Below, in pieces: positions 1 to 64,000 of a stretch of DNA of 64,000 bases (positions within the stretch are counted from its first letter, which is position 1; the number at the start of each line of letters is the position of its first letter). This DNA comes from Methanocaldococcus sp. FS406-22. Lineage in GTDB: Archaea; AGJL01; Methanococci; Methanococcales; Methanocaldococcaceae. The stretch spans positions 1,436,729-1,500,728 of the forward strand of contig NC_013887.1 in the NCBI RefSeq assembly GCF_000025525.1. Reading direction: 5' to 3'. The notes below the pieces were generated by a model. The model was not told where the DNA came from. It did not search any database and saw only the letters and a list, made by a program, of their open reading frames with translations. A program made the position numbers and the translations under genes.

Positions 1-88
1 TGGTGCAGGGGCAGGGATTTGAACCCTGGAACCCCTACGGGACTGGGTCCTAGGCCCAGCGCCTTTGGCCAGGCTTGGCGACCCCTGC
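1..88 (-). tRNA. tRNA-Leu (TAG)
   Basis: Read on the minus strand, GCAGGGG at the 5' end pairs with CCCCTGC, followed by discriminator A and an encoded CCA at positions 1-3. The anticodon stem CTGGG/CCCAG encloses the loop CCTAGGA, giving anticodon TAG. The long variable arm typical of leucine tRNA is present. Position 33 reads C rather than the usual U. It is the promoter-distal member of a five-tRNA cluster. The gene is complete because CCA sits at the window edge. Confidence 0.95.
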
Positions 89-132
89 ACATATAACATC
101 TATTATCCTTAATAATAAAATAGGATAATTGA

Positions 133-207
133 TGCTCCGGCCGGGATTTGAACCCGGGTCGCGGGCTCGAAAGGCCCGCATGATTGGCCGGACTACACCA
201 CCGGAGC
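133..207 (-). tRNA. tRNA-Glu (TTC)
   Basis: The minus strand gives acceptor GCTCCGG/CCGGAGC, a T arm with GGTTCAAATCC, and the anticodon stem CGGGC/GCCCG around loop CTTTCGA, so the anticodon is TTC (Glu). The discriminator is A at 133. The next bases are not CCA, unlike its four neighbours, so CCA must be added after transcription. In methanogens tRNA-Glu also donates the carbon skeleton for tetrapyrroles (family knowledge). Confidence 0.95.
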
Positions 208-241
208 TAATTAGTAATATTTTATATGGTGGGATTTTATA

Positions 242-319
242 TGGTGGGCCCGAAGGGATTTGAACCCTTGACCACTCGGTTATGAGCCGAGCGCTCTGAC
301 CAGGCTGAGCTACGGGCCC
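242..319 (-). tRNA. tRNA with CAT anticodon (elongator Met or Ile2)
   Basis: The minus strand reads acceptor GGGCCCG/CGGGCCC, A and encoded CCA (242-244). The anticodon stem CTCGG/CCGAG holds loop CTCATAA, anticodon CAT. The anticodon stem lacks the three consecutive G-C pairs of the initiator, so this is not initiator tRNA. A CAT tRNA could be elongator Met or the agmatidine-modified tRNA-Ile2. The GGGCCC acceptor resembles archaeal Ile tRNAs, but sequence alone does not settle identity. Confidence 0.92.
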
Positions 320-349
320 ATATCGGGCATAAAAAAATAAAAAAATTAA

Positions 350-425
350 TGGCGCCCCCAGCAGGACTCGAACCTGCGACCTACGGATTAACAGTCCGTC
401 GCTCTACCATCTGAGCTATGGGGGC
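350..425 (-). tRNA. tRNA-Asn (GTT)
   Basis: On the minus strand GCCCCCA pairs with TGGGGGC, followed by discriminator G and encoded CCA (350-352). The anticodon stem ACGGA/TCCGT holds loop CTGTTAA, anticodon GTT (Asn). D and T arms are canonical. It lies between the CAT tRNA and tRNA-Phe in the cluster. Confidence 0.95.
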
Positions 426-434
426 ACACAAAAT

Positions 435-511
435 TGGTGCCGCGGGGGTGATTTGAACACCCGACAACTGGATCTTCAGTCCAGCGTTCTCCCAGGCTGA
501 ACTACCGCGGC
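435..511 (-). tRNA. tRNA-Phe (GAA)
   Basis: On the minus strand GCCGCGG pairs with CCGCGGC, then A and encoded CCA (435-437). The anticodon stem CTGGA/TCCAG encloses CTGAAGA, anticodon GAA (Phe). This is the promoter-proximal gene of the cluster Phe-Asn-Met/Ile2-Glu-Leu. Short AT-rich spacers suggest one primary transcript. Confidence 0.95.
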
Positions 512-546
512 ACCCAATGTTTGCATAATTATGCATTACATTTCAG

Positions 547-564
547 ATATATAAACTTTTCGGT
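547..564 (-). promoter_or_regulatory. BRE/TATA promoter of the tRNA cluster
   Basis: The minus strand reads CCGAAAAGTTTATATAT, a close match to the archaeal stable-RNA promoter (purine-rich BRE then TTTATATA). It lies about 36-52 bases upstream of tRNA-Phe, so the start would fall about 10-15 bases before the tRNA. The palindrome-like TTGCATAATTATGCA lies in that start region. Confidence 0.85.
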
Positions 565-642
565 TAGGTATTTAAATATTTGACTTACAATTTAATTAAT
601 TTTTCATAAATTTTCATAAATATTTTTAGTAAATGTAATAAT

Positions 643-1704
643 TTAAATCTTCTTATAAACATGGATGTGTCTAATCAGCCCCTTATGGATATATACCTTA
701 TAAAGTCCCTCTAATTTCATATCAAGCTCAATCTCCTTTGGATATGCAAAGACAAAGTAGCCGTTATCTTTAACAACATCTGGGAGCATCTCCAAAATTT
801 TCTCAATCTCACCCTTTTTTGCTGTTGATATTCCATAAGGAGGGTCTGTCACAATGGCATCGACTTTTTCTATGTTTAATTCATTTAAAAACTTTTTTAC
901 ATACTTTGCATCTAATCTCTTAACTTTTATTACTTTATCCAATAAGTTGTATTCTTCAAGATTAATTAAAGTCCCAGAGGCCATTCTCCAATCTATATCA
1001 CAGCCGATAAGTTTAGCTCCAATTAAACCAGCTTCAATTAAAAATCCTCCAGTTCCACAGAATGGGTCTAAGACTATATCTCCCTCTTTAACTCTTGCCA
1101 AATTTACCATAGCCCTTGCAAGCTTTGGAAGCATACAACCAGGGTGGAAGTATTTTCTTAAATGTGGTCTGTTCTTTTGGAAGTATTCTCTATCTCTCAT
1201 TTCTAATACATTAGAGATAAAGAAACTATCTTCTAAAATAACAACTCTAACTAAAATGTCTGGTTTTGTTAAATTTACCTTTGCGTTGGTTTTTAGTTTT
1301 ATAATTCCACCAATTTCTCTCTCAATCTTTAATGAATCTATAGATTTAGTAAATTCATCTTTGTGAAGTTTTAGAACTCTGACAGCATAAGATTTACTTT
1401 CATCAATATCTGGATAGCTTTTATCCTCTAAGAACTCTTTAAATGAGTTTATAAAGTCATCAACAATTTTATCTGCTAAATTAGCACTTTTTTCTTCTAA
1501 ATCATATCTAAATATTATTCTATGCCCCTCATCTATGTATCCGCTTCTTCTGACAATCTCTTTAGCTGGACTGTCTTCAGTTATGACATATCTTTTTAAT
1601 CTCTCAATTTTTCCGTTATAGTTGAAGATATCTAACAAAGCCTTTAATTCTCCAAAAGGAAGTTCTTCATGCTCTCCATTCAGAACATATCCAATCATAA
1701 TCAT
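643..1704 (-). CDS. tRNA (guanine-10-N2) methyltransferase, THUMP + Rossmann domains
   Basis: This 353-residue protein has a THUMP-type RNA-binding N-terminal half (roughly residues 50-165) and a class I methyltransferase C-terminal half. SAM-binding motif [17 protein letters not shown], lies near 211-226, and the catalytic TDPPYG near 286-291. This is the layout of archaeal Trm-G10, which makes m2G/m2,2G at tRNA position 10. The start overlaps the stop of the MATE gene as ATGA, suggesting translational coupling. ATG at codon 3 is an alternative start, better spaced from GAGGG. The gene lies beside the tRNA cluster. The paralogue Trm14 (m2G6) is a less likely alternative. Confidence 0.88.
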
Positions 1705-3059
1705 CCCTCTTTATATTTAATTAATGCTTTTACAGTTAAAACTCCAAATAAAAACGCAAAAATTCCAGCTGTAAATTCTCCAGTCACTAAACCTCCATAT
1801 ATTCCAAGCATTCCCAAACCTAAGATTACTGCAAACACATAAGCATAAGATATATGACATATCAAAGACCTAAATATGGAAATTATTAGAGATTTTTCTC
1901 CTTTTCCAATTCCTTGAAACATTGCTGAAGTTGCTAAGATGAAAGGGCTGAATAATAGATATAGTGGAACTATTCTTAAAGCTTTAACAAGTTCTTCATG
2001 AATACTCATAGAAACTTCAGTATAAGTAAAGAGATAAGCCAACACTGGAGCTAAGAGCATTATTAAAGCAACTATTACAATTTCCATTAAAACTCCAACT
2101 TTTATTGTGTAAAAATAAGCTGTTTTTAACTTTTCAAAGCTCTTTGCCCCATAAGTAGCTCCTATAACTGAAGTAGCTCCACTTGCCAGACCTAACATTG
2201 GAATAAAACCAAATTCTGTTATCCTCAAAGCTCCAGTATATACTGCTAAGCCTTTACTTCCACCAACTATCATTATTATTGATGTCATTATAAAAAATGA
2301 TACTGCCACAGTCATCTCTATTAATGCTGAAGGAACGCCAACTCTAATTAAATCAGCTATAATATTTAAATTTGGCTTAAATTTTGATAATTTAACAGTA
2401 ACATAGCATGATTTTTTTATAAATAAACTATAAGATAGAATTAAGAGGGAGATAATTACAGCTATCAATGTTGCATAACTTGCCCCACTTATTCCTAAGT
2501 TTAATAAGTAGATGAATATTGGGTCTAAGATGATGTTTGTTAAAGTTCCTATAACGCTTGCTATCATCACTATTTTTGTGTTCCCCTCCCCCCTAAATAT
2601 ACCATACAATGCATCACAGATTGTAAATATAAGAGTTCCTAAAACTAATATACCGGAGTATTGTATAGCTAATGACTTACAATTTCCATAAGTGCCCATT
2701 AAGCTAAATAGTGTGTCAAGATTTGGATATACAGCTATAATATACAAAATTCCAGCAATTAGAGCTAAGATAATTGCATGATTAGCAACTTCATCCGCCT
2801 CTTCTTTATTTTTTGCTCCAACCCTCCTCGCTATTCCAGAGCTAATCCCAATGCTTAAACCCCAGCTAACTGCGTAAATACTTATTAATATTGGAAAACT
2901 TGCTCCCACAGCAGCTAAGGCATCTGCTCCTAATCCAGAGACCCAGATGCTATCGACTAAGCTATATATTGATTCAACAAATGTGGCAACAATTATTGGC
3001 TTTGAGACTTCAATAATTGCCTTTTTTGGATTGTCTAAGAGAATTTCAATATTTTTCAT
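1701..3059 (-). CDS. MATE family multidrug/cation exporter
   Basis: A 452-residue, very hydrophobic protein with about 12 predicted membrane segments in two similar halves, the MatE arrangement (residues ~15-175 and ~235-400). The N-terminus [19 protein letters not shown] matches the first MATE helix. Family members exchange Na+ or H+ for organic cations; the substrate here is unknown. A GGTGATAA ribosome site precedes the ATG. It is upstream of and overlaps the tRNA methyltransferase by 4 bases. The next genes to the right are divergent and belong to the accessory island. Confidence 0.88.
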
Positions 3060-3239
3060 ATTTTATCACCACAATAATAGGAAAGATTAAAAATCGGGGA
3101 TTTTGTATTTGTAGGTAAGAATATTAAAACGTTAATATTACTTTTATAGATTTATTTATTCAAATTAAAGAAATAATAAAATTTTTATAAATCAAGATTA
3201 CTTAAAAAATAATATAGATTTTTGTAATTTGGTGGTTTT

Positions 3240-4022
3240 ATGTATGGGAATATTTGGGATTTAATTAAGGAAACTGATAATAAAACTATCCTATATTCTC
3301 ATGGAATGAAAAATAGGGTGTTGTTAAGTTATTTATTAAAGTTTAGGGAGGAGTATGGTTTTGATTTTGAGGCAGTAACCTTTATTTCAGATAGAAGTCC
3401 AAAATGGATAAGGGAAGAAATAAAATGGATTATGAAAGCAAATAATGTTAAACATAGATTTATTGAATGTGGAGAGTGCAAAATAACCTTAGAGAAAAAT
3501 GAACATGATTATCATTATGATTGTGTAGTTTGGGAAGGTATTAAAAATTTCAAAGGAGGAATTGTGGCGTCATCAATGGAGGGACATATTAAAGATAAAG
3601 AACGATTTTTAATGTGGTGTAGGGATTATAACCTATTTCCTCCTTTTATTCACTTAAATATCTCAAGAGAAGAGCTTGTTAAAGAATATGAAAAGTTAGA
3701 TAAAAACCTAATTTCAAGTTGCTATCACGTATGTGTGTTTTGTCCTATATTGTATAATCTGGGGAAGGGTTTAGTAAAATCAAAGATTTTCTATGAGAAA
3801 AAAGTTTTAATGGATGAAGAAAGAAAAGAGCATGCTTTAAATGAATTTTATAACGCTATGAAAGAGTATGACATTGGACGTATGGTTAATTTAGTTAAAA
3901 TTTATCATAATGAATACATAAGAGAGTTAGATGAATTATATGCCGATTATATAAAAAGTAAAGATGTTAGAGTGTTTGATAGATTAGTAAATACATGCAA
4001 AGATTATTTGAGGGTGGAATAA
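3240..4022 (+). CDS. Degenerate PP-loop (alpha-hydrolase-like) protein, cysteine-rich
   Basis: A 260-residue protein I cannot assign to a named family. Residues 17-33 (ILYSHGMKNRVLLSYLL) sit where a PP-loop ATPase has its SGGxDS motif, followed by an alternating beta/alpha pattern as in TilS/TtcA/PAPS-reductase-like enzymes, but the PP-loop itself is not canonical. Cysteines are paired: C77xxC80, then C161xxxC165xxC168, plus C95 and C127, which could bind zinc or an Fe-S cluster. The C-terminal third is helical. GGTGGTTTT precedes the ATG. Its TAA overlaps the ATG of the DUF4855-like gene, so the two are probably translated together. First gene of the accessory island. Confidence 0.7.
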   Translation: MYGNIWDLIKETDNKTILYSHGMKNRVLLSYLLKFREEYGFDFEAVTFISDRSPKWIREEIKWIMKANNVKHRFIECGECKITLEKNEHDYHYDCVVWEGIKNFKGGIVASSMEGHIKDKERFLMWCRDYNLFPPFIHLNISREELVKEYEKLDKNLISSCYHVCVFCPILYNLGKGLVKSKIFYEKKVLMDEERKEHALNEFYNAMKEYDIGRMVNLVKIYHNEYIRELDELYADYIKSKDVRVFDRLVNTCKDYLRVE

Positions 4023-4981
4023 TGGGAGGGGATATTTATATTCCTCCTAAGCCTAAGCCTGAATATAAATCTGAATACAGATACGCTTTATGGTATTTTA
4101 CATATAATAAATATACTAACTGCTATGAAAAAGAATTTAATGGAGAAGTTAGTGACTTATTAAATAGAAAATTCAACTATGCAATAGCTTTGGAAGTTAA
4201 GGAAGGTAGTGACATTCCACAAAGTGGTTTTTCGTATGATAATGGATACAATGATGGTAAAGAACTTGGAAAATGGGTAGACCAATATTTAAGAGGAATA
4301 GATTATTTCGTTGCAATTCCATATTATAGAAAGGGAGGAGATGATAAAGGAGAAAAAAGAGGATTAGAGTATTGGAAAGGGTATGTGGATGGAATTCACG
4401 ATAATACGAGTGATTATCAAATTGGATTTTATTGGAATTTGGAATATCCCAATCAGGTAAAAGATGAGTATATAACCGATTTTGAGTTAAATGAATTATC
4501 TGAATACATAAGAAATGAACGACATCAAGAATTTATATGGATACCATATCTTAACGATATAGAAAATCCTGATAATACTGATATAAAAACATTATCAAAG
4601 TATTTTGACTATGTATTTGTTCAACCACATTACTATCAAGCATGGAAATACAATTATCTTTGGAATTGTAAAAAAGATGCGAGCGATGACGAAAGAGAGT
4701 CTTGGAAATCTAAGGTCAAAAAATATAAAGAATATATACAATATGGCAGAACAAAACTTTTAGATATTTTAAACTGGATAAAAGAAATTCCTAATGGATA
4801 CATAGAAATGGAAGTAGATGGTCAGATAAATGATTTTCCTGACTTAATAAATAGAGCATGTGATTACATAATACTTAGAAAGTCATTAACTGGCAGAGAT
4901 ATTTGGCAAAGAAGGGCATATTATTTTGACATAAAAAAGGAATTTATCGATAAAGTTAGAGGTACTTGTCCAGAATGGTAG
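4022..4981 (+). CDS. DUF4855-like protein (putative TIM-barrel, glycosidase-like)
   Basis: I place the start at the ATG at 4022, which overlaps the preceding stop (TAATG) and has GAGGGTGGA upstream; an earlier in-frame start would add nine residues. The 319-residue protein has no signal peptide or membrane segment. Motifs GFYWNLEYP, FIWIPYLND and FDYVFVQPHYY resemble DUF4855 proteins, which are predicted glycoside-hydrolase-like barrels. The family call is from remembered motif patterns and is moderate. Many Trp, Tyr and Asp residues fit a carbohydrate- or nucleoside-binding pocket. It is tightly coupled to the PP-loop-like gene and followed 36 bases later by a secreted-protein gene. Confidence 0.65.
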   Translation: MGGDIYIPPKPKPEYKSEYRYALWYFTYNKYTNCYEKEFNGEVSDLLNRKFNYAIALEVKEGSDIPQSGFSYDNGYNDGKELGKWVDQYLRGIDYFVAIPYYRKGGDDKGEKRGLEYWKGYVDGIHDNTSDYQIGFYWNLEYPNQVKDEYITDFELNELSEYIRNERHQEFIWIPYLNDIENPDNTDIKTLSKYFDYVFVQPHYYQAWKYNYLWNCKKDASDDERESWKSKVKKYKEYIQYGRTKLLDILNWIKEIPNGYIEMEVDGQINDFPDLINRACDYIILRKSLTGRDIWQRRAYYFDIKKEFIDKVRGTCPEW

Positions 4982-5017
4982 TAACTATTTCTCATTAATT
5001 TTTAGGAGGTAGAAATA

Positions 5018-6316
5018 ATGCTAAAAAAATATCTTATTTTTTTGAGTTTTATTTTGATAATTTCGATTATTCCAGTAAGTGCATCAAGTGATGATTATAT
5101 TATCGTCAAACCAATGTTGAACAATAGTTGGATAATCCTATTCAACAATAATATCTACTTATACAACGGAACTTTATACAACATAACTCCGAAATATATC
5201 CTCTATATTAATAAAACATACTCCAATGATGAGATTGACAGTCGTTATCCTTATTTAAACAGTTTTTGTTTAGGAAATAAGACTTATGTTGTATTTAATG
5301 CTTGGGATGGATGCCATATAGGTAAATTAGACATTAACAATAGAACATTATATTTAGAGGGCAGAGTTCTTGGACAATACTATACTTTAAAAAGTAATAA
5401 TAAAGAGGCATTGGCATGTTTTGATGACAAAGAAGGGATGAGAGCAGAGCCAATAATAGTTGAATTTAAATATAACAAATCTTCTAATAGCTTGGAATGG
5501 GTTGGAGATGATTTTTATGGATTAAACTCAAAGTTGGCGGATTATTTATTTAATTATGTTAATCACTCTAAAAATTACTACTTCTATGAATTAGAAATTC
5601 AGCCATTTTCCGTTTCTTTTGATTATAACTCAAAAGATAAATATTGGCTTATTTATCTTGAGGGGGACTTGGTAGTTGCTTATTTAGAAAAAGATGGTAG
5701 GTTAAACTATGTGGATAATTACATATCCTGCCTTGTAAAATATAATGGTACATTTTATGGTTATAGAAGCATAAATTTCCCATTATCTCAGATTGTATAT
5801 GATAAATACAGAAATCAATGGATTAGCGTTTATAATAGAAAATTATACATTTTAGATAACAACCTAAGTATAGTAAAAATTATTAATCCAAACAAACACA
5901 TAGGAGGTATTTTTCCAGTTGATAAAAACAACATCTATATAATCCATTACTTAGGTATTGAAAAAATTAACTTAAATGATGGTAGAATCACTGAAATAGA
6001 TTTGAGGAATATAACACCCAGATATATAGCCTACAATGGAAAAGAGTTCCTTTTAGTCGGATATGACTTGTCATTATATACCTTTGACGGTAAAACATGT
6101 AAAAAAGTTGGTAGTTTGAATGAATCGTGCAATGAAAATATTCAAATGCCTTTAAATAAATTGAACAATAAAAGTATTAGTTCCAATAACAAAACTAACG
6201 TAATAAATAATAATACCTCTAAAAGCAGAACGGTAAATTACTACCTATATGGAATTATTATAATAATTTATGTAATTGTTGGCTATATATTGTGGAAAAA
6301 CTCATTAAAAACCTAA
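5018..6316 (+). CDS. Secreted, C-terminally membrane-anchored protein (paralogue 1)
   Basis: A 432-residue protein with an N-terminal signal peptide (KKYLIFLSFILIISIIPVSA, cleavage probably after SASS) and a C-terminal membrane helix (YGIIIIIYVIVGYILW) after an Asn/Ser-rich linker. The large outer domain has repeated short beta motifs such as NNIYLYNGTLYNIT and FDGKTCKKV, which suggests a beta-propeller or beta-solenoid, and many NxS/T sequons typical of S-layer-associated proteins. I recognise no named family. AGGAGGT precedes the ATG. The next gene is a tandem paralogue. Confidence 0.8.
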   Translation: MLKKYLIFLSFILIISIIPVSASSDDYIIVKPMLNNSWIILFNNNIYLYNGTLYNITPKYILYINKTYSNDEIDSRYPYLNSFCLGNKTYVVFNAWDGCHIGKLDINNRTLYLEGRVLGQYYTLKSNNKEALACFDDKEGMRAEPIIVEFKYNKSSNSLEWVGDDFYGLNSKLADYLFNYVNHSKNYYFYELEIQPFSVSFDYNSKDKYWLIYLEGDLVVAYLEKDGRLNYVDNYISCLVKYNGTFYGYRSINFPLSQIVYDKYRNQWISVYNRKLYILDNNLSIVKIINPNKHIGGIFPVDKNNIYIIHYLGIEKINLNDGRITEIDLRNITPRYIAYNGKEFLLVGYDLSLYTFDGKTCKKVGSLNESCNENIQMPLNKLNNKSISSNNKTNVINNNTSKSRTVNYYLYGIIIIIYVIVGYILWKNSLKT

Positions 6317-6384
6317 AAAGCTATAAAAATGTGGGGGATTATGGAAGATATAATCATCTATCACGATTTTGGGAGGTGGAAATA

Positions 6385-7713
6385 ATGCTAAAAAAATATC
6401 TTATTTTTTTGAGTTTTATTTTGATAATTTCGATTATTCCAGTAAGTGCATCAAGTGATGATTTCGATGACAAATATGTTATCATTAGACCAATGTTTGA
6501 CAATAATTGGATAATTATATACAACAATAATATCTACTTATACAACGGAACTTTATACAACATAACTCCGAAGAAATATATTATATCTTGTGTAAATGTA
6601 ACTTACACATATGAGGATATAGTCAAGGAATATTATTTCCAATATTTTTTAGACAGTTTTTGTTTAGGAAATAAGACATTTATTATATGTGATACTTGGG
6701 ATGGGCGTGATATAGGTAGATTAGATATCGAAAATAGAACGTTATATTTGTGGAGGTTAGCTTTAGGATGGTATTACAAGTTAAAAAGTAATAATAATGA
6801 TGAAGCATTAGCATGTTTTGATAATAAGATGGGGATGGGAGCAAAGCCAATAATACTTGGATTTAGATATAACAAATCTTCTAATAGCTTAGAATTTATT
6901 GGGAATAGCCGTTATGACTTACATTCAAAGTTGGCAAATTATTTATTTAATTATGTTAATCACTCTAAAAATTACTACTCTTATCACTTTGAAATGGAGC
7001 CGTTTTCTCCTATTTCTTTTGATTATAACTCAAAAGATAAATATTGGCTTATTTATGTTGAGGGGGACTTGGTAGTTACTTATTTAGAAAAAAATGGGGA
7101 ATTAAACGATGTGGATAATTACATATCCTGCCTTGTAAAATATAATGGTACATTTTATGGTTATAAGAGTATTAGTTTCTCACCGTATATTGTATATGAT
7201 AAATACAGAAATCAGTGGATTTTTATTGATGATAAATTATACTTCTTAGACAACAACCTAACTATAGTAAAAACTATTGACCTAGATAAAGGAGTATGGG
7301 ATGTTTATCCTATAGACAAAAATAATATTTACGTAGTCTACTCTACGAAGTGGTATGACATCGCAGGTATTGAAAAAATTAACTTAAATGATGGTAGAGC
7401 CACTGAAATAATAGATTTGAGGAATATAACACCCAGATATATAGCCTATAATGGAAAAGAGTTCCTTTTAGTCGGATATGACTTGTCATTATACATATTT
7501 GACGGAAAAACATGTAAAAAAATAGCTAATTTGAATGAGTTGAGCAATAAAACTGCTCAAAATTCTGCCAACAAAATAGTAAATTCTACTATAAATTCTA
7601 CCAACGAAACATCATCTGAAAAATCTAAAAATAAAACACTAAATTACTACTTATATGGAATTATTATAATAATTTATATAATTATTGGCTATACATTGTG
7701 GAGAAGGAATTAA
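6385..7713 (+). CDS. Secreted, C-terminally membrane-anchored protein (paralogue 2)
   Basis: The start is placed at 6385, where GGGAGGTGG precedes an ATG and the leader is identical to that of the preceding gene; an upstream in-frame start would add 31 residues that ruin the signal peptide. The 442-residue product has the same design: signal peptide, sequon-rich beta-motif domain, Asn/Ser/Thr linker and terminal helix (YGIIIIIYIIIGYTLW). Central sequence has diverged from its neighbour by many substitutions and small indels while the ends stay nearly identical. This points to a tandem duplication with purifying selection or gene conversion at the ends. Function unknown. Confidence 0.8.
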   Translation: MLKKYLIFLSFILIISIIPVSASSDDFDDKYVIIRPMFDNNWIIIYNNNIYLYNGTLYNITPKKYIISCVNVTYTYEDIVKEYYFQYFLDSFCLGNKTFIICDTWDGRDIGRLDIENRTLYLWRLALGWYYKLKSNNNDEALACFDNKMGMGAKPIILGFRYNKSSNSLEFIGNSRYDLHSKLANYLFNYVNHSKNYYSYHFEMEPFSPISFDYNSKDKYWLIYVEGDLVVTYLEKNGELNDVDNYISCLVKYNGTFYGYKSISFSPYIVYDKYRNQWIFIDDKLYFLDNNLTIVKTIDLDKGVWDVYPIDKNNIYVVYSTKWYDIAGIEKINLNDGRATEIIDLRNITPRYIAYNGKEFLLVGYDLSLYIFDGKTCKKIANLNELSNKTAQNSANKIVNSTINSTNETSSEKSKNKTLNYYLYGIIIIIYIIIGYTLWRRN

Positions 7714-7797
7714 TATTTAATTTTGTCTCTATGGAAAAAAATAAATACTACTTATATTACTTAATTTTCTTTACCATTTCACAAAATTGTGATAACA

Positions 7798-8313
7798 ATG
7801 CCAAAGCTTTTCATATATCATGCAAATCAGTGCAATCCAAAAAAATGCACATCCTTAAAAATGGCTAAGATGAATAAAGCCATTTTGTTAAAAAACCCTT
7901 ATAAAGTTCCAAAAAACTCAATAATTCTAAATCCTTATGCTGAAAAAGCTCTATCTCCAGAAGATAAAAAGATAGTGGAAAAATTTGGTATAACAGCTCT
8001 TGATTGTTCATGGAAAGAAGCAGAGTTAATGTTTAAGAAATTTAAATTTAAAAATCAAAGGTCTCTACCGTTTTTAATTGCCTGCAATCCAATAAATTAT
8101 GGTAAGCCATGCATGCTTTCGACATTAGAAGCTTTCATCGCCGCTTTATATATAACTAACTTTAAGGATGAGGCATTGGATTTAACTGGTTGTTTCAAAT
8201 GGGCAGAAACATTTATAAATGTTAATAATGAATTATTAGAGAGATACTCAAATGCTAAAAATTCAATGGAAGTTGTAGAGATTCAAAAAACATACCTTAA
8301 TCAAAAGTTTTAA
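7798..8313 (+). CDS. tsr3: Tsr3 (DUF367) 16S rRNA aminocarboxypropyltransferase
   Basis: A 171-residue protein beginning MPKLFIYHANQCNPKKCTS, the start of the DUF367/Tsr3 family. Tsr3 transfers the aminocarboxypropyl group of SAM to N1-methylpseudouridine in the helix 31 loop of small-subunit rRNA. Family motifs LNPYAEKALSPED, LDCSW and ANPINYGKPCMLSTLEA are visible. GTGATA just before the ATG at 7798 is the ribosome site, so I do not use the upstream GTG at 7789. It directly precedes rpl40e. Confidence 0.88.
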   Translation: MPKLFIYHANQCNPKKCTSLKMAKMNKAILLKNPYKVPKNSIILNPYAEKALSPEDKKIVEKFGITALDCSWKEAELMFKKFKFKNQRSLPFLIACNPINYGKPCMLSTLEAFIAALYITNFKDEALDLTGCFKWAETFINVNNELLERYSNAKNSMEVVEIQKTYLNQKF

Positions 8314-8360
8314 TAGTGGAAAGTTATTAAAATTATCAAAAATCTTTATAGGTGATAAAA

Positions 8361-8504
8361 ATGCCATTTGAAGAAGCAATGAAAAGGTTATTTATGAAAA
8401 AGATTTGTATGAGATGTAATGCAAGAAACCCTTGGAGAGCTACAAAGTGTAGAAAATGTGGATACAAAGGTTTAAGACCAAAAGCAAAAGAACCGAGAGG
8501 ATAA
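8361..8504 (+). CDS. rpl40e: Ribosomal protein L40e
   Basis: A 47-residue protein. It begins [19 protein letters not shown] and carries a four-cysteine zinc ribbon, C16xxC19 and C30xxC33, in a basic background, ending KAKEPRG. These are features of archaeal L40e, a large-subunit protein. GGTGAT four bases before the ATG is a clear ribosome site. It follows tsr3 by 47 bases and is probably co-transcribed. A perfect GC hairpin follows 20 bases after the stop. Confidence 0.95.
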
Positions 8505-8618
8505 ACGAGTTATTTTATGTTCCATAGGGGGCTTTGCCCCCTATTGGTATACCCCCATTATTAATTTTTAAGATACTAAATATAACAAAATCCTTATGGG
8601 AAAAACGAGTTATTTTAT
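8503..8618. repeat. 16-bp direct repeat spaced 100 bp
   Basis: AAACGAGTTATTTTAT occurs at 8503-8518, overlapping the rpl40e stop, and again at 8603-8618. The two copies bracket the GC hairpin. The arrangement looks like a target duplication or a duplicated gene end around a small insertion. Confidence 0.6.
8524..8544 (+). terminator. GC-rich hairpin downstream of L40e
   Basis: ATAGGGGGC pairs perfectly with GCCCCCTAT around a TTT loop (9-bp stem). It is exceptionally stable for this AT-rich sequence and lies 20 bases after the rpl40e stop. It could stop or stabilise the transcript, though archaeal termination normally relies on U tracts rather than hairpins. A second run of C (8552-8556) could compete for the same G run. 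Confidence 0.5.
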
Positions 8619-8650
8619 TTTCTTTTTTATATTTACCTAGAGATTTAATT

Positions 8651-9295
8651 TTAAGAGAACATGGTTTTAGCAATATGAAAGGTTATAGTACCTTCAACAA
8701 TTCCAGCAACTATAAATAGGAGCATAGATAGGATAAGTAATTTTAAGGACTCTTTTATGTAATATAAAACTTCTCTTTTAGTTCCAAATTTGATATTTAT
8801 AAGGAAATTCACTAACCCAATGTTAAATAAAACCCCACTTGATGCTGAAAGTATTAAAGCTGGAATTTCAATGATTCCATGTGGTAAAACTAAATAGATG
8901 AAACTTTTAATGCCAAATTTATAGAGTACGTATGACATTATGTAAGAGTTCAATACAATAACGAATATTGAGAAAATCCCAATGATATAGTTTAAAATAC
9001 AGACAGTTAGGTTATTTTTCCAAATGGCCAGTATTATGGCTGAGCTATCTTCATTTAATGTGATTTTTAGATTTTCAACATGTTTTTGAAAGTTTTGGAA
9101 GATTATATTTCCTAAATATGAGAAATATTTTACATCAGCTATTAAAATATACGAAATTGTTAAAGATAAGATAAAAACCAAACTAACAAATAATACAACT
9201 TTTCTATTCTTTATAGGGCTTTTTAGGATTTCTTTTAAATCAAATATCTCTTCCAATGCATCCATTAAGACCATCATTAAATAGGCATCTCTCAT
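8651..9295 (-). CDS. SpoIIM/DUF95-like integral membrane protein
   Basis: A 214-residue protein with about five membrane segments (near residues 30-52, 82-105, 110-130, 135-160 and 190-210). The order and the PHGIIEIPALILSA motif are typical of the SpoIIM (DUF95) family, named for a Bacillus sporulation protein but widespread in archaea with unknown function. It lies just downstream of hmgA with a 2-base gap, so the two form a likely operon. Whether this has a link to isoprenoid lipid synthesis is inference. Confidence 0.8.
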   Translation of the reverse strand: MRDAYLMMVLMDALEEIFDLKEILKSPIKNRKVVLFVSLVFILSLTISYILIADVKYFSYLGNIIFQNFQKHVENLKITLNEDSSAIILAIWKNNLTVCILNYIIGIFSIFVIVLNSYIMSYVLYKFGIKSFIYLVLPHGIIEIPALILSASSGVLFNIGLVNFLINIKFGTKREVLYYIKESLKLLILSMLLFIVAGIVEGTITFHIAKTMFS

Positions 9296-9297
9296 AA

Positions 9298-10512
9298 TTA
9301 TCTACCTAATTCTTGATGAGCTTTTCCTAAGTGACCAGCAGCTAAAGCTCCTAATAGAGATAACTCTCCAGCTAACACAGCCCCTCCAACAATCTCAGCA
9401 AACTTTAAAGCTTTGTTATCTCCATAGCAACCAAGCATCTCTAAGCATTCTTTCTGAGTTTCAACCCTTGTCCCCCCTCCAATAGTCCCTATTGGAACAT
9501 CTGGAAGTGTAACTGAAAAGTATAGTCCGTTATCTTCAACTTCTGCCATTGTTATTCCCAAACTACCTTCGACTATTTGAGCCTCATCTTGCCCAGTAGC
9601 TAAGAATATAGCTCCAATAATATTTGCATAATGGGCATTGAATCCCATACTGTTGCTTATTGCTGAACCTATATAGTTCTTTAACCTATTTACTTCAGCA
9701 ATTGCTTCAGATGTTGTTTTTAAATATTTATTAACCTCTTTTTCTTCTAAATAAATCTCTGCTACAATAGACTTACCTCTACCATTAATTAGATTCATTC
9801 CACTTGGCTTTTTATCTACACAGGCGTTTCCACTAACAGCAACTGTTTTAACAAATATGCCCTCTTTTTTTAGTTCTTCTTCTATAAAGTTGCATGCCTT
9901 TTCTGTGGCAATGGTAACCATGTTCATGCCCATGGCATCTCCAGTTTTAAATACAAATCTTGGATATAGATTTCTACCAACGATTAAAATTGGTTCTATT
10001 TTTATTAGCTTTCCGTGCCTTGTTGTTGATTCAGCAACTTCCTTTATCTTTTCAAAGTTTTCTTTAATCCAATCTCTAACTTTAATGGCATCTACAATAC
10101 TCTTTGTTTTTAAGCAAGGAGCTCTTGTCATCTTATCATCTATAACTCTAACAGTTGCCCCCCCACATTTTGTTATTATTGAGCAACCTCTATTAACTGA
10201 TGCCACCAAAGCTCCTTCAGTTGTTGCCAATGGGATATAAAACTCTCCCTTTGCATATTCTCCGTTAATCTTTAAAGGCCCAGCAAAGCCTAATGGTATT
10301 TGGATAGCTCCAATCATATTTTCTATATTCTTCTTCATAGCCATTTCTTCATCTATTGAGTAATTGCAGATATGCTTAAACTCTATTCCAACCTTCTTTT
10401 CAATGAATTTTCTTCTAATTTCAGTGGCTATTTTTGAGTTGAACATCTTATCCAATTGATATGGCTTTAACTCTCCATTTAGCATCTTTTCAAGGATGTC
10501 ATTATAGTTCAT
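9298..10512 (-). CDS. hmgA: 3-hydroxy-3-methylglutaryl-CoA reductase
   Basis: A 404-residue class I HMG-CoA reductase that makes mevalonate from HMG-CoA with NADPH, the committed step to archaeal isoprenoid lipids. Family motifs include ENMIGAIQIPLGFAGPL, PLATTEGALVASVNRG (catalytic Glu), DAMGMNM, KKPSGMN (catalytic Lys), GQDEAQ (catalytic Asp) and GHLGKAHQELGR (catalytic His near the end). It lacks the sterol-sensing membrane domain of eukaryotic enzymes. GGTGATAAA precedes the ATG. It is transcribed ahead of the SpoIIM-like gene. Confidence 0.97.
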   Translation of the reverse strand: MNYNDILEKMLNGELKPYQLDKMFNSKIATEIRRKFIEKKVGIEFKHICNYSIDEEMAMKKNIENMIGAIQIPLGFAGPLKINGEYAKGEFYIPLATTEGALVASVNRGCSIITKCGGATVRVIDDKMTRAPCLKTKSIVDAIKVRDWIKENFEKIKEVAESTTRHGKLIKIEPILIVGRNLYPRFVFKTGDAMGMNMVTIATEKACNFIEEELKKEGIFVKTVAVSGNACVDKKPSGMNLINGRGKSIVAEIYLEEKEVNKYLKTTSEAIAEVNRLKNYIGSAISNSMGFNAHYANIIGAIFLATGQDEAQIVEGSLGITMAEVEDNGLYFSVTLPDVPIGTIGGGTRVETQKECLEMLGCYGDNKALKFAEIVGGAVLAGELSLLGALAAGHLGKAHQELGR

Positions 10513-10527
10513 TTTATCACCAGAAAT

Positions 10528-11754
10528 TTAGTTTGGATTATTTCTAATGGTTTCAAGTTTCTCGTCACATTTATCAATTAGATTTTTAAAAGCTTCTAAT
10601 CCTTTTTCTGAATATGGCTCATTTTTCCAATTTATACTACTTATACAGCTTTTTCTATACTTAGCTTTTAATTTATTAAGTATATCTAAAAAATCTTTGA
10701 GGTATTTTTCACGATTTTCATCTTCAATAAACATCCAATATTTATCAAAATTTTTATTTATCATATTTAAACACTTTACTACTGCATAAACATCTTTTGC
10801 TTCAATTCTCTTCTTAATAATTTCATAAACTGCATATAATCTTGATTCAGCATCAGTTAAATCACCATAACCTCCCGATGTGTCTCCTCTATCTCTACCC
10901 CTTAGAATTAAATCAACTGCATATTTTGGATTTATAACATTTGCAAATGCTTTTATATATAAGCCATACATTAAGAAATTTAACATTATGATGTAATAAA
11001 TAATTCCGTAATCAATTACGTGTAATTGGACATGAGTTAATGAAATAAGGATAAGTAAAAACACAGTGGTAAATGAAAATGCTACAAAAGTTAGAAATCT
11101 CTCATCTCTAACCCATATCCACATTAAAATATTACTTAACCTATCTGATGATGTTTGAATAATAACCCAAGAAATTGATACAAGTAATGCTGAGATAGTT
11201 GCTAAGATACCTCCTACTGTAAGGAAATTACCACAATCATTCTCAACATATTTTGCATTTGACATTAGAAAATCTGAAATTGTACTGTTTGTAGTATTAA
11301 GAATTAAATATCCTACATGACTTAAAACCAATGCTACTGCAATTGATGCTACTATTGATAAAATAAAAAGATAATTCTGAAAAGTGAGTTTTAGGATTTC
11401 AGTAGTATTCCAATCAAAAATTTCTATAATTTCTTCTTTAAAATCTGAAAGAATCATAAGTGTTGAAAAAACAGCATAAATATATAAAACAAAAAGTTCT
11501 GGATTTTGAGGTATATAGTTTTGAGGGATTATTATTTTAAAAATTAATAATATTACTGATAATGTCACTAACAATAGTAAAGAGATAATTGATTGTATAA
11601 ATTTTTTGTATTTTTCTTCTGAACACAGTAGTAGAATAAGTAATAACATTATAAAAATAAAGAAAGCTAAATTAAATCCAGGAATTGACACAGAAATAAT
11701 TGCTCCCACCACTAAGCCTACAATTACTCCAACTGCCTTAGTAAGCTTATTCAT
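10528..11754 (-). CDS. Polytopic membrane protein with cytosolic C-terminal domain, unknown
   Basis: A 408-residue protein I do not recognise. About eight hydrophobic segments lie in residues 5-275 (for example VGVIVGLVVGAIISV and FLTVGGILATISALLVSI), followed by a soluble, charged, helical domain of about 130 residues (DRGDTSGGYGDLTDAESRLYAVYEIIKKRIEAKD onward, split here as two stretches). A stress-sensor or channel role would be speculation. AGGTGGGG precedes the ATG. It ends 16 bases before hmgA, so it may be the first gene of that unit. Confidence 0.75.
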   Translation of the reverse strand: MNKLTKAVGVIVGLVVGAIISVSIPGFNLAFFIFIMLLLILLLCSEEKYKKFIQSIISLLLLVTLSVILLIFKIIIPQNYIPQNPELFVLYIYAVFSTLMILSDFKEEIIEIFDWNTTEILKLTFQNYLFILSIVASIAVALVLSHVGYLILNTTNSTISDFLMSNAKYVENDCGNFLTVGGILATISALLVSISWVIIQTSSDRLSNILMWIWVRDERFLTFVAFSFTTVFLLILISLTHVQLHVIDYGIIYYIIMLNFLMYGLYIKAFANVINPKYAVDLILRGRDRGDTSGGYGDLTDAESRLYAVYEIIKKRIEAKDVYAVVKCLNMINKNFDKYWMFIEDENREKYLKDFLDILNKLKAKYRKSCISSINWKNEPYSEKGLEAFKNLIDKCDEKLETIRNNPN

Positions 11755-11803
11755 CGCCCCACCTATTGCCCATTAAAAATTAAGTATAGCAAATAATTCA
11801 ACT

Positions 11804-12116
11804 TCATTCAACTACAACACCATCCTTTAATATATTTCTATAGAAAGAAGTATTTAGCCTCTTTATTTGGTTGAATTCTTCAACTGAAAGAACTTTTGCT
11901 GAAATATAGATGCCATATTCAAGCAATATTTTAATAACAACATCAGAAACTAATTTCTGCATTTTAAATGAATCATAGTTTGTTAATAATTAAAACATCT
12001 ATGTCAGAATCTTCCCTATCTTCTCCCCTCGCTACTGAACCATAAAGAATAATTTTTACAATTTTTTCTTTATAGTTCTTTTTTAGTTCATCAACAAATG
12101 ACTTTAAAATATCTAT
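11804..12116 (-). pseudogene. Decayed minimal nucleotidyltransferase (MntA/HEPN-MNT type)
   Basis: Minus-strand translation directly after the HisA-like stop gives a nucleotidyltransferase core: ILYGSVARGEDREDSDIDVL contains the GS...R and DxD motifs. It then stops; moving one base into the next frame continues it as YDSFKMQKLVSDVVIKIL through to VVVE and a stop at 11804. There is no start codon between the upstream TAA and the conserved core. So the gene has lost its start and carries a frameshift near 11985. Such proteins are antitoxins (AMPylating MntA) of HEPN toxins in archaea; no HEPN partner is seen here. Confidence 0.75.
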
Positions 12117-12830
12117 TTATTTTCTGTCATATTTATCACTAAATTTACTAATAATTTCCTCCAAATCTAAAATCCCTTTATGTATTGCCGTTGCTATCAA
12201 AACTCCATCAACCCCCAAATTATAGCATAGCTCCAAATCATCCATCCCTTTAATTCCACCACCAACATATACTGGATTGTTGGTTTTATCTAAGACATAT
12301 TTTATAAGCTCTACATTAATACCTCTTTGAGTTCCAACTGAAGAAATATCTAATATTGTTAGTGGAGTATCCTCTCTGACATAAGATAGTATTCCATCCA
12401 AACTATAATCTTTAAAATTTTTATCTAATAAAAGCTCTCCATTTTTGAAATCTAAGCTAACAACTATGTCTTTTTCTTTAAGCAATTCAATATCCTTTAA
12501 TGTCTCTGTTGCTACAATTGCCTTATCATCTTTATTTAAAATTTTTTTGATATTTTCTAAGTCCTCTCTTCTCTTTACTCCAATATCAACAATCTTATTT
12601 ACAAAATCTATCTCTTTTATAACCTCAAAGTTGTCTCCATTACCCATTATAAAGTTTAAGTCCGCTATATAGATAGTTTCAGCTCCTCTTTCTTTATATG
12701 CCATTGCTACATCAATTGGATTTGGTGAATTGCAGATAACTGATTTTAGTGGTTTATATTCATCCCTATTCCCACTTTTTCCATGCACAGCTATCTTATT
12801 CATTAAATCAATAACTGGGATTATTTGCAT
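12117..12830 (-). CDS. HisA/HisF-like TIM-barrel protein
   Basis: A 237-residue beta/alpha barrel. VIDLMNKIAVHGKSGNRDEY at the N-terminus and NPVYVGGGIKGMDD / GVDGVLIATAIHKG at the C-terminal phosphate-binding half match the methanogen hisA/hisF-related family. True HisA is usually distinct in these genomes, so this is unlikely to be the histidine enzyme; its substrate is unknown to me. AAAATTTTGGTGAGA precedes the ATG. A nucleotidyltransferase remnant abuts its 3' end. Confidence 0.82.
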   Translation of the reverse strand: MQIIPVIDLMNKIAVHGKSGNRDEYKPLKSVICNSPNPIDVAMAYKERGAETIYIADLNFIMGNGDNFEVIKEIDFVNKIVDIGVKRREDLENIKKILNKDDKAIVATETLKDIELLKEKDIVVSLDFKNGELLLDKNFKDYSLDGILSYVREDTPLTILDISSVGTQRGINVELIKYVLDKTNNPVYVGGGIKGMDDLELCYNLGVDGVLIATAIHKGILDLEEIISKFSDKYDRK

Positions 12831-12872
12831 CTTCTCACCAAAATTATTTGATGGAAAAATTTAAATCAATGT

Positions 12873-13394
12873 ATGGTTAAGATAAATATAAATCCAAAAA
12901 ATGGTGAAATAGTGGATATTGGCCTTATAGTTCTCATTGCATCAATATTTATTTTTGGATGCATATTTATCTTTTGTTTAAACCTACTATTTAAGAGAAT
13001 GTTTGGAGTTGATAATGACTTTAAGGAATTCTCCAACTTAAATAAAAACATTAAAAGAGATAAAATCATTGTATCATTGATTAGCTTAGCTACAACAATA
13101 CTTTTTATTAAACTGTTTAACCTTAAATTCAACATCATAGTTTTTGTTATTGTTTATATTATCATTAGAACTCTTTTTGAGATTATTATCTATAAAAAAC
13201 TTCCTTCTATTAAAATCTCTAAAGATACCTTAATATTGTGGATTTCACTATGTTTTATGATTGCATGTTGGTATTTTGTGCCTAAACTATTGAGTTATTT
13301 TGGAATATCAAACCAAATAATTACAGTTATTTTAGCTTTTATTATGCCTATACTGTTATTATTGCTTTTCATTGCTGTATTTGTAGAATTTTAG
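12873..13394 (+). CDS. Small polytopic membrane protein, unknown
   Basis: A 173-residue protein with five hydrophobic stretches (about residues 15-42, 65-85, 88-110, 118-140 and 145-172) and little soluble sequence. No clear ribosome site precedes the ATG. It shares its promoter region with the divergent HisA-like gene and overlaps by four bases the convergent membrane gene at 13391. I recognise no family. Confidence 0.6.
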   Translation: MVKININPKNGEIVDIGLIVLIASIFIFGCIFIFCLNLLFKRMFGVDNDFKEFSNLNKNIKRDKIIVSLISLATTILFIKLFNLKFNIIVFVIVYIIIRTLFEIIIYKKLPSIKISKDTLILWISLCFMIACWYFVPKLLSYFGISNQIITVILAFIMPILLLLLFIAVFVEF

Positions 13395-13741
13395 AGATTT
13401 ATTGCTATAATTATATAGATGAGTTCAATAACTGCAAATATTGATATCAATACAGTAATTATAAGCATTGATTTCATAAATGCAGATGCAAATTTAAACC
13501 GATTAAACATTTCGTAGGTTTTACGAAACATCAGATGTCTAACAAGCATAGATAGCAATATAAACATAAATATTAGAGTATTCAGCAAAAATAGGGACTC
13601 ACTATCAGCAGTTGTTTTAGATAAAATTGTAAAAAATATAATCAGCATTAAGAAAATGTTATCTATCACATTCCAGTTTTTATCAGTGTATAGGTATTTT
13701 ATGCCCTTAAATGCTTTTTTTATAGCTAACATAAAGCCCAT
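13391..13741 (-). CDS. Small membrane protein, unknown
   Basis: A 116-residue protein with three hydrophobic segments (roughly 28-48, 52-72 and 88-115) and a basic N-terminus. GGGGATGAG precedes the ATG. It lies 15 bases after the DP1 gene on the same strand and converges on the 173-residue membrane protein with a 4-base overlap. No family recognised. Confidence 0.6.
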   Translation of the reverse strand: MGFMLAIKKAFKGIKYLYTDKNWNVIDNIFLMLIIFFTILSKTTADSESLFLLNTLIFMFILLSMLVRHLMFRKTYEMFNRFKFASAFMKSMLIITVLISIFAVIELIYIIIAINL

Positions 13742-13756
13742 CTCATCCCCAAAAAA

Positions 13757-15541
13757 TCAATATCTAACCTCTAAAACCCCTCTATCCCATTCTAAATAAT
13801 GTCCTTTCTCTCCAACCTTTGCCATATTTATTATTGGGACTATTGCGGGAGTTGGGCTAATTCCCATTCTCTTCTGGAAATCTGTCTGTTCTTGGAAAGT
13901 CCCACTATTAACCATAACAACTCCTCTATAAATTCCATAACCATTAATGTGTATATGTCCAGTGTGTAAAATATCAATATCCCTATCTATAACTAAGTAA
14001 TCTTTATGTTCTGGGGCTATTGGACATCTTCCTCCATAGGTTGGACATAATAATCTTCTTTTTATCAATTCTTTCATAATAGTTACTGGATTTTCATAAC
14101 TTGCTGTTCTTATCTGCCCAACTAAGTCGTCAAAGCTTCTACCGTGATATAATAAGGTATCAAAGCCATGAATATTGAGAGTGCATGGATTCCCTACAAA
14201 GTAAATATTATCCCTATTAAATAGCTTTGCTATTTTGTCAGGCAGTTTTGGTTGAGGTTCTGCAGGTCTAACAGCATCGTGGTTTCCGGGAGAGATTATT
14301 ATGCTTATATGCTCAGGAATTTGTTCTATATACATTGCTATCTCTCTATACTGCTCCATAATATCTACTTCATATAAATCCTCCTCCTGTCCGGGATAAA
14401 CTCCAACTCCATCAACCAAATCTCCAGCAATGCAGATGTATTTTAATCTGCTAACAACTTTTTCCTCTAACTCATTATCAACATCTCCATTTAAAAATCT
14501 AACGAATTTTTCAAACTCTTTATGTAAAAACTCCTTACTTCCAACGTGAATATCTGATAAAAATGCCATATATATTTCTTCATCAATTCTTTTTGGCTCT
14601 TTTGGTGGAAATACTGGTCGTATAATTTCATCAACATATATTGAACTTCCTGTTCTATTAACAGTTCCAATGGCTCCAATAACTTCATCCAACAAAATAT
14701 CGTCCGGCAACTGCCCTCTTTCAATTTTTTCTTTTGGTAAAATTAAGGTTATCTCATCTTCGGTGTCTTCAATTCTGACTATTAAATTCCCATTCTTTGC
14801 TGTATCCACATCACTAACAATTCCTACAACAAAAACATCCTTCTGCCCTTTCATCCTCTTTATATCCTTTAAAGGATATCCTTTCCTCTGAGCCTTTCTT
14901 TCAATAAAAACCTTTAATCTTTCAAATCTGTCTCTAAAGTATTTAACAAAATCTTCAATGGTTCCAGTGCATGTGGATTTTCCAGAAACGTCTGAATCGT
15001 CATATATCTTAATTATAGCATCTATATCCTTAGCTATCCACTTTATTCTGCTACTTACACTCTCTCTTATTTTTGATATTCTTTCATACCTTTTAGCTCT
15101 CTCAGCATTAAAATCTTCCTTTTTTTCTTCTTTGGAAATTAGTTGTTTTAATTTTTCCTCAAGGTCTTCCTCAGGTTTTTTTATTAGTTCTGGTTTTTCT
15201 TCTTTCTTTATGAATTCTACCTTTTCTACTTCTATTTTCTCTTTAGTTTCTTTTTCAATTTCTTCTTTTATTTCTTTAAGTTTTTCTTCAACTTTTTCTC
15301 CAGTATAGTAAAATATAAAATCAAAATCCTTATATTCATTTATTATTTCATTCAAATCTTTTTGTAAAAAAATGTCTAAAAACTTCTCATCCAACAAAAT
15401 AAAAGCGTCGTTGTATTTTTTAAATTCTTTAATTTTTTCAATTAAGAGGTTAATTTTTTCTTCAGCAAAATCTTTTAGCTTTTCATAGACAGTTGGAGAT
15501 AGCAGAACCTCAATATCTAAGAACTCATTTATTATTTCCAT
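13757..15541 (-). CDS. polB: DNA polymerase D small subunit DP1 (3'-5' exonuclease)
   Basis: A 594-residue subunit of the archaeal replicative polymerase PolD. A charged, helical, low-complexity N-terminal region (to ~150) is followed by an OB-fold (~225-300) and a calcineurin-like phosphoesterase domain with intact metal motifs: SDIHVGS, GDLVDG, SPGNHD, YHGRSFDD and HTGHIHINGYG. These residues carry the Mre11-like proofreading activity. GGAGGATAGAA precedes the ATG. It overlaps the primase large subunit gene by 17 bases, so polymerase and primase are expressed together. The DP2 gene is not in this window. Confidence 0.95.
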   Translation of the reverse strand: MEIINEFLDIEVLLSPTVYEKLKDFAEEKINLLIEKIKEFKKYNDAFILLDEKFLDIFLQKDLNEIINEYKDFDFIFYYTGEKVEEKLKEIKEEIEKETKEKIEVEKVEFIKKEEKPELIKKPEEDLEEKLKQLISKEEKKEDFNAERAKRYERISKIRESVSSRIKWIAKDIDAIIKIYDDSDVSGKSTCTGTIEDFVKYFRDRFERLKVFIERKAQRKGYPLKDIKRMKGQKDVFVVGIVSDVDTAKNGNLIVRIEDTEDEITLILPKEKIERGQLPDDILLDEVIGAIGTVNRTGSSIYVDEIIRPVFPPKEPKRIDEEIYMAFLSDIHVGSKEFLHKEFEKFVRFLNGDVDNELEEKVVSRLKYICIAGDLVDGVGVYPGQEEDLYEVDIMEQYREIAMYIEQIPEHISIIISPGNHDAVRPAEPQPKLPDKIAKLFNRDNIYFVGNPCTLNIHGFDTLLYHGRSFDDLVGQIRTASYENPVTIMKELIKRRLLCPTYGGRCPIAPEHKDYLVIDRDIDILHTGHIHINGYGIYRGVVMVNSGTFQEQTDFQKRMGISPTPAIVPIINMAKVGEKGHYLEWDRGVLEVRY

Positions 15542-16625
15542 TTCTATCCTCCTTTTTCATCTTCTTAAATTTCTCTTTCTTTAGATGCCTATTTATATTG
15601 TAGCAGAGGTAATCTAAAGGATGAATAATAAACTTTTTCTTACAAATCTCATCTGGTTTGCAGTAATAACTTAATCCTTTTCCTCCATCAGATTGCCAGT
15701 TTTTGCAATACTCACAATGGGTTAATCTTCCATGACCTACTTTATAGCCAATATTGTGCATAATATAGTATCTTGTCTTCTTTTCATCGAAATCTTCAAC
15801 GTTCTTAAACATCATCTCAATAAGTTCATCTATAAACTTCTCAATTTCTTCCTCAGAGGCAATATCTGTGGCTGAGATATTTACCAAATTTCCATTCTTA
15901 TCTAAAGGTCTTAAATTAGGGTTAAATTTAGCACAGAACCAATAAACTACAAAACTTCTTCTTGCATAATGCGATGGAGAGCCACCACTTAAAATGTCGT
16001 TTAAAATCCCTCTAATACATGGCGGATGCCATTCTAACGGGATATTTCCTTTAAAGTTTAATGCTTTAATACCTTCAATATGCTCATATTTAATTTTATC
16101 TTTTAGGTAATTATTTATCTCGTCTAATAATTTTTTTATTATATCATCATCTGGCAGTTTTACCTGTTTAGCCATATCTCCGAGTTTTTTTAACTCTACT
16201 CTAATAAATTCTCTTGCATAGATCTCTTTAATTTCAGTTATATCAACATATCCGTTTTCTAAATCTAATCGCTCTAAGTGTAAATCGTTATTTCTTGATT
16301 TTGAAGCAGTTTTTATAAATTCCCAGACGGAAATTTTATTTGGAAGATTCTTCATAACTTCAAATTTTTTCATTTCAGCATAATTTTTTACAAATGCATT
16401 AAAGTAGGATGTGTGGGATAATAAAATAATTAGGAGATAATCGATTAGAGCGTCTAATTTATCTTTTTCTATATTATCAAAATTTGAATAATTTCTTAAA
16501 TCTCTCTCATATTCCTTATTTTCTTCAAAAATATATTTTAACTTGGAGATTATTAGTAACTTATAATCGTTCAACGCCTTTAAAAAATCTATTTCTTTAA
16601 ATTCATCTAAATATTTTAGGAGCAT
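15525..16625 (-). CDS. priL: DNA primase large subunit
   Basis: The large (regulatory) subunit of the archaeal/eukaryotic-type primase. I start at the ATG at 16625 because the upstream GTGATT is the ribosome site, giving 366 residues. The C-terminal domain carries four conserved cysteines for a [4Fe-4S] cluster: PPCIRGIL, then HCEYC and YCKPDEICK. The N-terminal half is helical and charged as in the family. It overlaps the stop region of the MscS gene upstream and DP1 downstream, forming a replication unit. Confidence 0.92.
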   Translation of the reverse strand: MLLKYLDEFKEIDFLKALNDYKLLIISKLKYIFEENKEYERDLRNYSNFDNIEKDKLDALIDYLLIILLSHTSYFNAFVKNYAEMKKFEVMKNLPNKISVWEFIKTASKSRNNDLHLERLDLENGYVDITEIKEIYAREFIRVELKKLGDMAKQVKLPDDDIIKKLLDEINNYLKDKIKYEHIEGIKALNFKGNIPLEWHPPCIRGILNDILSGGSPSHYARRSFVVYWFCAKFNPNLRPLDKNGNLVNISATDIASEEEIEKFIDELIEMMFKNVEDFDEKKTRYYIMHNIGYKVGHGRLTHCEYCKNWQSDGGKGLSYYCKPDEICKKKFIIHPLDYLCYNINRHLKKEKFKKMKKEDRNGNNK

Positions 16626-16630
16626 AATAA

Positions 16631-17605
16631 TCACGTATTTTTAATGCTGTTTTCAGATTTAATAACTGCCTTAATGTGTGGATAAGCTAATTTTACATCA
16701 TTTTCTTTATTTACTTTTTCTAAGATTCTTTTATAAATTTCAGCACTTATTTTTGCTTTTTCATAAACATTTACTAAATAAATTACCTTTACATAAAAAG
16801 AGCTCCTTGTTATTCCAATCCTTACTATTGGCTTATCAGATAATTTCCTTGAAATGAGATATTTTCTCTTAGACCACTTTTTATACAATTCTCTCATTAA
16901 ATCTCCAACAACTTCATCGGCTGATTCAAAAACAATATTTTCAGCTTTTTCTATGTTGCTGTCGTATGTAAAATGGACAATTATATTATCCCAAATATAT
17001 GGTGACCCTTTTGTAAGGTTTTCTATTGAAGCGGTAAATATATAAGAATTTGGGATAATTAAAACTCTCCCCGTTGGTTCAAAATTATCTGTTGTTAATT
17101 CACTTAAATAAATGTGCTGAGTATCTATATCGAACACATCTCCAGCCCCTATATTTTTAATATAAATCCTATCTCCAATCTTTATTGTTCTTGTGTATAG
17201 GATTATTATCCACCCAGCAAAGTTCAAAATCGGCTTTTGTAGGGCATAGGTTATAGCAGCCCCAATTAACCCAACTGAAACAACTAAAGACGATACATTT
17301 TGGTAGATAACACCAAAAATCATTAAGGCAACGCAAAGATATACAAAATACTTAAAAATATAATTTAGAGTTAGATACTCTCCAGCTTTTTCTTCCCTCT
17401 TTCTTGCATACTTTCTAAATATCTCTGAGGCAATATCTACAACAATAAGCCCAGATAAAATAATTATAGCTATAATCATTATCTGGTTTTGATACTTGCC
17501 AAGTAGCATTATATAGGTCTCTAAGTTAAAAATTGATATAAGGCAGTGCAATAGGATTATTAGCAATACAATCTTTACTCCTAATTTTATCTTGTTATCA
17601 ATCAT
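16631..17605 (-). CDS. MscS-family small-conductance mechanosensitive channel
   Basis: About 324 residues starting MIDNKIK; GAGGATG precedes this ATG, so the upstream in-frame ATG is probably part of the ribosome site. Four hydrophobic helices span roughly 10-125. The pore-lining helix [20 protein letters not shown] is followed by the MscS beta domain ([26 protein letters not shown]). It protects against hypo-osmotic shock. It is first in a minus-strand run with priL and DP1, overlapping priL, and divergent from the amidohydrolase. Confidence 0.9.
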
Positions 17606-17628
17606 AAACATCCTCAGTGGTGATGTTC

Positions 17629-18741
17629 TTGCTATTAAAAAGCCAATTCTTGTATGGAGAGGATTTTGAAATAAGAAAAGGAGTTTTAGTTATTGAAGAT
17701 GGGATTATTAAAGGTTTTACAAATGAGCATAGTAATGAGCTTATTGAGTTTAAAGGACTTGTTATCCCACCATTAATAAATGCCCACACTCACATAGCTG
17801 ATAATAGTATAAAGGATATAGGTATTAATAAAACTTTGGATGAGTTGGTTAAACCTCCAAATGGTTTGAAGCATAGATATTTGGCAGAGTGTAGTGATGA
17901 TATATTAATTGAAGGCATGAAACTTGGCTTAAAAGATATGAAAGAGCATGGGATAAAATATTTTTGTGATTTTAGGGAAAATGGGGTTAAAGGGATTAAT
18001 TTATTAAAAACTGCCTTAAAATGCTACGATTATCCAAAGGCAATAATCTTGGGAAGACCTACAAAGGTTGATAATGATGAGATTAAAGAGATTTTAAAAA
18101 TATCCAATGGTTTAGGGCTGAGTGGAGCTAATGAATTTGAAGACGATGAGTTAAAACTAATATTTAGAGTTTTTAGGAGGTTTAAAGAAAAAGATGATAA
18201 GAAATTGTTTGCTATACATGCAGCTGAGCATAGAGGGGCTGTAGAGTATAGCTTAAACAAATATGGTATGACGGAGGTTGAGAGGTTAATAGATTTAGGA
18301 ATAAAACCAGATTTTGTTGTTCATGGAACTCATCTAACATCTAATGACTTAGAGTTATTGAAAGAAAATAACATCCCAGTTGTTGCTTGTGTAAGGGCTA
18401 ATTTATCTTTCAATGTAGGAATGCCAAATTTAAATGAGCTTAACGATAACTTATTGGTTGGAATTGGGACAGATAACTTCATGGCAAACTCTCCTTCAAT
18501 ATTTAAAGAGACGGACTTTATTTATAGACTCTACCACATAGAGCCAAAGGATATTTTAAAAATGGCTACAATAAACAATGCAAAGATTTTGAAGCTTGAT
18601 AACGTTGGTTTGATAGAAGAGGGCTTTAAAGCAGTCTTTACTTTTATAAAACCAACAAATGCTATACTATTTTCTAAGAATATTGTTGCCTCTGTAGTTA
18701 CCAGATGTGAGAAAGGGGATGTTGTAGATTTTAGTTTATAA
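17629..18741 (+). CDS. Metal-dependent amidohydrolase (chlorohydrolase/cytosine deaminase-like)
   Basis: A roughly 370-residue amidohydrolase-superfamily enzyme. Metal ligands are in place: NAHTHIADN (HxH), [17 protein letters not shown] and [12 protein letters not shown] (Asp). The fold is closest to nucleobase/guanidine deaminases of the TrzN/SsnA type; the substrate is unknown. Start choice: GGTGAT at 17619-17624 is the ribosome site, which makes TTG at 17629 more likely than the ATG embedded in it at 17623. It is divergent from mscS. Confidence 0.85.
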
Positions 18742-18787
18742 TCAACAAATTTATAAAAAACTCTTTTTAAACATAAAAATAAGAATT

Positions 18788-19366
18788 TTACAACTTAACC
18801 TCCCCTTTAGTGCTTATAACCCCCTTCCTCTCATCAATTTTTGTAGCTAAGTCTAAAGCTACCCCAAAAGCTTTAAATAAAGCCTCTGCTTTGTGATGCT
18901 CGTTCTTTCCAATTACTTCATAATGGATATTTAGCATCCCATAGCTTGCCACTGATTCAAAGAAGTGATTTATGTTTTCAGTTGCTAAATCACCAATAAA
19001 TTCCCTCTTTGGTTTATAGTTGCCAACGCAGTAACTCCTTCCACTCAAATCAATAGCTACTGTAGCTCTTGCATCATCCATTGGAATTATTGCCCATCCA
19101 AACCTAAAAATATTCCTCTTTTCAATCTGATTTAGGGCTAAACCCAAGCAAATTCCAACATCTTCAACTGTGTGGTGGTCATCTATCTCTAAATCCCCTC
19201 TTGCTTTAACAATCAAATCAAAACATCCATGTTTAGCAAAAGAAGCTAATAGATGGTCAAAGAATGGGATTCCAGTATCTATTTTATATTTTCCAGTCCC
19301 ATCAATGTTTATTTTTAAATAAACATTTGTCTCTTTTGTCTCTCTCATTACTTCAAAAACTCTCAT
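18788..19366 (-). CDS. hisB: Imidazoleglycerol-phosphate dehydratase
   Basis: HisB removes water from imidazole glycerol phosphate in histidine synthesis. About 192 residues, starting [13 protein letters not shown] (the first ATG lies inside the GAGGGATG ribosome site). The two internal repeats carry the Mn-binding signatures [12 protein letters not shown] and [12 protein letters not shown], and [13 protein letters not shown] is present. It is a monofunctional enzyme without the phosphatase domain of enteric HisB. It follows fibrillarin on the same strand. Confidence 0.96.
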
Positions 19367-19421
19367 AAGCATCCCTCAAAAATTAATTATTTTCCTTATA
19401 AAAAGCAATTTAATTAGATTT

Positions 19422-20111
19422 TTATCCTTTCCAGATACCAACAAACATGATATGGTCTTTTTCAAACGGCTCAATATCTACTTCATCAACTATCTTAAAA
19501 CCTCCTGCCTCTAAAATCTCTTTCTGCTCTTTAAAAACCTCTTTTGGGTCTTTTGTAACATCAATACTCCTTGCCTTTATTGCTATCATTCCATAACCGC
19601 CTTTCTTTAAAAACCATTTAGCATTTTTAATTAAAATCTCTGCTTGATTTGGTTGGGCAACATCTTCATAGATAACATCTACTTTTTCAACAATGTTTGC
19701 ATACTCTTGGGGCTTATTTGCATCTCCCAAAATTGGGATTAAGTTCTCTCTTTCAGCACATGCATCTAAAAGCTCTCTCATAATTCTTGGTGCATACTCT
19801 ACAGCATATACAATGCCCTTATCTGCAATATCTGCTACGTGAGATGGGGTAGTTCCAGCTGAAGCCCCTAAGTATAAAATCTTTGAATCTCTCTTTATTG
19901 GCATAACTTTTAAACCTTTAATTATTGCTGCTGCCAATTTGCTTTTATTTGGATTCCAGATTCTATACTCATCCTCTCCAATTTTAATTATTCTCTCATC
20001 GTATACTTTCTTTCCCTTAACAATAGATTTTGTTGCTATTCTTTTTAATTCATCTCCTAAATCAACTTCATAGATGTTTTCAAAAATCTCTTTAATTTTA
20101 ATGTCTTCCAT
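19422..20111 (-). CDS. flpA: Fibrillarin, rRNA/tRNA 2'-O-methyltransferase
   Basis: The catalytic subunit of the archaeal C/D box sRNP. Starting at MEDIKIKEIFENIYEVD (after GGTGATAGAA) it has 229 residues. The N-terminal small domain is followed by a Rossmann methyltransferase with SAM motif ILYLGASAGTTPSHVADI and the downstream YEDVAQPNQAEI and MIAIKARSID motifs. It acts with Nop5 (encoded at 22-23 kb) and L7Ae on guide sRNAs. In many archaea flpA and nop5 are adjacent; here about 2 kb of other genes separates them. Confidence 0.97.
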   Translation of the reverse strand: MEDIKIKEIFENIYEVDLGDELKRIATKSIVKGKKVYDERIIKIGEDEYRIWNPNKSKLAAAIIKGLKVMPIKRDSKILYLGASAGTTPSHVADIADKGIVYAVEYAPRIMRELLDACAERENLIPILGDANKPQEYANIVEKVDVIYEDVAQPNQAEILIKNAKWFLKKGGYGMIAIKARSIDVTKDPKEVFKEQKEILEAGGFKIVDEVDIEPFEKDHIMFVGIWKG

Positions 20112-20177
20112 TTCTATCACCAAAAAATAGATAATGGTGCTGAATATATAAATAATGCTATCAGAACAAAATAGGCA

Positions 20178-20918
20178 TTATTTCTTAATTATTATCTTTA
20201 ACCATGGAATAACATCTTCATACTCCTTATAATAATCTGGAACAATCCCAGCATCATCAACCAAAAATAATATAACCCCACTATATTTTCCATCTACTCT
20301 GTATCTAATAACTTGTCCTATTGCTTTATCCCATTCGTCCCTTCTCTTTCTTTCCTTGGAGAAGTGTTTAATCTCTACTGCAATATTTTTGATGACAATG
20401 TCTGGAATATGGATATTTCCCCTACTTGCTCCAGCTTTCTGTGGAGTGACAATTTCACTTGATAAACTACTACGGAGATAAACAACCAACTGATTTTCTA
20501 AGTCAGCTTCATTTTCTATTCTATATGGCTTAAATCCATCCTTTAGAAGTTTATACACTCTTAATAACAACTCTTCATCTTCTTTCTCTGATTTTTTAAT
20601 CTCTTCGTTTAATGGGGTTTCAGTTTCTTCAATCTCATCCATATCAATGTTTTCAAAAATTATATCTAATAATTCTTGTTTGGTAGTTGATTTAGGAAGT
20701 TTTATCTCAAAGTAGGTTTCAACAATATCAAATAACTCATCTTTTGTTAATCTTGATAACAAATAGGTAAAATCATAATCAGATTCTTTTATTATTCTCT
20801 CTGCCAGCTCTTTTTTATTTCCAGATTTTTTAAGCCCCGCCTCTTCTAAAAACTGCTGAAGTTCCCATTTTTGAAAATATGTTTCTAAGATATCGACTAA
20901 GAGGTCTAACTTGTCCAT
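20178..20918 (-). CDS. SAP-like domain protein with PD-(D/E)xK nuclease-like C-terminus
   Basis: About 246 residues (start MDKLDLLVDI after GGTGGGG). Residues ~12-45 look like a SAP helix-extension-helix (FLEEAGLKKSGNKKELAERI), with a second similar unit at ~55-95 (KSTTKQELLDIIF). After an acidic linker, the C-terminal ~110 residues contain PDIVIKNIAVEIKHF, a spaced D...ExK pattern of the PD-(D/E)xK nuclease fold. A nucleic-acid repair or recombination enzyme is my inference. It lies just upstream of fibrillarin on the same strand. Confidence 0.7.
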   Translation of the reverse strand: MDKLDLLVDILETYFQKWELQQFLEEAGLKKSGNKKELAERIIKESDYDFTYLLSRLTKDELFDIVETYFEIKLPKSTTKQELLDIIFENIDMDEIEETETPLNEEIKKSEKEDEELLLRVYKLLKDGFKPYRIENEADLENQLVVYLRSSLSSEIVTPQKAGASRGNIHIPDIVIKNIAVEIKHFSKERKRRDEWDKAIGQVIRYRVDGKYSGVILFLVDDAGIVPDYYKEYEDVIPWLKIIIKK

Positions 20919-20976
20919 CAACCCCACCCAAAAATTTTATCTACTCAAACAAATTATAAGAATTTTTTGATTAATT

Positions 20977-21054
20977 ATGTTTATTAGATGGAAGAATGGA
21001 TTATATTATTTAAAATATGACGAAAAGCTTGCAAATCTACTAAAGCCCACATAA
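20977..21054 (+). CDS. Very small ORF, possible remnant (25 aa)
   Basis: An ATG-to-TAA frame encoding MFIRWKNGLYYLKYDEKLAN plus five residues. The composition is protein-like rather than random AT translation, but no ribosome site precedes it. It may be a real microprotein, a gene remnant, or chance. It lies between the SAP-like gene and the bPH-like pair. Confidence 0.25.
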   Translation: MFIRWKNGLYYLKYDEKLANLLKPT

Positions 21055-21074
21055 ATCAAATATAGGGGGATATT

Positions 21075-21599
21075 GTGAATTCCAACCTACCTTTTGCAAT
21101 TGCTTTACTAATTAATAGCTTTATCTTCTATAAAATAGCAAAAATGCAACCAAAGATTAAAACCAGAGTTTTAAAGAAGATTAAAATGCATTATATTAAT
21201 TTGTTATATGGGAAGAAAGGAGAATTTGATAAGAAGGCAATGCCCATATTCCTTGGATTGATGGTTATTGGTTTAGTGGCATTTGATATTTTATTGTATG
21301 TAGTTTATGGTAGTTCAACTTCAATATCTTCAATAATTGCAGAGATTTTTATTGTTCTGTCGATAATTGTTATCTGGAGTTCAATTAATAGGGAGATAGA
21401 TGTTTTTATTTGTGATAATGGTATTTATTATCAAAATAAATTTATTGGTTGGGATAACATCAAAGAAGCAAAACATGAAAATGGATTTATTAAGCTTATT
21501 GGAAAAGGAAAAATCTTTTCACGAAGAATTTATTTAAAATATGAAGATGAGATTGAAAACATCATTAAATCTCAAATAGAAAAATTTAGAGGAGAGTAA
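21075..21599 (+). CDS. Membrane protein with PH-like C-terminal domain (paralogue A)
   Basis: A 174-residue protein with a GTG start preceded by GGGGGA. Hydrophobic segments lie near residues 5-20, 55-80 and 85-105, followed by a soluble domain (ICDNGIYYQNKFIGWDNIKE ... GFIKLIG) that resembles bacterial PH/YcxB-like domains. The next gene has the same layout and related motifs, so this is a tandem pair. Function unknown. Confidence 0.65.
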   Translation: MNSNLPFAIALLINSFIFYKIAKMQPKIKTRVLKKIKMHYINLLYGKKGEFDKKAMPIFLGLMVIGLVAFDILLYVVYGSSTSISSIIAEIFIVLSIIVIWSSINREIDVFICDNGIYYQNKFIGWDNIKEAKHENGFIKLIGKGKIFSRRIYLKYEDEIENIIKSQIEKFRGE

Positions 21600-21603
21600 A
21601 ATT

Positions 21604-22056
21604 ATGGATTTCTGGATGTGTATTTTAATATTAACCTTAATCTATCTTATTGGACTAATTATCTTTGGATTTTGGGATTTTATAAAATTTTTATCCACTA
21701 ATAAAGGGAAATTATTAAAAACCTTAAAAATGAACTTATGGAAATTTAAATTTGGAAAAAGCTTTTTATTTATTCAAAATTTTATCATGGAGATTATAGC
21801 ATTTGAAGAAGTTGCACTTTTTAATATTTTTAACTCTTTAATTAATGCTAAAATTAATATTTATGAGAATGGGATTGAATATGGATTTTCATTTTATAAA
21901 TGGGATGAGTTTAAAGGTTATAAAATAGAAAATGGCTATATAAGATTAATTAGCAAATTTCCATTAATAGTTAGATTAATATTTATAAGAGATGTTTATT
22001 TGAAGTATGACAAAGAACTTGAGAACATAATAAAAAAGTATCTAACACAAAAATAG
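21604..22056 (+). CDS. Membrane protein with PH-like C-terminal domain (paralogue B)
   Basis: A 150-residue paralogue of the preceding gene, starting 5 bases after its stop. One N-terminal membrane helix (CILILTLIYLIGLIIFGFW) and a second hydrophobic region precede the domain IYENGIEYGFSFYKWDEFKG ... GYIRLI, which matches the previous protein's NGIYY/FIGWDNIKE/GFIKLI block. Function unknown. It heads into a 34-residue ORF. Confidence 0.6.
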   Translation: MDFWMCILILTLIYLIGLIIFGFWDFIKFLSTNKGKLLKTLKMNLWKFKFGKSFLFIQNFIMEIIAFEEVALFNIFNSLINAKINIYENGIEYGFSFYKWDEFKGYKIENGYIRLISKFPLIVRLIFIRDVYLKYDKELENIIKKYLTQK

Positions 22057-22063
22057 GGGAATT

Positions 22064-22168
22064 ATGGATAAAATCTGGATTATATCAACTACCATAGTGG
22101 TTGTAGATGCATTGTTGTATGTTTTGTATGTTCATTATCGTGAAAAAAATAAAAAGGGTAAAAAGTGA
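22064..22168 (+). CDS. 34-residue single-pass membrane microprotein
   Basis: ATG at 22064 follows AGGGGAATT. The product has one hydrophobic helix (IWIISTTIVVVDALLYVLYV) and a lysine-rich tail. The start lies 7 bases after the preceding stop. The stop TGA ends at 22168, exactly abutting the convergent nop5 stop. Spacing and ribosome site support a real gene; the short length limits confidence. Confidence 0.5.
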   Translation: MDKIWIISTTIVVVDALLYVLYVHYREKNKKGKK

Positions 22169-23413
22169 CTATTTTCTACTCTTTGTTTTTCCTATAACTT
22201 TTCTTTCCATTTTGCCTTTTTTGTCTTTTTTCTTATCTTTCTTTTTCTTAGGTTTTTCTTTTTTTCCTTTCTTTTCTTTTTTCTTTGCTTTAGGTTTCTC
22301 TTTCTTCTTTTTCTTTTTAGGTTTTGGATACTTCCTTTTAATCTCTTCAACTCTCTTATTTAACTTTTCTAAAAGTTCATCTGCTATGTAATCTCCCATA
22401 TAATCAGCTCTTGCAGCTATAGCCAATTTGCATGCTAATGCCCTTGCTATCTTCCCTCTTTGCCAGTGTGGAGAACCTTGAATCAAAGGATGATTATAGA
22501 TTATACCATGTTTTGGCGGTTCAGCTCCTTTTCTTAAATGGGCGAATAGAGCTTTCTCAGCCCCTAAAACTTGTATTGTTGAAGCTGGCATCTTAGATAA
22601 TTTTTCCAACCCTCCAGCTAAACCTATTAATCTCGCTCCTAAGGAAACACCAGCGAGCTTTGTAATATTTGGGGCTTCTTCATTCATTAATTTTTCTAAA
22701 TAGTCATATAGCTCTTTCCTCTTTTCATATAGGTGATTTATTTCCTCAGCAAATTTAACAATAGCGTTCAAATCATAATCCTCCAACTCTCCTCCCATAG
22801 AATTTTTTGCCTCCTCAGAGATTTTCCCAGCCAATTTTGATGGAAGTATCTTTTTTAACTGACTCTTGGTAAAGTTTTCTCTCTTTTTTAAATTTGTTAC
22901 TAAGTTGGCATAAACTTCATGTTTATTAACTAAGTGGTCTAACTCTGGGAAATAGAGGGAATACCACTCTCTCAATCTTTCAGAAAGCAAATTTAATACT
23001 TTATCTAAATCAGATATCGCCTCTGCAACTTGGATAATGATTTTGTCCTTTTGTTGAGCATAACTCTTTATAACTTTTTTTGTTAATTCAGTTCCCCAAT
23101 AGTGCATCTTCTTTCTAAATTCATCATAGTTGTTGAAGTATCCCAATTCCCTTCCAACTTCAAATAGGTTGTTTCTTAAAAACTCCCCTATATTGAATGG
23201 CTCAAGGTTAAGGGTTTCTAATTTAACTTCATCTCCCCATTCTTCTTTTAGCTCTTCTGCTATTTTATTTGGCTGAGTTTTTAATTTAAACATTATATCT
23301 GGGATTTCATCCTCGTTAAATAGTTTTTTATATTCTATATCCTCTAAGCCATTAACTTCTTTATTATCTTTAACTCCAAAAGCTCCATAAGGTGTAAATG
23401 CAGTGTAAATCAA
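22169..23413 (-). CDS. nop5: Nop5 (Nop56/58) C/D box sRNP core protein
   Basis: The scaffold that joins fibrillarin to L7Ae-bound C/D sRNA. TTG at 23413 follows GGAGGGATTAT and gives MIYTAFTPYGAFGVKDN, the family N-terminus; the upstream in-frame ATG would add 17 unlikely residues. 414 residues: N-terminal fibrillarin-binding domain, coiled coil (~125-245), and the Nop domain with AGVSLGARLIGLAGGLEKL, GAEKALFAHLRKG and GSPHWQRGKIARALACKLA. The last ~60 residues are a KKE-type lysine-rich tail. Its stop abuts the 34-residue ORF. Confidence 0.97.
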   Translation of the reverse strand: MIYTAFTPYGAFGVKDNKEVNGLEDIEYKKLFNEDEIPDIMFKLKTQPNKIAEELKEEWGDEVKLETLNLEPFNIGEFLRNNLFEVGRELGYFNNYDEFRKKMHYWGTELTKKVIKSYAQQKDKIIIQVAEAISDLDKVLNLLSERLREWYSLYFPELDHLVNKHEVYANLVTNLKKRENFTKSQLKKILPSKLAGKISEEAKNSMGGELEDYDLNAIVKFAEEINHLYEKRKELYDYLEKLMNEEAPNITKLAGVSLGARLIGLAGGLEKLSKMPASTIQVLGAEKALFAHLRKGAEPPKHGIIYNHPLIQGSPHWQRGKIARALACKLAIAARADYMGDYIADELLEKLNKRVEEIKRKYPKPKKKKKKEKPKAKKKEKKGKKEKPKKKKDKKKDKKGKMERKVIGKTKSRK

Positions 23414-23511
23414 AATAATCCCTCCATAACTTTTTAATATATAACACAACATTAAAAATTTCATAAATAAATACTTTCCTTATAGAAAAGTTCTGTTTGG
23501 ATGGGATATTT

Positions 23512-24129
23512 ATGAATGTTGAAGAGATGGAAAGAAAATTAAAGCCCAAAGGGGAAGTTTCAATAATTGGATGCGGAAGATTGGGGGTTAGGGTAGCTTT
23601 TGATTTATTAGAAGTGCATAGAGGTGGGGTAGAGAAAGTTTATGTTTTTGATAATGCTAAGATAGAAGAAAATGATATAGTTCATAGAAGATTAGGAGGA
23701 AAGGTTGGGGAATACAAAGTAGATTTTATAAAGAGATTTTTTGGAAATAGAGTTGAGGCGTTTAGAGAAAATGTAACTAAAGACAATCTTCATTTAATTA
23801 GAGGGGATGTGGCAATTATATGCATAGCTGGCGGAGATACAATCCCAACAACAAAGGCAATCATAAACTACTGCAAAGAAAGAGGTATTAAAACAATCGG
23901 AACTAATGGGGTTTTTGGTATAGAAGAAAAGATAAAGGTTTGTGATGCCAAATATGCAAAAGGTCCAGCTAAATTTTTAAATTTGGATGAAGAAGGGCAT
24001 ATAGTTGTAGGAACTGAGAAATTTATTAGAGATTTTGAGCCAATAACACCATATACATTAGATGAGATTGCTAGGAGGATGGTTATTGAATGTTTAAGAA
24101 TATTGTGGAACAAATACTATAAAAGTTAA
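23512..24129 (+). CDS. ThiF/HesA-like NAD-fold protein
   Basis: About 205 residues starting MNVEEMERKLKPKGEVSIIG after GATGGGATATTT; an upstream in-frame TTG (23497) is less likely. SIIGCGRLGVRVAFDLLE is a nucleotide-binding GxGxxG, followed by VYVFDNAKIEENDIVHRRLGG, the ThiF/MoeB-like segment after the first strand. It lacks the CxxC zinc site and catalytic Cys of E1 enzymes. Short ThiF homologues in methanogens include HcgE, an adenylyltransferase of [Fe]-hydrogenase cofactor synthesis; I raise this only as a candidate. It is divergent from nop5. Confidence 0.72.
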   Translation: MNVEEMERKLKPKGEVSIIGCGRLGVRVAFDLLEVHRGGVEKVYVFDNAKIEENDIVHRRLGGKVGEYKVDFIKRFFGNRVEAFRENVTKDNLHLIRGDVAIICIAGGDTIPTTKAIINYCKERGIKTIGTNGVFGIEEKIKVCDAKYAKGPAKFLNLDEEGHIVVGTEKFIRDFEPITPYTLDEIARRMVIECLRILWNKYYKS

Positions 24130-24135
24130 AACCAT

Positions 24136-24150
24136 AAAATTTATATACTA
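24136..24150 (+). promoter_or_regulatory. TATA promoter of tRNA-Cys
   Basis: AAAATTTATATACTA lies about 30-40 bases upstream of the tRNA 5' end, matching the spacing and sequence of the stable-RNA promoter at 547-564. No such element lies between the ThiF-like stop and the tRNA except this one. Confidence 0.75.
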
Positions 24151-24176
24151 CTTCTTTATAGTTTATGTATGCAAGA

Positions 24177-24251
24177 GCCGGGGTAGTCTAGGGGCTAGGC
24201 AGCGGACTGCAGATCCGCCTTACGTGGGTTCAAATCCCACCCCCGGCTCCA
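24177..24251 (+). tRNA. tRNA-Cys (GCA)
   Basis: GCCGGGG pairs with CCCCGGC, followed by discriminator T and encoded CCA (24249-24251). The anticodon stem GCGGA/TCCGC encloses CTGCAGA, anticodon GCA (Cys). In these methanogens tRNA-Cys is charged with phosphoserine by SepRS and converted by SepCysS (established for the group). It stands alone, between the ThiF-like gene and rps19e. Confidence 0.96.
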
Positions 24252-24483
24252 TATTTTTATGTTTGTAAGTTTTATTATTATGCTCTTTTTTGAGAGTTAG
24301 ATTTCATCCTAAAGTAAGATATATATATTACTTAATCAAATTAATACTAAGCTTGTTTTATAGAATTTAGCCTTTTAATACGATGGTTATTTCCATAAAA
24401 ACTTAGTGTATATAAACACAAAAATAAATAAAAAATTAAAATTAGACTAATTAAAATAAAAAATAATTGAGAGAGGTGCAAAG

Positions 24484-24930
24484 ATGGTAACTGTATATGA
24501 TGTTCCAGCTGATAAGTTAATTCAGAAGACAGCTGAAAAATTAAAAGAGATGAATATAGGAGTTCCTCCATGGGTAGATTTTGTTAAGACAGGAGTTAGC
24601 AGAGAGAGAAGACCAGACCAAGATGACTGGTGGTATATAAGATGTGCATCAATTTTAAGAAAAATCTACATTTACGGTCCAGTAGGTGTTTCAAGATTGA
24701 GAACTGCATATGGAGGAAGAAAGAACAGAGGTCACGCTCCAGAACACTTCTACAAAGGTAGTGGAAACATCATTAGAAAAGCTTTACAAGAATTAGAAAA
24801 ATTAGGTTTAGTTGAAAAGACACCTGAGGGGAGAGTTGTTACTCCAAAAGGAAGAAGTTTCTTAGATAACATAGCTAAAGAAGTTAGGGATGAAATAATT
24901 AATGAAATCCCTGCTCTTGCTAAATACTAA
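24484..24930 (+). CDS. rps19e: Ribosomal protein S19e
   Basis: A 148-residue small-subunit protein with family motifs [46 protein letters not shown] and a winged-helix-like C-terminus ([20 protein letters not shown]). GAGAGGTGCAAAG precedes the ATG. A TATA element (GTATATAAAC near 24409) implies a leader of about 45 AT-rich bases. It begins a cluster S19e, PDCD5-like, PP-loop, L39e with very short gaps. Confidence 0.97.
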
Positions 24931-24941
24931 GGGGATGCTAA

Positions 24942-25271
24942 ATGGATGTTGAAGAAATTAAAAGAAGAAAGCTTCTTGAATTACAAAAAAAGCTTGCTGA
25001 ACAGCAACAGCAAGAAGAGGCATTATTAGAAGCTGAAATGCAAAAAAGAGCATTATTAAGAAAAATATTAACTCCCGAAGCAAGGGAGAGATTAGAAAGA
25101 ATAAGATTAGCAAGACCCGAATTTGCCGAAGCTATTGAAGTTCAATTAATTCAGTTAGCTCAGCTTGGAAGATTGCCAATTCCATTAAAAGATGAGGACT
25201 TTAAAGCTTTACTTGAAAGATTAAGTGCATTAACAAAGAAAAAGAGAGATATTAAAATCATTAGAAAGTGA
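24942..25271 (+). CDS. PDCD5-family DNA-binding protein
   Basis: A 109-residue protein with a glutamine-rich coiled N-terminus (ELQKKLAEQQQQEEALLEAE), a central three-helix bundle (LTPEARERLERIRLARPEFA, IEVQLIQLAQLGRLP) and a basic C-terminus. This is the archaeal PDCD5/TFAR19 family, which binds DNA; its cellular role in archaea is not well defined. It starts 11 bases after rps19e. Confidence 0.93.
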   Translation: MDVEEIKRRKLLELQKKLAEQQQQEEALLEAEMQKRALLRKILTPEARERLERIRLARPEFAEAIEVQLIQLAQLGRLPIPLKDEDFKALLERLSALTKKKRDIKIIRK

Positions 25272-25276
25272 ATTCT

Positions 25277-25870
25277 ATGGATGTTTATGTCCTATTCAGT
25301 GGAGGGAAAGATAGCTCCCTCTCAGCAGCGATATTAAAAAAGCTTGGCTATAGCCCTCATTTAATAACCATAAATTTTGGAGTCATTCCCTCTTATGAGT
25401 TAGCTCAAGAGACAGCTAAGATTCTAGGATTTAAGCATAAAGTTATAACCCTCGACAGAAAAATTGTTGAAAAAGCTGCTGATATGGTTATTGAGCATAA
25501 ATATCCCTCTCCAGCCATACAGTATGTGCATAAAACCGTCTTAGAGATTTTGGCCGATGAATACAGTATTTTAGCAGATGGGACGAGGAGAGATGATAAA
25601 GTCCCAAAGCTCAGCTATTCAGAGATTCAAAGCTTAGAGATGAGGAAAAACATCCAATATATAACTCCTTTGATGGGTTTTGGATATAAAACTTTAAGGC
25701 ATTTGGCAAGTGAGTTTTTTATAATAGAAGAGATAAAGAGTGGTGTTAGGCTTAGCTCTGACTACGAGGCAGAGATTAGACACATATTGAAGGAGAGAGG
25801 GAAAAATCCAGAGAAATACTTCCCTGAACATAAACAAACGAGGGTAGTTGGACTAAAAAAGGAAATTTAG
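25277..25870 (+). CDS. PP-loop (ATP pyrophosphatase) protein of ribosomal cluster
   Basis: About 197 residues starting [20 protein letters not shown] with a perfect SGGKDS PP-loop. The start ATG at 25277 follows AGTGAATTCT; the upstream in-frame start lies inside the previous gene. Further motifs [19 protein letters not shown] and [11 protein letters not shown] match the archaeal asparagine-synthase-like PP-loop group. PP-loop enzymes adenylate a substrate, often tRNA; the position between ribosomal genes makes an RNA target plausible, but this is inference. Confidence 0.82.
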
Positions 25871-25878
25871 GTGAGATG

Positions 25879-26034
25879 ATGGGAAGCAACAAGCCATTAG
25901 GAAAGAAGTTGAGATTGGCTAAAGCATTAAAGCAGAACAGAAGAGTCCCATTGTTTGTTATTGTTAAAACAAGAGGGAGAGTTAGATTCCATCCAAAAAT
26001 GAGATACTGGAGAAGGAAGAAATTGAAAGCTTAA
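25879..26034 (+). CDS. rpl39e: Ribosomal protein L39e
   Basis: A 51-residue, strongly basic protein ([20 protein letters not shown] at the start, ending RRKKLKA) identical in design to archaeal L39e, which lines the exit tunnel. TAGGTGAG precedes two in-frame ATGs (25876 and 25879); I use the second, which gives the family N-terminus. The final 23 bases of this gene are part of a 25-bp direct repeat copied at 26163-26187. Confidence 0.95.
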
Positions 26035-26187
26035 ATTTAAATAAGAGGCATTAATTAGGGCTGAAAGCCCTAACTTAATGTATCGGTTTTGATGAAACCG
26101 AAGCGTTAGCTTCGGGCAATGAAAACCGTTTAGGTTTTCATCTAACTTTTACTAAAAGTTTCGAAGGAAGAAATTGAAAGCTTAAAT
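26012..26187 (+). repeat. 25-bp exact direct repeat flanking hairpin array
   Basis: The 25 bases at 26012-26036 (end of rpl39e plus two bases past the stop, starting GAAGGAAGAAATTG) recur exactly at 26163-26187. The two copies bracket the hairpin array. A long target-site duplication or slip duplication during insertion would explain this. Confidence 0.85.
26037..26162 (+). repeat. Five-hairpin array element (copy A)
   Basis: Between two copies of a 25-bp direct repeat lie five consecutive small hairpins: TTAGGGCT/AGCCCTAA (26055-26073), TCGGTTT/AAACCGA (26083-26101), GAAGC/GCTTC (26100-26113), TGAAAACC/GGTTTTCA (26120-26140) and AACTTTT/AAAAGTT (26144-26160), most with 3-5-base loops. A homologous array lies at 48481-48580. 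No open frame covers it. It may be a mobile non-autonomous element or a processed RNA. Confidence 0.75.
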
Positions 26188-26189
26188 AA

Positions 26190-26597
26190 CTATTTTTCTT
26201 TTATATAAAACACTTCCCCTTTATAATTTTTCAATTTTAGCTCTTTTATTGGCATCTCATTTAAAAGAGGTCTTATAATTAAATTAGCATTAATCTCTTT
26301 TGATAAATCTAAAATAAATAGCTGTAAATCCCTTGGAGGTCTGATGGAATATATTAAATCAATATTTTTATATAACTTTGTATTTGGATTAAATAAATCA
26401 TCCTTATAGGCATTTAATCCAAACAATTTAGCTTTTTCAACTGCTTTTTCATTAATATCAACTACAATCAAATCAAAGTATTTGCTTAACTCCTTGGCTA
26501 TATCAAATTTAAATCCAATTCCAACCTCAGCTATTTTCTTGCAGTTATTTTCTTCTGCAAAGTTTTTTATGAATTCAACTATTATCTCAACATTCAT
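26190..26597 (-). CDS. UPF0146 family protein (Rossmann-like)
   Basis: About 135 residues starting MNVEIIVEFIKNFAEENNCK (ATG at 26597 after GATGTGAAAAA); the longer frame adds ten residues without support. IAEVGIGFKFDIAKELSKYF and LIVVDINEKAVEKAK resemble a trimmed SAM-binding fold, and DLIYSIRPPRDLQLF is a UPF0146 signature. No catalytic motif IV is visible. Function unknown. It is convergent with the rpl39e unit, separated by the hairpin array. Confidence 0.8.
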   Translation of the reverse strand: MNVEIIVEFIKNFAEENNCKKIAEVGIGFKFDIAKELSKYFDLIVVDINEKAVEKAKLFGLNAYKDDLFNPNTKLYKNIDLIYSIRPPRDLQLFILDLSKEINANLIIRPLLNEMPIKELKLKNYKGEVFYIKEK

Positions 26598-26705
26598 TTT
26601 TTCACATCTTTGAAATTTTAGAAACATTTAAATACAAATAGAATAATAACAAATTCTGTCCCAATTTGGGCTTTTACTTTACATTACTAAATTGGGAGGG
26701 GAATT

Positions 26706-27713
26706 ATGAACTATAAATACCTAATACTGTCCTTATTTTTAATAGTTGGTATTTTCTTTGCTGGATGCACACAGCAAATGGATGCTGAAGAAATAGCAAA
26801 GAAAATGCAAGAAAAATATGAATCAATGAAGTCAATGGAGGCAGATGTTTTAATCACAATGAACATGATGGGGCAGACAAAGACGATGCAATACAAATAT
26901 GCTTTTGAAAAGCCAAATAAATTTTATATGGAAAATGATGATGTTTTAATTGTCTGTGATGGAAAAACCTACTATGTCTATGATAAAAAGAAAAACCAAT
27001 ACACAATGGTGGAGATTAAAGGAGAGGAAAATAATCTATTTAATCCAGATTATGGAAAGTTGATAAAATCAATGCTTGAAAAATTCAATGTCTCATACCT
27101 TGGAGAAGAAAATTATGATGGAAGAAAATGCTATGTTTTAGAGCTAATTTCAAAAGAAAATCCTGAGGAAAAGATGAAGATGTATGTTGATGAAGAATAC
27201 TGGCAACCTTTGAAGATAGAAATGGATGGTATGACTATAGAGTATAAGGACGTCAAATTTAATGTTGATATTCCAGACGATAAATTTAAGTTTGTTCCTC
27301 CAGAAGGGGCTAAATTGATGAGTTCTGGAAAAATGGCAATGTCAAAAAATATAGATGAAGTTCAAAAAGATGTTAGCTTTAAAATTTTAGTCCCAAAATA
27401 CACTGCTGGGCTTGAATTACAAAATGCCATGGCTACAAAGCAAAATGCTAATAATGAAGAATCAGAAGCGGTAATTTTATCCTATGGAGATAATGGAGAG
27501 CTTGCAATTGCTGAAAGTAAAGATAACAAGCCATTAATGATTCCTGAAAATGATAGCAATGCAATAACATTAAAAAATGGAGTTAAAGCACTAATTTCAG
27601 ATAGCGGAGATATGAAGATGCTAATCTTCCAATATAATGGTATAAAGGTAATAGTAATGGGTAAATTAGATAAAGATGAGCTTATAAAAATAGCCAATTC
27701 GATGATTGAATAA
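26706..27713 (+). CDS. LolA-like outer-surface lipoprotein
   Basis: A 335-residue protein with a lipoprotein signal (LILSLFLIVGIFFAGC, lipobox FAGC, Cys21). Residues ~25-205 look like the LolA/LppX-type half-barrel domain (MKSMEADVLITMNMMGQTKT, YVDEEYWQPLKIEMDG, FVPPEGA); a second domain (~220-335) resembles DUF4367 (FKILVPKYTAGLELQNA, IVMGKLDKDELIKIANSM). Function in archaea is unknown; binding of lipid or isoprenoid is inferred from the fold. GGGAGGGG precedes the ATG. Confidence 0.8.
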   Translation: MNYKYLILSLFLIVGIFFAGCTQQMDAEEIAKKMQEKYESMKSMEADVLITMNMMGQTKTMQYKYAFEKPNKFYMENDDVLIVCDGKTYYVYDKKKNQYTMVEIKGEENNLFNPDYGKLIKSMLEKFNVSYLGEENYDGRKCYVLELISKENPEEKMKMYVDEEYWQPLKIEMDGMTIEYKDVKFNVDIPDDKFKFVPPEGAKLMSSGKMAMSKNIDEVQKDVSFKILVPKYTAGLELQNAMATKQNANNEESEAVILSYGDNGELAIAESKDNKPLMIPENDSNAITLKNGVKALISDSGDMKMLIFQYNGIKVIVMGKLDKDELIKIANSMIE

Positions 27714-27726
27714 ATTTTATTTTTTG

Positions 27727-28479
27727 TTATTTAATTATTCTTTCAGCAATCTCTTCAACTTTTTTATAAACCTCATTATCCTCTGGTAGATTCCATAAAG
27801 GAATGCCTTTTAAGTCATACTCAGCTATCTCTTTGTTATAAGGCAATTTCCCAATCAAATTTAAGCCAAGCTCTTCTGCATAGCTTTCAATTAACTCCTC
27901 ATACTCTGGCTTAACCTTATTTGCAACAACGTAGATGTCTTTAAACTTAACCTCTAACTCTTGAGCTAACTTTTTAATCCTCTTTGCAGTTCCTAAGCCT
28001 CTTTTTGAAGCATCAGTTATAACAATCATCACATCTACATTTTGAGTTGTTCTTCTACTTAAATGCTCTAAACCTGCTTCAGTATCTATAACAACAAACT
28101 CATAATCCTTAGCTAAGTTATCAATAATCTGCCTAAGCCAATTATTTACACTGCAGTAACAACCACTGCCCTCTGGTCTTCCCATAACCAATAAATCATA
28201 ATATTTTGTTTCAACCAAAATCTCAAAAATCTTACTTCTTAAATAATCTAATTTTGTCATTCCTGCTGGAATTTCATCCTTCTCAACTAACTTTTTTAAC
28301 TCCTCTCTAATATCTCCTACTGTTTTTTTAACTTCAACACCTAATGTCTCAGGCAAATTTGAGTCTGGGTCAGCGTCAACAACTAAGATGCTGTTTGTTT
28401 TTTTGGATAATGCTTTAATTAATAAGGTTGTAAATGCTGTCTTCCCGACTCCACCTTTTCCACTAACAGCAATAATCAT
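27727..28479 (-). CDS. CooC-like nickel-insertion / MinD-type ATPase
   Basis: A 250-residue SIMIBI ATPase. The deviant Walker A GKGGVGKTA lies at the N-terminus, VDADPDSNLPETLG follows, and GRPEGSGCYCSVNNWLR carries the CxC pair that binds Ni/Zn at the CooC dimer interface. VIDTEAGLEHLSRRT is the switch region. CooC matures CO dehydrogenase. No CODH genes are in the window, so the client is inferred. TAGGTGAAATATT precedes the ATG. Confidence 0.85.
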   Translation of the reverse strand: MIIAVSGKGGVGKTAFTTLLIKALSKKTNSILVVDADPDSNLPETLGVEVKKTVGDIREELKKLVEKDEIPAGMTKLDYLRSKIFEILVETKYYDLLVMGRPEGSGCYCSVNNWLRQIIDNLAKDYEFVVIDTEAGLEHLSRRTTQNVDVMIVITDASKRGLGTAKRIKKLAQELEVKFKDIYVVANKVKPEYEELIESYAEELGLNLIGKLPYNKEIAEYDLKGIPLWNLPEDNEVYKKVEEIAERIIK

Positions 28480-28575
28480 AATATTTCACCTATATAAGCA
28501 GATAAAATTAATGTAAGTAAAGCTGTTATTATAAATTTTTATTTAGTCAATTTTACTACAAATTAGGGGAGAGTT

Positions 28576-30057
28576 ATGAAATACTACTGGGCTTCAACTG
28601 TTGAAAAATTTTTAAATGAAGATGTTTATAAGGAGATAGCCAAATATTCTAACAATATAAAACAACTAAATGCCTGGAAATCATCAATAAGTTATCTAAA
28701 AAAGATATTGGATGATGAAAGATTAAAAGAATTGTTTATAATTTTAGAATACAACATTCCACTAACCAATGAGAGAGTAGATGCCATTATCTTAGGAAAG
28801 TCTAACAATAAGACGTTAGCTCTACTTATAGAGATGAAAGGCTGGAGAAATTTTAAGCTTATCAATGACATATTTGTTGAGAGTGATTTGGGAAAGGCCA
28901 TTCATTCAGAGTATCAACTTCTAAATTATTTGGGAAAGATGAGATATTCTTTTTCAGAGGCTGAGTCGTTTGATTTTAATGGAATTGTAGTTATGTATAA
29001 TTCAAACTCAATAGAAGGATTTAACATTCCAGTATTTTTTAAAGAGGACGATGAAAAACTCAAAAGATATTTAAAACAACTCTTTACAGGAAAATTAGAT
29101 GAGAATGAGATAAACAGATTCTTAAATGCCACTTACTCACAAAATAAAAATTTATTTGAGGCTATAAAAAGATATTATAATGAAATATCCTCAAAAAGCC
29201 ACAAGGTTTTAGCTGAAGATGGATTTGGTCTATCTGAAAGCCAGATAAAGCTTTTATATGAAATTTTAGATGATTTAGAATCTAAAAGAAAAATTGTTTA
29301 TTTGGTTAATGGAAAACCTGGGAGTGGAAAGACATTGGTAGCTATTCATTTACTGCTTAACGCCTTAAAAAATAATTATAAAACTGTACTGTGCTACAGA
29401 AACAATAGGTTAATAAACTCATTAAGGGAGATATTTAATTCAATAAAACCCGGTTTATCATCAGTTATTAAATTTTATTCCACTGGAAGAGGGTTTGGAG
29501 TTGCTGAAGATAAATTTAAAGGATATTTTGACTTAGTTATATACGATGAAGCCCAGAGAATGAGCTTAAATAATATAAAGGCTGCAATTAAAAGGGGTAG
29601 AGTTGTGGTTTTCTTCTATGATGAGGGGCAAATACTAAATGCTGAAGAAGAAGGAACTACGGAAAACTTTATTAAGGTGTTAGAAGATAGCAATGTTGAA
29701 TATAAGCTTAGAACCTTAAATAGCATTCATAGAATTCCAGAAAGTTACGCAAATTGGGCAGAAGAATTCTTAAAAAATCCAAATACTGAGCCTAACTTCA
29801 AAGACTATGATTTTAGGGTTGTTGATAGCATTGAGGAACTTTTAGAACTACTGAAGGAGAAAAATAAAAAAGCTTTGATTGCAGCATTCACAGAATCTCC
29901 CGGAGACTTTAACAATCCATACTCAATAAAGAATTTGAGAATTGGGTATCCTCTCTACTCTGGCTTTGATTTGTATAAAAACTTTAATAAAAGGATATAT
30001 TGGCTTATGCATCCAAAAAATGATTATGTTCCATTCTGGATTTATGGTGAGTGCAAT
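28576..30057 (+). pseudogene. DUF2075-type superfamily I helicase, N-terminal part, truncated
   Basis: The first 494 codons encode a nuclease-like N-terminal domain (~1-200) and a DUF2075 helicase domain: Walker A NGKPGSGKTLVA (~250), Walker B-like VIYDEAQRMS, and LNSIHRIPESYANWAEEFL. Homology runs to WIYGECN, where the family normally continues into its last helicase motifs. Beyond 30058 the frame stays open for 74 more codons, but this reads through GC-rich non-coding sequence. The missing C-terminal motif reappears at 30364-30477. I therefore treat the gene as disrupted. AGGGGAGAG precedes the ATG. Confidence 0.78.
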
Positions 30058-30066
30058 AGGGGTCTG

Positions 30067-30265
30067 CCCAACATAGACAATTATAGACAATCATCTATGT
30101 TGAGCTTGGGTGTCATCAACCTCATCTCCCTCTGGGTTCATTGGGAGCATGTCGTCGGTCTCTTCCCCTGTCGAGGGGACCCCAACTCCTCCCATAGGTT
30201 TAAATTTAAAAACCTCTGCCCCCTTAGGTCTCCAGTATCACCCTCATCGGAGGCAGAATCCTACG
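30067..30265 (-). ncRNA. GC-rich structured ncRNA candidate inside broken helicase gene
   Basis: About 200 bases, far more GC-rich than the surroundings, fold locally on the minus strand: CTGCCTCC/GGGGGCAG, AGGTTT/AAACCT, TGGGAG/CTCCCA enclosing TCCCCT-CGAC-AGGGGA, and a distal stem AACATAGA/TCTATGTT. A consensus BRE/TATA (30288-30303) lies at the right distance. No RNase P or SRP signature is seen. It resembles in character the high-GC RNAs (Hgc) known in hyperthermophilic archaea, but I cannot assign it to one. Boundaries are approximate. Confidence 0.65.
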
Positions 30266-30287
30266 ATTTAAAATGTATATAAAGCAG

Positions 30288-30303
30288 TATATAAATATTT
30301 CGG
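30288..30303 (-). promoter_or_regulatory. BRE/TATA promoter for the GC-rich ncRNA
   Basis: The minus strand reads CCGAAATATTTATATA, nearly the same as the tRNA-cluster promoter CCGAAAAGTTTATATA at 547-562. The predicted start is near 30262-30266, at the edge of the GC-rich segment. A second TATA-like TTTATATAC lies closer, at 30275-30283. Confidence 0.7.
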
Positions 30304-30363
30304 AAATAAAAACACACAAATGGCTACATTTGTCTATGAATAATTGAACAGTTTTAAACGGCT

Positions 30364-30477
30364 ATGAAGTTGTTGGTAAATAGGTATAGAATATTTTTAA
30401 CAAGGGGGATTAAAGGGACTTATGTATTTTGTGAAGATGAAGAGACACGAAAATTCTTAAAGGATTTATTTAGGTGA
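30364..30477 (+). pseudogene. C-terminal remnant of the DUF2075 helicase
   Basis: A 37-codon frame reads MKLLVNRYRIFLTRGIKGTY and continues VFCEDEETRKFLKDLFR. This is the final helicase motif block (NRYRxLLTRGxKGxYxxCxDxETxxxL) of DUF2075 proteins. An in-frame stop lies just upstream, so it is detached from the N-terminal part at 28576-30057. It ends in the ribosome site of the next gene (TAGGTGAAAT). Confidence 0.8.
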
Positions 30478-30483
30478 AATAAA

Positions 30484-31596
30484 ATGTTATCAAAAAGACT
30501 TTTAAATTTTGAATCATTTGAAGTTATGGATATTTTAGCATTAGCCCAAAAATTTGAAAGTAAGGGGAAGAAGGTTATACACTTAGAGATTGGAGAGCCG
30601 GATTTTGATACACCAAAGCCAATTGTTGATGAAGGAATTAAAGCTTTAAAGGAAGGTAATACTCATTATACTGACAGTAGAGGGATTTTAGAGTTAAGAG
30701 AAAAGATTAGTGAGCTATATAAAGATAACTACAAAGCAGATATAAATCCAGATAATATAATCATTACTGGAGGTAGCTCTTTAGGATTGTTTTTTGCCTT
30801 ATCCTCAATAATAGATGAGGGAGATGAGGTTTTAATTCAAAATCCATGCTATCCATGCTATAAAAACTTTATTAGGTTCTTAGGAGCTAAGCCAGTGTTT
30901 TGTGATTTTACTGTTGAAAGCTTAGAGAAGCATTTGACAGACAAAACTAAGGCAATAATTATAAATTCTCCTTCAAATCCATTAGGAGAGGTTGTAGATA
31001 AGGAGATTTACGAATTTGCCTATGAAAACATCCCTTATATCATCTCTGATGAAATCTACAATGGATTAGTTTATGAAGGAAGATGTTATTCAGCAATTGA
31101 GTTTGATGAAAATTTGGAAAAGACCATATTAGTTAATGGATTCTCTAAGCTCTATGCGATGACTGGATGGAGGATTGGTTATGTTATCTCTAACGATGAA
31201 ATAATAGATGCTATATTAAAACTACAGCAGAATATATTTATTTCTGCTCCAACTGTATCTCAATATGCCGCATTAAAAGCCTTTGAAAAAGAAACTGAAA
31301 AAGAGATAAACAGCATGATAAAAGAATTTGATAGAAGGAGGAAATTAGTTTTAAAATATGTTAAAGATTTTGGATGGGAGGTTAATAATCCAATTGGAGC
31401 TTACTATGTGTTTCCAAATATTGGGAAAGATGGGAGGGAGTTTGCTTATGAATTATTGAAAGAGAAGTATGTTGCTCTAACTCCTGGGATAGGTTTTGGT
31501 AGTAAAGGGAAAAACCACATAAGGATTAGCTACGCTAATTCTTACGAAAACATTAAAGAGGGTTTAGAGAGAATTAAGGAGTTTTTAGACAAATAA
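30484..31596 (+). CDS. PLP-dependent class I/II aminotransferase
   Basis: A 370-residue fold-type I aminotransferase. The PLP lysine lies in NGFSKLYAMTGWRIGY, the cofactor-ring Asp in NSPSNPLGEVV / IISDEIYNGLVY, and the substrate-binding Arg in HIRISYANS near the C-terminus. It resembles archaeal aspartate/aromatic/alanine-type aminotransferases; donor and acceptor cannot be fixed from sequence. TAGGTGAAATAAA precedes the ATG and overlaps the helicase remnant. Confidence 0.9.
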   Translation: MLSKRLLNFESFEVMDILALAQKFESKGKKVIHLEIGEPDFDTPKPIVDEGIKALKEGNTHYTDSRGILELREKISELYKDNYKADINPDNIIITGGSSLGLFFALSSIIDEGDEVLIQNPCYPCYKNFIRFLGAKPVFCDFTVESLEKHLTDKTKAIIINSPSNPLGEVVDKEIYEFAYENIPYIISDEIYNGLVYEGRCYSAIEFDENLEKTILVNGFSKLYAMTGWRIGYVISNDEIIDAILKLQQNIFISAPTVSQYAALKAFEKETEKEINSMIKEFDRRRKLVLKYVKDFGWEVNNPIGAYYVFPNIGKDGREFAYELLKEKYVALTPGIGFGSKGKNHIRISYANSYENIKEGLERIKEFLDK

Positions 31597-31812
31597 TTAA
31601 GCAAAAAATTTATAAAGGTCTTATATTATGAATAATTCTTAGATAAAGCTAAATTTAGTTTTGAGAATTTTAAAACACTTTGAATTTAAATTATGAACAG
31701 AGAATTTAATGACTATTCCAAATATGAAATATTGCCAACAAAACAGCCATGATAATAAATACCATAAAGAAAAGATATGCTTATTAGTAAAAATGAAACA
31801 TGGTGATGCATC

Positions 31813-34722
31813 ATGAAGGATATTTTAAAGAGAGTTTCTGATGTAGTTTGGGAATTACCTAAGGATTACAAAGATTGTATGAGAGTCCCTGGAAGGATAT
31901 ATTTAAATGAAATTTTATTAGATGAGTTAGAACCAGAGGTTTTAGAGCAAATAGCGAATGTTGCATGCTTACCTGGGATTTATAAGTATTCTATAGCCAT
32001 GCCAGATGTCCACTATGGTTACGGGTTCGCGATTGGCGGAGTAGCGGCTTTTGACCAAAGAGAGGGAGTTATAAGCCCTGGAGGAGTCGGTTTTGATATC
32101 AACTGCCTTACACCAAACTCAAAAATATTGACAGAGGATGGATACTTTATAAAATTAGAAAAACTAAAAGAAAAATTGGATTTACATGTTAAGATTTATA
32201 ATACAGAAGAAGGGAAAGAAAAGGATTCAAACATATTATTTGTCTCTGAAAGAGATGCAAAAGAAAAAATAATAAGGATAAAGACAGAATTTGGGAGAGT
32301 TTTAGAAGGAAGTAAAGACCATCCAGTTTTAACACCAAATGGTTATGTTCCAATGGGTATGTTAAAAGTAGGGGATGAAATAGTAGTTTATCCTTATGAA
32401 GGGGTTGAATATGAAGAGCCATCAGATGAGATAATATTGGACGAGAGTGATTTTGCAGAGTATGATAAACAGATTATTAAATACCTAAAAGATAAAGGAT
32501 TATTACCATTTAAAATGAACAACAAAAATATTGGGATTATCGCAAGGTTGTTAGGATTTGCCTATGGAGATGGAAGCATAATTAAAGAAAATGGAGATAG
32601 AGAGAGATTGTACGTTGCATTTTATGGAAGGAAAGAGACATTATTAAAAATTAAGGAAGATTTAGAGAAATTAGGAATAAAGGCTTCAAAAATATATTCA
32701 AGAAAGAGAGAGGTTGAAATAAAAAATGCCTATGGAGATGAATACATAAGTCTATGTGAAGACAACTTTATAAAAATAACTTCAAAGGCATTTGCATTGT
32801 TTATGCATAAATTAGGAATGCCAATTGGTAAGAAGACAGAGCAATCGTACAAAATCCCAGTATGGATAAAAAAAGCACCAAAATGGGTAAAGAGGAATTT
32901 CTTAGCTGGATTGTTTGGAGCTGATGGAAGCAAAGTTGTGTTTAAAAATTACACACCATTGCCAATAAACTTAACAATGTCAAAGAGTGAAGAGCTAAAA
33001 ACAAATATTTTAGAGTTTTTAAATGATATTAGGCTATTATTAGCCGAGTTCGGAATTGAGAGTATGATTTATGAGATAAAAGCCTTAGATGGTAGAGTTT
33101 CATATAGATTAGCAATTGTTGGAGAAGAGAGCATAAAGAACTTCTTAGGAAAAATAAACTACGAATATTCAGAGGAGAAAAAAGTTATTGGATTGTTAGC
33201 TTATGAATACTTAAAGAGAAAAGATGCTATAAAAGAGATAAGAAGGAAATGTATTGAAAAAGCAAAAGAGTTATATGAAAAAGGATTATCTATTTCAGAA
33301 ATTTTGGAAATAGACAAATTTAGAAATGAGTTTATAAACAGGAGGTTAATTGAAAGAGCAATATATGGAAAGCTAAATGAGGATGATGTAAGAGTTTCAA
33401 CAAAATTCCCAAAGTTTGAAGAGTTCATTAAAGAATACGAGGTTAGAGGAGGATTTGTAATAGATAAGATAGAGGAGATTGAAGAAATCTCCTATGATTC
33501 AAAATTGTATGATGTTGGAATAGTAAGTAAAGAACACAACTTTATAGCAAATAATATAGTTGTTCATAATTGCGGAGTTAGGCTTATAAGAACAAATTTA
33601 ACAAAAGATGAAGTAGAACCAAAAATAAAAGAGCTTGTAAAAACTTTATTCAAAAATGTTCCATCTGGTTTAGGAAGTAAAGGAATTTTAAAGTTCAGCA
33701 AAAGTGTTATGGATGATGTTTTAGAGGAAGGAGTTAGATGGGCTGTTAAAGAGGGCTATGGATGGAAGGAAGATTTGGAGTTTATTGAAGAACATGGCTG
33801 TTTAAAAGATGCAGATGCTTCCTATGTTTCAGATAAGGCAAAAGAGAGAGGAAGAGTTCAATTAGGAAGTTTAGGAAGTGGAAACCACTTCTTAGAAGTT
33901 CAGTATGTTGAAAAGGTATTTGATGAGGAAGCTGCTGAAGTATTTGGAATTGAAGAGAATCAAGTAGTTGTTATGGTTCACACAGGTTCAAGAGGTTTAG
34001 GGCATCAAATCTGCACTGACTATTTAAGAACTATGGAGAAAGCAGCTAAGAATTATGGAATAAAACTTCCAGATAGGCAGTTGGCATGTGCTCCATTTGA
34101 ATCGGAAGAGGGGCAGAGTTACTTTAAGGCAATGTGTTGTGGAGCAAACTATGCATGGGCAAATAGACAGATGATTACACACTGGGTTAGGGAGAGCTTT
34201 GAGGAAGTATTTAAAATACATGCTGAAGATTTAGAAATGGGAATAGTTTATGATGTAGCCCACAACATTGCTAAGAAAGAAGAACACATAATAGATGGAA
34301 GAAAGGTAAAAGTTATAGTGCATAGAAAAGGAGCTACAAGAGCATTTCCACCAAAACATGAGGCAATTCCAAAAGAATATTGGAGTGTTGGACAACCAGT
34401 TATTATTCCAGGAGATATGGGAACAGCTTCCTATTTAATGAAAGGGACGGAGATTGCTATGAGAGAAACGTTTGGTTCAACAGCTCATGGAGCTGGTAGA
34501 AAGCTAAGTAGAGCTAAAGCTTTAAAGCTATGGAAGGGTAAAGAGATACAAAAAAGATTGGCAGAGATGGGAATCATTGCAATGAGTGATTCAAAGGCAG
34601 TAATGGCAGAGGAAGCCCCAGAGGCATATAAGAGTGTTGATTTAGTTGCTGATACGTGCCATAAAGCTGGAATATCCCTAAAAGTAGCAAGAATGAGACC
34701 ATTAGGGGTTATTAAGGGATAA
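31813..34722 (+). CDS. rtcB: RtcB tRNA-splicing ligase precursor, interrupted by an intein
   Basis: RtcB joins 2',3'-cyclic phosphate and 5'-OH RNA ends with GTP and Mn2+, finishing tRNA intron splicing. The 969-residue precursor has an N-extein (residues 1-97), a 489-residue intein and a 383-residue C-extein, so mature RtcB is 480 residues. Ligase motifs [56 protein letters not shown] and [13 protein letters not shown] (guanylylated His) are intact. The intein splits the Mn-binding motif at DIN/C, so the enzyme should be inactive until splicing. GGTGATGCATC precedes the ATG. Confidence 0.97.
32104..33570 (+). mobile_element. Intein with DOD homing endonuclease in RtcB
   Basis: It begins at Cys98 of the precursor ([20 protein letters not shown]) and ends VVHN, followed by Cys+1 of the C-extein, the standard splicing residues. 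The block-B region ([10 protein letters not shown]) has a histidine. Two LAGLIDADG-like motifs, [10 protein letters not shown] and [10 protein letters not shown], about 120 residues apart, indicate a DOD endonuclease. The penultimate residue is His, as in canonical inteins. Because both acidic residues are kept, the endonuclease may be active. Confidence 0.95.
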
Positions 34723-34891
34723 TATTTTTTATTTTTTGAATAACAAAAATTGATATAAATAAAATATAAATATGGGTAGTTACAATTTTAGCTTAAGTTA
34801 TTGTGAGATTTTTTGGTTATTTTTTACCTTATTTTTTAATTAATTTTAGTTAAAATAGTTTTTAACATGGGGAATATTAAATGGTGAAAAC

Positions 34892-35704
34892 ATGGAAATT
34901 AGGGATTTAGAAAAAATAGCTAAGAGAGTTAGGTATAAAATAGTTAAAATGGTTGGTTTAGCAAAGTCAGGACATCCTGGAGGTTCGTTATCAGCAACTG
35001 ATATTATAGTGGCTTTATACTTTAAACTAATGAACTACGACCCAAAAAATCCATATAAAAAAGATAGAGATAGGTTTGTTTTAAGTAAGGGACATGCAGC
35101 TCCTGCTTTATATGCTGTTTTGGCTGAGTTAGGGATAATAGAAGAGGAAGAGTTGTGGAAATTGAGAAGATTGGAAGGAAAATTGCAAGGACACCCATCA
35201 ATGGATACACCAGGAGTTGAGATTTGTACAGGTTCATTAGGGCAAGGATTTTCAGCAAGTGTAGGGATGGCTTTAGGATGTAAGTTAGATAAATTAAATA
35301 ACTATGTTTATGTCTTATTAGGAGATGGAGAGTGCCAAGAAGGGATAGTTTGGGAAGCTGCAATGGCAGCAGCTCACTATAAATTAGATAACTTAATTGC
35401 CTTTGTTGATAGAAATAAATTGCAGATAGATGGATGTACAGAGGATGTTATGAGCTTAGGAGATTTAAAAGCTAAATTTGAGGCATTTGGATGGGATGTT
35501 TTTGAAATAGATGGACATAACTTTGAAGAAATTATAAATACAGTAGAAAAAGCCAAAACTCTAAAGAATGGAAAGCCGAAGATGATTATTGCTTATACAG
35601 TTAAAGGTAAAGGAGTCTCATTTATGGAAAATAATGTAGCTTTCCATGGAAAAGCACCAAATGAAGAGCAACTAAAGCAGGCATTGGAGGAGTTAAGTGA
35701 ATAA
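34892..35704 (+). CDS. Transketolase, N-terminal (TPP-binding) subunit
   Basis: A 270-residue subunit of the split archaeal transketolase. The TPP/metal motif [20 protein letters not shown] is clear, as are [14 protein letters not shown] and [17 protein letters not shown]. With the C-terminal subunit at 36408 and Rpe between them it provides pentose phosphates and erythrose 4-phosphate by the non-oxidative route. ATGGTGAAAAC precedes the ATG. Confidence 0.96.
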
Positions 35705-35727
35705 AATTTTATTTTTTGGTGATTTAG

Positions 35728-36393
35728 ATGATTAAAATTGGAGCTTCAATACTATCAGCTGATTTTGGACATTTAAAGGAGGAAATCAGAAAAGCTGAGG
35801 AAGCAGGAGTTGATTTCTTCCATGTTGATATGATGGATGGGCATTTTGTCCCTAACATAAGTATGGGAATTGGAATAGCGAAATATGTTAAAGAAATAAC
35901 AAAACTACCTGTTGATGTGCATTTAATGGTTGAAAACGTTGATTTATTTATTAATGAGTTTGAAAATATGGATTATATAACCTTCCACATAGAGGCTGTG
36001 AAATTCCCATTTAGAACAATAAATAGGATTAAAAGTATTGGGGCTGAGCCTATAGTAGCTTTAAATCCAGCAACACCTTTGGATAGGATAGAGTATATTT
36101 TAGGAGAAGTTCATGCCGTCTTAATAATGACTGTTGAACCTGGCTTCTCAGGGCAGAAGTTTATTCCAATTATGACAAAGAAGATTGAAAAATTAAAAAA
36201 TATGATTGTTGAGAACGGTTATGATACAAAAATCTTTGTTGATGGTGGAATAAATGTTGAAACAGCTCCTTTGGCAGTGAAAGCTGGGGCGGATGTTTTA
36301 ATTGCTGCATCTGCAATATTTGGGAAAGGAGATGTTAAAACAGCTGTTGAAAAGTTAAAAAATTCAGCATTAAAAGCTTTAAATGAAAAGTAA
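35728..36393 (+). CDS. rpe: Ribulose-phosphate 3-epimerase
   Basis: A 221-residue TIM barrel interconverting ribulose 5-phosphate and xylulose 5-phosphate. Metal and catalytic motifs SILSADFGHLKEEI, FHVDMMDGHFVPNISMG, VDVHLMVENVD, MTVEPGFSGQKFIP and FVDGGINVETAP are all present. It lies between the two transketolase subunit genes with gaps of 23 and 14 bases, so the three form one pentose operon. Confidence 0.96.
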   Translation: MIKIGASILSADFGHLKEEIRKAEEAGVDFFHVDMMDGHFVPNISMGIGIAKYVKEITKLPVDVHLMVENVDLFINEFENMDYITFHIEAVKFPFRTINRIKSIGAEPIVALNPATPLDRIEYILGEVHAVLIMTVEPGFSGQKFIPIMTKKIEKLKNMIVENGYDTKIFVDGGINVETAPLAVKAGADVLIAASAIFGKGDVKTAVEKLKNSALKALNEK

Positions 36394-36407
36394 TTAGGTG
36401 AAGAATC

Positions 36408-37358
36408 ATGGTTAAGTTGAGTGGAGTTTATAAAGGAATGAGGAAGGGTTATGGGGAGACATTAATAGAGTTAGGTAAAAAATATGAGAATTTGGTAGTT
36501 TTGGATGCTGATTTGTCTGGTTCTACACAAACAGCCATGTTTGCTAAAGAATTCCCAGATAGATTTTTCAATGCTGGAGTTGCAGAGCAGAACATGATTG
36601 GAATGGCTGCAGGATTAGCAACAACTAACAAAATTGTCTTTGCTTCATCATTCGCAATGTTTGCCTCTGGAAGAGCATGGGAGATAATAAGGAACTTAGT
36701 GGCATATCCAAAGTTAAATGTGAAGATTGTTGCAACACATGCTGGAATTACCGTTGGAGAGGATGGAGCTTCCCACCAAATGTGTGAGGACATAGCTATA
36801 ATGAGGGCAATCCCAAACATGGTTGTTATTGCCCCAACTGATTACTATCATACAAAAAATGTTATTAGAACTATAGCAGAGTATAAAGGCCCTGTTTATG
36901 TAAGAATGCCAAGAAGAGATACTGAGATAATTTATGAGAGTGAGGAAGAGGCAACATTTGAAATAGGAAAAGGAAAGGTTTTAGTTGATGGAGAGGATTT
37001 AACTATTATAGCAACTGGAGAGGAAGTGCCAGAGGCTTTAAGAGCTGCAGAAGTATTAAAAGAAAATGGAATATCAGCTGAAATTGTAGAGATGGCTACA
37101 ATAAAACCAATAGATGAAGAAATAATTAAAAAATCAAAGGACTTTGTTGTTACTGTTGAAGACCATAGCATTATTGGCGGTTTAGGAGGAGCTGTTGCTG
37201 AGGTTATTGCCTCAAATGGCTTAAATAAAAAACTCTTAAGAATTGGAATCAATGATGTATTTGGAAGAAGTGGAAAGGCAGATGAGCTTTTAAAATACTA
37301 TGGCTTAGATGGAGAAAGCATAGCTAAGAGAATTATAGAAGAAATGAAGAAAGAATAA
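36408..37358 (+). CDS. Transketolase, C-terminal subunit
   Basis: A 316-residue partner of the 34892 subunit, with the pyrimidine-binding domain (VVLDADLSGSTQT, FFNAGVAEQNMIGMAAGLA, carrying the catalytic Glu) and the C-terminal transketolase domain (TIKPIDEEIIKKSKDFVV, EDHSIIGGLGGAVAEV). It completes the TPP site at the dimer interface. TTAGGTGAAGAATC precedes the ATG. Confidence 0.95.
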   Translation: MVKLSGVYKGMRKGYGETLIELGKKYENLVVLDADLSGSTQTAMFAKEFPDRFFNAGVAEQNMIGMAAGLATTNKIVFASSFAMFASGRAWEIIRNLVAYPKLNVKIVATHAGITVGEDGASHQMCEDIAIMRAIPNMVVIAPTDYYHTKNVIRTIAEYKGPVYVRMPRRDTEIIYESEEEATFEIGKGKVLVDGEDLTIIATGEEVPEALRAAEVLKENGISAEIVEMATIKPIDEEIIKKSKDFVVTVEDHSIIGGLGGAVAEVIASNGLNKKLLRIGINDVFGRSGKADELLKYYGLDGESIAKRIIEEMKKE

Positions 37359-37417
37359 ATAAAAATCTATTTTATTTAATTTTTAAATATTTTCAAATAA
37401 TTTTTTATGTTGGGATT

Positions 37418-38380
37418 ATGAAGCTTAGATTTATTGAATGCCACATACCTAAGCATTTGTTTATGGGAATTGATGAAATAAAACAATGGGAGGGGGTTAT
37501 TTGGGCTAATGTTGTAACTGATGGAGCAATTTCAACTATACAAATCTTAACAACGTTAAAAGATAGTGAGAAGATTGTTGATAAACTTAAAGAGAGGTAT
37601 GGTGGAGCAAACTATAGGGTTGTTGTATTTGAGCCAACAATGACATACCCACCAATTGAAGAGGAAGAAGAGAAAGAAAAACCAGAGAGATTGATTAGAG
37701 AGGAGTTATACAACATAGCTTCAGATATTGCAAATCTAAGTAAAGAAAATATGCTAATGCTTATATTATCAACGATTGTTGCCATAGCAGGAATTTATAA
37801 AGATGATGTTGCTTTATTGATTGCTTCAATGATTATAGCTCCTTTATTAGGGCCGAATATAGCCTTATCATTATCAATTACAGTAGCAGATTACAAATTG
37901 GCATTGAAGAGTATAAAGACTCTAATAATTGAGTTGATTTTTGTTATAATTCTATCAATGATTGCTGGGCATTATCTGCCTGTATCTTTAGATAATCCAC
38001 AGATACATTCGAGAATTACCTTAGATTTTTGGAGTATTATTATAGCTTTATCAGCAGGAATTGCTGGAAGTTTATCAACAATATCCAACATTTCATCGAT
38101 TGCTGTTGGTGTTATGATAGCTATTGCTTTACTTCCCCCATTAGTTGTTTTTGGTTTGTTAATAGGGGCTGGATATGTTGAGCAGAGTTTTTCAGCGTTA
38201 ATTTTATTTTTAATAAATATGATAGCAATAAATTTATCTGCAGTTGTTATATTCTCGTCTTATGGAATTTCCCCATATAGATGGTGGAAAAAAGAGGAGG
38301 CAAAGAGATATACCTTATATGCAATTTTATTATGGGTTACATTATTTATAGCAATATTTGTGCTAATATACTACCACTAA
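37418..38380 (+). CDS. DUF389 family membrane protein
   Basis: A 320-residue protein with a soluble N-terminal domain (~1-105, ending in an acidic stretch EEEEEKEKPE) and about six membrane segments from ~115 on (NMLMLILSTIVAIAGIY, ALLIASMIIAPLLGPNIALS, VGVMIAIALLPPLVVFGLL). This is the DUF389 pattern; the family's function is not established. It lies 59 bases after the transketolase operon and may share its transcript. Confidence 0.85.
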   Translation: MKLRFIECHIPKHLFMGIDEIKQWEGVIWANVVTDGAISTIQILTTLKDSEKIVDKLKERYGGANYRVVVFEPTMTYPPIEEEEEKEKPERLIREELYNIASDIANLSKENMLMLILSTIVAIAGIYKDDVALLIASMIIAPLLGPNIALSLSITVADYKLALKSIKTLIIELIFVIILSMIAGHYLPVSLDNPQIHSRITLDFWSIIIALSAGIAGSLSTISNISSIAVGVMIAIALLPPLVVFGLLIGAGYVEQSFSALILFLINMIAINLSAVVIFSSYGISPYRWWKKEEAKRYTLYAILLWVTLFIAIFVLIYYH

Positions 38381-38458
38381 ATTAAAAATATATAGTTGAA
38401 GATTATAACTTCATAGCAAACTTTTATTAAATAACTTATAATTTATGGAGGGATAGTT

Positions 38459-39451
38459 ATGAAAAAGGGAACTGACTTATTAAAGAAAGGATTTGCTAAG
38501 ATGGTTAAGCATGGAGTTGTAATGGATGTTACTAATGTTGAACAAGCACAAATAGCCGAAGAAGCAGGAGCTGTTGCAGTTATGGCTTTGGAGAGAGTTC
38601 CAGCAGATATTAGGGCAGCTGGTGGAGTTGCGAGAATGTCAGACCCAGCTTTAATTGAGGAGATAATGGATGCTGTCTCAATTCCAGTTATGGCTAAATG
38701 TAGAATTGGACATACAAAAGAGGCAGAGGTTTTAGAGGCTATTGGAGTAGATATGATTGATGAGAGTGAAGTTTTAACCCAAGCAGACCCATTCTTCCAC
38801 ATATATAAGAAGAAGTTTAAAGTTCCATTTGTCTGTGGGGCAAGAAACTTAGGAGAGGCAGTTAGAAGAATCTGGGAAGGAGCGGCTATGATTAGAACTA
38901 AAGGAGAGGCAGGAACTGGAAATATAGTTGAGGCTGTCAGACATATGAGATTGATGAACGAAGCTATAGCTCAATTGCAGAGAATGACTGATGAAGAGAT
39001 TTATGGTGTAGCTAAATTCTATGCAAACAGATATGCAGAGTTAGCTAAAACTGTTAGAGAAGGAATGGGATTGCCAGCAACTGTTTTAGAAAATGAACCA
39101 ATCTATGAGGGCTTTACATTGGCTGAGATTGTTGATGGATTGTATAAAGTTTTATTAGAGGTTAAAAAATTAGGAAGATTGCCAGTAGTTAATTTTGCAG
39201 CTGGAGGGGTTGCAACTCCAGCAGATGCAGCTTTAATGATGCAACTTGGTTCTGATGGAGTGTTTGTTGGTTCTGGAATCTTTAAATCAGAGAATCCATT
39301 AGAAAGAGCGAGAGCAATTGTTGAAGCTACCTATAATTATGATAAGCCAGATGTTGTTGCTGAAGTCAGCAAGAATTTAGGAGAGGCAATGAAAGGGATA
39401 GATATAACCCAAATAAGTGAGGCAGAGAAGATGCAATATAGAGGAGATTAA
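38459..39451 (+). CDS. pdxS: Pyridoxal 5'-phosphate synthase, PdxS subunit
   Basis: A 330-residue barrel that condenses ribose 5-phosphate, glyceraldehyde 3-phosphate and ammonia to PLP. Motifs [40 protein letters not shown] (catalytic lysine), [19 protein letters not shown] and [20 protein letters not shown] are conserved. It is longer than bacterial PdxS (about 290), consistent with the methanococcal insertion. PdxT is not in the window. The neighbouring pentose operon makes its substrates. Confidence 0.97.
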
Positions 39452-39581
39452 ATTTGGTTATCTATCTTTTATTTTCTTGCTTTATTTTTATTTTTATTCA
39501 TTTGATTAAACTTAGATTCAGTAGAGGACTATAAATTATATATTAAAACATTTAAGTATTCAATAAAAATGGGTAGAGATT

Positions 39582-40589
39582 ATGAAAATCACAAGAATGC
39601 ATGGAGCTGGAGGAAAGGTAATGCAGGAGCTTATAAAAGATGTAATTTTAAAAAATTTAGAACTAACAGCAGTTAATGGGGGAATTGGTTTAGAAAGCTT
39701 AGATGATTCAGCAACCATTCCAATAGGAGATAAAGAGATTGTTTTTACTGTTGATGGACATACAGTTAAGCCGATATTCTTCCCAGGTGGAGATATAGGT
39801 AGATTAGCAGTTAGTGGAACTGTAAATGATTTGGCGGTTATGGGAGCTAAACCGTTGGCTCTATCTCTGTCTTTAATAATTCCAGAAGGTTTCAGCTTGG
39901 AAGATTTAGAGAAAATAGTTAAATCAATAAACGAAACTTCTAAAGAGGCAGAAGTAGCAATAATAACAGGAGATACAAAGGTATCTGATGGTGTTGATGA
40001 TATTATCATTTCAACAGCTGGAATAGGGATTGTTGATAGAGGAAAGGCAATAAGGGATTGTAATGTTCAAGAAGGAGATGCAATAATAGTTTCTGGAAAT
40101 ATAGGAGAACATGGATTAGCAATTTTATTATCAAGGGAAGGATTTGATTTTGAAACAAATATAAAATCAGATGTAGCTCCAATAAATAAATTAATTGAGA
40201 GGGTTTTAGAAGAAGGCATTCAAATAAATGCCATGAAAGACCCTACAAGAGGAGGTTTGGCAGATGCATTAAATGAGATGGCTGAAAAGAGCAATGTGGG
40301 AATAACTATTTTTGAAGATAAAATTCCAATAAGTGATGAAGTTCAGTCAATTTGTGATATTCTTGGATTAGACCCTTTAACTATAGCAAATGAAGGAAAG
40401 GTAGTTATGGCTGTTAAAAAGGAAGATGCCGAAAGATGCTTAGAGATTTTGAGAGAGCATCCATTAGGAAAGAATGCTGAGATTATTGGCTATGCTACAA
40501 AAGAACATAAAGGAGTCATTATGGAGACGATCGTTGGTAGGAGAATCGTAGATATGCCGATTGGAGACCCAATACCAAGAGTGTGTTAA
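39582..40589 (+). CDS. hypE: Hydrogenase maturation factor HypE
   Basis: A 335-residue PurM-like enzyme that dehydrates a C-terminal thiocarboxamide to thiocyanate, the cyanide source for [NiFe]-hydrogenase. MHGAGGKVMQELI, FTVDGHTVKPIFFPGGDIG, MKDPTRGGLADALNEMAEKS and the terminal DPIPRVC, whose last Cys is the modified residue, are all present. The C-terminal Cys shows the frame is complete. It is alone here, without other hyp genes. Confidence 0.97.
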   Translation: MKITRMHGAGGKVMQELIKDVILKNLELTAVNGGIGLESLDDSATIPIGDKEIVFTVDGHTVKPIFFPGGDIGRLAVSGTVNDLAVMGAKPLALSLSLIIPEGFSLEDLEKIVKSINETSKEAEVAIITGDTKVSDGVDDIIISTAGIGIVDRGKAIRDCNVQEGDAIIVSGNIGEHGLAILLSREGFDFETNIKSDVAPINKLIERVLEEGIQINAMKDPTRGGLADALNEMAEKSNVGITIFEDKIPISDEVQSICDILGLDPLTIANEGKVVMAVKKEDAERCLEILREHPLGKNAEIIGYATKEHKGVIMETIVGRRIVDMPIGDPIPRVC

Positions 40590-40622
40590 TCTTTATTAAT
40601 TTTCCTTATTTTTGGTGAAATA

Positions 40623-41798
40623 ATGAAAATCATTGGAAAAATTGGAAAAGGTAAAGTAGAAATTGATGAAAAGGCAAAGTTCTCAATACTTTTAGATAGT
40701 GTTGCTAAAAAAGCTGATATTGCTGAGGGAAAGAGGGCTGTAGAGGATATAATTAGAGTTATTTATAGACATCAGCCAATATCAACAAAAAAGATTGGTC
40801 AAAAGACAAGATTACCATTACCGATAATTGCCAAGGTTAGAACTATCTTAGAGAGAGAAAAAATATTAAAGAGAACTGAAAGAGGAGCTGAGCTAACAGA
40901 TTTAGGTAAAGAATTTGCTGAAAACATTTTAAAATTGAAGTATAAAAAATCTCTTACCTGCAAAACTTGTAATGGTAGAGGAATAGTTTTAGATGAATTT
41001 TTTGAAGATATTTTAAATAAGGTTAGAGTTTGGGCTAAAAAAAGACCATTGGTAGATACAACAATAGACCAATCCTTTGCAACACCAGAAACATCCACTT
41101 ATAGGGCTGCTTTAATGTATGAAAGAGGAGATTTAGAAGGTAAGAGAATTTTATTTGTTGGAGATGATGACCTAACTTCTTTACCAACAGCTCTAACAAA
41201 TATGGCTGAAGAGATAGTAGTTGTAGATATAGATGAGAGGATTTTAAAACTTATAGAAAAATTTTCACAAAAAGAAAATGTTAAGATTAAAACTATCAAG
41301 CATGATTTAAGAAATCCACTACCAAAAGATTTAAAAGAGAGGTTTGATGTGGTCTCAACAGACCCGCCATATACTGTTAATGGTTTAAAGTTATTTTTAT
41401 CAAGAGGTATAGAAGCGTTAGGAAAAGAAGGGATAGCTTATCTTTCCTATTCTCACAAACCAATAGATGAATGGCTCTCTATTCAAAAAGCAATTACTGA
41501 TATGGGTTTTGTTATTTCAGAGTTGATTCCAAACTTTAATTATTATGAAGGTAGTGAGATAATTGCAAACACAACATTTATAGCGAGATTAGTTGGGAAA
41601 AATTTGAAGATAAATATTGGAGACACTGAGAAGATATATACTGGTTTAGTTAAGCCAGTTATAAGATATTATAAATGCCTAAAATGTGGAAAGGTTCATA
41701 AAGTTGGAGAAGAGGTTAAAAAAGTTGAGGATTTAGTTTGTGAATGTGGAGGGAAGAAATTTAAAATGATTAAGAGGGAAAAGTTGAAAAATGAATAA
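40623..41798 (+). CDS. bpsA: N4-bis(aminopropyl)spermidine synthase
   Basis: A 391-residue aminopropyltransferase that makes the branched polyamine used by hyperthermophiles. An N-terminal winged helix (~35-110) is followed by a zinc-type CKTCNGRG, a Rossmann domain with GDDDLTSLPTAL and catalytic TDPPYT (about residues 245-250), and a C-terminal zinc ribbon CLKCGKVH...CECGG. That layout separates it from linear spermidine synthases. TTGGTGAAATA precedes the ATG. It lies 33 bases after hypE. Confidence 0.93.
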   Translation: MKIIGKIGKGKVEIDEKAKFSILLDSVAKKADIAEGKRAVEDIIRVIYRHQPISTKKIGQKTRLPLPIIAKVRTILEREKILKRTERGAELTDLGKEFAENILKLKYKKSLTCKTCNGRGIVLDEFFEDILNKVRVWAKKRPLVDTTIDQSFATPETSTYRAALMYERGDLEGKRILFVGDDDLTSLPTALTNMAEEIVVVDIDERILKLIEKFSQKENVKIKTIKHDLRNPLPKDLKERFDVVSTDPPYTVNGLKLFLSRGIEALGKEGIAYLSYSHKPIDEWLSIQKAITDMGFVISELIPNFNYYEGSEIIANTTFIARLVGKNLKINIGDTEKIYTGLVKPVIRYYKCLKCGKVHKVGEEVKKVEDLVCECGGKKFKMIKREKLKNE

Positions 41799-41807
41799 TT
41801 AAAATAT

Positions 41808-42836
41808 TTAATCATAAATTAAATCTAACTTATATTCCTCTGCTAATTCTAATGCCTTCTCTATCTCATCATAAGTTAATCTTCTGTTTATATCAGGATA
41901 TTCCTTAGCTTTATATTCTGGGCGATATTGAAACATAACATTAACTACAGCGTTATCTAAATTTTTTGAGATGAAGTCAAATATTCTCTCTGTGCAACAA
42001 TCTAAGTGGTTTGGCATTACTAAATGCCTTATTATAACTTCCTCATCTTTTATAAGCAAGTGATTTCTTCCAACTATATCAAAATAGTTTTTAACTTTTG
42101 ATAATCTCTCCCCACATTCATTATTTCCAAACTTAAAGTCAGTTAAATATACATCGACAACTCCTTTTAACAAATACATTCCTTTAACAGTTAGATACAT
42201 ATTTGAATTCCAAACTACTGGGATGTTTTTATCCAAATAGTTTAGAGTTTTTAAAATACTCAATAAATGTGGTGTTGGGTCTCCACCAACAAAATTGACG
42301 TTTTTTGAATAATCTCTCTTATGTTTAATAATTTTAGCCATTTCTTTCGGATTATATGGAATACAGTGGTTAGGAATTGTCGTATCAAAATAAACTTGAG
42401 ATATATCCCAATTTTGGCAGAAAACACATTTAAAATTACATCCACAGAAGAAAATTGTATGTGATGGAACTAAAACTCTCTCCTCCCCAAGATGCAAAAA
42501 TTCTGTTGAATAATAGCTTTCTTTTATCCTGCAAAACCCTCTCTCAAACTCTCTATTTGCATAGCATCTATGCTCACAAAAATGGCAATTTCTAAATATT
42601 CTCTTGGCAATCTCTACTTTTAAGTCCAATAGATTTGGTTTCACAAACTCCAAGTTATTAAAATCAAAATCATCAAAATCTACTTTTTTCAAAATCTTGT
42701 TATGGATTTCCCATAACTCATTTAGTTCTAATCCATTGAATTCTTCAACTTCTATACACTTGGCTATCATAAACTTTGCTGGAGCCAAATCTCTTGAGAT
42801 GGCTAAGTATCTGCTAAGTTTCATGTTAATTTTCAA
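41808..42836 (-). CDS. Radical SAM protein (pyruvate-formate-lyase-activase-like)
   Basis: A 342-residue radical SAM enzyme with the cluster motif CGCNFKCVFCQN (CxxxCxxC). An N-terminal extra cysteine set, CHFCEHRCYANREFERGFC, could hold a second cluster. VGGDPTPHLLSIL is the GGE-equivalent segment. The partial match is to the PflA-like group found widely in archaea; the target is unknown. Start: TTG at 42836 lies 4 bases after GGTGAA; ATG four codons later is an alternative. It is convergent with bpsA. Confidence 0.82.
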   Translation of the reverse strand: MKINMKLSRYLAISRDLAPAKFMIAKCIEVEEFNGLELNELWEIHNKILKKVDFDDFDFNNLEFVKPNLLDLKVEIAKRIFRNCHFCEHRCYANREFERGFCRIKESYYSTEFLHLGEERVLVPSHTIFFCGCNFKCVFCQNWDISQVYFDTTIPNHCIPYNPKEMAKIIKHKRDYSKNVNFVGGDPTPHLLSILKTLNYLDKNIPVVWNSNMYLTVKGMYLLKGVVDVYLTDFKFGNNECGERLSKVKNYFDIVGRNHLLIKDEEVIIRHLVMPNHLDCCTERIFDFISKNLDNAVVNVMFQYRPEYKAKEYPDINRRLTYDEIEKALELAEEYKLDLIYD

Positions 42837-42987
42837 AGTTTCACCAATTATTATGGTGGTTATAAAACTCTTCTATATTTTTTATTTTTAAATCATTTTA
42901 TTTGAAAATAGCTATAATCTTGTAACTGTAAATTTAAATACACAAATTATATGAGGTATAAAAAATTAAAGATTATTATTGAAAAGT

Positions 42988-43377
42988 TTATTCTTTAATT
43001 AACACTGCATTAACTGTTCCATCCTGTCCTGGTCTTGATGTAACTTTTGCCAATCCAATCTCTGTTTCAATAATTGCTCCTTTTGTTATAACGTTTCTTC
43101 TGACATAGTGGATGTTTGCCTTGTTTTCTCTAACTGTTATTATCTTAACCTTCTTACAAACTCCTGTTTCTGGGTCTAATACGTTAGCGAATCCTGTTCT
43201 AACAACCTTAACCTTTAAGTTTCCTCCTCTTGTTCTAACCTTTTTTATTCTAAATGCCTCTTCTGCTACGTGTGTTTCTATAGGTTCTCTACCCATTTCA
43301 TATTTTCTCTTTTTTCTTGCTAATCTATATAATCCACCTGTTGGCTTTCTTCTACTTTTTCCTTGCCATACACTCAT
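42988..43377 (-). CDS. rps8e: Ribosomal protein S8e
   Basis: A 129-residue basic protein starting [20 protein letters not shown], the S8e signature, with [20 protein letters not shown] and the terminal [16 protein letters not shown]. It is a small-subunit component shared by archaea and eukaryotes. AGGTGTTAAT precedes the ATG. It is monocistronic, with a 150-base region to the left and 264 bases to the right. Confidence 0.96.
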
Positions 43378-43518
43378 ATTAACACCTGTAATAATTGTTT
43401 TTAATGTTTTTCAACTGGATTTCTTTCTTATTATTTTGTTATTTCATGTCTTTTGGTTAATTTATTCCAAATACTCCATAAATTCTATAATTTTTTACTT
43501 TAAGTTTTGTTTTGTAAA

Positions 43519-43556
43519 AGAGACACGGGTCAGGCCATGCGAGTCTATGAATAATG
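43519..43556. other. GC-rich island matching the 5' domain of 16S rRNA
   Basis: On the plus strand GGCCATGCGAGTCTATG (43533-43549) matches the conserved archaeal 16S segment AAGCCATGCGAGTC. On the minus strand the same stretch is antisense to that segment and is followed directly by CTGA, the D-box sequence of C/D guide RNAs. No good C box is seen at the required position. It stands out in a 264-base AT-rich spacer between rps8e and the transporter gene. Confidence 0.45.
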
Positions 43557-43641
43557 AATAAACATACAAGAGATATAAAAACTTAACTATTAACATACCT
43601 AAGTTATAAAGTAAAGAAATAAATCTGGTGGGGGAGGGATA

Positions 43642-44940
43642 ATGAGATTATCCAAAGAATTTATAGGTTTGGGGATGATTATAGCTTCTCTTATTTTTAG
43701 CTCAACTTTACCAGACATCTACAAAGGTATTGTTATATTGATAGTTGTTGGATGTTTGTGGTTTTTTGAATTACTGCCTCTTCCAGTTACATCCTTAGCA
43801 ATACCAATCATGGCAGTGTTTTTAGGAATTTTTAATTTAAAAGAGGCTTTAACATACTTTGCCCATCCAATAATATTTTTATTCTTAGGAGGATTTATGC
43901 TTGCACAAGCATTAAAAAATCATAATTTAGATAAATTTATTGCCTATAAGCTGTTAAATTATGGAAAGGATTTTAAAACTACTTGCTTTTTAATGTTTTT
44001 ATCAGCATATTTTTTGTCTATGTGGATTAGTAACACATCTGCCACGTTAATTTTATTACCTATAGCTCTTGGCCTATTACATAAAAAAACTGATAAGTTG
44101 AGGGATTTTTTATTGTTAGGAATTGCTTACTCTGCCTCTATAGGTGGGATAGCAACAATTATTGGCTCCCCACCAAATGCCATAGCAAGTAGTTATTTAG
44201 ATTATGGATTTTTTAGCTGGTTTAAAGCTGGATTTCCAATAAGCTTATTGTTATTTTTAATCTCTACTTTAACATTATATATTTATTTCAAAAACTGGAT
44301 TCCAAAAGAAGATATTGCTATTCAAGCAAGAGTAGAGCTAAGCACAGATGCTTATAAATTATTAGCTATATTTTTATTGATAGCTTTACTCTGGATAATT
44401 AGTGATTATTTAAGTGAAATTTTTAATGTCCAATATTTTGATTCAGTTATTGCTATATTTGCCATAATTTTATTGTTTGTATTTAATTTAGTTAAAGTTG
44501 ATGATTTTAAGAAAATAGATTGGGGAACTTTGATTTTATTTGGCGGAGCTTTATGTTTAGGAGGAGTTATTGTTAAAAGTGGAGCTAACACATTTTTATC
44601 TGAAAAACTTATAGCTATATTAGGTAATTTAAGCCCAATTGCGGTTTTATTTGCAGTAATTACAATAACAATAATTCTAACTAATTTTATAAGCAACACG
44701 GGATTGACTGGAATATTAGCCCCAATCCTATTTGGAGCATCTTTGGGAATTCCAAAAGAGATTTTAATATTGGCAATTGGTATATCAGCATCATGTTCTT
44801 TTATTTTACCTGTTGGAACACCACCTAATGCTATTGTATATGGTGAAGGTGTCAAAAAAGAAGAGATGATGAAAGTTGGAGCGGTTTTATCAATACTCTC
44901 TGCAACTGTAATAACTTTGTATTTTCTTCTCTATATATAA
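43642..44940 (+). CDS. DASS-family sodium:dicarboxylate/sulfate symporter
   Basis: A 432-residue carrier with 11-12 membrane segments. The two SNT-type motifs are present: WISNTSATLILLPIALG and FISNTGLTGILAPILFG, each paired with IIGSPPNAIASSYLDYG or LPVGTPPNAIVYGEG. These are the Na+ and carboxylate sites of the DASS (SLC13) family. Substrate (dicarboxylate, sulfate or phosphate) cannot be told. GGTGGGGGAGGGATA precedes the ATG. Confidence 0.9.
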   Translation: MRLSKEFIGLGMIIASLIFSSTLPDIYKGIVILIVVGCLWFFELLPLPVTSLAIPIMAVFLGIFNLKEALTYFAHPIIFLFLGGFMLAQALKNHNLDKFIAYKLLNYGKDFKTTCFLMFLSAYFLSMWISNTSATLILLPIALGLLHKKTDKLRDFLLLGIAYSASIGGIATIIGSPPNAIASSYLDYGFFSWFKAGFPISLLLFLISTLTLYIYFKNWIPKEDIAIQARVELSTDAYKLLAIFLLIALLWIISDYLSEIFNVQYFDSVIAIFAIILLFVFNLVKVDDFKKIDWGTLILFGGALCLGGVIVKSGANTFLSEKLIAILGNLSPIAVLFAVITITIILTNFISNTGLTGILAPILFGASLGIPKEILILAIGISASCSFILPVGTPPNAIVYGEGVKKEEMMKVGAVLSILSATVITLYFLLYI

Positions 44941-44958
44941 ACCGTTATAATAAAGCAA

Positions 44959-45813
44959 TTATTCATTTGAATAATAGGAGAATATCTCGTCATATATCTT
45001 CAATGCTTTATCTAACTCTCCTAGTTTTTCATATGCTATAGCTTTACCAAGTCGGGCTCCCAAATGAAATGGATTTCTCTCTAAAACTTTATCAAATGCG
45101 TCAATTGCCTCTTTAAACTCCTTTAATCTTAAATGAACAAGGCCTAGGTTAAATAAAACCCCTACGTCATCAGGTCTAATTTCCGAGGCTCTTTTTAATG
45201 TTATTATCGCTTCTGAAAGCTTATTTAATGAAATTAGTATCTGGGCTTTCTTTATAAGGGCCAATAGAAAGTCAGGTTTTATTTCCAGAGCTTTATTTAA
45301 ACAGTTTAATGCCTCTTCAAGTTCTCCCAATTTATGTAAAACTAAAGCTTTACCGTAAAAAGCTGTAATATTTGGAGTAATTTCTAACACTTTGTTGTAA
45401 CATTCTAATGCATCTTCATATCTCCCAAGCTTTCTAAGAATTTCCGCCTTTCTAAGCCATGCTGGGACTAAAAATGGGTTAATCTTTAAAATTTCATCAT
45501 ATTCTTTTAAACTCTTATCTATCACATTTAGATGTTCATAAACATGAGCTTTCAAATATTTCACAATAGCATTATTGGGATTTGACTCTAATGCTTCATC
45601 TAATAATTTCAATGCGTTTTCAAAGTCACCAGTTATACTCAGTAAAAGCCCTTTTAGAAAATTAGTAATAGGATGGTCTGGAGGTACTTTTAATATATCC
45701 TCCAATACTTCTATAGATTCATCAATTTTGTTCAATGCCTTAGACATTAGTTCATTATTATTTTCCTGATTTATTAGATTATTCATATCGTTTCCATTTT
45801 TAGATTTACTCAT
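44959..45813 (-). CDS. TPR-repeat protein
   Basis: About 284 residues starting MSKSKNGND after GGGGAGGTTC. After a polar N-terminus it is made of about seven tetratricopeptide repeats in tandem, with the repeating core A...L...G....A...YDE/FDKVLEINP (for example NYNKVLEITPNITAFYGKAL-like units near 145-165). TPR proteins are assembly scaffolds; partners are unknown. It is convergent with the transporter and divergent from arfC. Confidence 0.85.
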   Translation of the reverse strand: MSKSKNGNDMNNLINQENNNELMSKALNKIDESIEVLEDILKVPPDHPITNFLKGLLLSITGDFENALKLLDEALESNPNNAIVKYLKAHVYEHLNVIDKSLKEYDEILKINPFLVPAWLRKAEILRKLGRYEDALECYNKVLEITPNITAFYGKALVLHKLGELEEALNCLNKALEIKPDFLLALIKKAQILISLNKLSEAIITLKRASEIRPDDVGVLFNLGLVHLRLKEFKEAIDAFDKVLERNPFHLGARLGKAIAYEKLGELDKALKIYDEIFSYYSNE

Positions 45814-45948
45814 GAACCTCCCCACACAGTAAATTTTTATAGTAACAGTAAATTCTTAGATTGTTTAATGTAAATGCGTATTCTTACCATTATATATTTA
45901 GCTATGTTCAATTATATAAAACTTAAGTTTTATTTAACTAAACATTGA

Positions 45949-46635
<687 letters not shown>

Positions 46636-46747
46636 TCATAATGTTTAAATAATATTAGGTATAACACTACATTATAAGGATTATACATTAACGTAATATC
46701 AAAGGATATTTTGCAATACAATTAGCTAAAACTTTTAAGGGAACATT

Positions 46748-46957
46748 ATGAGCTCAGTTATCAAAAAAATAGAACATATAGAAATTGAATTACATAAATT
46801 AAAAGCGGAACTTATGCCTGAGGAGATTCCAGAAGATGAAGGATTTAAAAAATATTCTGAAGAGGAGTTAAATAGCTTTTATGATGAGTTAAAAAAGCCA
46901 GAATTTTGGGGAACTGAAGAAGAACTCTTTAAATTATTAAACGATGATGAAGAATAA
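46748..46957 (+). CDS. RelB-like antitoxin (orphan orientation)
   Basis: A 69-residue acidic, helical protein (IKKIEHIEIELHKLKAELMP at residues 5-24, ending FKLLNDDEE). The coiled N-terminus and acidic tail resemble the small methanococcal RelB antitoxins. It lacks an obvious ribbon-helix-helix. The relE-like gene lies 35 bases downstream on the opposite strand, an unusual convergent arrangement for a toxin-antitoxin pair. Confidence 0.6.
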   Translation: MSSVIKKIEHIEIELHKLKAELMPEEIPEDEGFKKYSEEELNSFYDELKKPEFWGTEEELFKLLNDDEE

Positions 46958-46992
46958 CTCTTTTAACAAAAATAAAAATAGAAATATAGAAT

Positions 46993-47232
46993 TTATTTTT
47001 TATATACTTTTTCTCTTCTTTCCAAATCAATTAGGTATATGGTTTTACTTTCAAAATCAATCGCATATCTTAATCTAAAATCACCAAATCTTACTCTGAA
47101 TTGGGGAGGATGTCTGCCTTTTAATTTCTTTATATCAAAAGTATCAGGAAAGGGATTGTATTTTAGGATATTGAGGAACTCTCTCAATTTCTTTTTATTT
47201 GACTTTGGAAGAAATTCTATGGCTTTTAGCAC
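46993..47232 (-). pseudogene. relE: RelE/ParE-type toxin lacking its native start
   Basis: From GTG at 47232 the frame gives 79 residues with RelE features: NPFPDTFDIKKLKGRHPPQF, RVRFGDFRLRYAIDFESKTI, LIDLERREKVYKK. Upstream in the same frame family-like sequence continues (KIYSIKPSKK, the first strand and helix start), but there is no ATG, GTG or TTG before it. The frame instead runs into the GC-rich segment at 47268. So the gene probably lost its 5' end; the internal GTG could give a shortened product. RelE cleaves mRNA in the ribosome. Confidence 0.6.
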
Positions 47233-47267
47233 TTTCTTTGAAGGTTTTATGGAATATATTTTTCCAC

Positions 47268-47355
47268 CTCGCGCCCTGGTGTTACCATACCTCTGGAAAT
47301 ATTACCAGGGCGACTATTCTCAAACAACAGAGGGGGATAAATTCCCCAATAGCAT
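47268..47355. ncRNA. GC-rich structured RNA candidate with loop-loop contact
   Basis: Stem CGCCCTGGT/ACCAGGGCG (47272-47280 with 47304-47312) is perfect. Its loop holds CCTCTG (47290-47295), complementary to CAGAGG (47328-47333). The latter lies inside a second stem CTATT/AATAG (47314-47318 with 47348-47352), which also holds GGGGA/TCCCC. All pairs are Watson-Crick, so the strand is undecided. The minus strand has CCCAAAAATTATAAATATAC just upstream, a promoter-like element. On the plus strand it would be a leader of the 47396 gene. No known class recognised. Confidence 0.55.
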
Positions 47356-47395
47356 TTTTATGATAATTTCGTATATTTATAATTTTTGGGATAAC

Positions 47396-48475
47396 ATGCT
47401 TCCAAACAAAAAAGCACTGGAGATTATTAGAAAGTATATGAAAATCTACAATGGAAAGAATGAAGAAGATATTAAAGAAGATTTGATTAAGAGGCTAAAG
47501 GAAGAAAATGTCTTAGTAGAAACTGAGGATGGAACTTACACTTTAAAGGCAGAAGATGAAGAGGAGATGATGCATTCAAAGGTCGGGGCTTTAAAGGAAG
47601 CGATTTATAAGTTTGCTAAACCATCAAAAATTGAAAACTTAAAAAACCCGAGAATTTTAGATTTATGTAGTGGTATGGGATACAATGCTATAGCTGCTTT
47701 GCATTATAATAAAAATGCAGAGATTGATATGGTTGAGATTTGCGAAGAAGCTTTATTTTTAACTTTATTTTTAGATATCCCATATAAAGAGCATGAGATT
47801 ATAAAAGATAAGGTTAGAGAGTATTTTTTAAACAAAATTGGCATTGAATATAAGTCAGATTATGATAATATCAATTTATATGTTGGAGATGCGAGAAAAT
47901 TTATAATAAAGAGTGATAAAAAATACAATGTAGTTTTTCACGATGCATTTTCACCAAAGAGAGACCCTACCCTCTATACTTACGATTTTTTGAAAGAAAT
48001 TTATAAAAGAATGGAAGATAATGGAGTTTTGATATCTTACTCTTCAGCAATTCCTTTTAGAAGTGCTTTGGTTGATTGTGGTTTTGTAATTTCAGAAAAA
48101 GAGAGTGTTGGGAGAAAAAGAGGGATAACCTTAGCTTACAAAAACCCAAATTTTAAACCAAATAGAATTAATGAGGTTGATGAGAGAGTTATAGCTTTAT
48201 CAGTTATAGCCCTACCTTATAGGGATGAAACATTAAGTTTAACTAAAGATAAAATAATAGATGATAGAGAGAAAAGAAGAGAAAAGTTAAAAGAAAAATT
48301 AATTAAGATAGGAAAATACCTATCAACAAAACAGATAAAAAAAGGAAATATTCCAGAAGAGGTTTTAAAAATTCAAAAAGAAGATTTGAACTCATCAGAA
48401 ATAATTAAAAAGATGAGATTAAAGTTTTTCTCGAATATGGGCGATAAAATATTTATTGAGATGTCCAAATTTTAA
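47396..48475 (+). CDS. MnmC-like SAM-dependent methyltransferase
   Basis: About 359 residues starting MLPNKKALEIIRKYMK after GGGATAAC; the frame is open further upstream through the GC-rich segment, but that stretch is not protein-like. ILDLCSGMGYNAIAAL is SAM motif I, and VVFHDAFSPKRDPTLYTYDF matches the MnmC/Methyltransf_30 signature. MnmC methylates wobble uridine in tRNA; archaeal relatives lack the oxidase domain, as here. C-terminal ~100 residues are basic and helical. Target inferred. Confidence 0.8.
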   Translation: MLPNKKALEIIRKYMKIYNGKNEEDIKEDLIKRLKEENVLVETEDGTYTLKAEDEEEMMHSKVGALKEAIYKFAKPSKIENLKNPRILDLCSGMGYNAIAALHYNKNAEIDMVEICEEALFLTLFLDIPYKEHEIIKDKVREYFLNKIGIEYKSDYDNINLYVGDARKFIIKSDKKYNVVFHDAFSPKRDPTLYTYDFLKEIYKRMEDNGVLISYSSAIPFRSALVDCGFVISEKESVGRKRGITLAYKNPNFKPNRINEVDERVIALSVIALPYRDETLSLTKDKIIDDREKRREKLKEKLIKIGKYLSTKQIKKGNIPEEVLKIQKEDLNSSEIIKKMRLKFFSNMGDKIFIEMSKF

Positions 48476-48480
48476 TTTAC

Positions 48481-48580
48481 GCCTCTAAGCATTAGCAAAG
48501 AGGCATTAGTTTTTGATAAAACAGAAAGCCTGCTTTCTGGCTACAAATCCGTAGGATTTGTTCAACTTTTACTAAAAGTT
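48481..48580 (+). repeat. Five-hairpin array element (copy B)
   Basis: Five consecutive hairpins: GCCTCT/AGAGGC (48481-48504), GTTTT/AAAAC (48509-48522), CAGAAAG/CTTTCTG (48522-48539), ACAAATCC/GGATTTGT (48543-48561) and AACTTTT/AAAAGTT (48564-48580). Order, loop sequences (TGAT, CCGT(TT)AGG, ACT) and the last hairpin match copy A at 26037-26162, while inner stems differ by paired changes. It lies between the MnmC-like gene and the helicase promoter. Confidence 0.75.
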
Positions 48581-48621
48581 TCATGCAAACCTTTTTATAC
48601 TATAAACTCATAGTTGTTGAG

Positions 48622-48647
48622 GATGCTAAAATCTCTTTTTTAGCATC
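48622..48647 (+). promoter_or_regulatory. 10-bp hairpin in the leader of the DEAD-box helicase mRNA
   Basis: GATGCTAAAA pairs with TTTTAGCATC around a TCTCTT loop. It lies 25-60 bases before the helicase start and downstream of a TATA-like TTTTTATACTATAA (48591-48604), so it is in the 5' leader. It could control translation or be the helicase's own substrate (autoregulation); this is inference. Confidence 0.5.
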
Positions 48648-48680
48648 TTTAAAAATGAATTTTATTAGGAAGTGGAATAT

Positions 48681-49769
48681 ATGAATTTTAATGAATTAAA
48701 TTTGTCAGATAATATCCTAAATGCCATTAAGAATAAAGGTTTTGAAAAGCCAACAGACATACAGATGAAGGTTATTCCGTTATTTTTAAATGATAAAGGG
48801 AATATTGTAGCTCAAGCAAGAACTGGGAGTGGAAAAACTGCAGCGTTTGCAATTCCATTAATTGAGCTCGTTAATGAAAACAATGGAATAGAGGCAATTA
48901 TCTTAACTCCAACAAGGGAATTAGCTATACAAGTGGCTGATGAAATAGAGTCATTAAAAGGCAATAAAAATTTAAAGATAGCTAAAATTTATGGAGGAAA
49001 AGCCATTTATCCACAAATTAAAGCTTTAAAAAATGCGAATATAGTTGTTGGAACTCCAGGAAGAATTTTAGACCACATAAACAGAGGAACTTTAAACCTA
49101 AAAAATGTTAAATACTTTATATTGGATGAGGCAGATGAAATGCTCAATATGGGGTTTGTTGAGGATGTTGAAAGAATTTTAAATGCTTGTAATAGGGATA
49201 AAAGGATTTTATTATTCTCTGCCACTATGCCAAGGGAGATATTAAATTTGGCTAAAAAGTATATGGGAGACTATAGCTTTATAAAAGCTAAGATAAATGC
49301 AAATATTGAGCAGAGTTATATAGAAGTTAATGAAAATGAGAGATTTGAAGTTTTATGTAGAATTTTAAAAAATAAAGACTTTTATGGACTGGTTTTTTGT
49401 AAAACTAAGAAAGACACAAAAGAATTGGCAAATATGCTAAGAGATATTGGGTTTAAAGCTGGGGCAATTCATGGTGATTTAAATCAATCTCAAAGAGAGA
49501 AAGTTATAAGGCTATTTAAACAAAAAAGAATTAAGATTTTGATTGCCACTGATGTTATGAGTAGGGGAATAGACGTTAATGATTTAAACTGTGTGATTAA
49601 CTATCATCTCCCACAAAATCCTGAATCTTATATGCATAGAATTGGAAGAACTGGGAGGGCTGGAAAAAAAGGAAAGGCTATATCAATTATCAACAGAAGA
49701 GAATACAAAAAACTGAAATATATAGAGAGAATGACAAAACTGAAGATTAGAAAACTAAAATTTGGATAG
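48681..49769 (+). CDS. DEAD-box ATP-dependent RNA helicase
   Basis: A minimal two-RecA-domain helicase of about 362 residues. Motifs in order: Q motif GFEKPTDIQ, I ARTGSGKTAAFA, Ia TPTRELA, GG, TPGR, II DEAD, III SAT, IV VFCKTKKDT, V ATDVMSRGIDV and VI HRIGRTGRAG. It matches the M. jannaschii helicase whose structure defined the fold. I prefer ATG at 48681 (AGGAAGTGG upstream) to GTG at 48672. No auxiliary domains. Likely an RNA chaperone. Confidence 0.97.
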   Translation: MNFNELNLSDNILNAIKNKGFEKPTDIQMKVIPLFLNDKGNIVAQARTGSGKTAAFAIPLIELVNENNGIEAIILTPTRELAIQVADEIESLKGNKNLKIAKIYGGKAIYPQIKALKNANIVVGTPGRILDHINRGTLNLKNVKYFILDEADEMLNMGFVEDVERILNACNRDKRILLFSATMPREILNLAKKYMGDYSFIKAKINANIEQSYIEVNENERFEVLCRILKNKDFYGLVFCKTKKDTKELANMLRDIGFKAGAIHGDLNQSQREKVIRLFKQKRIKILIATDVMSRGIDVNDLNCVINYHLPQNPESYMHRIGRTGRAGKKGKAISIINRREYKKLKYIERMTKLKIRKLKFG

Positions 49770-50076
49770 ATTTTTATATTTTATTTTTATTTTATCTATT
49801 TTTATAGTGTTTTTAAAAAATATTTTAGAGTAATTAGGGCACTGATGACACTGATGAACTGCTTCTTAAAATTAGAGGTTTAAATATTCCTTATTAATTT
49901 TAATAAGTTTTGAAAACACTATATATTCTTAACAGCTAAAGAACATACATATATACATATAGAAGCATGTGCAAAAAATTCATAAATACTTTTTAACTAA
50001 ATATTACAAATTATAGATATAATATTTTTTATTGTTTTCACTATATATATTATTTTTATATATTTTGGTGGTTATT
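49770..50076. other. 307-bp AT-rich intergenic region
   Basis: No gene is supported. It holds a tandem CACTGATGA pair at 49840-49857, which looks like adjoining C/D box sequences but has no guide-length spacers, and several TATA-like stretches (for example TATACATATA near 49952) that could serve the small gene at 50077. Confidence 0.4.
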
Positions 50077-50298
50077 ATGGAAAACGATGAAAAAATTATT
50101 GAAGATTTAAAAATTATTAACAGCAAAGCAAAATTTGTGGGGATTAAAATTCTTATGATAAGACATATTATTGAATCCCACATAAAAGATGAGAAGTTAA
50201 TATGCAGAATCTTAGAATCTACAAAAAACACGGAGTTGCATGAGTTAATTTTAACGGCATGTCCTAAATTAGAAAAAATCATAGGAAAATTAAATTAA
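50077..50298 (+). CDS. Small conserved-looking protein, unknown
   Basis: A 73-residue protein starting [20 protein letters not shown] at ATG 50077, with TTTGGTGG upstream; the longer frame adds a hydrophobic 15-residue run from intergenic AT sequence. It is helical, with a central [15 protein letters not shown]. No family recognised. It converges on deoA with a 1-base gap. Confidence 0.6.
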
Positions 50299-50299
50299 G

Positions 50300-51811
50300 T
50301 TAGAATCTTGAGATTTTTTGAAGTAACATACCCTCAACTTTGATTGGATATAATATTCTTGCTAATTTAATGGCTGATTTTAACCTCTCCTCAGAGTCAG
50401 AGTATATGGTGTATAAAACATCTCCCTTTTCAACTTTATTACCTACTTTTACGTTTAGGTAGATACCAGCTTTTTTGTCATTTGGAGCTCCAGCTTCTTT
50501 AGCAATTTTTGTTATTCCAGCATTTGATATCCTTGTAACATACCCATCAATTGGTGAATGAATATCTGCCCTATATTTTCCAACTTCAATTTCCTCTGAA
50601 CTGACTTCTTTCCCTCCCTGAGCTACAACAATCTCCATAAATTTGTCATGAGCTTTTCCCCTTGCCAATAAATCTTCAGCTAAATCTTTGCCTTCTCCAG
50701 CTGGAGCTACTCCCCCCATCTCTAACAAAATTCCAGCTAATGAAATAGATTTCTCAACCAAGCTTGTAGGCGCTTGTGAATAATCTTCCAAAGCTAATAA
50801 TGCCTCTTTTGCTTCTAAAGCTGGACCAATAGCTCTTCCAATTGGTTGCCCTCCATAGGTGATGGCACATTCAGTAACTATTCTTAACCTTTCACTCAAC
50901 TCAATAAACTTTCTTGCTAAGCTTGATGCCTCTTTTACAGTTTTAACTTTTGCTCCAAATCCTGTTGGAATGTCAATTAACAGTTTATTAACTCCCATAG
51001 CCAATTTTTTTGCCATAACACTTGATAGCAGTAAAGGCTCCGGGTCTATGCCAAGAGGCCTCTCAACGTTTATTGTTATATCATCTGCGGGAGCTAAATC
51101 TAAAGCCCCTCCCCACACCATACAACCGTTTGTTTCCTTAACAACTTTTTTTATCTCTTCAATAGTTAAATCCACTCTTGTTAAAACTTCAACAACGTCT
51201 GCTGTTCCTGCCGCTGAAGTTATTGCTCTTGAAGATGTTTTTGGAATTTTTAACCCAGCAGAGGCAACTATTGGCACTACTAATAAAGCGTATTTATTTC
51301 CAGGGACTCCTCCAATTGAATGCACATCAAATATATGCCCCTCCCAATTGACCATTTCCCCAGTTTCAGCCATTCTGATAGTCATCGCCTCAATCTCATC
51401 CATATCCATTCCGTTAATATATAGTGAGGTAACAAAGGCAGATATCTCAATATTTGTTAGCTTTCCATCTACCATCTCATCTATAATTTCAAAAATTTCC
51501 TCTTTTTTTAATTTATTCCCATCCATCTTTTTTCTTATGTATGGAAGGGACTTTGGTTTTTCAGCATGTTTTATTGTTACAGCATCTCCCTCTTTAACTC
51601 CCAATTCCTTAACTAATTTCTGTGGAAGTCCGATTTCCCCCCTATTTATTAATGTTGTTGAAGAATATAAAACCCCAATAACTTCTTTTCCTTTAAACTC
51701 CACAACTACCCTATCTTGAGGAAAGTATTGTGAATTTTTTAAGTCTTCAGAATTAATTAAAACCAAATTTTCCAAGTCAATATCTAAAACTCTAACCTTT
51801 AGAAATAGCAT
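50300..51811 (-). CDS. deoA: AMP phosphorylase
   Basis: A 503-residue member of the thymidine phosphorylase family. Archaeal versions cleave AMP (also CMP, UMP) with phosphate to ribose 1,5-bisphosphate, which R15P isomerase and type III RuBisCO turn into 3-phosphoglycerate. An extra N-terminal ~85-residue domain distinguishes it from bacterial thymidine phosphorylase. Motifs HSIGGVPGNKYALLVVPIVA, SRAITSAAGTADVVEVL, and GKDLAEDLLARGKAHDKF are present. GAGTGGTGATTTAA precedes the ATG. Partner genes are not in the window. Confidence 0.92.
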   Translation of the reverse strand: MLFLKVRVLDIDLENLVLINSEDLKNSQYFPQDRVVVEFKGKEVIGVLYSSTTLINRGEIGLPQKLVKELGVKEGDAVTIKHAEKPKSLPYIRKKMDGNKLKKEEIFEIIDEMVDGKLTNIEISAFVTSLYINGMDMDEIEAMTIRMAETGEMVNWEGHIFDVHSIGGVPGNKYALLVVPIVASAGLKIPKTSSRAITSAAGTADVVEVLTRVDLTIEEIKKVVKETNGCMVWGGALDLAPADDITINVERPLGIDPEPLLLSSVMAKKLAMGVNKLLIDIPTGFGAKVKTVKEASSLARKFIELSERLRIVTECAITYGGQPIGRAIGPALEAKEALLALEDYSQAPTSLVEKSISLAGILLEMGGVAPAGEGKDLAEDLLARGKAHDKFMEIVVAQGGKEVSSEEIEVGKYRADIHSPIDGYVTRISNAGITKIAKEAGAPNDKKAGIYLNVKVGNKVEKGDVLYTIYSDSEERLKSAIKLARILYPIKVEGMLLQKISRF

Positions 51812-51880
51812 TTAAATCACCACTCCCCACTTATTTTTTAATAATTTAATTTTTATATCCAAACTTTATATAGTTTCTTA

Positions 51881-51977
51881 AATAAGACTTCGCAGTTTAT
51901 ATATTAAATTTGGAATTTAGACATCCAAAGGATGTCAATATGCAAAATAAAATATTTACTCCTACGAAAGTCTTATT
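51881..51977 (+). repeat. Inverted-repeat element with central hairpin (copy C)
   Basis: Left end AATAAGACTTCGCAG and right end CTACGAAAGTCTTATT are imperfect inverted repeats. In between, GACATCC-aaa-GGATGTC (51919-51935) forms a hairpin. The reverse complement of 61825-61923 aligns along its whole length (GCAGTTTATA, TTTGGAATTTAGA and AATATTTA blocks shared). It lies 23 bases before moeA, in the divergent deoA-moeA region, and includes a TTTATATA stretch. Confidence 0.75.
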
Positions 51978-52000
51978 ATAGGACTTTCACTGGTGAAACC

Positions 52001-53197
52001 ATGAAGCTTATAAAAAAATTAATGCCGTTAAAAAATGCTGAAAAAATTGTTTATGAGCAGTTATCCGAATACCTAAATGAAAATGAAAAAGTTAGAGAAG
52101 TTGATATTATTGAGGCTTTAAACAAGATATCTGCTGAAGATATTAAAGCTCCAATTGATTTACCTTATTTTAATAAAGCTGCCATGGATGGCTATGCTGT
52201 TATAGCTGAAGACACTTTTGGAGCTTCTGAAACAAACCCAATAATACTAAATCTTGTTGATAGGGATGAGATATTTCCAGGAGAGGCAAAGAAAATATTT
52301 ACTGGAGATAAATTACCAAAAAATGCAGATGCTGTTGTTATGAAAGAGTTTTGTAATGAATTTGATGATTTTGTTGAAATCTACAGAGGAGTTCATCCAA
52401 ATGAAAATGTCTCAAGGATTGGAGAAGATGTTAAAAAAGGGGATGTTATTTTAAAGAGAGGGGAAATTATTAATCCCTATCACCTAAATATGCTTGCATC
52501 CTTAGGAATTAAAAAAATTAAAGTTTATGATTTAAGTTTTGGTATTATAACAACTGGAGATGAGCTTGTTAGCTTGGATGAGATTAGGGATATTAAAGAA
52601 GATATTAACAAATTAGAAGGGAAAATTATAAATTCTAATTCATACATGCTATATGGTTTAGTGAGAAATCTTGGGTTTAATGCAAAAATTTATGATGTTG
52701 TTAGAGATGATAAAGAGAAATTAAAGGAAGCTATTGAAACAGCATTAAATGAAAATGATGCTTTATTAATAACTGGAGGAACTTCTGTAAGTGAGAGAGA
52801 TATAACTGTTGAAACAGTTAAAGAAATGGGTAATGTTATAGTTCATGGTGTAAATATAAGGCCAGGAAAACCGTTTGGATTTGGGATAATTAATGGTAAG
52901 CCAGTATTTATGCTATCTGGATATCCAGTAGCTTCAGCTGTTCAATTTGAGCTGTTTATTCAGAGATTTTTCATGAAGAGGAAAAAGATTACATTGCCTT
53001 TAAAAAGAAACATCGCCTCTGAACTTGGTAGAGTTGATTTTGTTAGAGTTAAGGTAGATGGAGAGGTTGAGCCCATAAGAATAACTGGAAGTGGCGTTAT
53101 CTCCTCATTGATAAAAAGTGATGGCTACATTTTAATCCCAGAGAACGTTGAAGGCTATGAAAAAGGAGAACTTGTAGATGTGTATTTGTTGAGATAA
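52001..53197 (+). CDS. moeA: Molybdopterin molybdenumtransferase MoeA
   Basis: About 398 residues from ATG 52001 (TGGTGAAACC upstream). MoeA inserts Mo or W into adenylated molybdopterin. Domains I/II contain IDLPYFNKAAMDGYAVIAED; domain III has GIITTGDELVSLDE, NSNSYMLYGLVRNLGF and LITGGTSVSERDITVE; domain IV is the C-terminal ~75 residues. In methanogens it supplies formylmethanofuran and formate dehydrogenases. Element C lies in its promoter region. Confidence 0.95.
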   Translation: MKLIKKLMPLKNAEKIVYEQLSEYLNENEKVREVDIIEALNKISAEDIKAPIDLPYFNKAAMDGYAVIAEDTFGASETNPIILNLVDRDEIFPGEAKKIFTGDKLPKNADAVVMKEFCNEFDDFVEIYRGVHPNENVSRIGEDVKKGDVILKRGEIINPYHLNMLASLGIKKIKVYDLSFGIITTGDELVSLDEIRDIKEDINKLEGKIINSNSYMLYGLVRNLGFNAKIYDVVRDDKEKLKEAIETALNENDALLITGGTSVSERDITVETVKEMGNVIVHGVNIRPGKPFGFGIINGKPVFMLSGYPVASAVQFELFIQRFFMKRKKITLPLKRNIASELGRVDFVRVKVDGEVEPIRITGSGVISSLIKSDGYILIPENVEGYEKGELVDVYLLR

Positions 53198-53216
53198 TCA
53201 TTGGTGGGTGATTGAT

Positions 53217-54233
53217 TTGGATGTGTGGATTGATTTGACAAACGCTCCTCACGTGCATTATTTTTGCCAACTAATAAAAAAATTTGAAAAGGAAGGGATT
53301 GAGTATTTATTAACTTTTAGAGATTCAAGGAATTTAGTTAAGTTAATAGAAATTTACAATTTTGTTGGAAAATGTATAGGAAAACATGGAAGCACATTAA
53401 AGGATAAGTTAATTTTCTACGCTGAGAGGGTTATTGGCTTAGCTGAACTAATATCAAATATGAAGCCAAAAGTGGCTATAGCAAAACATTCTGTTGAATT
53501 GCCAAGAGTAGCTTTTGGGCTAAATATTCCAGTAATATTTGTTGTAGATAATGAACACGCAGAAGCTCAAAATAAACTAACTCTACCATTGGCAGATGAA
53601 ATTATTAAGCCAATAGCAACAGATGAAGATAAGCTTAGGTATCTTGGTGGGAGAAATTTTATAAATTTTGACGGAACTTGTGAAGTGGCAAATGTAAATT
53701 CACGGCTAAAGGGTTATTATCCAATAGATAATGAGATATTAAAAAAATTAGGTATTTATAATGATAACCCAACGATAGTTATGAGGCCATGCCCAAACTC
53801 TTCCTATTGCAACGGGCATAAAGATATACTGCCAAAAATTATTGAAGAACTTCAAAAAAGAATTGATTGCAATATAGTGGCATTCCCGAGAGATGAACAT
53901 CAAAAAGAGATATATAGAGAGCTTAATACCATAGTTCCAAAAGAGACGATAGACGCACTCTCTTTATTATATAACGCCGATTTTATGATTGGTGCTGGGG
54001 GAACGATGAATAGAGAGAGCGCAATCCTTGGAATTCCAACGATATCATGTTATCCTCAAGAATTGCTTGGGGTTGATAAATATTTAATTGAAAAGAATAG
54101 GATGATTCATACAAATGATGTTAAGGAAATAATAGGTTATGTTGAAGAAAATTTAGGTAAAAAACTTGGAGTTATTGAGTTAGAAGACCCAACAGATATA
54201 ATGTTTGAGAGAATCTGCAACTATTTAAAATAA
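53217..54233 (+). CDS. DUF354 glycosyltransferase-like protein
   Basis: About 338 residues starting MDVWIDLTNAPHVHYFCQLI. GGTGGGTGAT ends 6 bases before TTG at 53217, so I prefer that to the GTG at 53208, which is inside the ribosome site. GAGGTMNRESAILGIPTIS is a GT-B-type C-terminal nucleotide-sugar site. DUF354 proteins are related to MurG-like/UDP-GlcNAc epimerase folds, with unknown substrate. It follows moeA by 19 bases. Confidence 0.82.
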   Translation: MDVWIDLTNAPHVHYFCQLIKKFEKEGIEYLLTFRDSRNLVKLIEIYNFVGKCIGKHGSTLKDKLIFYAERVIGLAELISNMKPKVAIAKHSVELPRVAFGLNIPVIFVVDNEHAEAQNKLTLPLADEIIKPIATDEDKLRYLGGRNFINFDGTCEVANVNSRLKGYYPIDNEILKKLGIYNDNPTIVMRPCPNSSYCNGHKDILPKIIEELQKRIDCNIVAFPRDEHQKEIYRELNTIVPKETIDALSLLYNADFMIGAGGTMNRESAILGIPTISCYPQELLGVDKYLIEKNRMIHTNDVKEIIGYVEENLGKKLGVIELEDPTDIMFERICNYLK

Positions 54234-54239
54234 ATTAAA

Positions 54240-55115
54240 TCAATTTTTCTTTGGAAATCTTCTATATAAGCAATTTGGGTAATTTGTGCATCCTAAGAAC
54301 TCTCCTTTTTTCGTTCTAACAACTCTCAACTTAGCCCCACACCATGGACAAGTGTTTTCATCAATCTTTGACATTATATCCAATATGGCTGGATTTTTAT
54401 TGCATAATCTTTCTTTGTTGTAGATTATTTTATTGTTTATGGTATCGACATACACTATATAGTTTTTAAATAAATGGGAGTTTTCTAAATCAATTATAAC
54501 TCTGCCATTATTGATTTTTATCCCGGGTGTTATTTGCATGTTTGTTTTTATTGGAATTAAATAATAACCTTGTCCCGAATACTCTAAAATTCCCATGTTA
54601 TATTTTATCCTCCCAATTAACCAATTGTAATCCCTATTGGCAACAAACCTAATTGTTTCTTCTATATTATCAAACATATTCCTTTCCTTTATATTCTCAA
54701 GAACTTCTTTAATGAAATTATCTTCCTCATATCCCTTAGTGAGCATTTCAATAGCTTTTTCAATAAATTCAGCTTTATCAAACTTTATTAATAATAAGAG
54801 TCCGTTAAATGCATTGGCAACAACATATTTTTCTTTTTCAATGATATCTCTTCTATCAAATATGTAATAGATTCTTGCAAAAATCTGCTTTTGCCCTTTT
54901 GGTGAAATCACTTTTTTAATTTCAAATTCTTTTTTATATGAATTTGTTATTCCATAATAAAATACAGGCATTTTTGCATTTTCAATTCCTATTATTGAAA
55001 TAAATCCTTCTGGAACTTTCCAATTCTGCTGATATGTTTCAGAATTTAATTTAGTGGCATTGAAATGTAAATCTTTTGATAAAATTCCAAATAATTCGTT
55101 TAAAACCTCTCCCAT
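54240..55115 (-). CDS. Protein with C-terminal topoisomerase-type zinc finger
   Basis: A 291-residue protein. The last ~40 residues, CPWCGAKLRVVRTKKGEFLG followed by CTNYPNCLYRRF, form the four-cysteine zinc finger found in type IA topoisomerases. The N-terminal 240 residues resemble no family I recognise; there are no topoisomerase catalytic motifs. A DNA-binding role is probable from the finger. GGAGGGATAGT precedes the ATG. It is convergent with the DUF354 gene. Confidence 0.72.
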   Translation of the reverse strand: MGEVLNELFGILSKDLHFNATKLNSETYQQNWKVPEGFISIIGIENAKMPVFYYGITNSYKKEFEIKKVISPKGQKQIFARIYYIFDRRDIIEKEKYVVANAFNGLLLLIKFDKAEFIEKAIEMLTKGYEEDNFIKEVLENIKERNMFDNIEETIRFVANRDYNWLIGRIKYNMGILEYSGQGYYLIPIKTNMQITPGIKINNGRVIIDLENSHLFKNYIVYVDTINNKIIYNKERLCNKNPAILDIMSKIDENTCPWCGAKLRVVRTKKGEFLGCTNYPNCLYRRFPKKN

Positions 55116-55149
55116 ACTATCCCTCCGTAAAATTTAAATTTTAAATATT

Positions 55150-56622
55150 TTAAATATTTGGTTTAGGTAATGGTTCGTTTTCTGTTTCAACAACCATCAA
55201 TAACGGCTTATTCTTTTTTAAATAGTCCTTAACTATTGGGCTAATCTCATCAGCTTTTTCAACGTAGCAGTTATCTATGTCAAATGCATCAGCTATTTTG
55301 TTGAAGTTAGGATTTCTTATTTTACAAAACTCAGCTAAATTATTATTTTTCATCACAACCATTAAGATTTTTAAGTTATTTTCAGCCACAACTTGAAGTT
55401 CCTCAATATTCATCAAAAATCCACCATCCCCACTAATTAACACAACTTCCCTATCGATATTGAAATCGATAGTTCCAAATTTCACTCCAATGGATGTAGG
55501 CAAACCAAAACCCATAGTTCCAAATGAATGTGAGGAAATGATATTTCTTGGAACAATACAGGTTTTTAATAAACAGGTAAATACAGTATGCTTACCAGCA
55601 TCTGTAACTATTACAGCGTCTTCTGGAATATTTTCAATAATTTCATTAATTTTGTTTGAATAATCCCCAGAAGGTGAAAATTTGTTGCTATTTTTATATA
55701 TCCAGCTACTATTTTTTATGTCTAAATTTTCAAAAAATTCTTTTAACTCTTTGATGCTTTTTGGTTTCAGTTGTATATTTTCAGTTTTACTTAAAAGCTT
55801 TTCCCTAACACTCTCTACATAGGTGTTGTAAGATAGGGATGAGCCAATATTTATTATCTTATCTGCCTCTAACAAAGATTTTAAATCTCCTCTCCTTCCA
55901 ACTAAGCCGATACAATTATCTAATTTTTCATTAACAACTCCTCTCGCTGGGAATGTTGTGGCTATTGGGCAGTTTATCTTTTGTAGAATTTTTGAAATTT
56001 TTACCATATCTTTATAACTTAAAGTTCCAAATATTCCTTGTCCAATTAAAAATAGTGGTTTTTTGGCATCTATCTCTTTTATATTATTTTCTATGTTTTC
56101 CTCCTCTTTATATATATCTTTATATGCATTTGTATTTATATCTTTTGCTTCCTCTTTATACATATCAGCTGGGATATTTAGCTGAATAGGTTTTTTATTA
56201 AATAGGCAATCAGCAAATGCCTCCGCTATAATGCTTACTTCAGCTTTATTAACAAAATATCCTTTGTAAAAATTCAAAAAATCCATGTTTATCTCTTGAA
56301 AATAATTTCTGCCAATATATTTCTTTGCACATCTACCAGTGATTGCTAAGACAGATGAGTTATCCTTGTGTGCTGTTGCCATAGGTGTTGTTAAATTTGT
56401 GCTTCCAGGCCCAGCAGTTGCTAAACAAACCCCTATATAATTAGTTATTCTCGCATAGCCATCAGCCATGAAGCCAGCCCCTCTCTCATCCCTAACCATA
56501 ATATTTTTTATACTGCTACCCTCTATTTCATTATACAGCTCAATTATCTGCTCTCCAGGATAGGAAAATATGGTTTTTACATTCCTCTCTAAGAAATCCA
56601 CCATAGCCTCTAAGAATTTAAT
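55150..56622 (-). CDS. Acetolactate synthase-like TPP enzyme
   Basis: A TPP enzyme with the three expected domains: pyrimidine domain with catalytic Glu in SYPGEQIIELYNEIE, a central nucleotide-like domain (~165-285), and the TPP domain with GDGGFLMNIEELQVVAENNL (metal site GDGG...N). First ATG is at 56604, giving 484 residues. But GGTGAT lies ~20 bases upstream, and in-frame codons IKFLEA extend homology to the family N-terminus, so an ATT at 56622 may be the true start. No regulatory subunit is adjacent; substrate unknown. Confidence 0.82.
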   Translation of the reverse strand: MKFLEAMVDFLERNVKTIFSYPGEQIIELYNEIEGSSIKNIMVRDERGAGFMADGYARITNYIGVCLATAGPGSTNLTTPMATAHKDNSSVLAITGRCAKKYIGRNYFQEINMDFLNFYKGYFVNKAEVSIIAEAFADCLFNKKPIQLNIPADMYKEEAKDINTNAYKDIYKEEENIENNIKEIDAKKPLFLIGQGIFGTLSYKDMVKISKILQKINCPIATTFPARGVVNEKLDNCIGLVGRRGDLKSLLEADKIINIGSSLSYNTYVESVREKLLSKTENIQLKPKSIKELKEFFENLDIKNSSWIYKNSNKFSPSGDYSNKINEIIENIPEDAVIVTDAGKHTVFTCLLKTCIVPRNIISSHSFGTMGFGLPTSIGVKFGTIDFNIDREVVLISGDGGFLMNIEELQVVAENNLKILMVVMKNNNLAEFCKIRNPNFNKIADAFDIDNCYVEKADEISPIVKDYLKKNKPLLMVVETENEPLPKPNI

Positions 56623-56658
56623 ATTATCACCTTATACATTGATTTAAATGGTGAGATT

Positions 56659-57378
56659 GTGGATAAAAGGATTTTAGTGAGGTTAGCAATATACCCTATA
56701 GCTTATATTTTATGGGGAGGATTAATGTGGTATTCCCAAATTATAGAGCCGATTGATGCAACCAATTTGTTATTAAAACTCCCTTTATGCAATAAAGGAT
56801 TTTATTTATTTTTACAGTCATTACCAAATATTATTATTGAGTTTTTTAGGATTGTGTATTTATATGGATTCTCTTCTATGATTATCGGAGGTATCGCCTA
56901 TTATCTGTTTATAAAGAAGGACTTTTTAAAGAGCGATATAATTTTAATTGATTTAGCCTTAGGTTGGATATTTGCAGGGTTAATATATACCTTTGTTGTT
57001 GTTCAATCTCCGTTTCAGGTAGGTGTTGCTAAGGATTTAATAAATATGCATTATTTTTGGATATTTACAAAACCAACGTATGAAATCCCATCATTGCATA
57101 CAGCATATTCTTTTTTATTAGCACTACATTTTAAAGATGAAAAACCCTTAAACTATATTTACTTTGCATTGGCGATATTAATACCAATCTCAACATTAAT
57201 TATGGGAATGCATTGGATTGTTGATGTTATTACAGGGATATTGTTTGGCTATGTTATATATAAATTCCCTAAAACTATTCACCTAAAGATTAGTAAAGCA
57301 CTGGATTTTTTAGCTGGACATATAAAACCATGTGTTTTATGTGGAAAGTGTAAGGAGAGGGAAAATCATGAAAAATAA
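56659..57378 (+). CDS. PAP2-family membrane phosphatase
   Basis: A 239-residue protein with a GTG start after ATGGTGAGATT. Six hydrophobic segments surround the PAP2 motifs KPTYEIPSLHTAYSFLLALH (SxxH) and GMHWIVDVITGILFGY (last histidine/aspartate). Members act on lipid phosphates or transfer phospho-inositol. The C-terminus ends with CVLCGKCKERE, an unusual cysteine pair. It overlaps the next gene by 11 bases. Confidence 0.85.
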   Translation: MDKRILVRLAIYPIAYILWGGLMWYSQIIEPIDATNLLLKLPLCNKGFYLFLQSLPNIIIEFFRIVYLYGFSSMIIGGIAYYLFIKKDFLKSDIILIDLALGWIFAGLIYTFVVVQSPFQVGVAKDLINMHYFWIFTKPTYEIPSLHTAYSFLLALHFKDEKPLNYIYFALAILIPISTLIMGMHWIVDVITGILFGYVIYKFPKTIHLKISKALDFLAGHIKPCVLCGKCKERENHEK

Positions 57379-57883
57379 GAAAATAAAGTTTGATGTCTAT
57401 TTAAATGGAATAGCTCACAGCTGTATAAAATGCGGATTTTGCTGTGATTCCCCAACAGTCACAAAGAAGGATTTGGCTAAAATAGCTGGCTACCTAAAAA
57501 TCCCATTTACTGAAGTTTTAAAGAAATATGTTAAGTTTTTTAATGGGCATATAGGGGAGCTTAAAGAAGTTGGAGGAAAATGCATATTTTTAGATAAAAA
57601 AACCAAAAAATGTAAAATTTATAAGGTTAGACCTTTGATATGTAGGCTTAGACCCTATTCAGTTCAACTTAGAAATGGAAGATTGACATTAACCTACGAT
57701 ATATGGTTTTTGAGGCATTGTAGAGGGCTTTATTTAGGAGATGATAAAGTTGAAGATGAATATTTTAAATACGCTGAGCTTGTTTTAAAATACTTAGGAT
57801 TTGAGGAGAGTGTTGATGAAGAAGAATTTAAAAAAGCTAAAGAGAGGTTATTGGAAGAGTCTCTGAAATATAGAAGAAAATAA
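57368..57883 (+). CDS. YkgJ-type cysteine-cluster protein
   Basis: About 171 residues starting MKNKKIKFDVYLNGIAHSC at ATG 57368, inside the end of the PAP2 gene (GGAGAGG upstream). CIKCGFCCDSP, GKCIFLDKKTKKCKIYKVRP and CRLRPYS give the CxxCxxCC...C...C pattern of the UPF0153/YkgJ family, which binds zinc or an Fe-S cluster. Function unknown. The overlap suggests co-expression with the phosphatase. Confidence 0.85.
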   Translation: MKNKKIKFDVYLNGIAHSCIKCGFCCDSPTVTKKDLAKIAGYLKIPFTEVLKKYVKFFNGHIGELKEVGGKCIFLDKKTKKCKIYKVRPLICRLRPYSVQLRNGRLTLTYDIWFLRHCRGLYLGDDKVEDEYFKYAELVLKYLGFEESVDEEEFKKAKERLLEESLKYRRK

Positions 57884-58026
57884 GATTAGTTTGTTTTTAT
57901 TTATAGTTGTGTAAAAATATAAAAATATTTGCACATCCATAAGTATTTATACCCCTTTTGACAAGGTTATTGTTGAGCAAGACGCGATGAAATATCTAAA
58001 TACTACTTTGAAATTTGGTGAATTAA

Positions 58027-58260
58027 ATGTTTAATAATAAAGGAAGAAGAAATGTAAGAAATAATGAAGTTAGAAGAAATGTTCCAGTTAAAGAAGGCGA
58101 AACCTACACTGTTACAATTGAAGATATGGGTAGAGGCGGAGATGGAATAGCAAGAGTTGAAGGATTTGTTGTCTTCGTCCCTGAAACACAGAAAGGAGAA
58201 ACAGTAAATGTAAAAATAACAGCTGTAAAAAGTAAGTTTGCATTTGCAGAAAAAATTTAA
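58027..58260 (+). CDS. TRAM-domain RNA-binding protein
   Basis: A 77-residue protein. A basic, Asn/Arg-rich N-terminus is followed by one TRAM domain: [54 protein letters not shown]. Stand-alone archaeal TRAM proteins bind RNA and have been proposed as cold-shock-like chaperones. TTTGGTGAATTAA precedes the ATG. A TATA-like AAGTATTTATACC (57940-57952) leaves a leader of about 50 bases. Confidence 0.93.
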
Positions 58261-58350
58261 AATCTCTTTAAGGTTTAGCTAAACCTTCTATTAATTCTTT
58301 TTTATTTTAAAATAATTTAAAGATTAAATAAAAATTTAGTTAATTAGAGA

Positions 58351-58767
58351 TTATTTTCCTAATTCAACCAATAAAGCGTTGATAATTGCCATTAATATTC
58401 CTTCTTTAATTGCTCTGGATTTTATCTTCTCTGCAACTTTTAATGCTTCTCTGTATTTCTTTATTTCGATTAATTTCATAGCTATTTTTTCTAAATCAGT
58501 TTCTGTCTTAATTTTCTCTACTAATGATAATGCTTTATCTATTTCTCCATTTTCAATGTATGCAATAGCAACCTTTCTCAAAACCTCATCTCTTAAACCA
58601 AAACTTGATATCTTCTCTGCAACTTTCACAGCTTCATCGCAATAACCTTTTTCTATTAAAGTTAAAGCGATTATTTCTAATTGGGCGTCTCCTTTTATTT
58701 CTTCAACCTTTTTAAGGACTTCTTCTATTTTTCCTTCCTCAATTAATTTTATTATCTCACTGACCAT
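58351..58767 (-). CDS. Small alpha-helical repeat protein
   Basis: A 138-residue, almost entirely helical protein built from about four ~33-residue helix pairs with the repeating pattern A.ALKVAEKI (DEAVKVAEKISSFGLRDEVL, KALSLVEKIKTETDLEKIAM, EALKVAEKIKSRAIKEGILM). This resembles HEAT/TPR-like scaffolds. No catalytic motif. AATGGTGAAAAAAT precedes the ATG. It converges on the TRAM gene. Confidence 0.72.
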   Translation of the reverse strand: MVSEIIKLIEEGKIEEVLKKVEEIKGDAQLEIIALTLIEKGYCDEAVKVAEKISSFGLRDEVLRKVAIAYIENGEIDKALSLVEKIKTETDLEKIAMKLIEIKKYREALKVAEKIKSRAIKEGILMAIINALLVELGK

Positions 58768-58891
58768 ATTTTTTCACCATTTTAGAATATGGGTTCATAT
58801 TTTTCCTCAGTATATACTATGAATCCACCCGATATATATAATTTACTATTTTGTGTATATTTATTCCACAATCTTGAACGTCCTAAAAATT

Positions 58892-59848
58892 CTATACAAA
58901 CTTATAAAACTTTCCTGTATAGCCAAGGGACTTTAAAAACTCAACATCATCCTTATTCAGCTCATATTTTTTTGTTGGAGGAATTTCCTTTCCATCTCTT
59001 GCATATATAACCCCACCTTTCTTTTTAGCCCCCAAATATTTCCCTGCATTGCCGTCAACAACTATTATTCCATTTTTCATTTCAAAGCCTGTGAAATCAT
59101 TAGTATTTCCGTTAATTATAACAAGCCCTCCATTTAAAACAGCTCCAGTATTTTTTCCAGCATTTCCATTAACTATAACCTTTCCCTTTTTCATTAAAAT
59201 TCCAGTGGATAAATCAACGTCTCCATTAACTACAATTGTTTTATCTTCATTTAATCTTGCTCCAACAGTATCTCTTTTAATTTTATCATTAATCTCCAAA
59301 ACTCCTTTATTTTTATCAAATTTATTGGGCTTTAAGAGTTTTTCATCTCTATATCTATATTCAACAAACTCTGTTATGGATATGAATTTTCTATAGCCCT
59401 TAATATCACTCTCAACTTCAATAACATTCCCCACTGGTTCTTTTATGTTATTTTTCTCATTAATATAGACGGTTCCAGACAACATGCTTATTCCAAATCT
59501 TGTATCGACATCTCCATCCACTATAACAGTCCCTACTTTTATTCTTCCTCCACTTCCACCAAAATATTTTAAATCAACACCCATTGAAGAGCAAAATCTC
59601 TTTCCAACATTTCCTTTGATATAAACTATTCCATTATTTTTCAAATGCTCTACAAGAGTTTTGAAGGAAATGTTTTCTTTTATCTTTGTCTCTGGATTAA
59701 ATTTACTTTGCCATATAAAGTTGTAGGTAAAGTCACATAAACAATCTATTGGCTTGTCTAATTCTAATGTTAAAACTTTATCTTTATTTTCACCTAAAAA
59801 CTCTTCTAAACTCTTTTTATTAGATTTTTTGAAGATGTTGAATAGCAT
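58892..59848 (-). CDS. FwdC/GltB-type GXGXG beta-helix protein
   Basis: About 318 residues starting [12 protein letters not shown] after GGTGGAGTTT. Two blocks of GXGXG-type beta-helix repeats, at ~90-150 and ~205-285 ([40 protein letters not shown]), match the domain shared by formylmethanofuran dehydrogenase subunit C and glutamate synthase. The protein is a stand-alone member without the other subunits. A role as structural partner is inference. Confidence 0.8.
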
Positions 59849-59966
59849 AAACTCCACCAAAATTTTATTTGTTTAATTTTATTTTTGTTTTAAATTGTTA
59901 TTTAAGGTTTTTATATCTGTAAACTTAAACCTATAAATATAATGTTCAAAAATAAAAAATAATTTA

Positions 59967-60476
59967 TTATTTTCTAATTGGATTTACAAAACTTTTTGCA
60001 GTTTTTCCATAATTAGTATCATTTGTAGCCTTATTTATGTATTTACTTAAATATGTCGAATTGTTTTCAACATATGTTACCACAATCTCTTTTTTTGGAT
60101 ATTTGGAGTAAGATATTGCCAATGTCTTATTACCTTTCTTAAATGTCAATATTGCTCCATTTTCAGAGACAGTGAATTGATTTTCTTGCCATCCTTGGCT
60201 TTGTAAATAACTTGATAACTTTTTAAATTCATCAATGTTAATATCTTTGCTTATGTTATAGGTTAAAGTTGTTATATTGGTGTATTCATTATGCCCTTTG
60301 GATATTCCAGATAACTTTATTTCTCCGAGTGTTGATTCTAAAATTGAAGTGATGTAGTTCTCAACATTATCATAATTTAAATTATCAATATTTGCAGAAC
60401 TACTGTTCTCTATACACCCACAAGTTGTTATAAAAAATATCGATAAAATTATTGATATCAATTTTCTTATTTTCAT
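59967..60476 (-). CDS. Small lipoprotein, unknown
   Basis: A 169-residue protein starting MKIRKLISIILSIFFITTCG at ATG 60476 (TAGGTGAGTATTG upstream). The signal peptide ends in a lipobox-like TTCGC, so lipidation at Cys20-21 is likely. The mature part has about 140 residues with NxT/NxS sequons and no recognised domain. It lies 48 bases downstream of L14e on the same strand. Confidence 0.75.
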   Translation of the reverse strand: MKIRKLISIILSIFFITTCGCIENSSSANIDNLNYDNVENYITSILESTLGEIKLSGISKGHNEYTNITTLTYNISKDINIDEFKKLSSYLQSQGWQENQFTVSENGAILTFKKGNKTLAISYSKYPKKEIVVTYVENNSTYLSKYINKATNDTNYGKTAKSFVNPIRK

Positions 60477-60527
60477 CAATACTCACCTAAACTGATAAAA
60501 ATAAATAAAAAATAAAAAAGAGAGAAT

Positions 60528-60770
60528 TTATTCTTCTTTTAATAATCCAGCAGCATCTAAAGCTAATTTAACTTCTTCTGTTGTAGCTCCTTTTTGAATA
60601 TCAACTTTTTTCTCTGTTGGTTCTAAGTGTTTTATGTTGCATCTTCTTCTCTTAACTAATCCATCAACTATAACGAAGTTTTTATCTAAGATATCTACGA
60701 TAACACAAACTTTTCCTGCTTCTCTTCCTGCTGTTTTTATACAAACTCTTCCTACTTCTATAGCTGGCAT
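60528..60770 (-). CDS. rpl14e: Ribosomal protein L14e
   Basis: An 80-residue large-subunit protein: [20 protein letters not shown] begins the KOW-like SH3 barrel, followed by [20 protein letters not shown] and [22 protein letters not shown] precedes the ATG. It is last of the L34e-CMK-L14e run; two hairpins lie in the 83-base spacer before it. Confidence 0.96.
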
Positions 60771-60781
60771 TTACCTCACCT

Positions 60782-60850
60782 CATTTTTGTTGTTGTGACT
60801 CTCGCGAATCACAACTCATCCTCCAATGAGGGAGGTTTAATATCGCCCCC
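60782..60850 (-). promoter_or_regulatory. Two hairpins between cmk and rpl14e
   Basis: GTTGTGA-ctctcgcgaa-TCACAAC (about 60791-60814) and CCTCC-aatga-GGGAGG (about 60820-60836) stand in the spacer. The first has a GC-rich loop. They could mark a processing site, an attenuator or a binding site for feedback by L14e. None of these is shown by the sequence alone. Confidence 0.45.
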
Positions 60851-60853
60851 TCT

Positions 60854-61399
60854 TTAAATTTGTTTTTGAGTTAAATTATCAATGGCAGAGGAGACAATAT
60901 TAAACACTCCCTCCACATCCCATTTTGAAGTATCAATAACCAAATCGTAAATGGATAGGTCATCTAAATCTATATTATAAATTTCTTTATATCTTTTTTT
61001 CTCACTTGCTTCTCTTTCAACCATCTTTTTTAAAGCAATTTCTTTACTTATACTTTCTCTCTTACTAATTCTCTCAGCTCTAACTTCAAGGGGGGCTTTA
61101 AACCAGATTGTTAAATCTGGCTTAATTCCATTTTTTAATAACATCCAGGCAGCTAATCTTCCCTCTAACACAACATTTCCCTGCTTTGCTATCTCTACTT
61201 GTCTTCTATCAATTTCTTCATCAACTTCTTTATGCTGTTCTGCATACTTGCTGAATTCCTGTAAGTCCATTCCCATCTCTTTTGCCATCTCTCTAAATAT
61301 GAATCCTGCACATACGTGTCTTAAGTTATATTTCTCTGCTATCATCTTTGCAATTGTTGTTGTGCCAGTCCCTGGTAGCCCCCCAATAGTGATTATCAT
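60854..61399 (-). CDS. cmk: Cytidylate kinase
   Basis: A 181-residue archaeal-type CMP kinase. P-loop [20 protein letters not shown] at the N-terminus, NMP-binding [35 protein letters not shown], and lid residues [10 protein letters not shown] are visible. It phosphorylates CMP/dCMP. TGGGTGAATAG precedes the ATG. It lies between L34e and L14e genes, an arrangement common in archaea. Confidence 0.95.
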
Positions 61400-61461
61400 C
61401 TATTCACCCATCCAAAATGGATTAACCATTATGTAATCTTTTATTATATAAACTTAATTGC

Positions 61462-61731
61462 TTAGAGGTTTCTTGCCTTTTGAATCATTAATCTCTTTAA
61501 GCATCTTGGGCATAAGTAACCTCCATAAGGTCTCTCTGGTCTTCTCTGTGATTTTGGTAATTTTCTAATCTCAACAGGTCTTCCTCTTGGAACTCCGTGT
61601 AATTCAGCTCCACATACGGCACACTTTGGTTTGTCTGGTTTTCTTCTCTTGTAGTGGATAACTATTCTTCCTCCTGGTGTTCTTCTGTATATTCTTCTGT
61701 ATGACCTTGACCTGTATCTTGGTGCTGGCAT
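61462..61731 (-). CDS. rpl34e: Ribosomal protein L34e
   Basis: An 89-residue basic protein with [20 protein letters not shown] at the N-terminus and a zinc ribbon [14 protein letters not shown]...CPRCLKRL (CxxC, CxxC). It is a large-subunit protein. AAAGGTGAGCC precedes the ATG. It heads the L34e-CMK-L14e unit; inverted-repeat element D lies upstream, between it and pyrD. Confidence 0.96.
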
Positions 61732-61824
61732 GTTTGGCTCACCTTTTTAATATAATTTTGATAGTATTAGACTTAGTTTCTATTTATTAATAAAAAATCG
61801 TTGTATTTTTAAATGTTTTTAATG

Positions 61825-61923
61825 GGACTTTCGCAGGAATTAAATATTGTCTCTGCATTCAGACAGTTATTGATGCCTAAAGGCATCTAAATTCCAAAGT
61901 TGATGTATAAACTGCGAAAGTCC
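61825..61923 (-). repeat. Inverted-repeat element with central hairpins (copy D)
   Basis: Perfect 12-bp inverted ends GGACTTTCGCAG (61825-61836) and CTGCGAAAGTCC (61912-61923). Inside are GTCT-ctgcattc-AGAC and GATGCC-taaa-GGCATC (61872-61887). In the minus orientation it aligns with copy C at 51881-51977. The central stem has changed on both arms (GATGCC/GGCATC here, GACATCC/GGATGTC there) so pairing is kept. It lies in the divergent rpl34e-pyrD region. Confidence 0.78.
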
Positions 61924-61999
61924 TATTTAATTGCCATCAAAAATTTAATATCATTATACCATAAGAATTAGTATTTAAAACTTTTGGTTAGGTGAATAT

Positions 62000-62908
62000 A
62001 TGCTGAGAACAAAAATATGTGGAATTGAGTTTAAAAACCCTGTTTTTTTAGCAAGCGGGATAATGGGAGAAACTGGGAGTGCATTAAAAAGAATTGCCAA
62101 AGGAGGAGCTGGAGCAGTGACAACAAAATCTATTGGGTTAGAGCCAAATCCTGGGCATAGAAATCCAACTATTGTAGAGGTTTATGGAGGCTTTTTAAAT
62201 GCTATGGGTTTGCCAAATCCAGGAATTGATGAATATTTGGAGGAAATAAAAAAGGTTAGAGATGAATTAAATAGAATGGATGTAAAAATTATTGGTTCAG
62301 TTTATGGAAAGAATGAGGAAGAGTTTGCTGAAGTAGCTAAGAGGATGGAGAAATATGTTGATATTATTGAGCTAAACATTTCTTGCCCTCATGCTAAAGG
62401 TTATGGAGCTACAATAGGGCAGAATCCAGATTTATCTTATAGTGTTTGTAAGGCAGTTAAAAAAGCTGTTAAAGTTCCAGTTTTTGCTAAATTAACACCA
62501 AATGTTACAGATATTGTTGAAATAGCCCAGGCAGTTGTAGATGCTGGAGTAGATGGACTTGTGGCTATAAACACAGTTAGAGGAATGGCTATAGATATTA
62601 AAGCAAAAAAACCAATTTTGGGAAATAAGTTTGGAGGTTTAAGTGGAAGAGCAATAAAGCCAATAGGTATAAAAGTTGTTTGGGATTTGTATGAGAATTT
62701 TGATGTGCCAATTATTGGAGTTGGAGGAATTATGAGCGGAGAAGATGCCATTGAATACATGATGGCTGGAGCTTCAGCTGTTCAAATAGGAAGTGGGGTT
62801 TATTATAGAGGCTATGATATATTCAAAAAAGTTTGTGATGAGATAATTAGTTTTTTAAAAGAAGAGAATTTAACATTGGAAGAGATTATTGGAATAGCCC
62901 ACGAATAA
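62000..62908 (+). CDS. pyrD: Dihydroorotate dehydrogenase, catalytic subunit (class 1B)
   Basis: A 302-residue FMN barrel that oxidises dihydroorotate to orotate. FLASGIMGETGSALKRIAKG, LNAMGLPNPGIDEYLEEI, ELNISCPHAKGYGATIGQNP (class 1B catalytic Cys), AKLTPNVTDIVEIA and GVGGIMSGEDAIEYMMAGAS are conserved. Class 1B enzymes pair with PyrK, which is not in the window. TTAGGTGAATAT precedes the ATG. Confidence 0.96.
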   Translation: MLRTKICGIEFKNPVFLASGIMGETGSALKRIAKGGAGAVTTKSIGLEPNPGHRNPTIVEVYGGFLNAMGLPNPGIDEYLEEIKKVRDELNRMDVKIIGSVYGKNEEEFAEVAKRMEKYVDIIELNISCPHAKGYGATIGQNPDLSYSVCKAVKKAVKVPVFAKLTPNVTDIVEIAQAVVDAGVDGLVAINTVRGMAIDIKAKKPILGNKFGGLSGRAIKPIGIKVVWDLYENFDVPIIGVGGIMSGEDAIEYMMAGASAVQIGSGVYYRGYDIFKKVCDEIISFLKEENLTLEEIIGIAHE

Positions 62909-62925
62909 ATTTTTATTTTTAATTT

Positions 62926-63510
62926 TTATTCTTCTTTTTCTTCAAATTCTTCTATGCACTCATCACATAAGTATCTTCCTTGATATAACCTAACTCTTCC
63001 CTGATAACCACAGTTTTCACATATTCCATTTATATACTCTTCTCTAAACTCATCAGTATCTAATGAAATAACTTCTTTTTCTTCTGGAGTTATTGATGCG
63101 TATTCTATAACTATCTCTAATAACTCTGGAGACACTCTAACTATATCACTTTGGGTAACTATTCCTACCAATTCTCCATCTTTTACAACTGGTAATCTTT
63201 TAACTCCATGAGTAGCCATAATTTTGGCTGCTTCGGTAATTGAAGCATTTTGTGGGATTGTAATTATTTTTTTACTCATCACTTCCTCAGCCAATACATC
63301 TTTTGGCTTTAAATTTTTTGAAACTACTCTCTTAACAATATCTCTTTCTGTTACAATACCTATTGGCTTGTTGTTTTCTACAATAACAACAGCTCCTATA
63401 TTATTTTCTGTCATTATATTGGCTATCTCATAAACTGTCATGTCTTTTGTGGCTGTAATTACAGGAAAACTCATAACTTCTGAAACAGGAATGTCACATG
63501 CGATTTCCAT
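62926..63510 (-). CDS. CBS-pair protein with C-terminal zinc ribbon
   Basis: A 194-residue protein with two CBS domains (~10-65 with IGAVVIVENNKPIGIVTERD, and ~75-130 with ATHGVKRLPVVKDGELVGIV), which usually bind adenosyl ligands. The C-terminal CENCGYQGRVRLYQGRYLCDEC is a four-cysteine ribbon. The regulated partner is unknown. GGTGGGGATATA precedes the ATG. Convergent with pyrD. Confidence 0.88.
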   Translation of the reverse strand: MEIACDIPVSEVMSFPVITATKDMTVYEIANIMTENNIGAVVIVENNKPIGIVTERDIVKRVVSKNLKPKDVLAEEVMSKKIITIPQNASITEAAKIMATHGVKRLPVVKDGELVGIVTQSDIVRVSPELLEIVIEYASITPEEKEVISLDTDEFREEYINGICENCGYQGRVRLYQGRYLCDECIEEFEEKEE

Positions 63511-63571
63511 TATATCCCCACCTATAAAGCTATCTAAAAAATTTACTAAATGTTATAATTTATATACTTTA

Positions 63572-64000
63572 TTACATTATTTTTAAACTCTTTAAATAGT
63601 TTAAAATCTCTTCATGAACTACCTTTACTGACTTTTTTGTCGTGTCAATAACTATAAAATTATATTCTTCAGCCAACTCTAAATACTTATTCTGCACTTT
63701 TTCCAAAAAATCTTTTTTTTCAAATATGTCTTTTGTTTTAACTCTCTTTAATGCTGTCTCAATATCAACAACTAATAAAAAAACAATATCTGGCTCTAAA
63801 GCGTACCTATTTATTGATTTTATAAAATTCTCATCAACCCCTGCAACGCTTTGGTATGCGATTGAAGAGTATAGATACCTATCACAAACCACAGCCCTTT
63901 TTTTCAGCTCTTCTTTTATTAATTTGGTGTGCTCCACTCTATCAGCTGCAAATAATAAAGCTAAGGTTTTATTATCAACTTTAACGTTTCCAGATAAAAT
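63572..64000 (-). CDS. tmk: Thymidylate kinase, C-terminal part (cut by window edge)
   Basis: The frame stays open to the window end, so the gene is partial at its N-terminus. LLFAADRVEHTKLIKEEL, CDRYLYSSIAYQSVAGVDEN (DRY and lid) and VFLLVVDIETALKRVKTKD are dTMP-kinase motifs. The P-loop lies beyond the window. The GTG at 63937 is internal, not the start. It phosphorylates dTMP to dTDP. Confidence 0.88.
   Translation of the reverse strand: MLSGNVKVDNKTLALLFAADRVEHTKLIKEELKKRAVVCDRYLYSSIAYQSVAGVDENFIKSINRYALEPDIVFLLVVDIETALKRVKTKDIFEKKDFLEKVQNKYLELAEEYNFIVIDTTKKSVKVVHEEILNYLKSLKIM

What the first reader, a model, noticed from the sequence alone, without database searches (positions are those of the whole stretch)
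30058..30363. GC-rich RNA-like segment with its own promoter replaces the middle of a helicase gene
Seen: about 200 GC-rich, hairpin-forming bases begin exactly where DUF2075 homology stops (after WIYGECN). A minus-strand CCGAAATATTTATATA at 30288-30303 nearly equals the tRNA-cluster promoter. Known: in hyperthermophilic AT-rich archaea, GC-rich islands often mark structured ncRNAs. Inferred: an ncRNA gene inserted or was captured here, deleting part of the helicase. I cannot assign it to RNase P, SRP or another class.
Basis: partly seen in the sequence, partly recalled or inferred. Interest (0 to 1): 0.78.

Follow-up and report, generated by a model that had tools for sequence, protein, structure and literature searches.

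The report
Guide-RNA-only miniature archaeal transposon
The GC-rich segment is one copy of a tiny jumping element that has lost its protein genes but keeps a promoter and the guide RNA normally used by the RNA-guided protein TnpB (an ancestor of CRISPR-Cas12); such guide-only copies outnumber the TnpB-carrying ones in these heat-loving methane makers.

Summary
In detail: 30059-30362 (minus sense) is a GC-rich, structured insert with a TATA promoter inside a broken DUF2075/SLFN-type helicase gene. It is not a captured host ncRNA. It is a 304-bp dispersed repeat with exact ends, about 73-80% identical to most multicopy relatives in other Methanococcales-type genomes: an internally deleted IS607-family transposon. 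It keeps the left end, a BRE/TATA promoter, the TnpB omegaRNA (reRNA) and the right end, and has lost tnpA and tnpB. The RNA covaries (55 double-sided changes against 20 in shuffles) and has the published ISDra2 omegaRNA topology. A covariance model finds 78 stand-alone against 29 TnpB-linked copies in 36 genomes; several stand-alone layouts all keep promoter plus omegaRNA. The own genome carries an autonomous relative (tnpA, tnpB, omegaRNA) on its 12-kb second contig. Most likely these are guide-only parasites that borrow TnpA to move and TnpB to use their RNA. Caveat: this TnpB clade has the RuvC-III aspartate replaced by glutamine in every member checked, yet evolves under purifying selection, so the complex may bind rather than cut. 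No transcript data were available. The helicase deletion is probably a separate lesion.

The parts
30059..30362 (-). Whole miniature IS607-type element (304 bp in the alignment convention; the G at 30362 is probably host, the CC at 30361-30360 and 30060-30059 is the crossover dinucleotide at each end)
   Evidence: Exact shared ends in about 22 copies with unrelated flanks; L046 empty-site reading
30304..30359 (-). Left end (LE): GTTTAAAACTGTTCAATTATTCATAGACAAATG..., includes the palindrome ACAAATG-TAGC-CATTTGT at 30333-30316
   Evidence: Conserved in MITE copies and in the TnpB elements L069/L070
30288..30303 (-). BRE/TATA promoter CCGAAATATTTATATA (a second TATA-like box TTTATATA at 30283-30276); predicted start of transcription about 30266 (inferred)
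   Evidence: conserved as CCGAAATTTTTATATA in copies of other genomes
30059..30265 (-). omegaRNA (reRNA) scaffold, about 207 nt
   Evidence: Covariation; covariance model R1; homology to the tnpB 3' end + right end
30216..30256 (-). 5' domain: stem 30256-30249/30223-30216 with inner stem 30243-30240/30229-30226; corresponds to the zinc-finger-coding part of tnpB (CPVCGSKM..)
30173..30191 (-). Stem 1 (30191-30188/30176-30173); its loop holds GGGGUC (30183-30178), one side of the pseudoknot
30108..30167 (-). Stem 2 (30167-30164/30111-30108, innermost A-A unpaired in this copy) enclosing stem 3 (30147-30143/30130-30126)
30066..30105 (-). Stem 4 = right-end hairpin, 14 bp in the consensus, carrying TATAGACA-type repeats
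30059..30064 (-). GACCCC: guide-adjacent 3' end of the scaffold; pairs with GGGGUC 30183-30178 (pseudoknot)
   Evidence: topology as published for ISDra2 (PMC10097598)
30039..30058 (-). Predicted guide (TATTGCACTCACCATAAATC), host DNA of the helicase gene; matches the empty target next to the TAM-like GCC
   Evidence: Position by analogy with reRNA (PMC8612924); no other site in the genome within 2 mismatches of CC + the first 16 nt
28576..30057 (+). 5' part of the interrupted DUF2075/SLFN-g3 helicase gene
   Evidence: PF09848 E=9.5e-36
30379..30477 (+). 3' remnant of the same gene (NRYRIFLTRGIKGTYVFCEDEETRKFLKDLFR), in another frame
   Evidence: PF09848 positions 335-354; alignment to an intact Methanosphaera homologue

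Best explanation
Window 30059-30362 is a non-autonomous, internally deleted IS607-family element. What remains is the left end, a TATA promoter, the omegaRNA/reRNA scaffold of a TnpB, and the right end. Shown by sequence: dispersed repeat, exact ends, CC/GG crossover without duplication, covarying omegaRNA fold, autonomous tnpA-tnpB relative in the same genome. Inferred: the serine transposase (TnpA) of an autonomous element moves it in trans; the promoter transcribes the scaffold and runs past the right end into host DNA; TnpB made elsewhere loads this RNA; the 16-20 nt downstream of GACCCC act as guide against the same site lacking the element (TAM-like GCC + target). This favours retention or spread of the copy, by cleavage and copying back if TnpB is active, or by binding if it is not.
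For: Multicopy repeat in own and related genomes, with 99-100% identical pairs in different flanks, so recently mobile. Ends GCC...GACCCC with unrelated flanks; removal of the element plus one CC restores an open alanine-dehydrogenase-like frame in L046, matching the IS607 GG crossover without duplication (PMC6188088, PMC4058570). The RNA part is homologous to the tnpB 3' coding end + right end. Autonomous relatives encode an IS607 transposase (NF033518, 244.7 bits) and TnpB (TIGR01766, PF07282; NF040570 above its cut-off for L069, 90.8 against a cut-off of 100 for L072). Covariation: 16 pairs and 55 cells changed on both sides against 10.6 and 20.1 in shuffles, at most 7 and 14 when slid. Topology equals that of the ISDra2 omegaRNA. 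Model R1: 78 stand-alone against 29 TnpB-linked loci. Three stand-alone layouts all keep LE + TATA + omegaRNA core + RE.
Against: No transcript or RNP data. The cognate TnpB clade has Gln in place of the third RuvC Asp, so cleavage is doubtful. G006 holds about nine MITE copies but only a decayed TnpB and no detected TnpA (draft, 89% complete). Some copies have lost the pseudoknot bases (L047, L074). Part of the covariation may have arisen while the RNA was still attached to tnpB.
Confidence: 0.75

Rival explanations
1. Plain MITE: only the DNA ends matter. The structured middle is a fossil of the tnpB 3' end, passively carried, and no functional guide RNA is made.
For: MITEs need only transposase-recognised ends; no expression data; some copies have a damaged pseudoknot; in G006 no intact TnpB is found.
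Against: The 5' domain and stems covary among stand-alone copies, which form their own groups in the tree. The TATA/BRE box is kept in nearly all copies. Layouts with different deletions retain the same two parts. A pure-ends MITE would not need about 130-200 GC-rich bases.
Confidence: 0.2
2. One reading: a host ncRNA gene of unknown class was inserted or captured and has a host function.
For: Promoter resembles the tRNA promoter; GC-rich structured RNA.
Against: No Rfam family; multicopy with transposon ends; homologous to tnpB/right ends; no match in 17 of 36 genomes.
Confidence: 0.02
3. Domesticated regulator: this copy's RNA acts with a nuclease-dead, TldR-like TnpB as a guided repressor of the locus it sits in or of a related sequence.
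For: RuvC-III Asp replaced by Gln in the whole clade with dN/dS about 0.05-0.2; TldRs are a known outcome (PMC13418256).
Against: The guide is just the flank of this insertion; no second target in the genome within 2 mismatches; the target gene is already broken; TnpB is still in mobile IS607 elements, not in a fixed operon.
Confidence: 0.03

Closest known systems
TnpB omegaRNA/reRNA (ISDra2; PMC8612924, PMC10097598)
   Same: Overlaps the 3' end of tnpB and the right end; ends at the element boundary so that flanking DNA is the guide; stem 1 with a pseudoknot to the guide-adjacent bases, stem 2 enclosing stem 3, stem 4 next to the guide.
   Different: Here the RNA gene stands alone behind its own promoter, without tnpB; extra 5' domain; the partner TnpB lacks the third RuvC Asp; IS607 rather than IS200/IS605 transposase.
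IS607-family transposons (PMC6188088, PMC4058570)
   Same: CC/GG crossover, no target duplication, serine transposase in autonomous relatives (NF033518).
   Different: The window copy carries neither tnpA nor tnpB.
RAGATH-18 reRNA / IS607 TnpB (PMC11061315)
   Same: IS607 TnpB with a structured guide RNA at the 3' side, pseudoknots.
   Different: There the reRNA does not overlap the coding sequence; here it does in autonomous copies. TAM AGGAG/GAGGG there, GCC-like here. No Rfam match.
PATEs of Haloquadratum (PMC3119063)
   Same: Short, no terminal inverted repeats, palindromes near the ends, no target duplication, related to TnpB elements.
   Different: PATEs are tied to IS605-type elements and were described before omegaRNAs were recognised; in the passages read no guide-RNA content or promoter is described.
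TldR nuclease-dead TnpB (PMC13418256)
   Same: TnpB-like proteins with a changed RuvC site and a guide RNA.
   Different: Here the protein is still encoded in multicopy transposons.

Membership tests
[quoted passage not shown]
   Homology to tnpB 3' ends and right ends; scaffold ends with GACCCC at the boundary
TnpB omegaRNA (reRNA) | Pseudoknot between guide-adjacent bases and the loop of stem 1; stems 2-4 | tested here: met
   Structure named and counted, 92.9% of cells paired, helix 4 (pseudoknot) 91.4%; compared with PMC10097598. The pseudoknot pairs themselves vary little, so their own covariation support is slight
TnpB omegaRNA (reRNA) | Expressed and bound by TnpB; flanking 16-20 nt used as guide | not testable with these tools
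   No RNA or protein experiment available
TnpB omegaRNA (reRNA) | TAM adjacent to the left end | tested here: inconclusive
   G precedes the CC in 29 of 31 elements in AT-rich flanks; could be TAM or transposase preference
IS607 family | Crossover at GG/CC, no target site duplication | tested here: met
   CC at both ends in the copies; L046 empty-site frame. No occupied/empty pair from two genomes was found
IS607 family | Encodes an IS607 serine transposase | tested here: not met
   Absent from the 304-bp element itself; present in autonomous relatives. Hence a derivative, not a full member
MITE/PATE (non-autonomous, palindromes near ends) | Multicopy, too short for a transposase, palindromes near the ends, no duplication | tested here: met
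RAGATH-18 reRNA | Matches the family by sequence and structure | tested here: inconclusive
   No Rfam match up to E=0.1 for five loci; whether RAGATH-18 is among the models was not checked
RNase P RNA, SRP RNA, tRNA, other Rfam classes | Covariance-model match | tested here: not met
   Only tRNAs found in the window; no credible match in 29950-30450
Active RNA-guided nuclease TnpB (partner protein) | RuvC triad D-E-D | tested here: not met
   Positions of D191 and E278 look kept; D361 is Gln in all members of this clade checked

The most novel reading that the evidence does not exclude
The partner TnpB is nuclease-dead but still serves the transposon. Its RNP, loaded with RNAs from a swarm of guide-only elements, binds empty sites next to the CC crossover dinucleotide and steers or excludes re-insertion by the serine transposase: an RNA-guided homing or site-marking system in place of cleavage.
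Probability: 0.1. Interest if true: 0.88.

Novelty: new variant of a known kind. Interest (0 to 1): 0.64.

Why it matters
Guide RNAs of TnpB are usually studied as by-products of the tnpB transcript. Here a miniature element carries only the guide RNA with its own promoter, is recently mobile, and outnumbers TnpB copies about 78 to 29 in one archaeal order. That makes it a natural two-component system (guide in trans) in which to test whether RNA-guided retention works in trans and whether parasites of the TnpB system exist. It also points to a conserved TnpB clade with an altered RuvC site inside live transposons, which bears on how nuclease-dead RNA-guided proteins arise.

Tried and rejected
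Host ncRNA (RNase P, SRP, other): no Rfam match. IS200/IS605 with a Y1 transposase as the mover: PF01797 is found in only 5 of 31 genomes and not in G024, which has the most copies; the autonomous relatives carry an IS607 serine transposase instead. A DNA-level empty site in another species for L046: only the same genome's split locus and short chance hits. An intact orthologue of the helicase in relatives: none in 31-36 genomes nor in genome contigs; only 19-27% identical plasmid homologues. Idea that the insertion itself deleted the helicase part: joining the flanks gives ...GAG TGC AAT AGG CTA TGA, an immediate stop, so the gene was damaged before or altered separately; timing cannot be told. 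Failed or mis-specified calls: 29, 37, 43, 48, 71. A single search for papers on rearranged RuvC sites gave nothing useful.

Full report
What is there. No Rfam family fits.

It is a mobile repeat. A search of the own genome and 30 relatives found many copies. Copies from two other genomes of the same genus (G004, G006), from G011 and from G024, of another family of the same order, align end to end with the window from 30362 to 30059 and stop there, while the flanks are unrelated. Within a genome some copies are 99-100% identical, so they moved recently. The window copy is 73-80% identical to most of them (63% to L065, which has an extra hairpin cassette).

It derives from a TnpB transposon. 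The weaker, partial matches in most genomes lie at the 3' ends of genes that encode the zinc finger CPVCGSKMKSQEGQ and continue into the right end of the element. These are tnpB genes (PF07282, TIGR01766, NF040570). Complete elements (L059, L063, L072, L076) carry upstream a MerR-helix-turn-helix plus resolvase protein; the one in L072 is called IS607 transposase by NCBIfam (NF033518, 244.7 bits). The window element keeps the left end, a promoter, the RNA part and the right end, and lacks both genes. It also ends as IS607 elements do: CC at both ends (GG on the other strand) and no duplication. In G004 (L046) removing the element and one CC restores an uninterrupted frame ...FDSTGLAIQDIAVAYKLYLEAKNQGLGMN.... 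IS607 is known to recombine at GG without duplication (PMC6188088, PMC4058570). The base before the CC is G in 29 of 31 elements, which may be a TAM or a transposase preference.

The RNA is an omegaRNA. In 16 stand-alone copies a structure of 45 pairs is formed in 92.9% of cells; 16 pairs and 55 cells show changes on both sides, against 10.6 and 20.1 in shuffles, and at most 7 pairs and 14 cells when the partners are slid. The arrangement is that of the ISDra2 omegaRNA as solved (PMC10097598): a stem 1 whose loop (GGGGUC) pairs with the bases next to the guide (GACCCC), a stem 2 enclosing stem 3, and a stem 4 beside the guide. In ISDra2 the guide is the roughly 16 nt of flanking DNA (PMC8612924). 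By analogy the guide here is TATTGCACTCACCATAAATC, the helicase gene's own sequence. An additional 5' stem corresponds to the part of tnpB that encodes the zinc finger.

Stand-alone copies are the majority. A covariance model searched over 36 genomes of the phylum-level group found 107 distinct loci: 29 within 400 bases of a TnpB zinc-finger match, 78 without. The count depends on the Pfam hits: TnpB genes too decayed to be seen count as stand-alone (one such in G006), and weak or decayed RNA hits are included. G024 has 30 stand-alone and 11 linked loci. A second layout in G024 (13 copies aligned: L142-L153 and L155) lacks the 5' domain and has a TATA box about 30-40 nt before stem 1; a third in the own genome (L071, L160, L161) has a TATA box followed by a short stretch that looks like inverted tnpB sequence (the inversion was read by eye). 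In a tree of the shared core the first layout forms one group (support 93/80) spanning both families, and layouts 2 and 3 another (99/97); a single origin is not excluded. That copies with different deletions keep the promoter and the scaffold is the best argument that the RNA is used.

Partner in the same genome. The second contig (12.2 kb) of the own genome carries a complete IS607 element: TnpA at C2:9736-10377, TnpB, and the RNA at C2:11446-11703. Its stem 3 is of the same type as the window's (CTCCCCAATGAACCCAGAGGGGAG).

A caveat about cutting. In every member of this TnpB clade examined (12 loci from several genomes) the residue aligned with catalytic D361 of ISDra2 is Gln (NRQ/DRQ in place of DRD), while the other TnpB clades in the same genomes keep Asp. 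The genes are nevertheless under purifying selection (dN/dS 0.05-0.19). Either the active site is rearranged or the protein binds without cutting, as in TldR proteins (PMC13418256). So retention by cleavage, the usual model, is uncertain here.

The helicase. The gene is a DUF2075/SLFN-g3 type helicase with no orthologue in the relatives. Compared with an intact Methanosphaera homologue and the Pfam profile, about 55-65 codons are missing between GECN (30057) and NRYRIFLTRG (30379). Simple excision would not restore the frame, so the deletion is probably a separate lesion of a decaying gene; its timing is unknown.

Most likely working (inferred): TnpA in trans moves the element; its own promoter makes a scaffold RNA that runs into flanking DNA; TnpB in trans takes it up and acts at the same site where the element is missing, helping the copy to persist. 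From general knowledge (not tested), these archaea carry several chromosome copies, which would give such a drive something to act on; plasmid gene drive by TnpB has been shown (PMC11870625).

Novelty. In the held literature no description of guide-RNA-only IS607 MITEs was found, but subscription papers are missing from it; stand-alone omegaRNAs for IscB are known to me from memory only. PATEs (PMC3119063) are the closest described elements.

Noticed in passing
L059, L061, L067, L069, L070, L072, L016, L077, L091, L092, L105, L106 (TnpB): TnpB clade with RuvC-III Asp replaced by Gln in all members, yet under purifying selection; other TnpB clades in the same genomes keep Asp.
   Followed up: partly
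L054-L058, L063-L065, L075, L142-L153: A 47-50 nt REP-like double hairpin (GGAGCGAAGCGACGGGAACTTAAAAACCGTTAGGTTTTTATG) sits at the same place, beside the pseudoknot bases, in both tnpB genes (in frame) and stand-alone RNAs, in two families of archaea.
   Followed up: no
L067, L070, L076, L016 near the tnpB 3' end: Another hairpin pair (GAAGCGAAGCTTC...GGAAAACCGAAGGTTTTCC) inserted in frame in tnpB.
   Followed up: no
L154, L156: A further palindromic element of about 150-200 bp is inserted inside the REP-like hairpin of two guide-only copies.
   Followed up: no
own genome contig 2 (12.2 kb), 9.7-11.8 kb: Complete IS607 element with TnpA, TnpB and omegaRNA on the small second contig, probably a plasmid.
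   Followed up: partly
window 31813-34722: A 969-aa RtcB-like RNA ligase gene that appears to contain an intein (recognised from the translation only).
   Followed up: no
G006:C149:14566-15774: Decayed TnpB with many stops in a genome with about nine guide-only copies and no detected TnpA.
   Followed up: partly

Follow-up and report, generated by a model that had tools for sequence, protein, structure and literature searches.

Suyama, Lathe and Bork reportedly described the palindromic repeats MJRE1-3 in Methanocaldococcus jannaschii in 2005 (FEBS Lett 579:5281); these are said to average ~100 bp and to occur in many copies, mostly in intergenic regions. We know of no report of target duplications, cassette gain or loss, or a core common to DPANN archaea for MJRE1-3. 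A literature search with the letters of the core described below and the MJRE names returned no archaeal paper, and we found none on long duplications, cassette turnover or a wide archaeal core. Set beside MJRE1-3, the element reported here is from the same genus and is likewise palindromic and present in many, mostly intergenic, copies, and genome G004, which we take to be the M. jannaschii chromosome, carries multicopy palindromes of the kind (15 model matches, 16 exact cores). The preliminary description of this DNA knew of no named family, which is probably wrong for Methanocaldococcus, palindromic repeats of M. jannaschii having already been published; the Methanocaldococcus part of the family probably overlaps the MJRE palindromes.

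In the review PMC10969869, prokaryotic MITEs are presented as small, non-coding, mobile, multicopy, intergenic and target-duplicating. Our element is likewise short, non-coding, multicopy and mobile, as judged from element-free orthologous sites and 84 model matches, and it is also intergenic and target-duplicating. Unlike MITEs, it has no terminal inverted repeats bounding the composite: the core is one palindrome, and the left and right ends of the arrays differ. Its duplications, moreover, vary from 23 to 62 bp and are not of a length typical of a parent transposase, and no such parent was found. REP and BIME sequences, as portrayed in PMC2817692, are palindromic modules in mosaics and occur with RAYT transposases. 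The element resembles them in combining palindromic modules into mosaics and differs in having target duplications, a core common to several phyla and 22 of 32 core-bearing genomes without a Y1 transposase.

Two hairpin arrays in the window

The window, the whole stretch of DNA that was analysed (64,000 nucleotides of Methanocaldococcus sp. FS406-22), contains two hairpin arrays, both of which lay where the preliminary description had placed them (26055-26160 and 48481-48580); their parts, as listed below, are all on the plus strand. Copy A (26046-26162) is downstream of an rpl39e-like gene. Copy B (48479-48584) is flanked by a 478-aa open reading frame (47039-48475) and one starting at 48672, presumably DEAD-box helicase-like to judge from its sequence. 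Both arrays folded better than dinucleotide shuffles (z -6.27 for copy A, -3.35 for copy B). An Rfam scan of the window at gathering scores returned tRNA only, with neither array matching any family. A third blastn match in the window, near 3691-3711, was rejected as chance; it lies within coding sequence and lacks the core.

The two arrays had been said to share the same series of hairpins. The first hairpin is GCCTCT..AGAGGC in copy B versus CATTAATTAGGG..CCCTAACTTAATG in copy A, and therefore the correspondence holds for four of the five. The common order runs from a TTTTGAT-type segment through a short G/C hairpin and a CCGT(TT)AGG hairpin to an identical AACTTTTACTAAAAGTT hairpin, and the right part of both arrays consists of TTTTGAT-NAAAC, hairpin X, a linker, hairpin Y, a second linker and CTTTTACTAAAAGTTTC.

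Copy A (L011) begins with the head hairpin CATTAATTAGGGC..GCCCTAACTTAATG (26049-26080). The first part of its core, TTTTGAT plus the 5' arm GAAAC (26087-26098), is followed by a cassette of hairpin X, (CCGAAGC)gtta(GCTTCGG), at 26098-26115 and, after the linker GCA, hairpin Y, (ATGAAAACC)gttta(GGTTTTCAT), at 26119-26141. The second part of the core, the hairpin AACTTTT-act-AAAAGTT plus TC, forms the constant right end (26144-26162). The array is flanked by a 25-bp target duplication, of which the left copy is the 3' end of the rpl39e-like gene (26012-26036) and the right copy abuts the element (26163-26187) and is identical to the left at 25/25 positions. The head hairpin of copy B, GCCTCT..AGAGGC (48481-48504), is absent from the orthologous array of G001 and is the apparent counterpart of a CACCTCC..GGAGGTG head in other copies. 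The first part of its core, TTTTGAT plus the 5' arm AAAAC (48511-48522), is broken by one cassette, comprising hairpin X, (CAGAAAG)cctg(CTTTCTG), at 48522-48539 and, preceded by the linker GCT, hairpin Y, (ACAAATCC)gta(GGATTTGT), at 48543-48561; the second part and constant right end (48564-48582) reads as in copy A.

A separate hairpin, GATGCTAAAA..TTTTAGCATC, lies at 48614-48655, upstream of the helicase-like reading frame. It is conserved in G001 and G004, is present with changes in G005 and G006, and is perhaps a leader regulating that gene.

The core, its cassettes and its distribution

Blastn against the array's own genome gave 49 pieces with copy B (E<=10) and 47 with copy A (E<=1); merging pieces within 250 bases left 49 places in this genome, some of them weak. 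Across the genus, copy B found relatives in 5 of 14 genomes (E<=0.001). The covariance-model search suggested with the preliminary description reached further: a model built on 18 arrays gave 84 matches in 10 of the 14 (E<=0.001), with 21 in G000, 17 in G001, 15 each in G002 and G004, 10 in G011 and one or two in each of five others. The notion that just two copies exist, with covariation no better than in shuffles, is thus contradicted both by the 84 matches and by compensatory change far above shuffles.

The core is 28 nt long and consists of TTTTGAT and, after it, a hairpin built as NAAACTTTT-nnn-AAAAGTTTN'; free of cassettes, it reads TTTTGATGAAACTTTTACTAAAAGTTTC. The 5' arm of this hairpin carries, in Methanocaldococcus, from zero to three two-hairpin cassettes (three each in L008, L009 and L085). 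These exact cassettes sit between the core halves, in the order X, linker GCT or GCA, Y, then TCAA, TTAA or CTAA. Hairpin X types include the one in copy A, (CAGAAAGC)ttt(GCTTTCTG) and (TGGAAAGC)ttt(GCTTTCCA), and Y types include those of copies A and B, (ATAAAATCC)aaa(GGATTTTAT) and (ACAAAAACTC)gaa(GAGTTTTTGT). The rpl39e site has no cassette in G001 and G004 and one in G000 and G002, that of G002 with a different Y hairpin. At the site of copy B, G000 has the head and one cassette, G001 has three cassettes without a head, and G004 lacks the element. Such differences at orthologous sites indicate that whole modules are gained and lost as units. Further recurrent modules, CCATAGGG..CCCTATTGGTATACCC and GTGGGGCTGAA..GCCCC, were seen in the same mosaics (L016, L017, L136, L142).

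Within the order, 14 of 36 genomes held an exact variant of the core, and a degenerate 24-base core pattern matched 46 stretches in 84,980 species genomes, 45 of them labelled archaea and one a WWE3 bacterium. The archaeal matches came from Micrarchaeota (9), Methanocaldococcus (7), Pacearchaeota (7), Methanovirga (6), Aenigmatarchaeota (4), Nanoarchaeota (3), Diapherotrites (3), other Methanococci (2), Thaumarchaeota (2), Methanobrevibacter (1) and an unnamed archaeon (1); many are DPANN. When up to three mismatches were allowed, all 26 genomes chosen for having the pattern contained copies, up to 24 each, and the reversed pattern gave none. Viral contigs yielded one match to the archaeal pattern; blastn of the two arrays against plasmid and phage collections, one array per collection, found no match. 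Among 117 cores, a set in which the search pattern favours GC, the outer stem pair beside TTTTGAT covaried (GC 78, CG 18, AT 11, TA 8, unpaired 2).

Archaeal tRNA introns spread between tRNA genes, and some cores recall them: a tRNA gene spans the core in six of the eight loci given to Rfam (L162, L167, L169, L178, L198 and L202), while ARAGORN reported no tRNA at the tRNA-spanned core loci. Unlike such introns, most copies lie elsewhere in the genome, and there is no RNA splicing that could explain them there.

Empty sites and flanking repeats

An element-free orthologous site was present in at least one relative at all 11 displayed loci, with up to seven relatives each; the 11 leave out locus 403285 (relatives L102 and L124). 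At several sites the element is present in certain species and missing from more closely related ones, a pattern implying that it has been lost, transferred or inserted more than once; site 82725, for example, is occupied in G000, G001 and G011 and empty in G004. Insertions were found at gene borders and junctions, at the 3' ends of tRNA genes and within tRNA introns. At 1330626 the repeat spans an overlapping stop and start, and by eye both genes remain complete.

Direct repeats between left and right flanks (score >=35) were detected at 15 of the 49 places, with 0.2 expected from mismatched flank pairs, about 11 of 2352 of which reached that score (top control scores 58, 56 and 54). One of the 15 (755338) is far from the element and probably due to chance. 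The repeats are mostly 25-62 bp long, and many start directly after the right end of the core; at the rpl39e site in relatives, the matched repeat is ~23 bp. The flanking repeat of copy B was not significant (p 0.63), and about 34 of the 49 copies in this genome lacked one, as did 101-107 of the 117 cores. Ten of these 117 had a direct repeat that was anchored at the core's right end and scored >=28, versus 1.5 expected from an anchored, cross-locus control; a plain cross-pair control is inflated where elements of a single locus overlap. Anchored repeats outside the genus include those of Aenigmatarchaeota L173, Pacearchaeota L186/L187 and Diapherotrites L281.

Repeats at tRNA 3' ends begin at GTTCGAATC. 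In the second repeat copy the T-loop C was changed to T (GTTCG to GTTTG; TTTGA in L280) in six of six cases by eye (L161, L179, L203, L280 and G000 places 1167436 and 1666022), perhaps reflecting selection against a second T arm. Cores were also seen in tandem, spaced by 27-109 bases, in L173, L176, L186, L187 and L188 and at G003 places 245459, 767404 and 1110521, as if insertion and repeat had been amplified together. At 833840, G001 and G011 (L106, L129) have ~700 bases, which by eye resemble a VapBC-type toxin-antitoxin pair, at the border where G000, G002 and G005 carry the palindrome.

Paired stem changes and the means of movement

The compensatory stem changes noted in the preliminary description were borne out. 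Two-sided cells numbered 49 in the 18 arrays versus 16.4 in shuffles, and 109 in 43 distinct arrays versus 39.2, in an alignment fitted to the model (0/500 shuffles in both cases). When pairs were slid by 1-3 columns, paired cells dropped from 98% to at most 67%. No excess of further pair types was seen in the 18-array set (13 versus 14.6 in shuffles). The earlier reading of a structured, repeated element with changes on both arms stands and fits replication through a structured intermediate; its other suggestion was selection on structure, and selection on an RNA is not supported.

We consider it likely that the arrays arose through insertion of a miniature mobile DNA palindrome, non-coding and with a 28-nt core. 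The core would move in the form of a DNA hairpin, either single-stranded or snap-back, and be joined into a staggered break, where fill-in of 23-62 nt overhangs would yield the duplications. Stem changes could stay paired without selection on RNA because one arm would template the other, and insertions at gene borders would survive because the duplication leaves both gene ends complete. The enzyme may be supplied by host repair or replication proteins; no transposase, parent element, excised form or enzyme moving the element was found. Evidence against such a palindrome includes the want of a significant flanking repeat at copy B and most other copies, a duplication length that varies, unlike that of usual transposases, and a synonymous excess between repeat copies that a decaying duplication does not explain.

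That excess was measured in 13 repeat pairs with reading frames set by hand, leaving out the tRNA repeats, those at 177652 and 934 kb and others without a clear frame, and using only the part of 1568386 past its one-base gap. Changed codons were synonymous in 39 cases and not in 12, with 44% synonymous expected if one copy were neutral (P 2e-6), and therefore the second copy is either constrained or imported. Import could occur if small circles, bearing the palindrome together with one copy of a diverged relative's gene end, were inserted by a single crossover, so that the repeat is not made locally. The predominance of synonymous differences would fit, and at four of nine loci (833840, 1568386, 609933 and 82725) the second copy matches the allele of another species slightly better than it matches its own partner; yet the margins are just 1-3 bases, the other five loci have no such pull, and 23-62 bp of homology is short for recombination, which makes this route highly improbable. 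Selection on RNA pairing, maintaining either a structured non-coding RNA or an element of an mRNA, would account for the strong two-sided covariation, and the one-sided paired changes in the first 18 arrays were all G.U types (5). This wobble asymmetry (5 to 0) was gone in the larger set, where stem mismatches in the 43 distinct arrays were 11 G.T and 10 A.C. G.U should prevail if one RNA strand were conserved, and so the near equality does not support RNA selection. Among 26 places examined, 18 were between codirectional reading frames, called mechanically, and the element was sense in nine and antisense in nine. The Rfam result and these two balances led us to reject an RNA gene; with the element often absent from sites in relatives as well, we regard selection on RNA as unlikely, and a mobile DNA palindrome is the best reading of the element.

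Among known enzymes, a Y1 transposase moving a non-autonomous IS200/IS605-type element (REP- or PATE-like) is suggested by the hairpin ends, the small size and TTTTGAT, which resembles what we take to be the TTGAT target of that family. Y1_Tnp was found, however, in 2 of the 14 genus genomes and 10 of the 32 core-bearing ones, and in G000 the Y1/TnpB element has no TTTTGAT..CTTTTnnnAAAAG. An IS605 parent in this genome was rejected, since its one IS605 element has other ends. Target duplications, which to our knowledge the family does not make, also set the element apart from REP and PATE derivatives, and we find such an origin improbable. A Cas1-type integrase, acting as a casposase or in CRISPR adaptation, would duplicate its target; casposons habitually insert at tRNA and gene 3' ends, as some of these elements do, and some copies adjoin CRISPR arrays. 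(CRISPR-like repeats were seen within or beside elements at L103, which is site 467335 of G001, L168, L185 and G000 place 1208998.) Against this, the duplications are not of fixed length, and Cas1 was found in 13 of the 32 core-bearing genomes, so that this too seems very unlikely. Both Cas1 and Y1 were missing from G017, G020, G023, G027 and G029, which have at least 11 copies each and are mostly MAGs of unstated completeness that may be incomplete. An exact right end, a variable left junction and variable duplication length would suit a retro-element, whose RNA hairpin is turned into DNA by target-primed reverse transcription; RVT_1 occurred in none of the 14 genus genomes and there was no RNA strand signal, and we hold this to be extremely unlikely. 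On this evidence none of the three enzymes is a required partner: the presence of Cas1 or Y1 does not track the core, and reverse transcriptase was rejected on the absence of RVT_1 from the genus.

Returning to the mobile DNA palindrome, a wider form of it is possible, and we offer it tentatively: a pan-archaeal 28-nt palindrome that spreads without a dedicated transposase, with host replication or repair inserting the folded DNA at staggered breaks, each event writing a 23-62 bp duplication, and that grows in Methanocaldococcus through two-hairpin cassettes. If true, it would rank with the smallest mobile elements and represent a class not seen before. A 28-base sequence common to methanogens and several DPANN phyla, at up to ~24 copies per genome, raises the question of how so small a DNA moves and crosses phyla, and its long, variable target duplications fit no transposase family tested here. 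Two-sided stem change, usually taken as selection on RNA, can arise from DNA palindromes. If confirmed, the element would offer a testable route by which archaea gain tRNA introns, as well as a marker for exchange between DPANN and other archaea.
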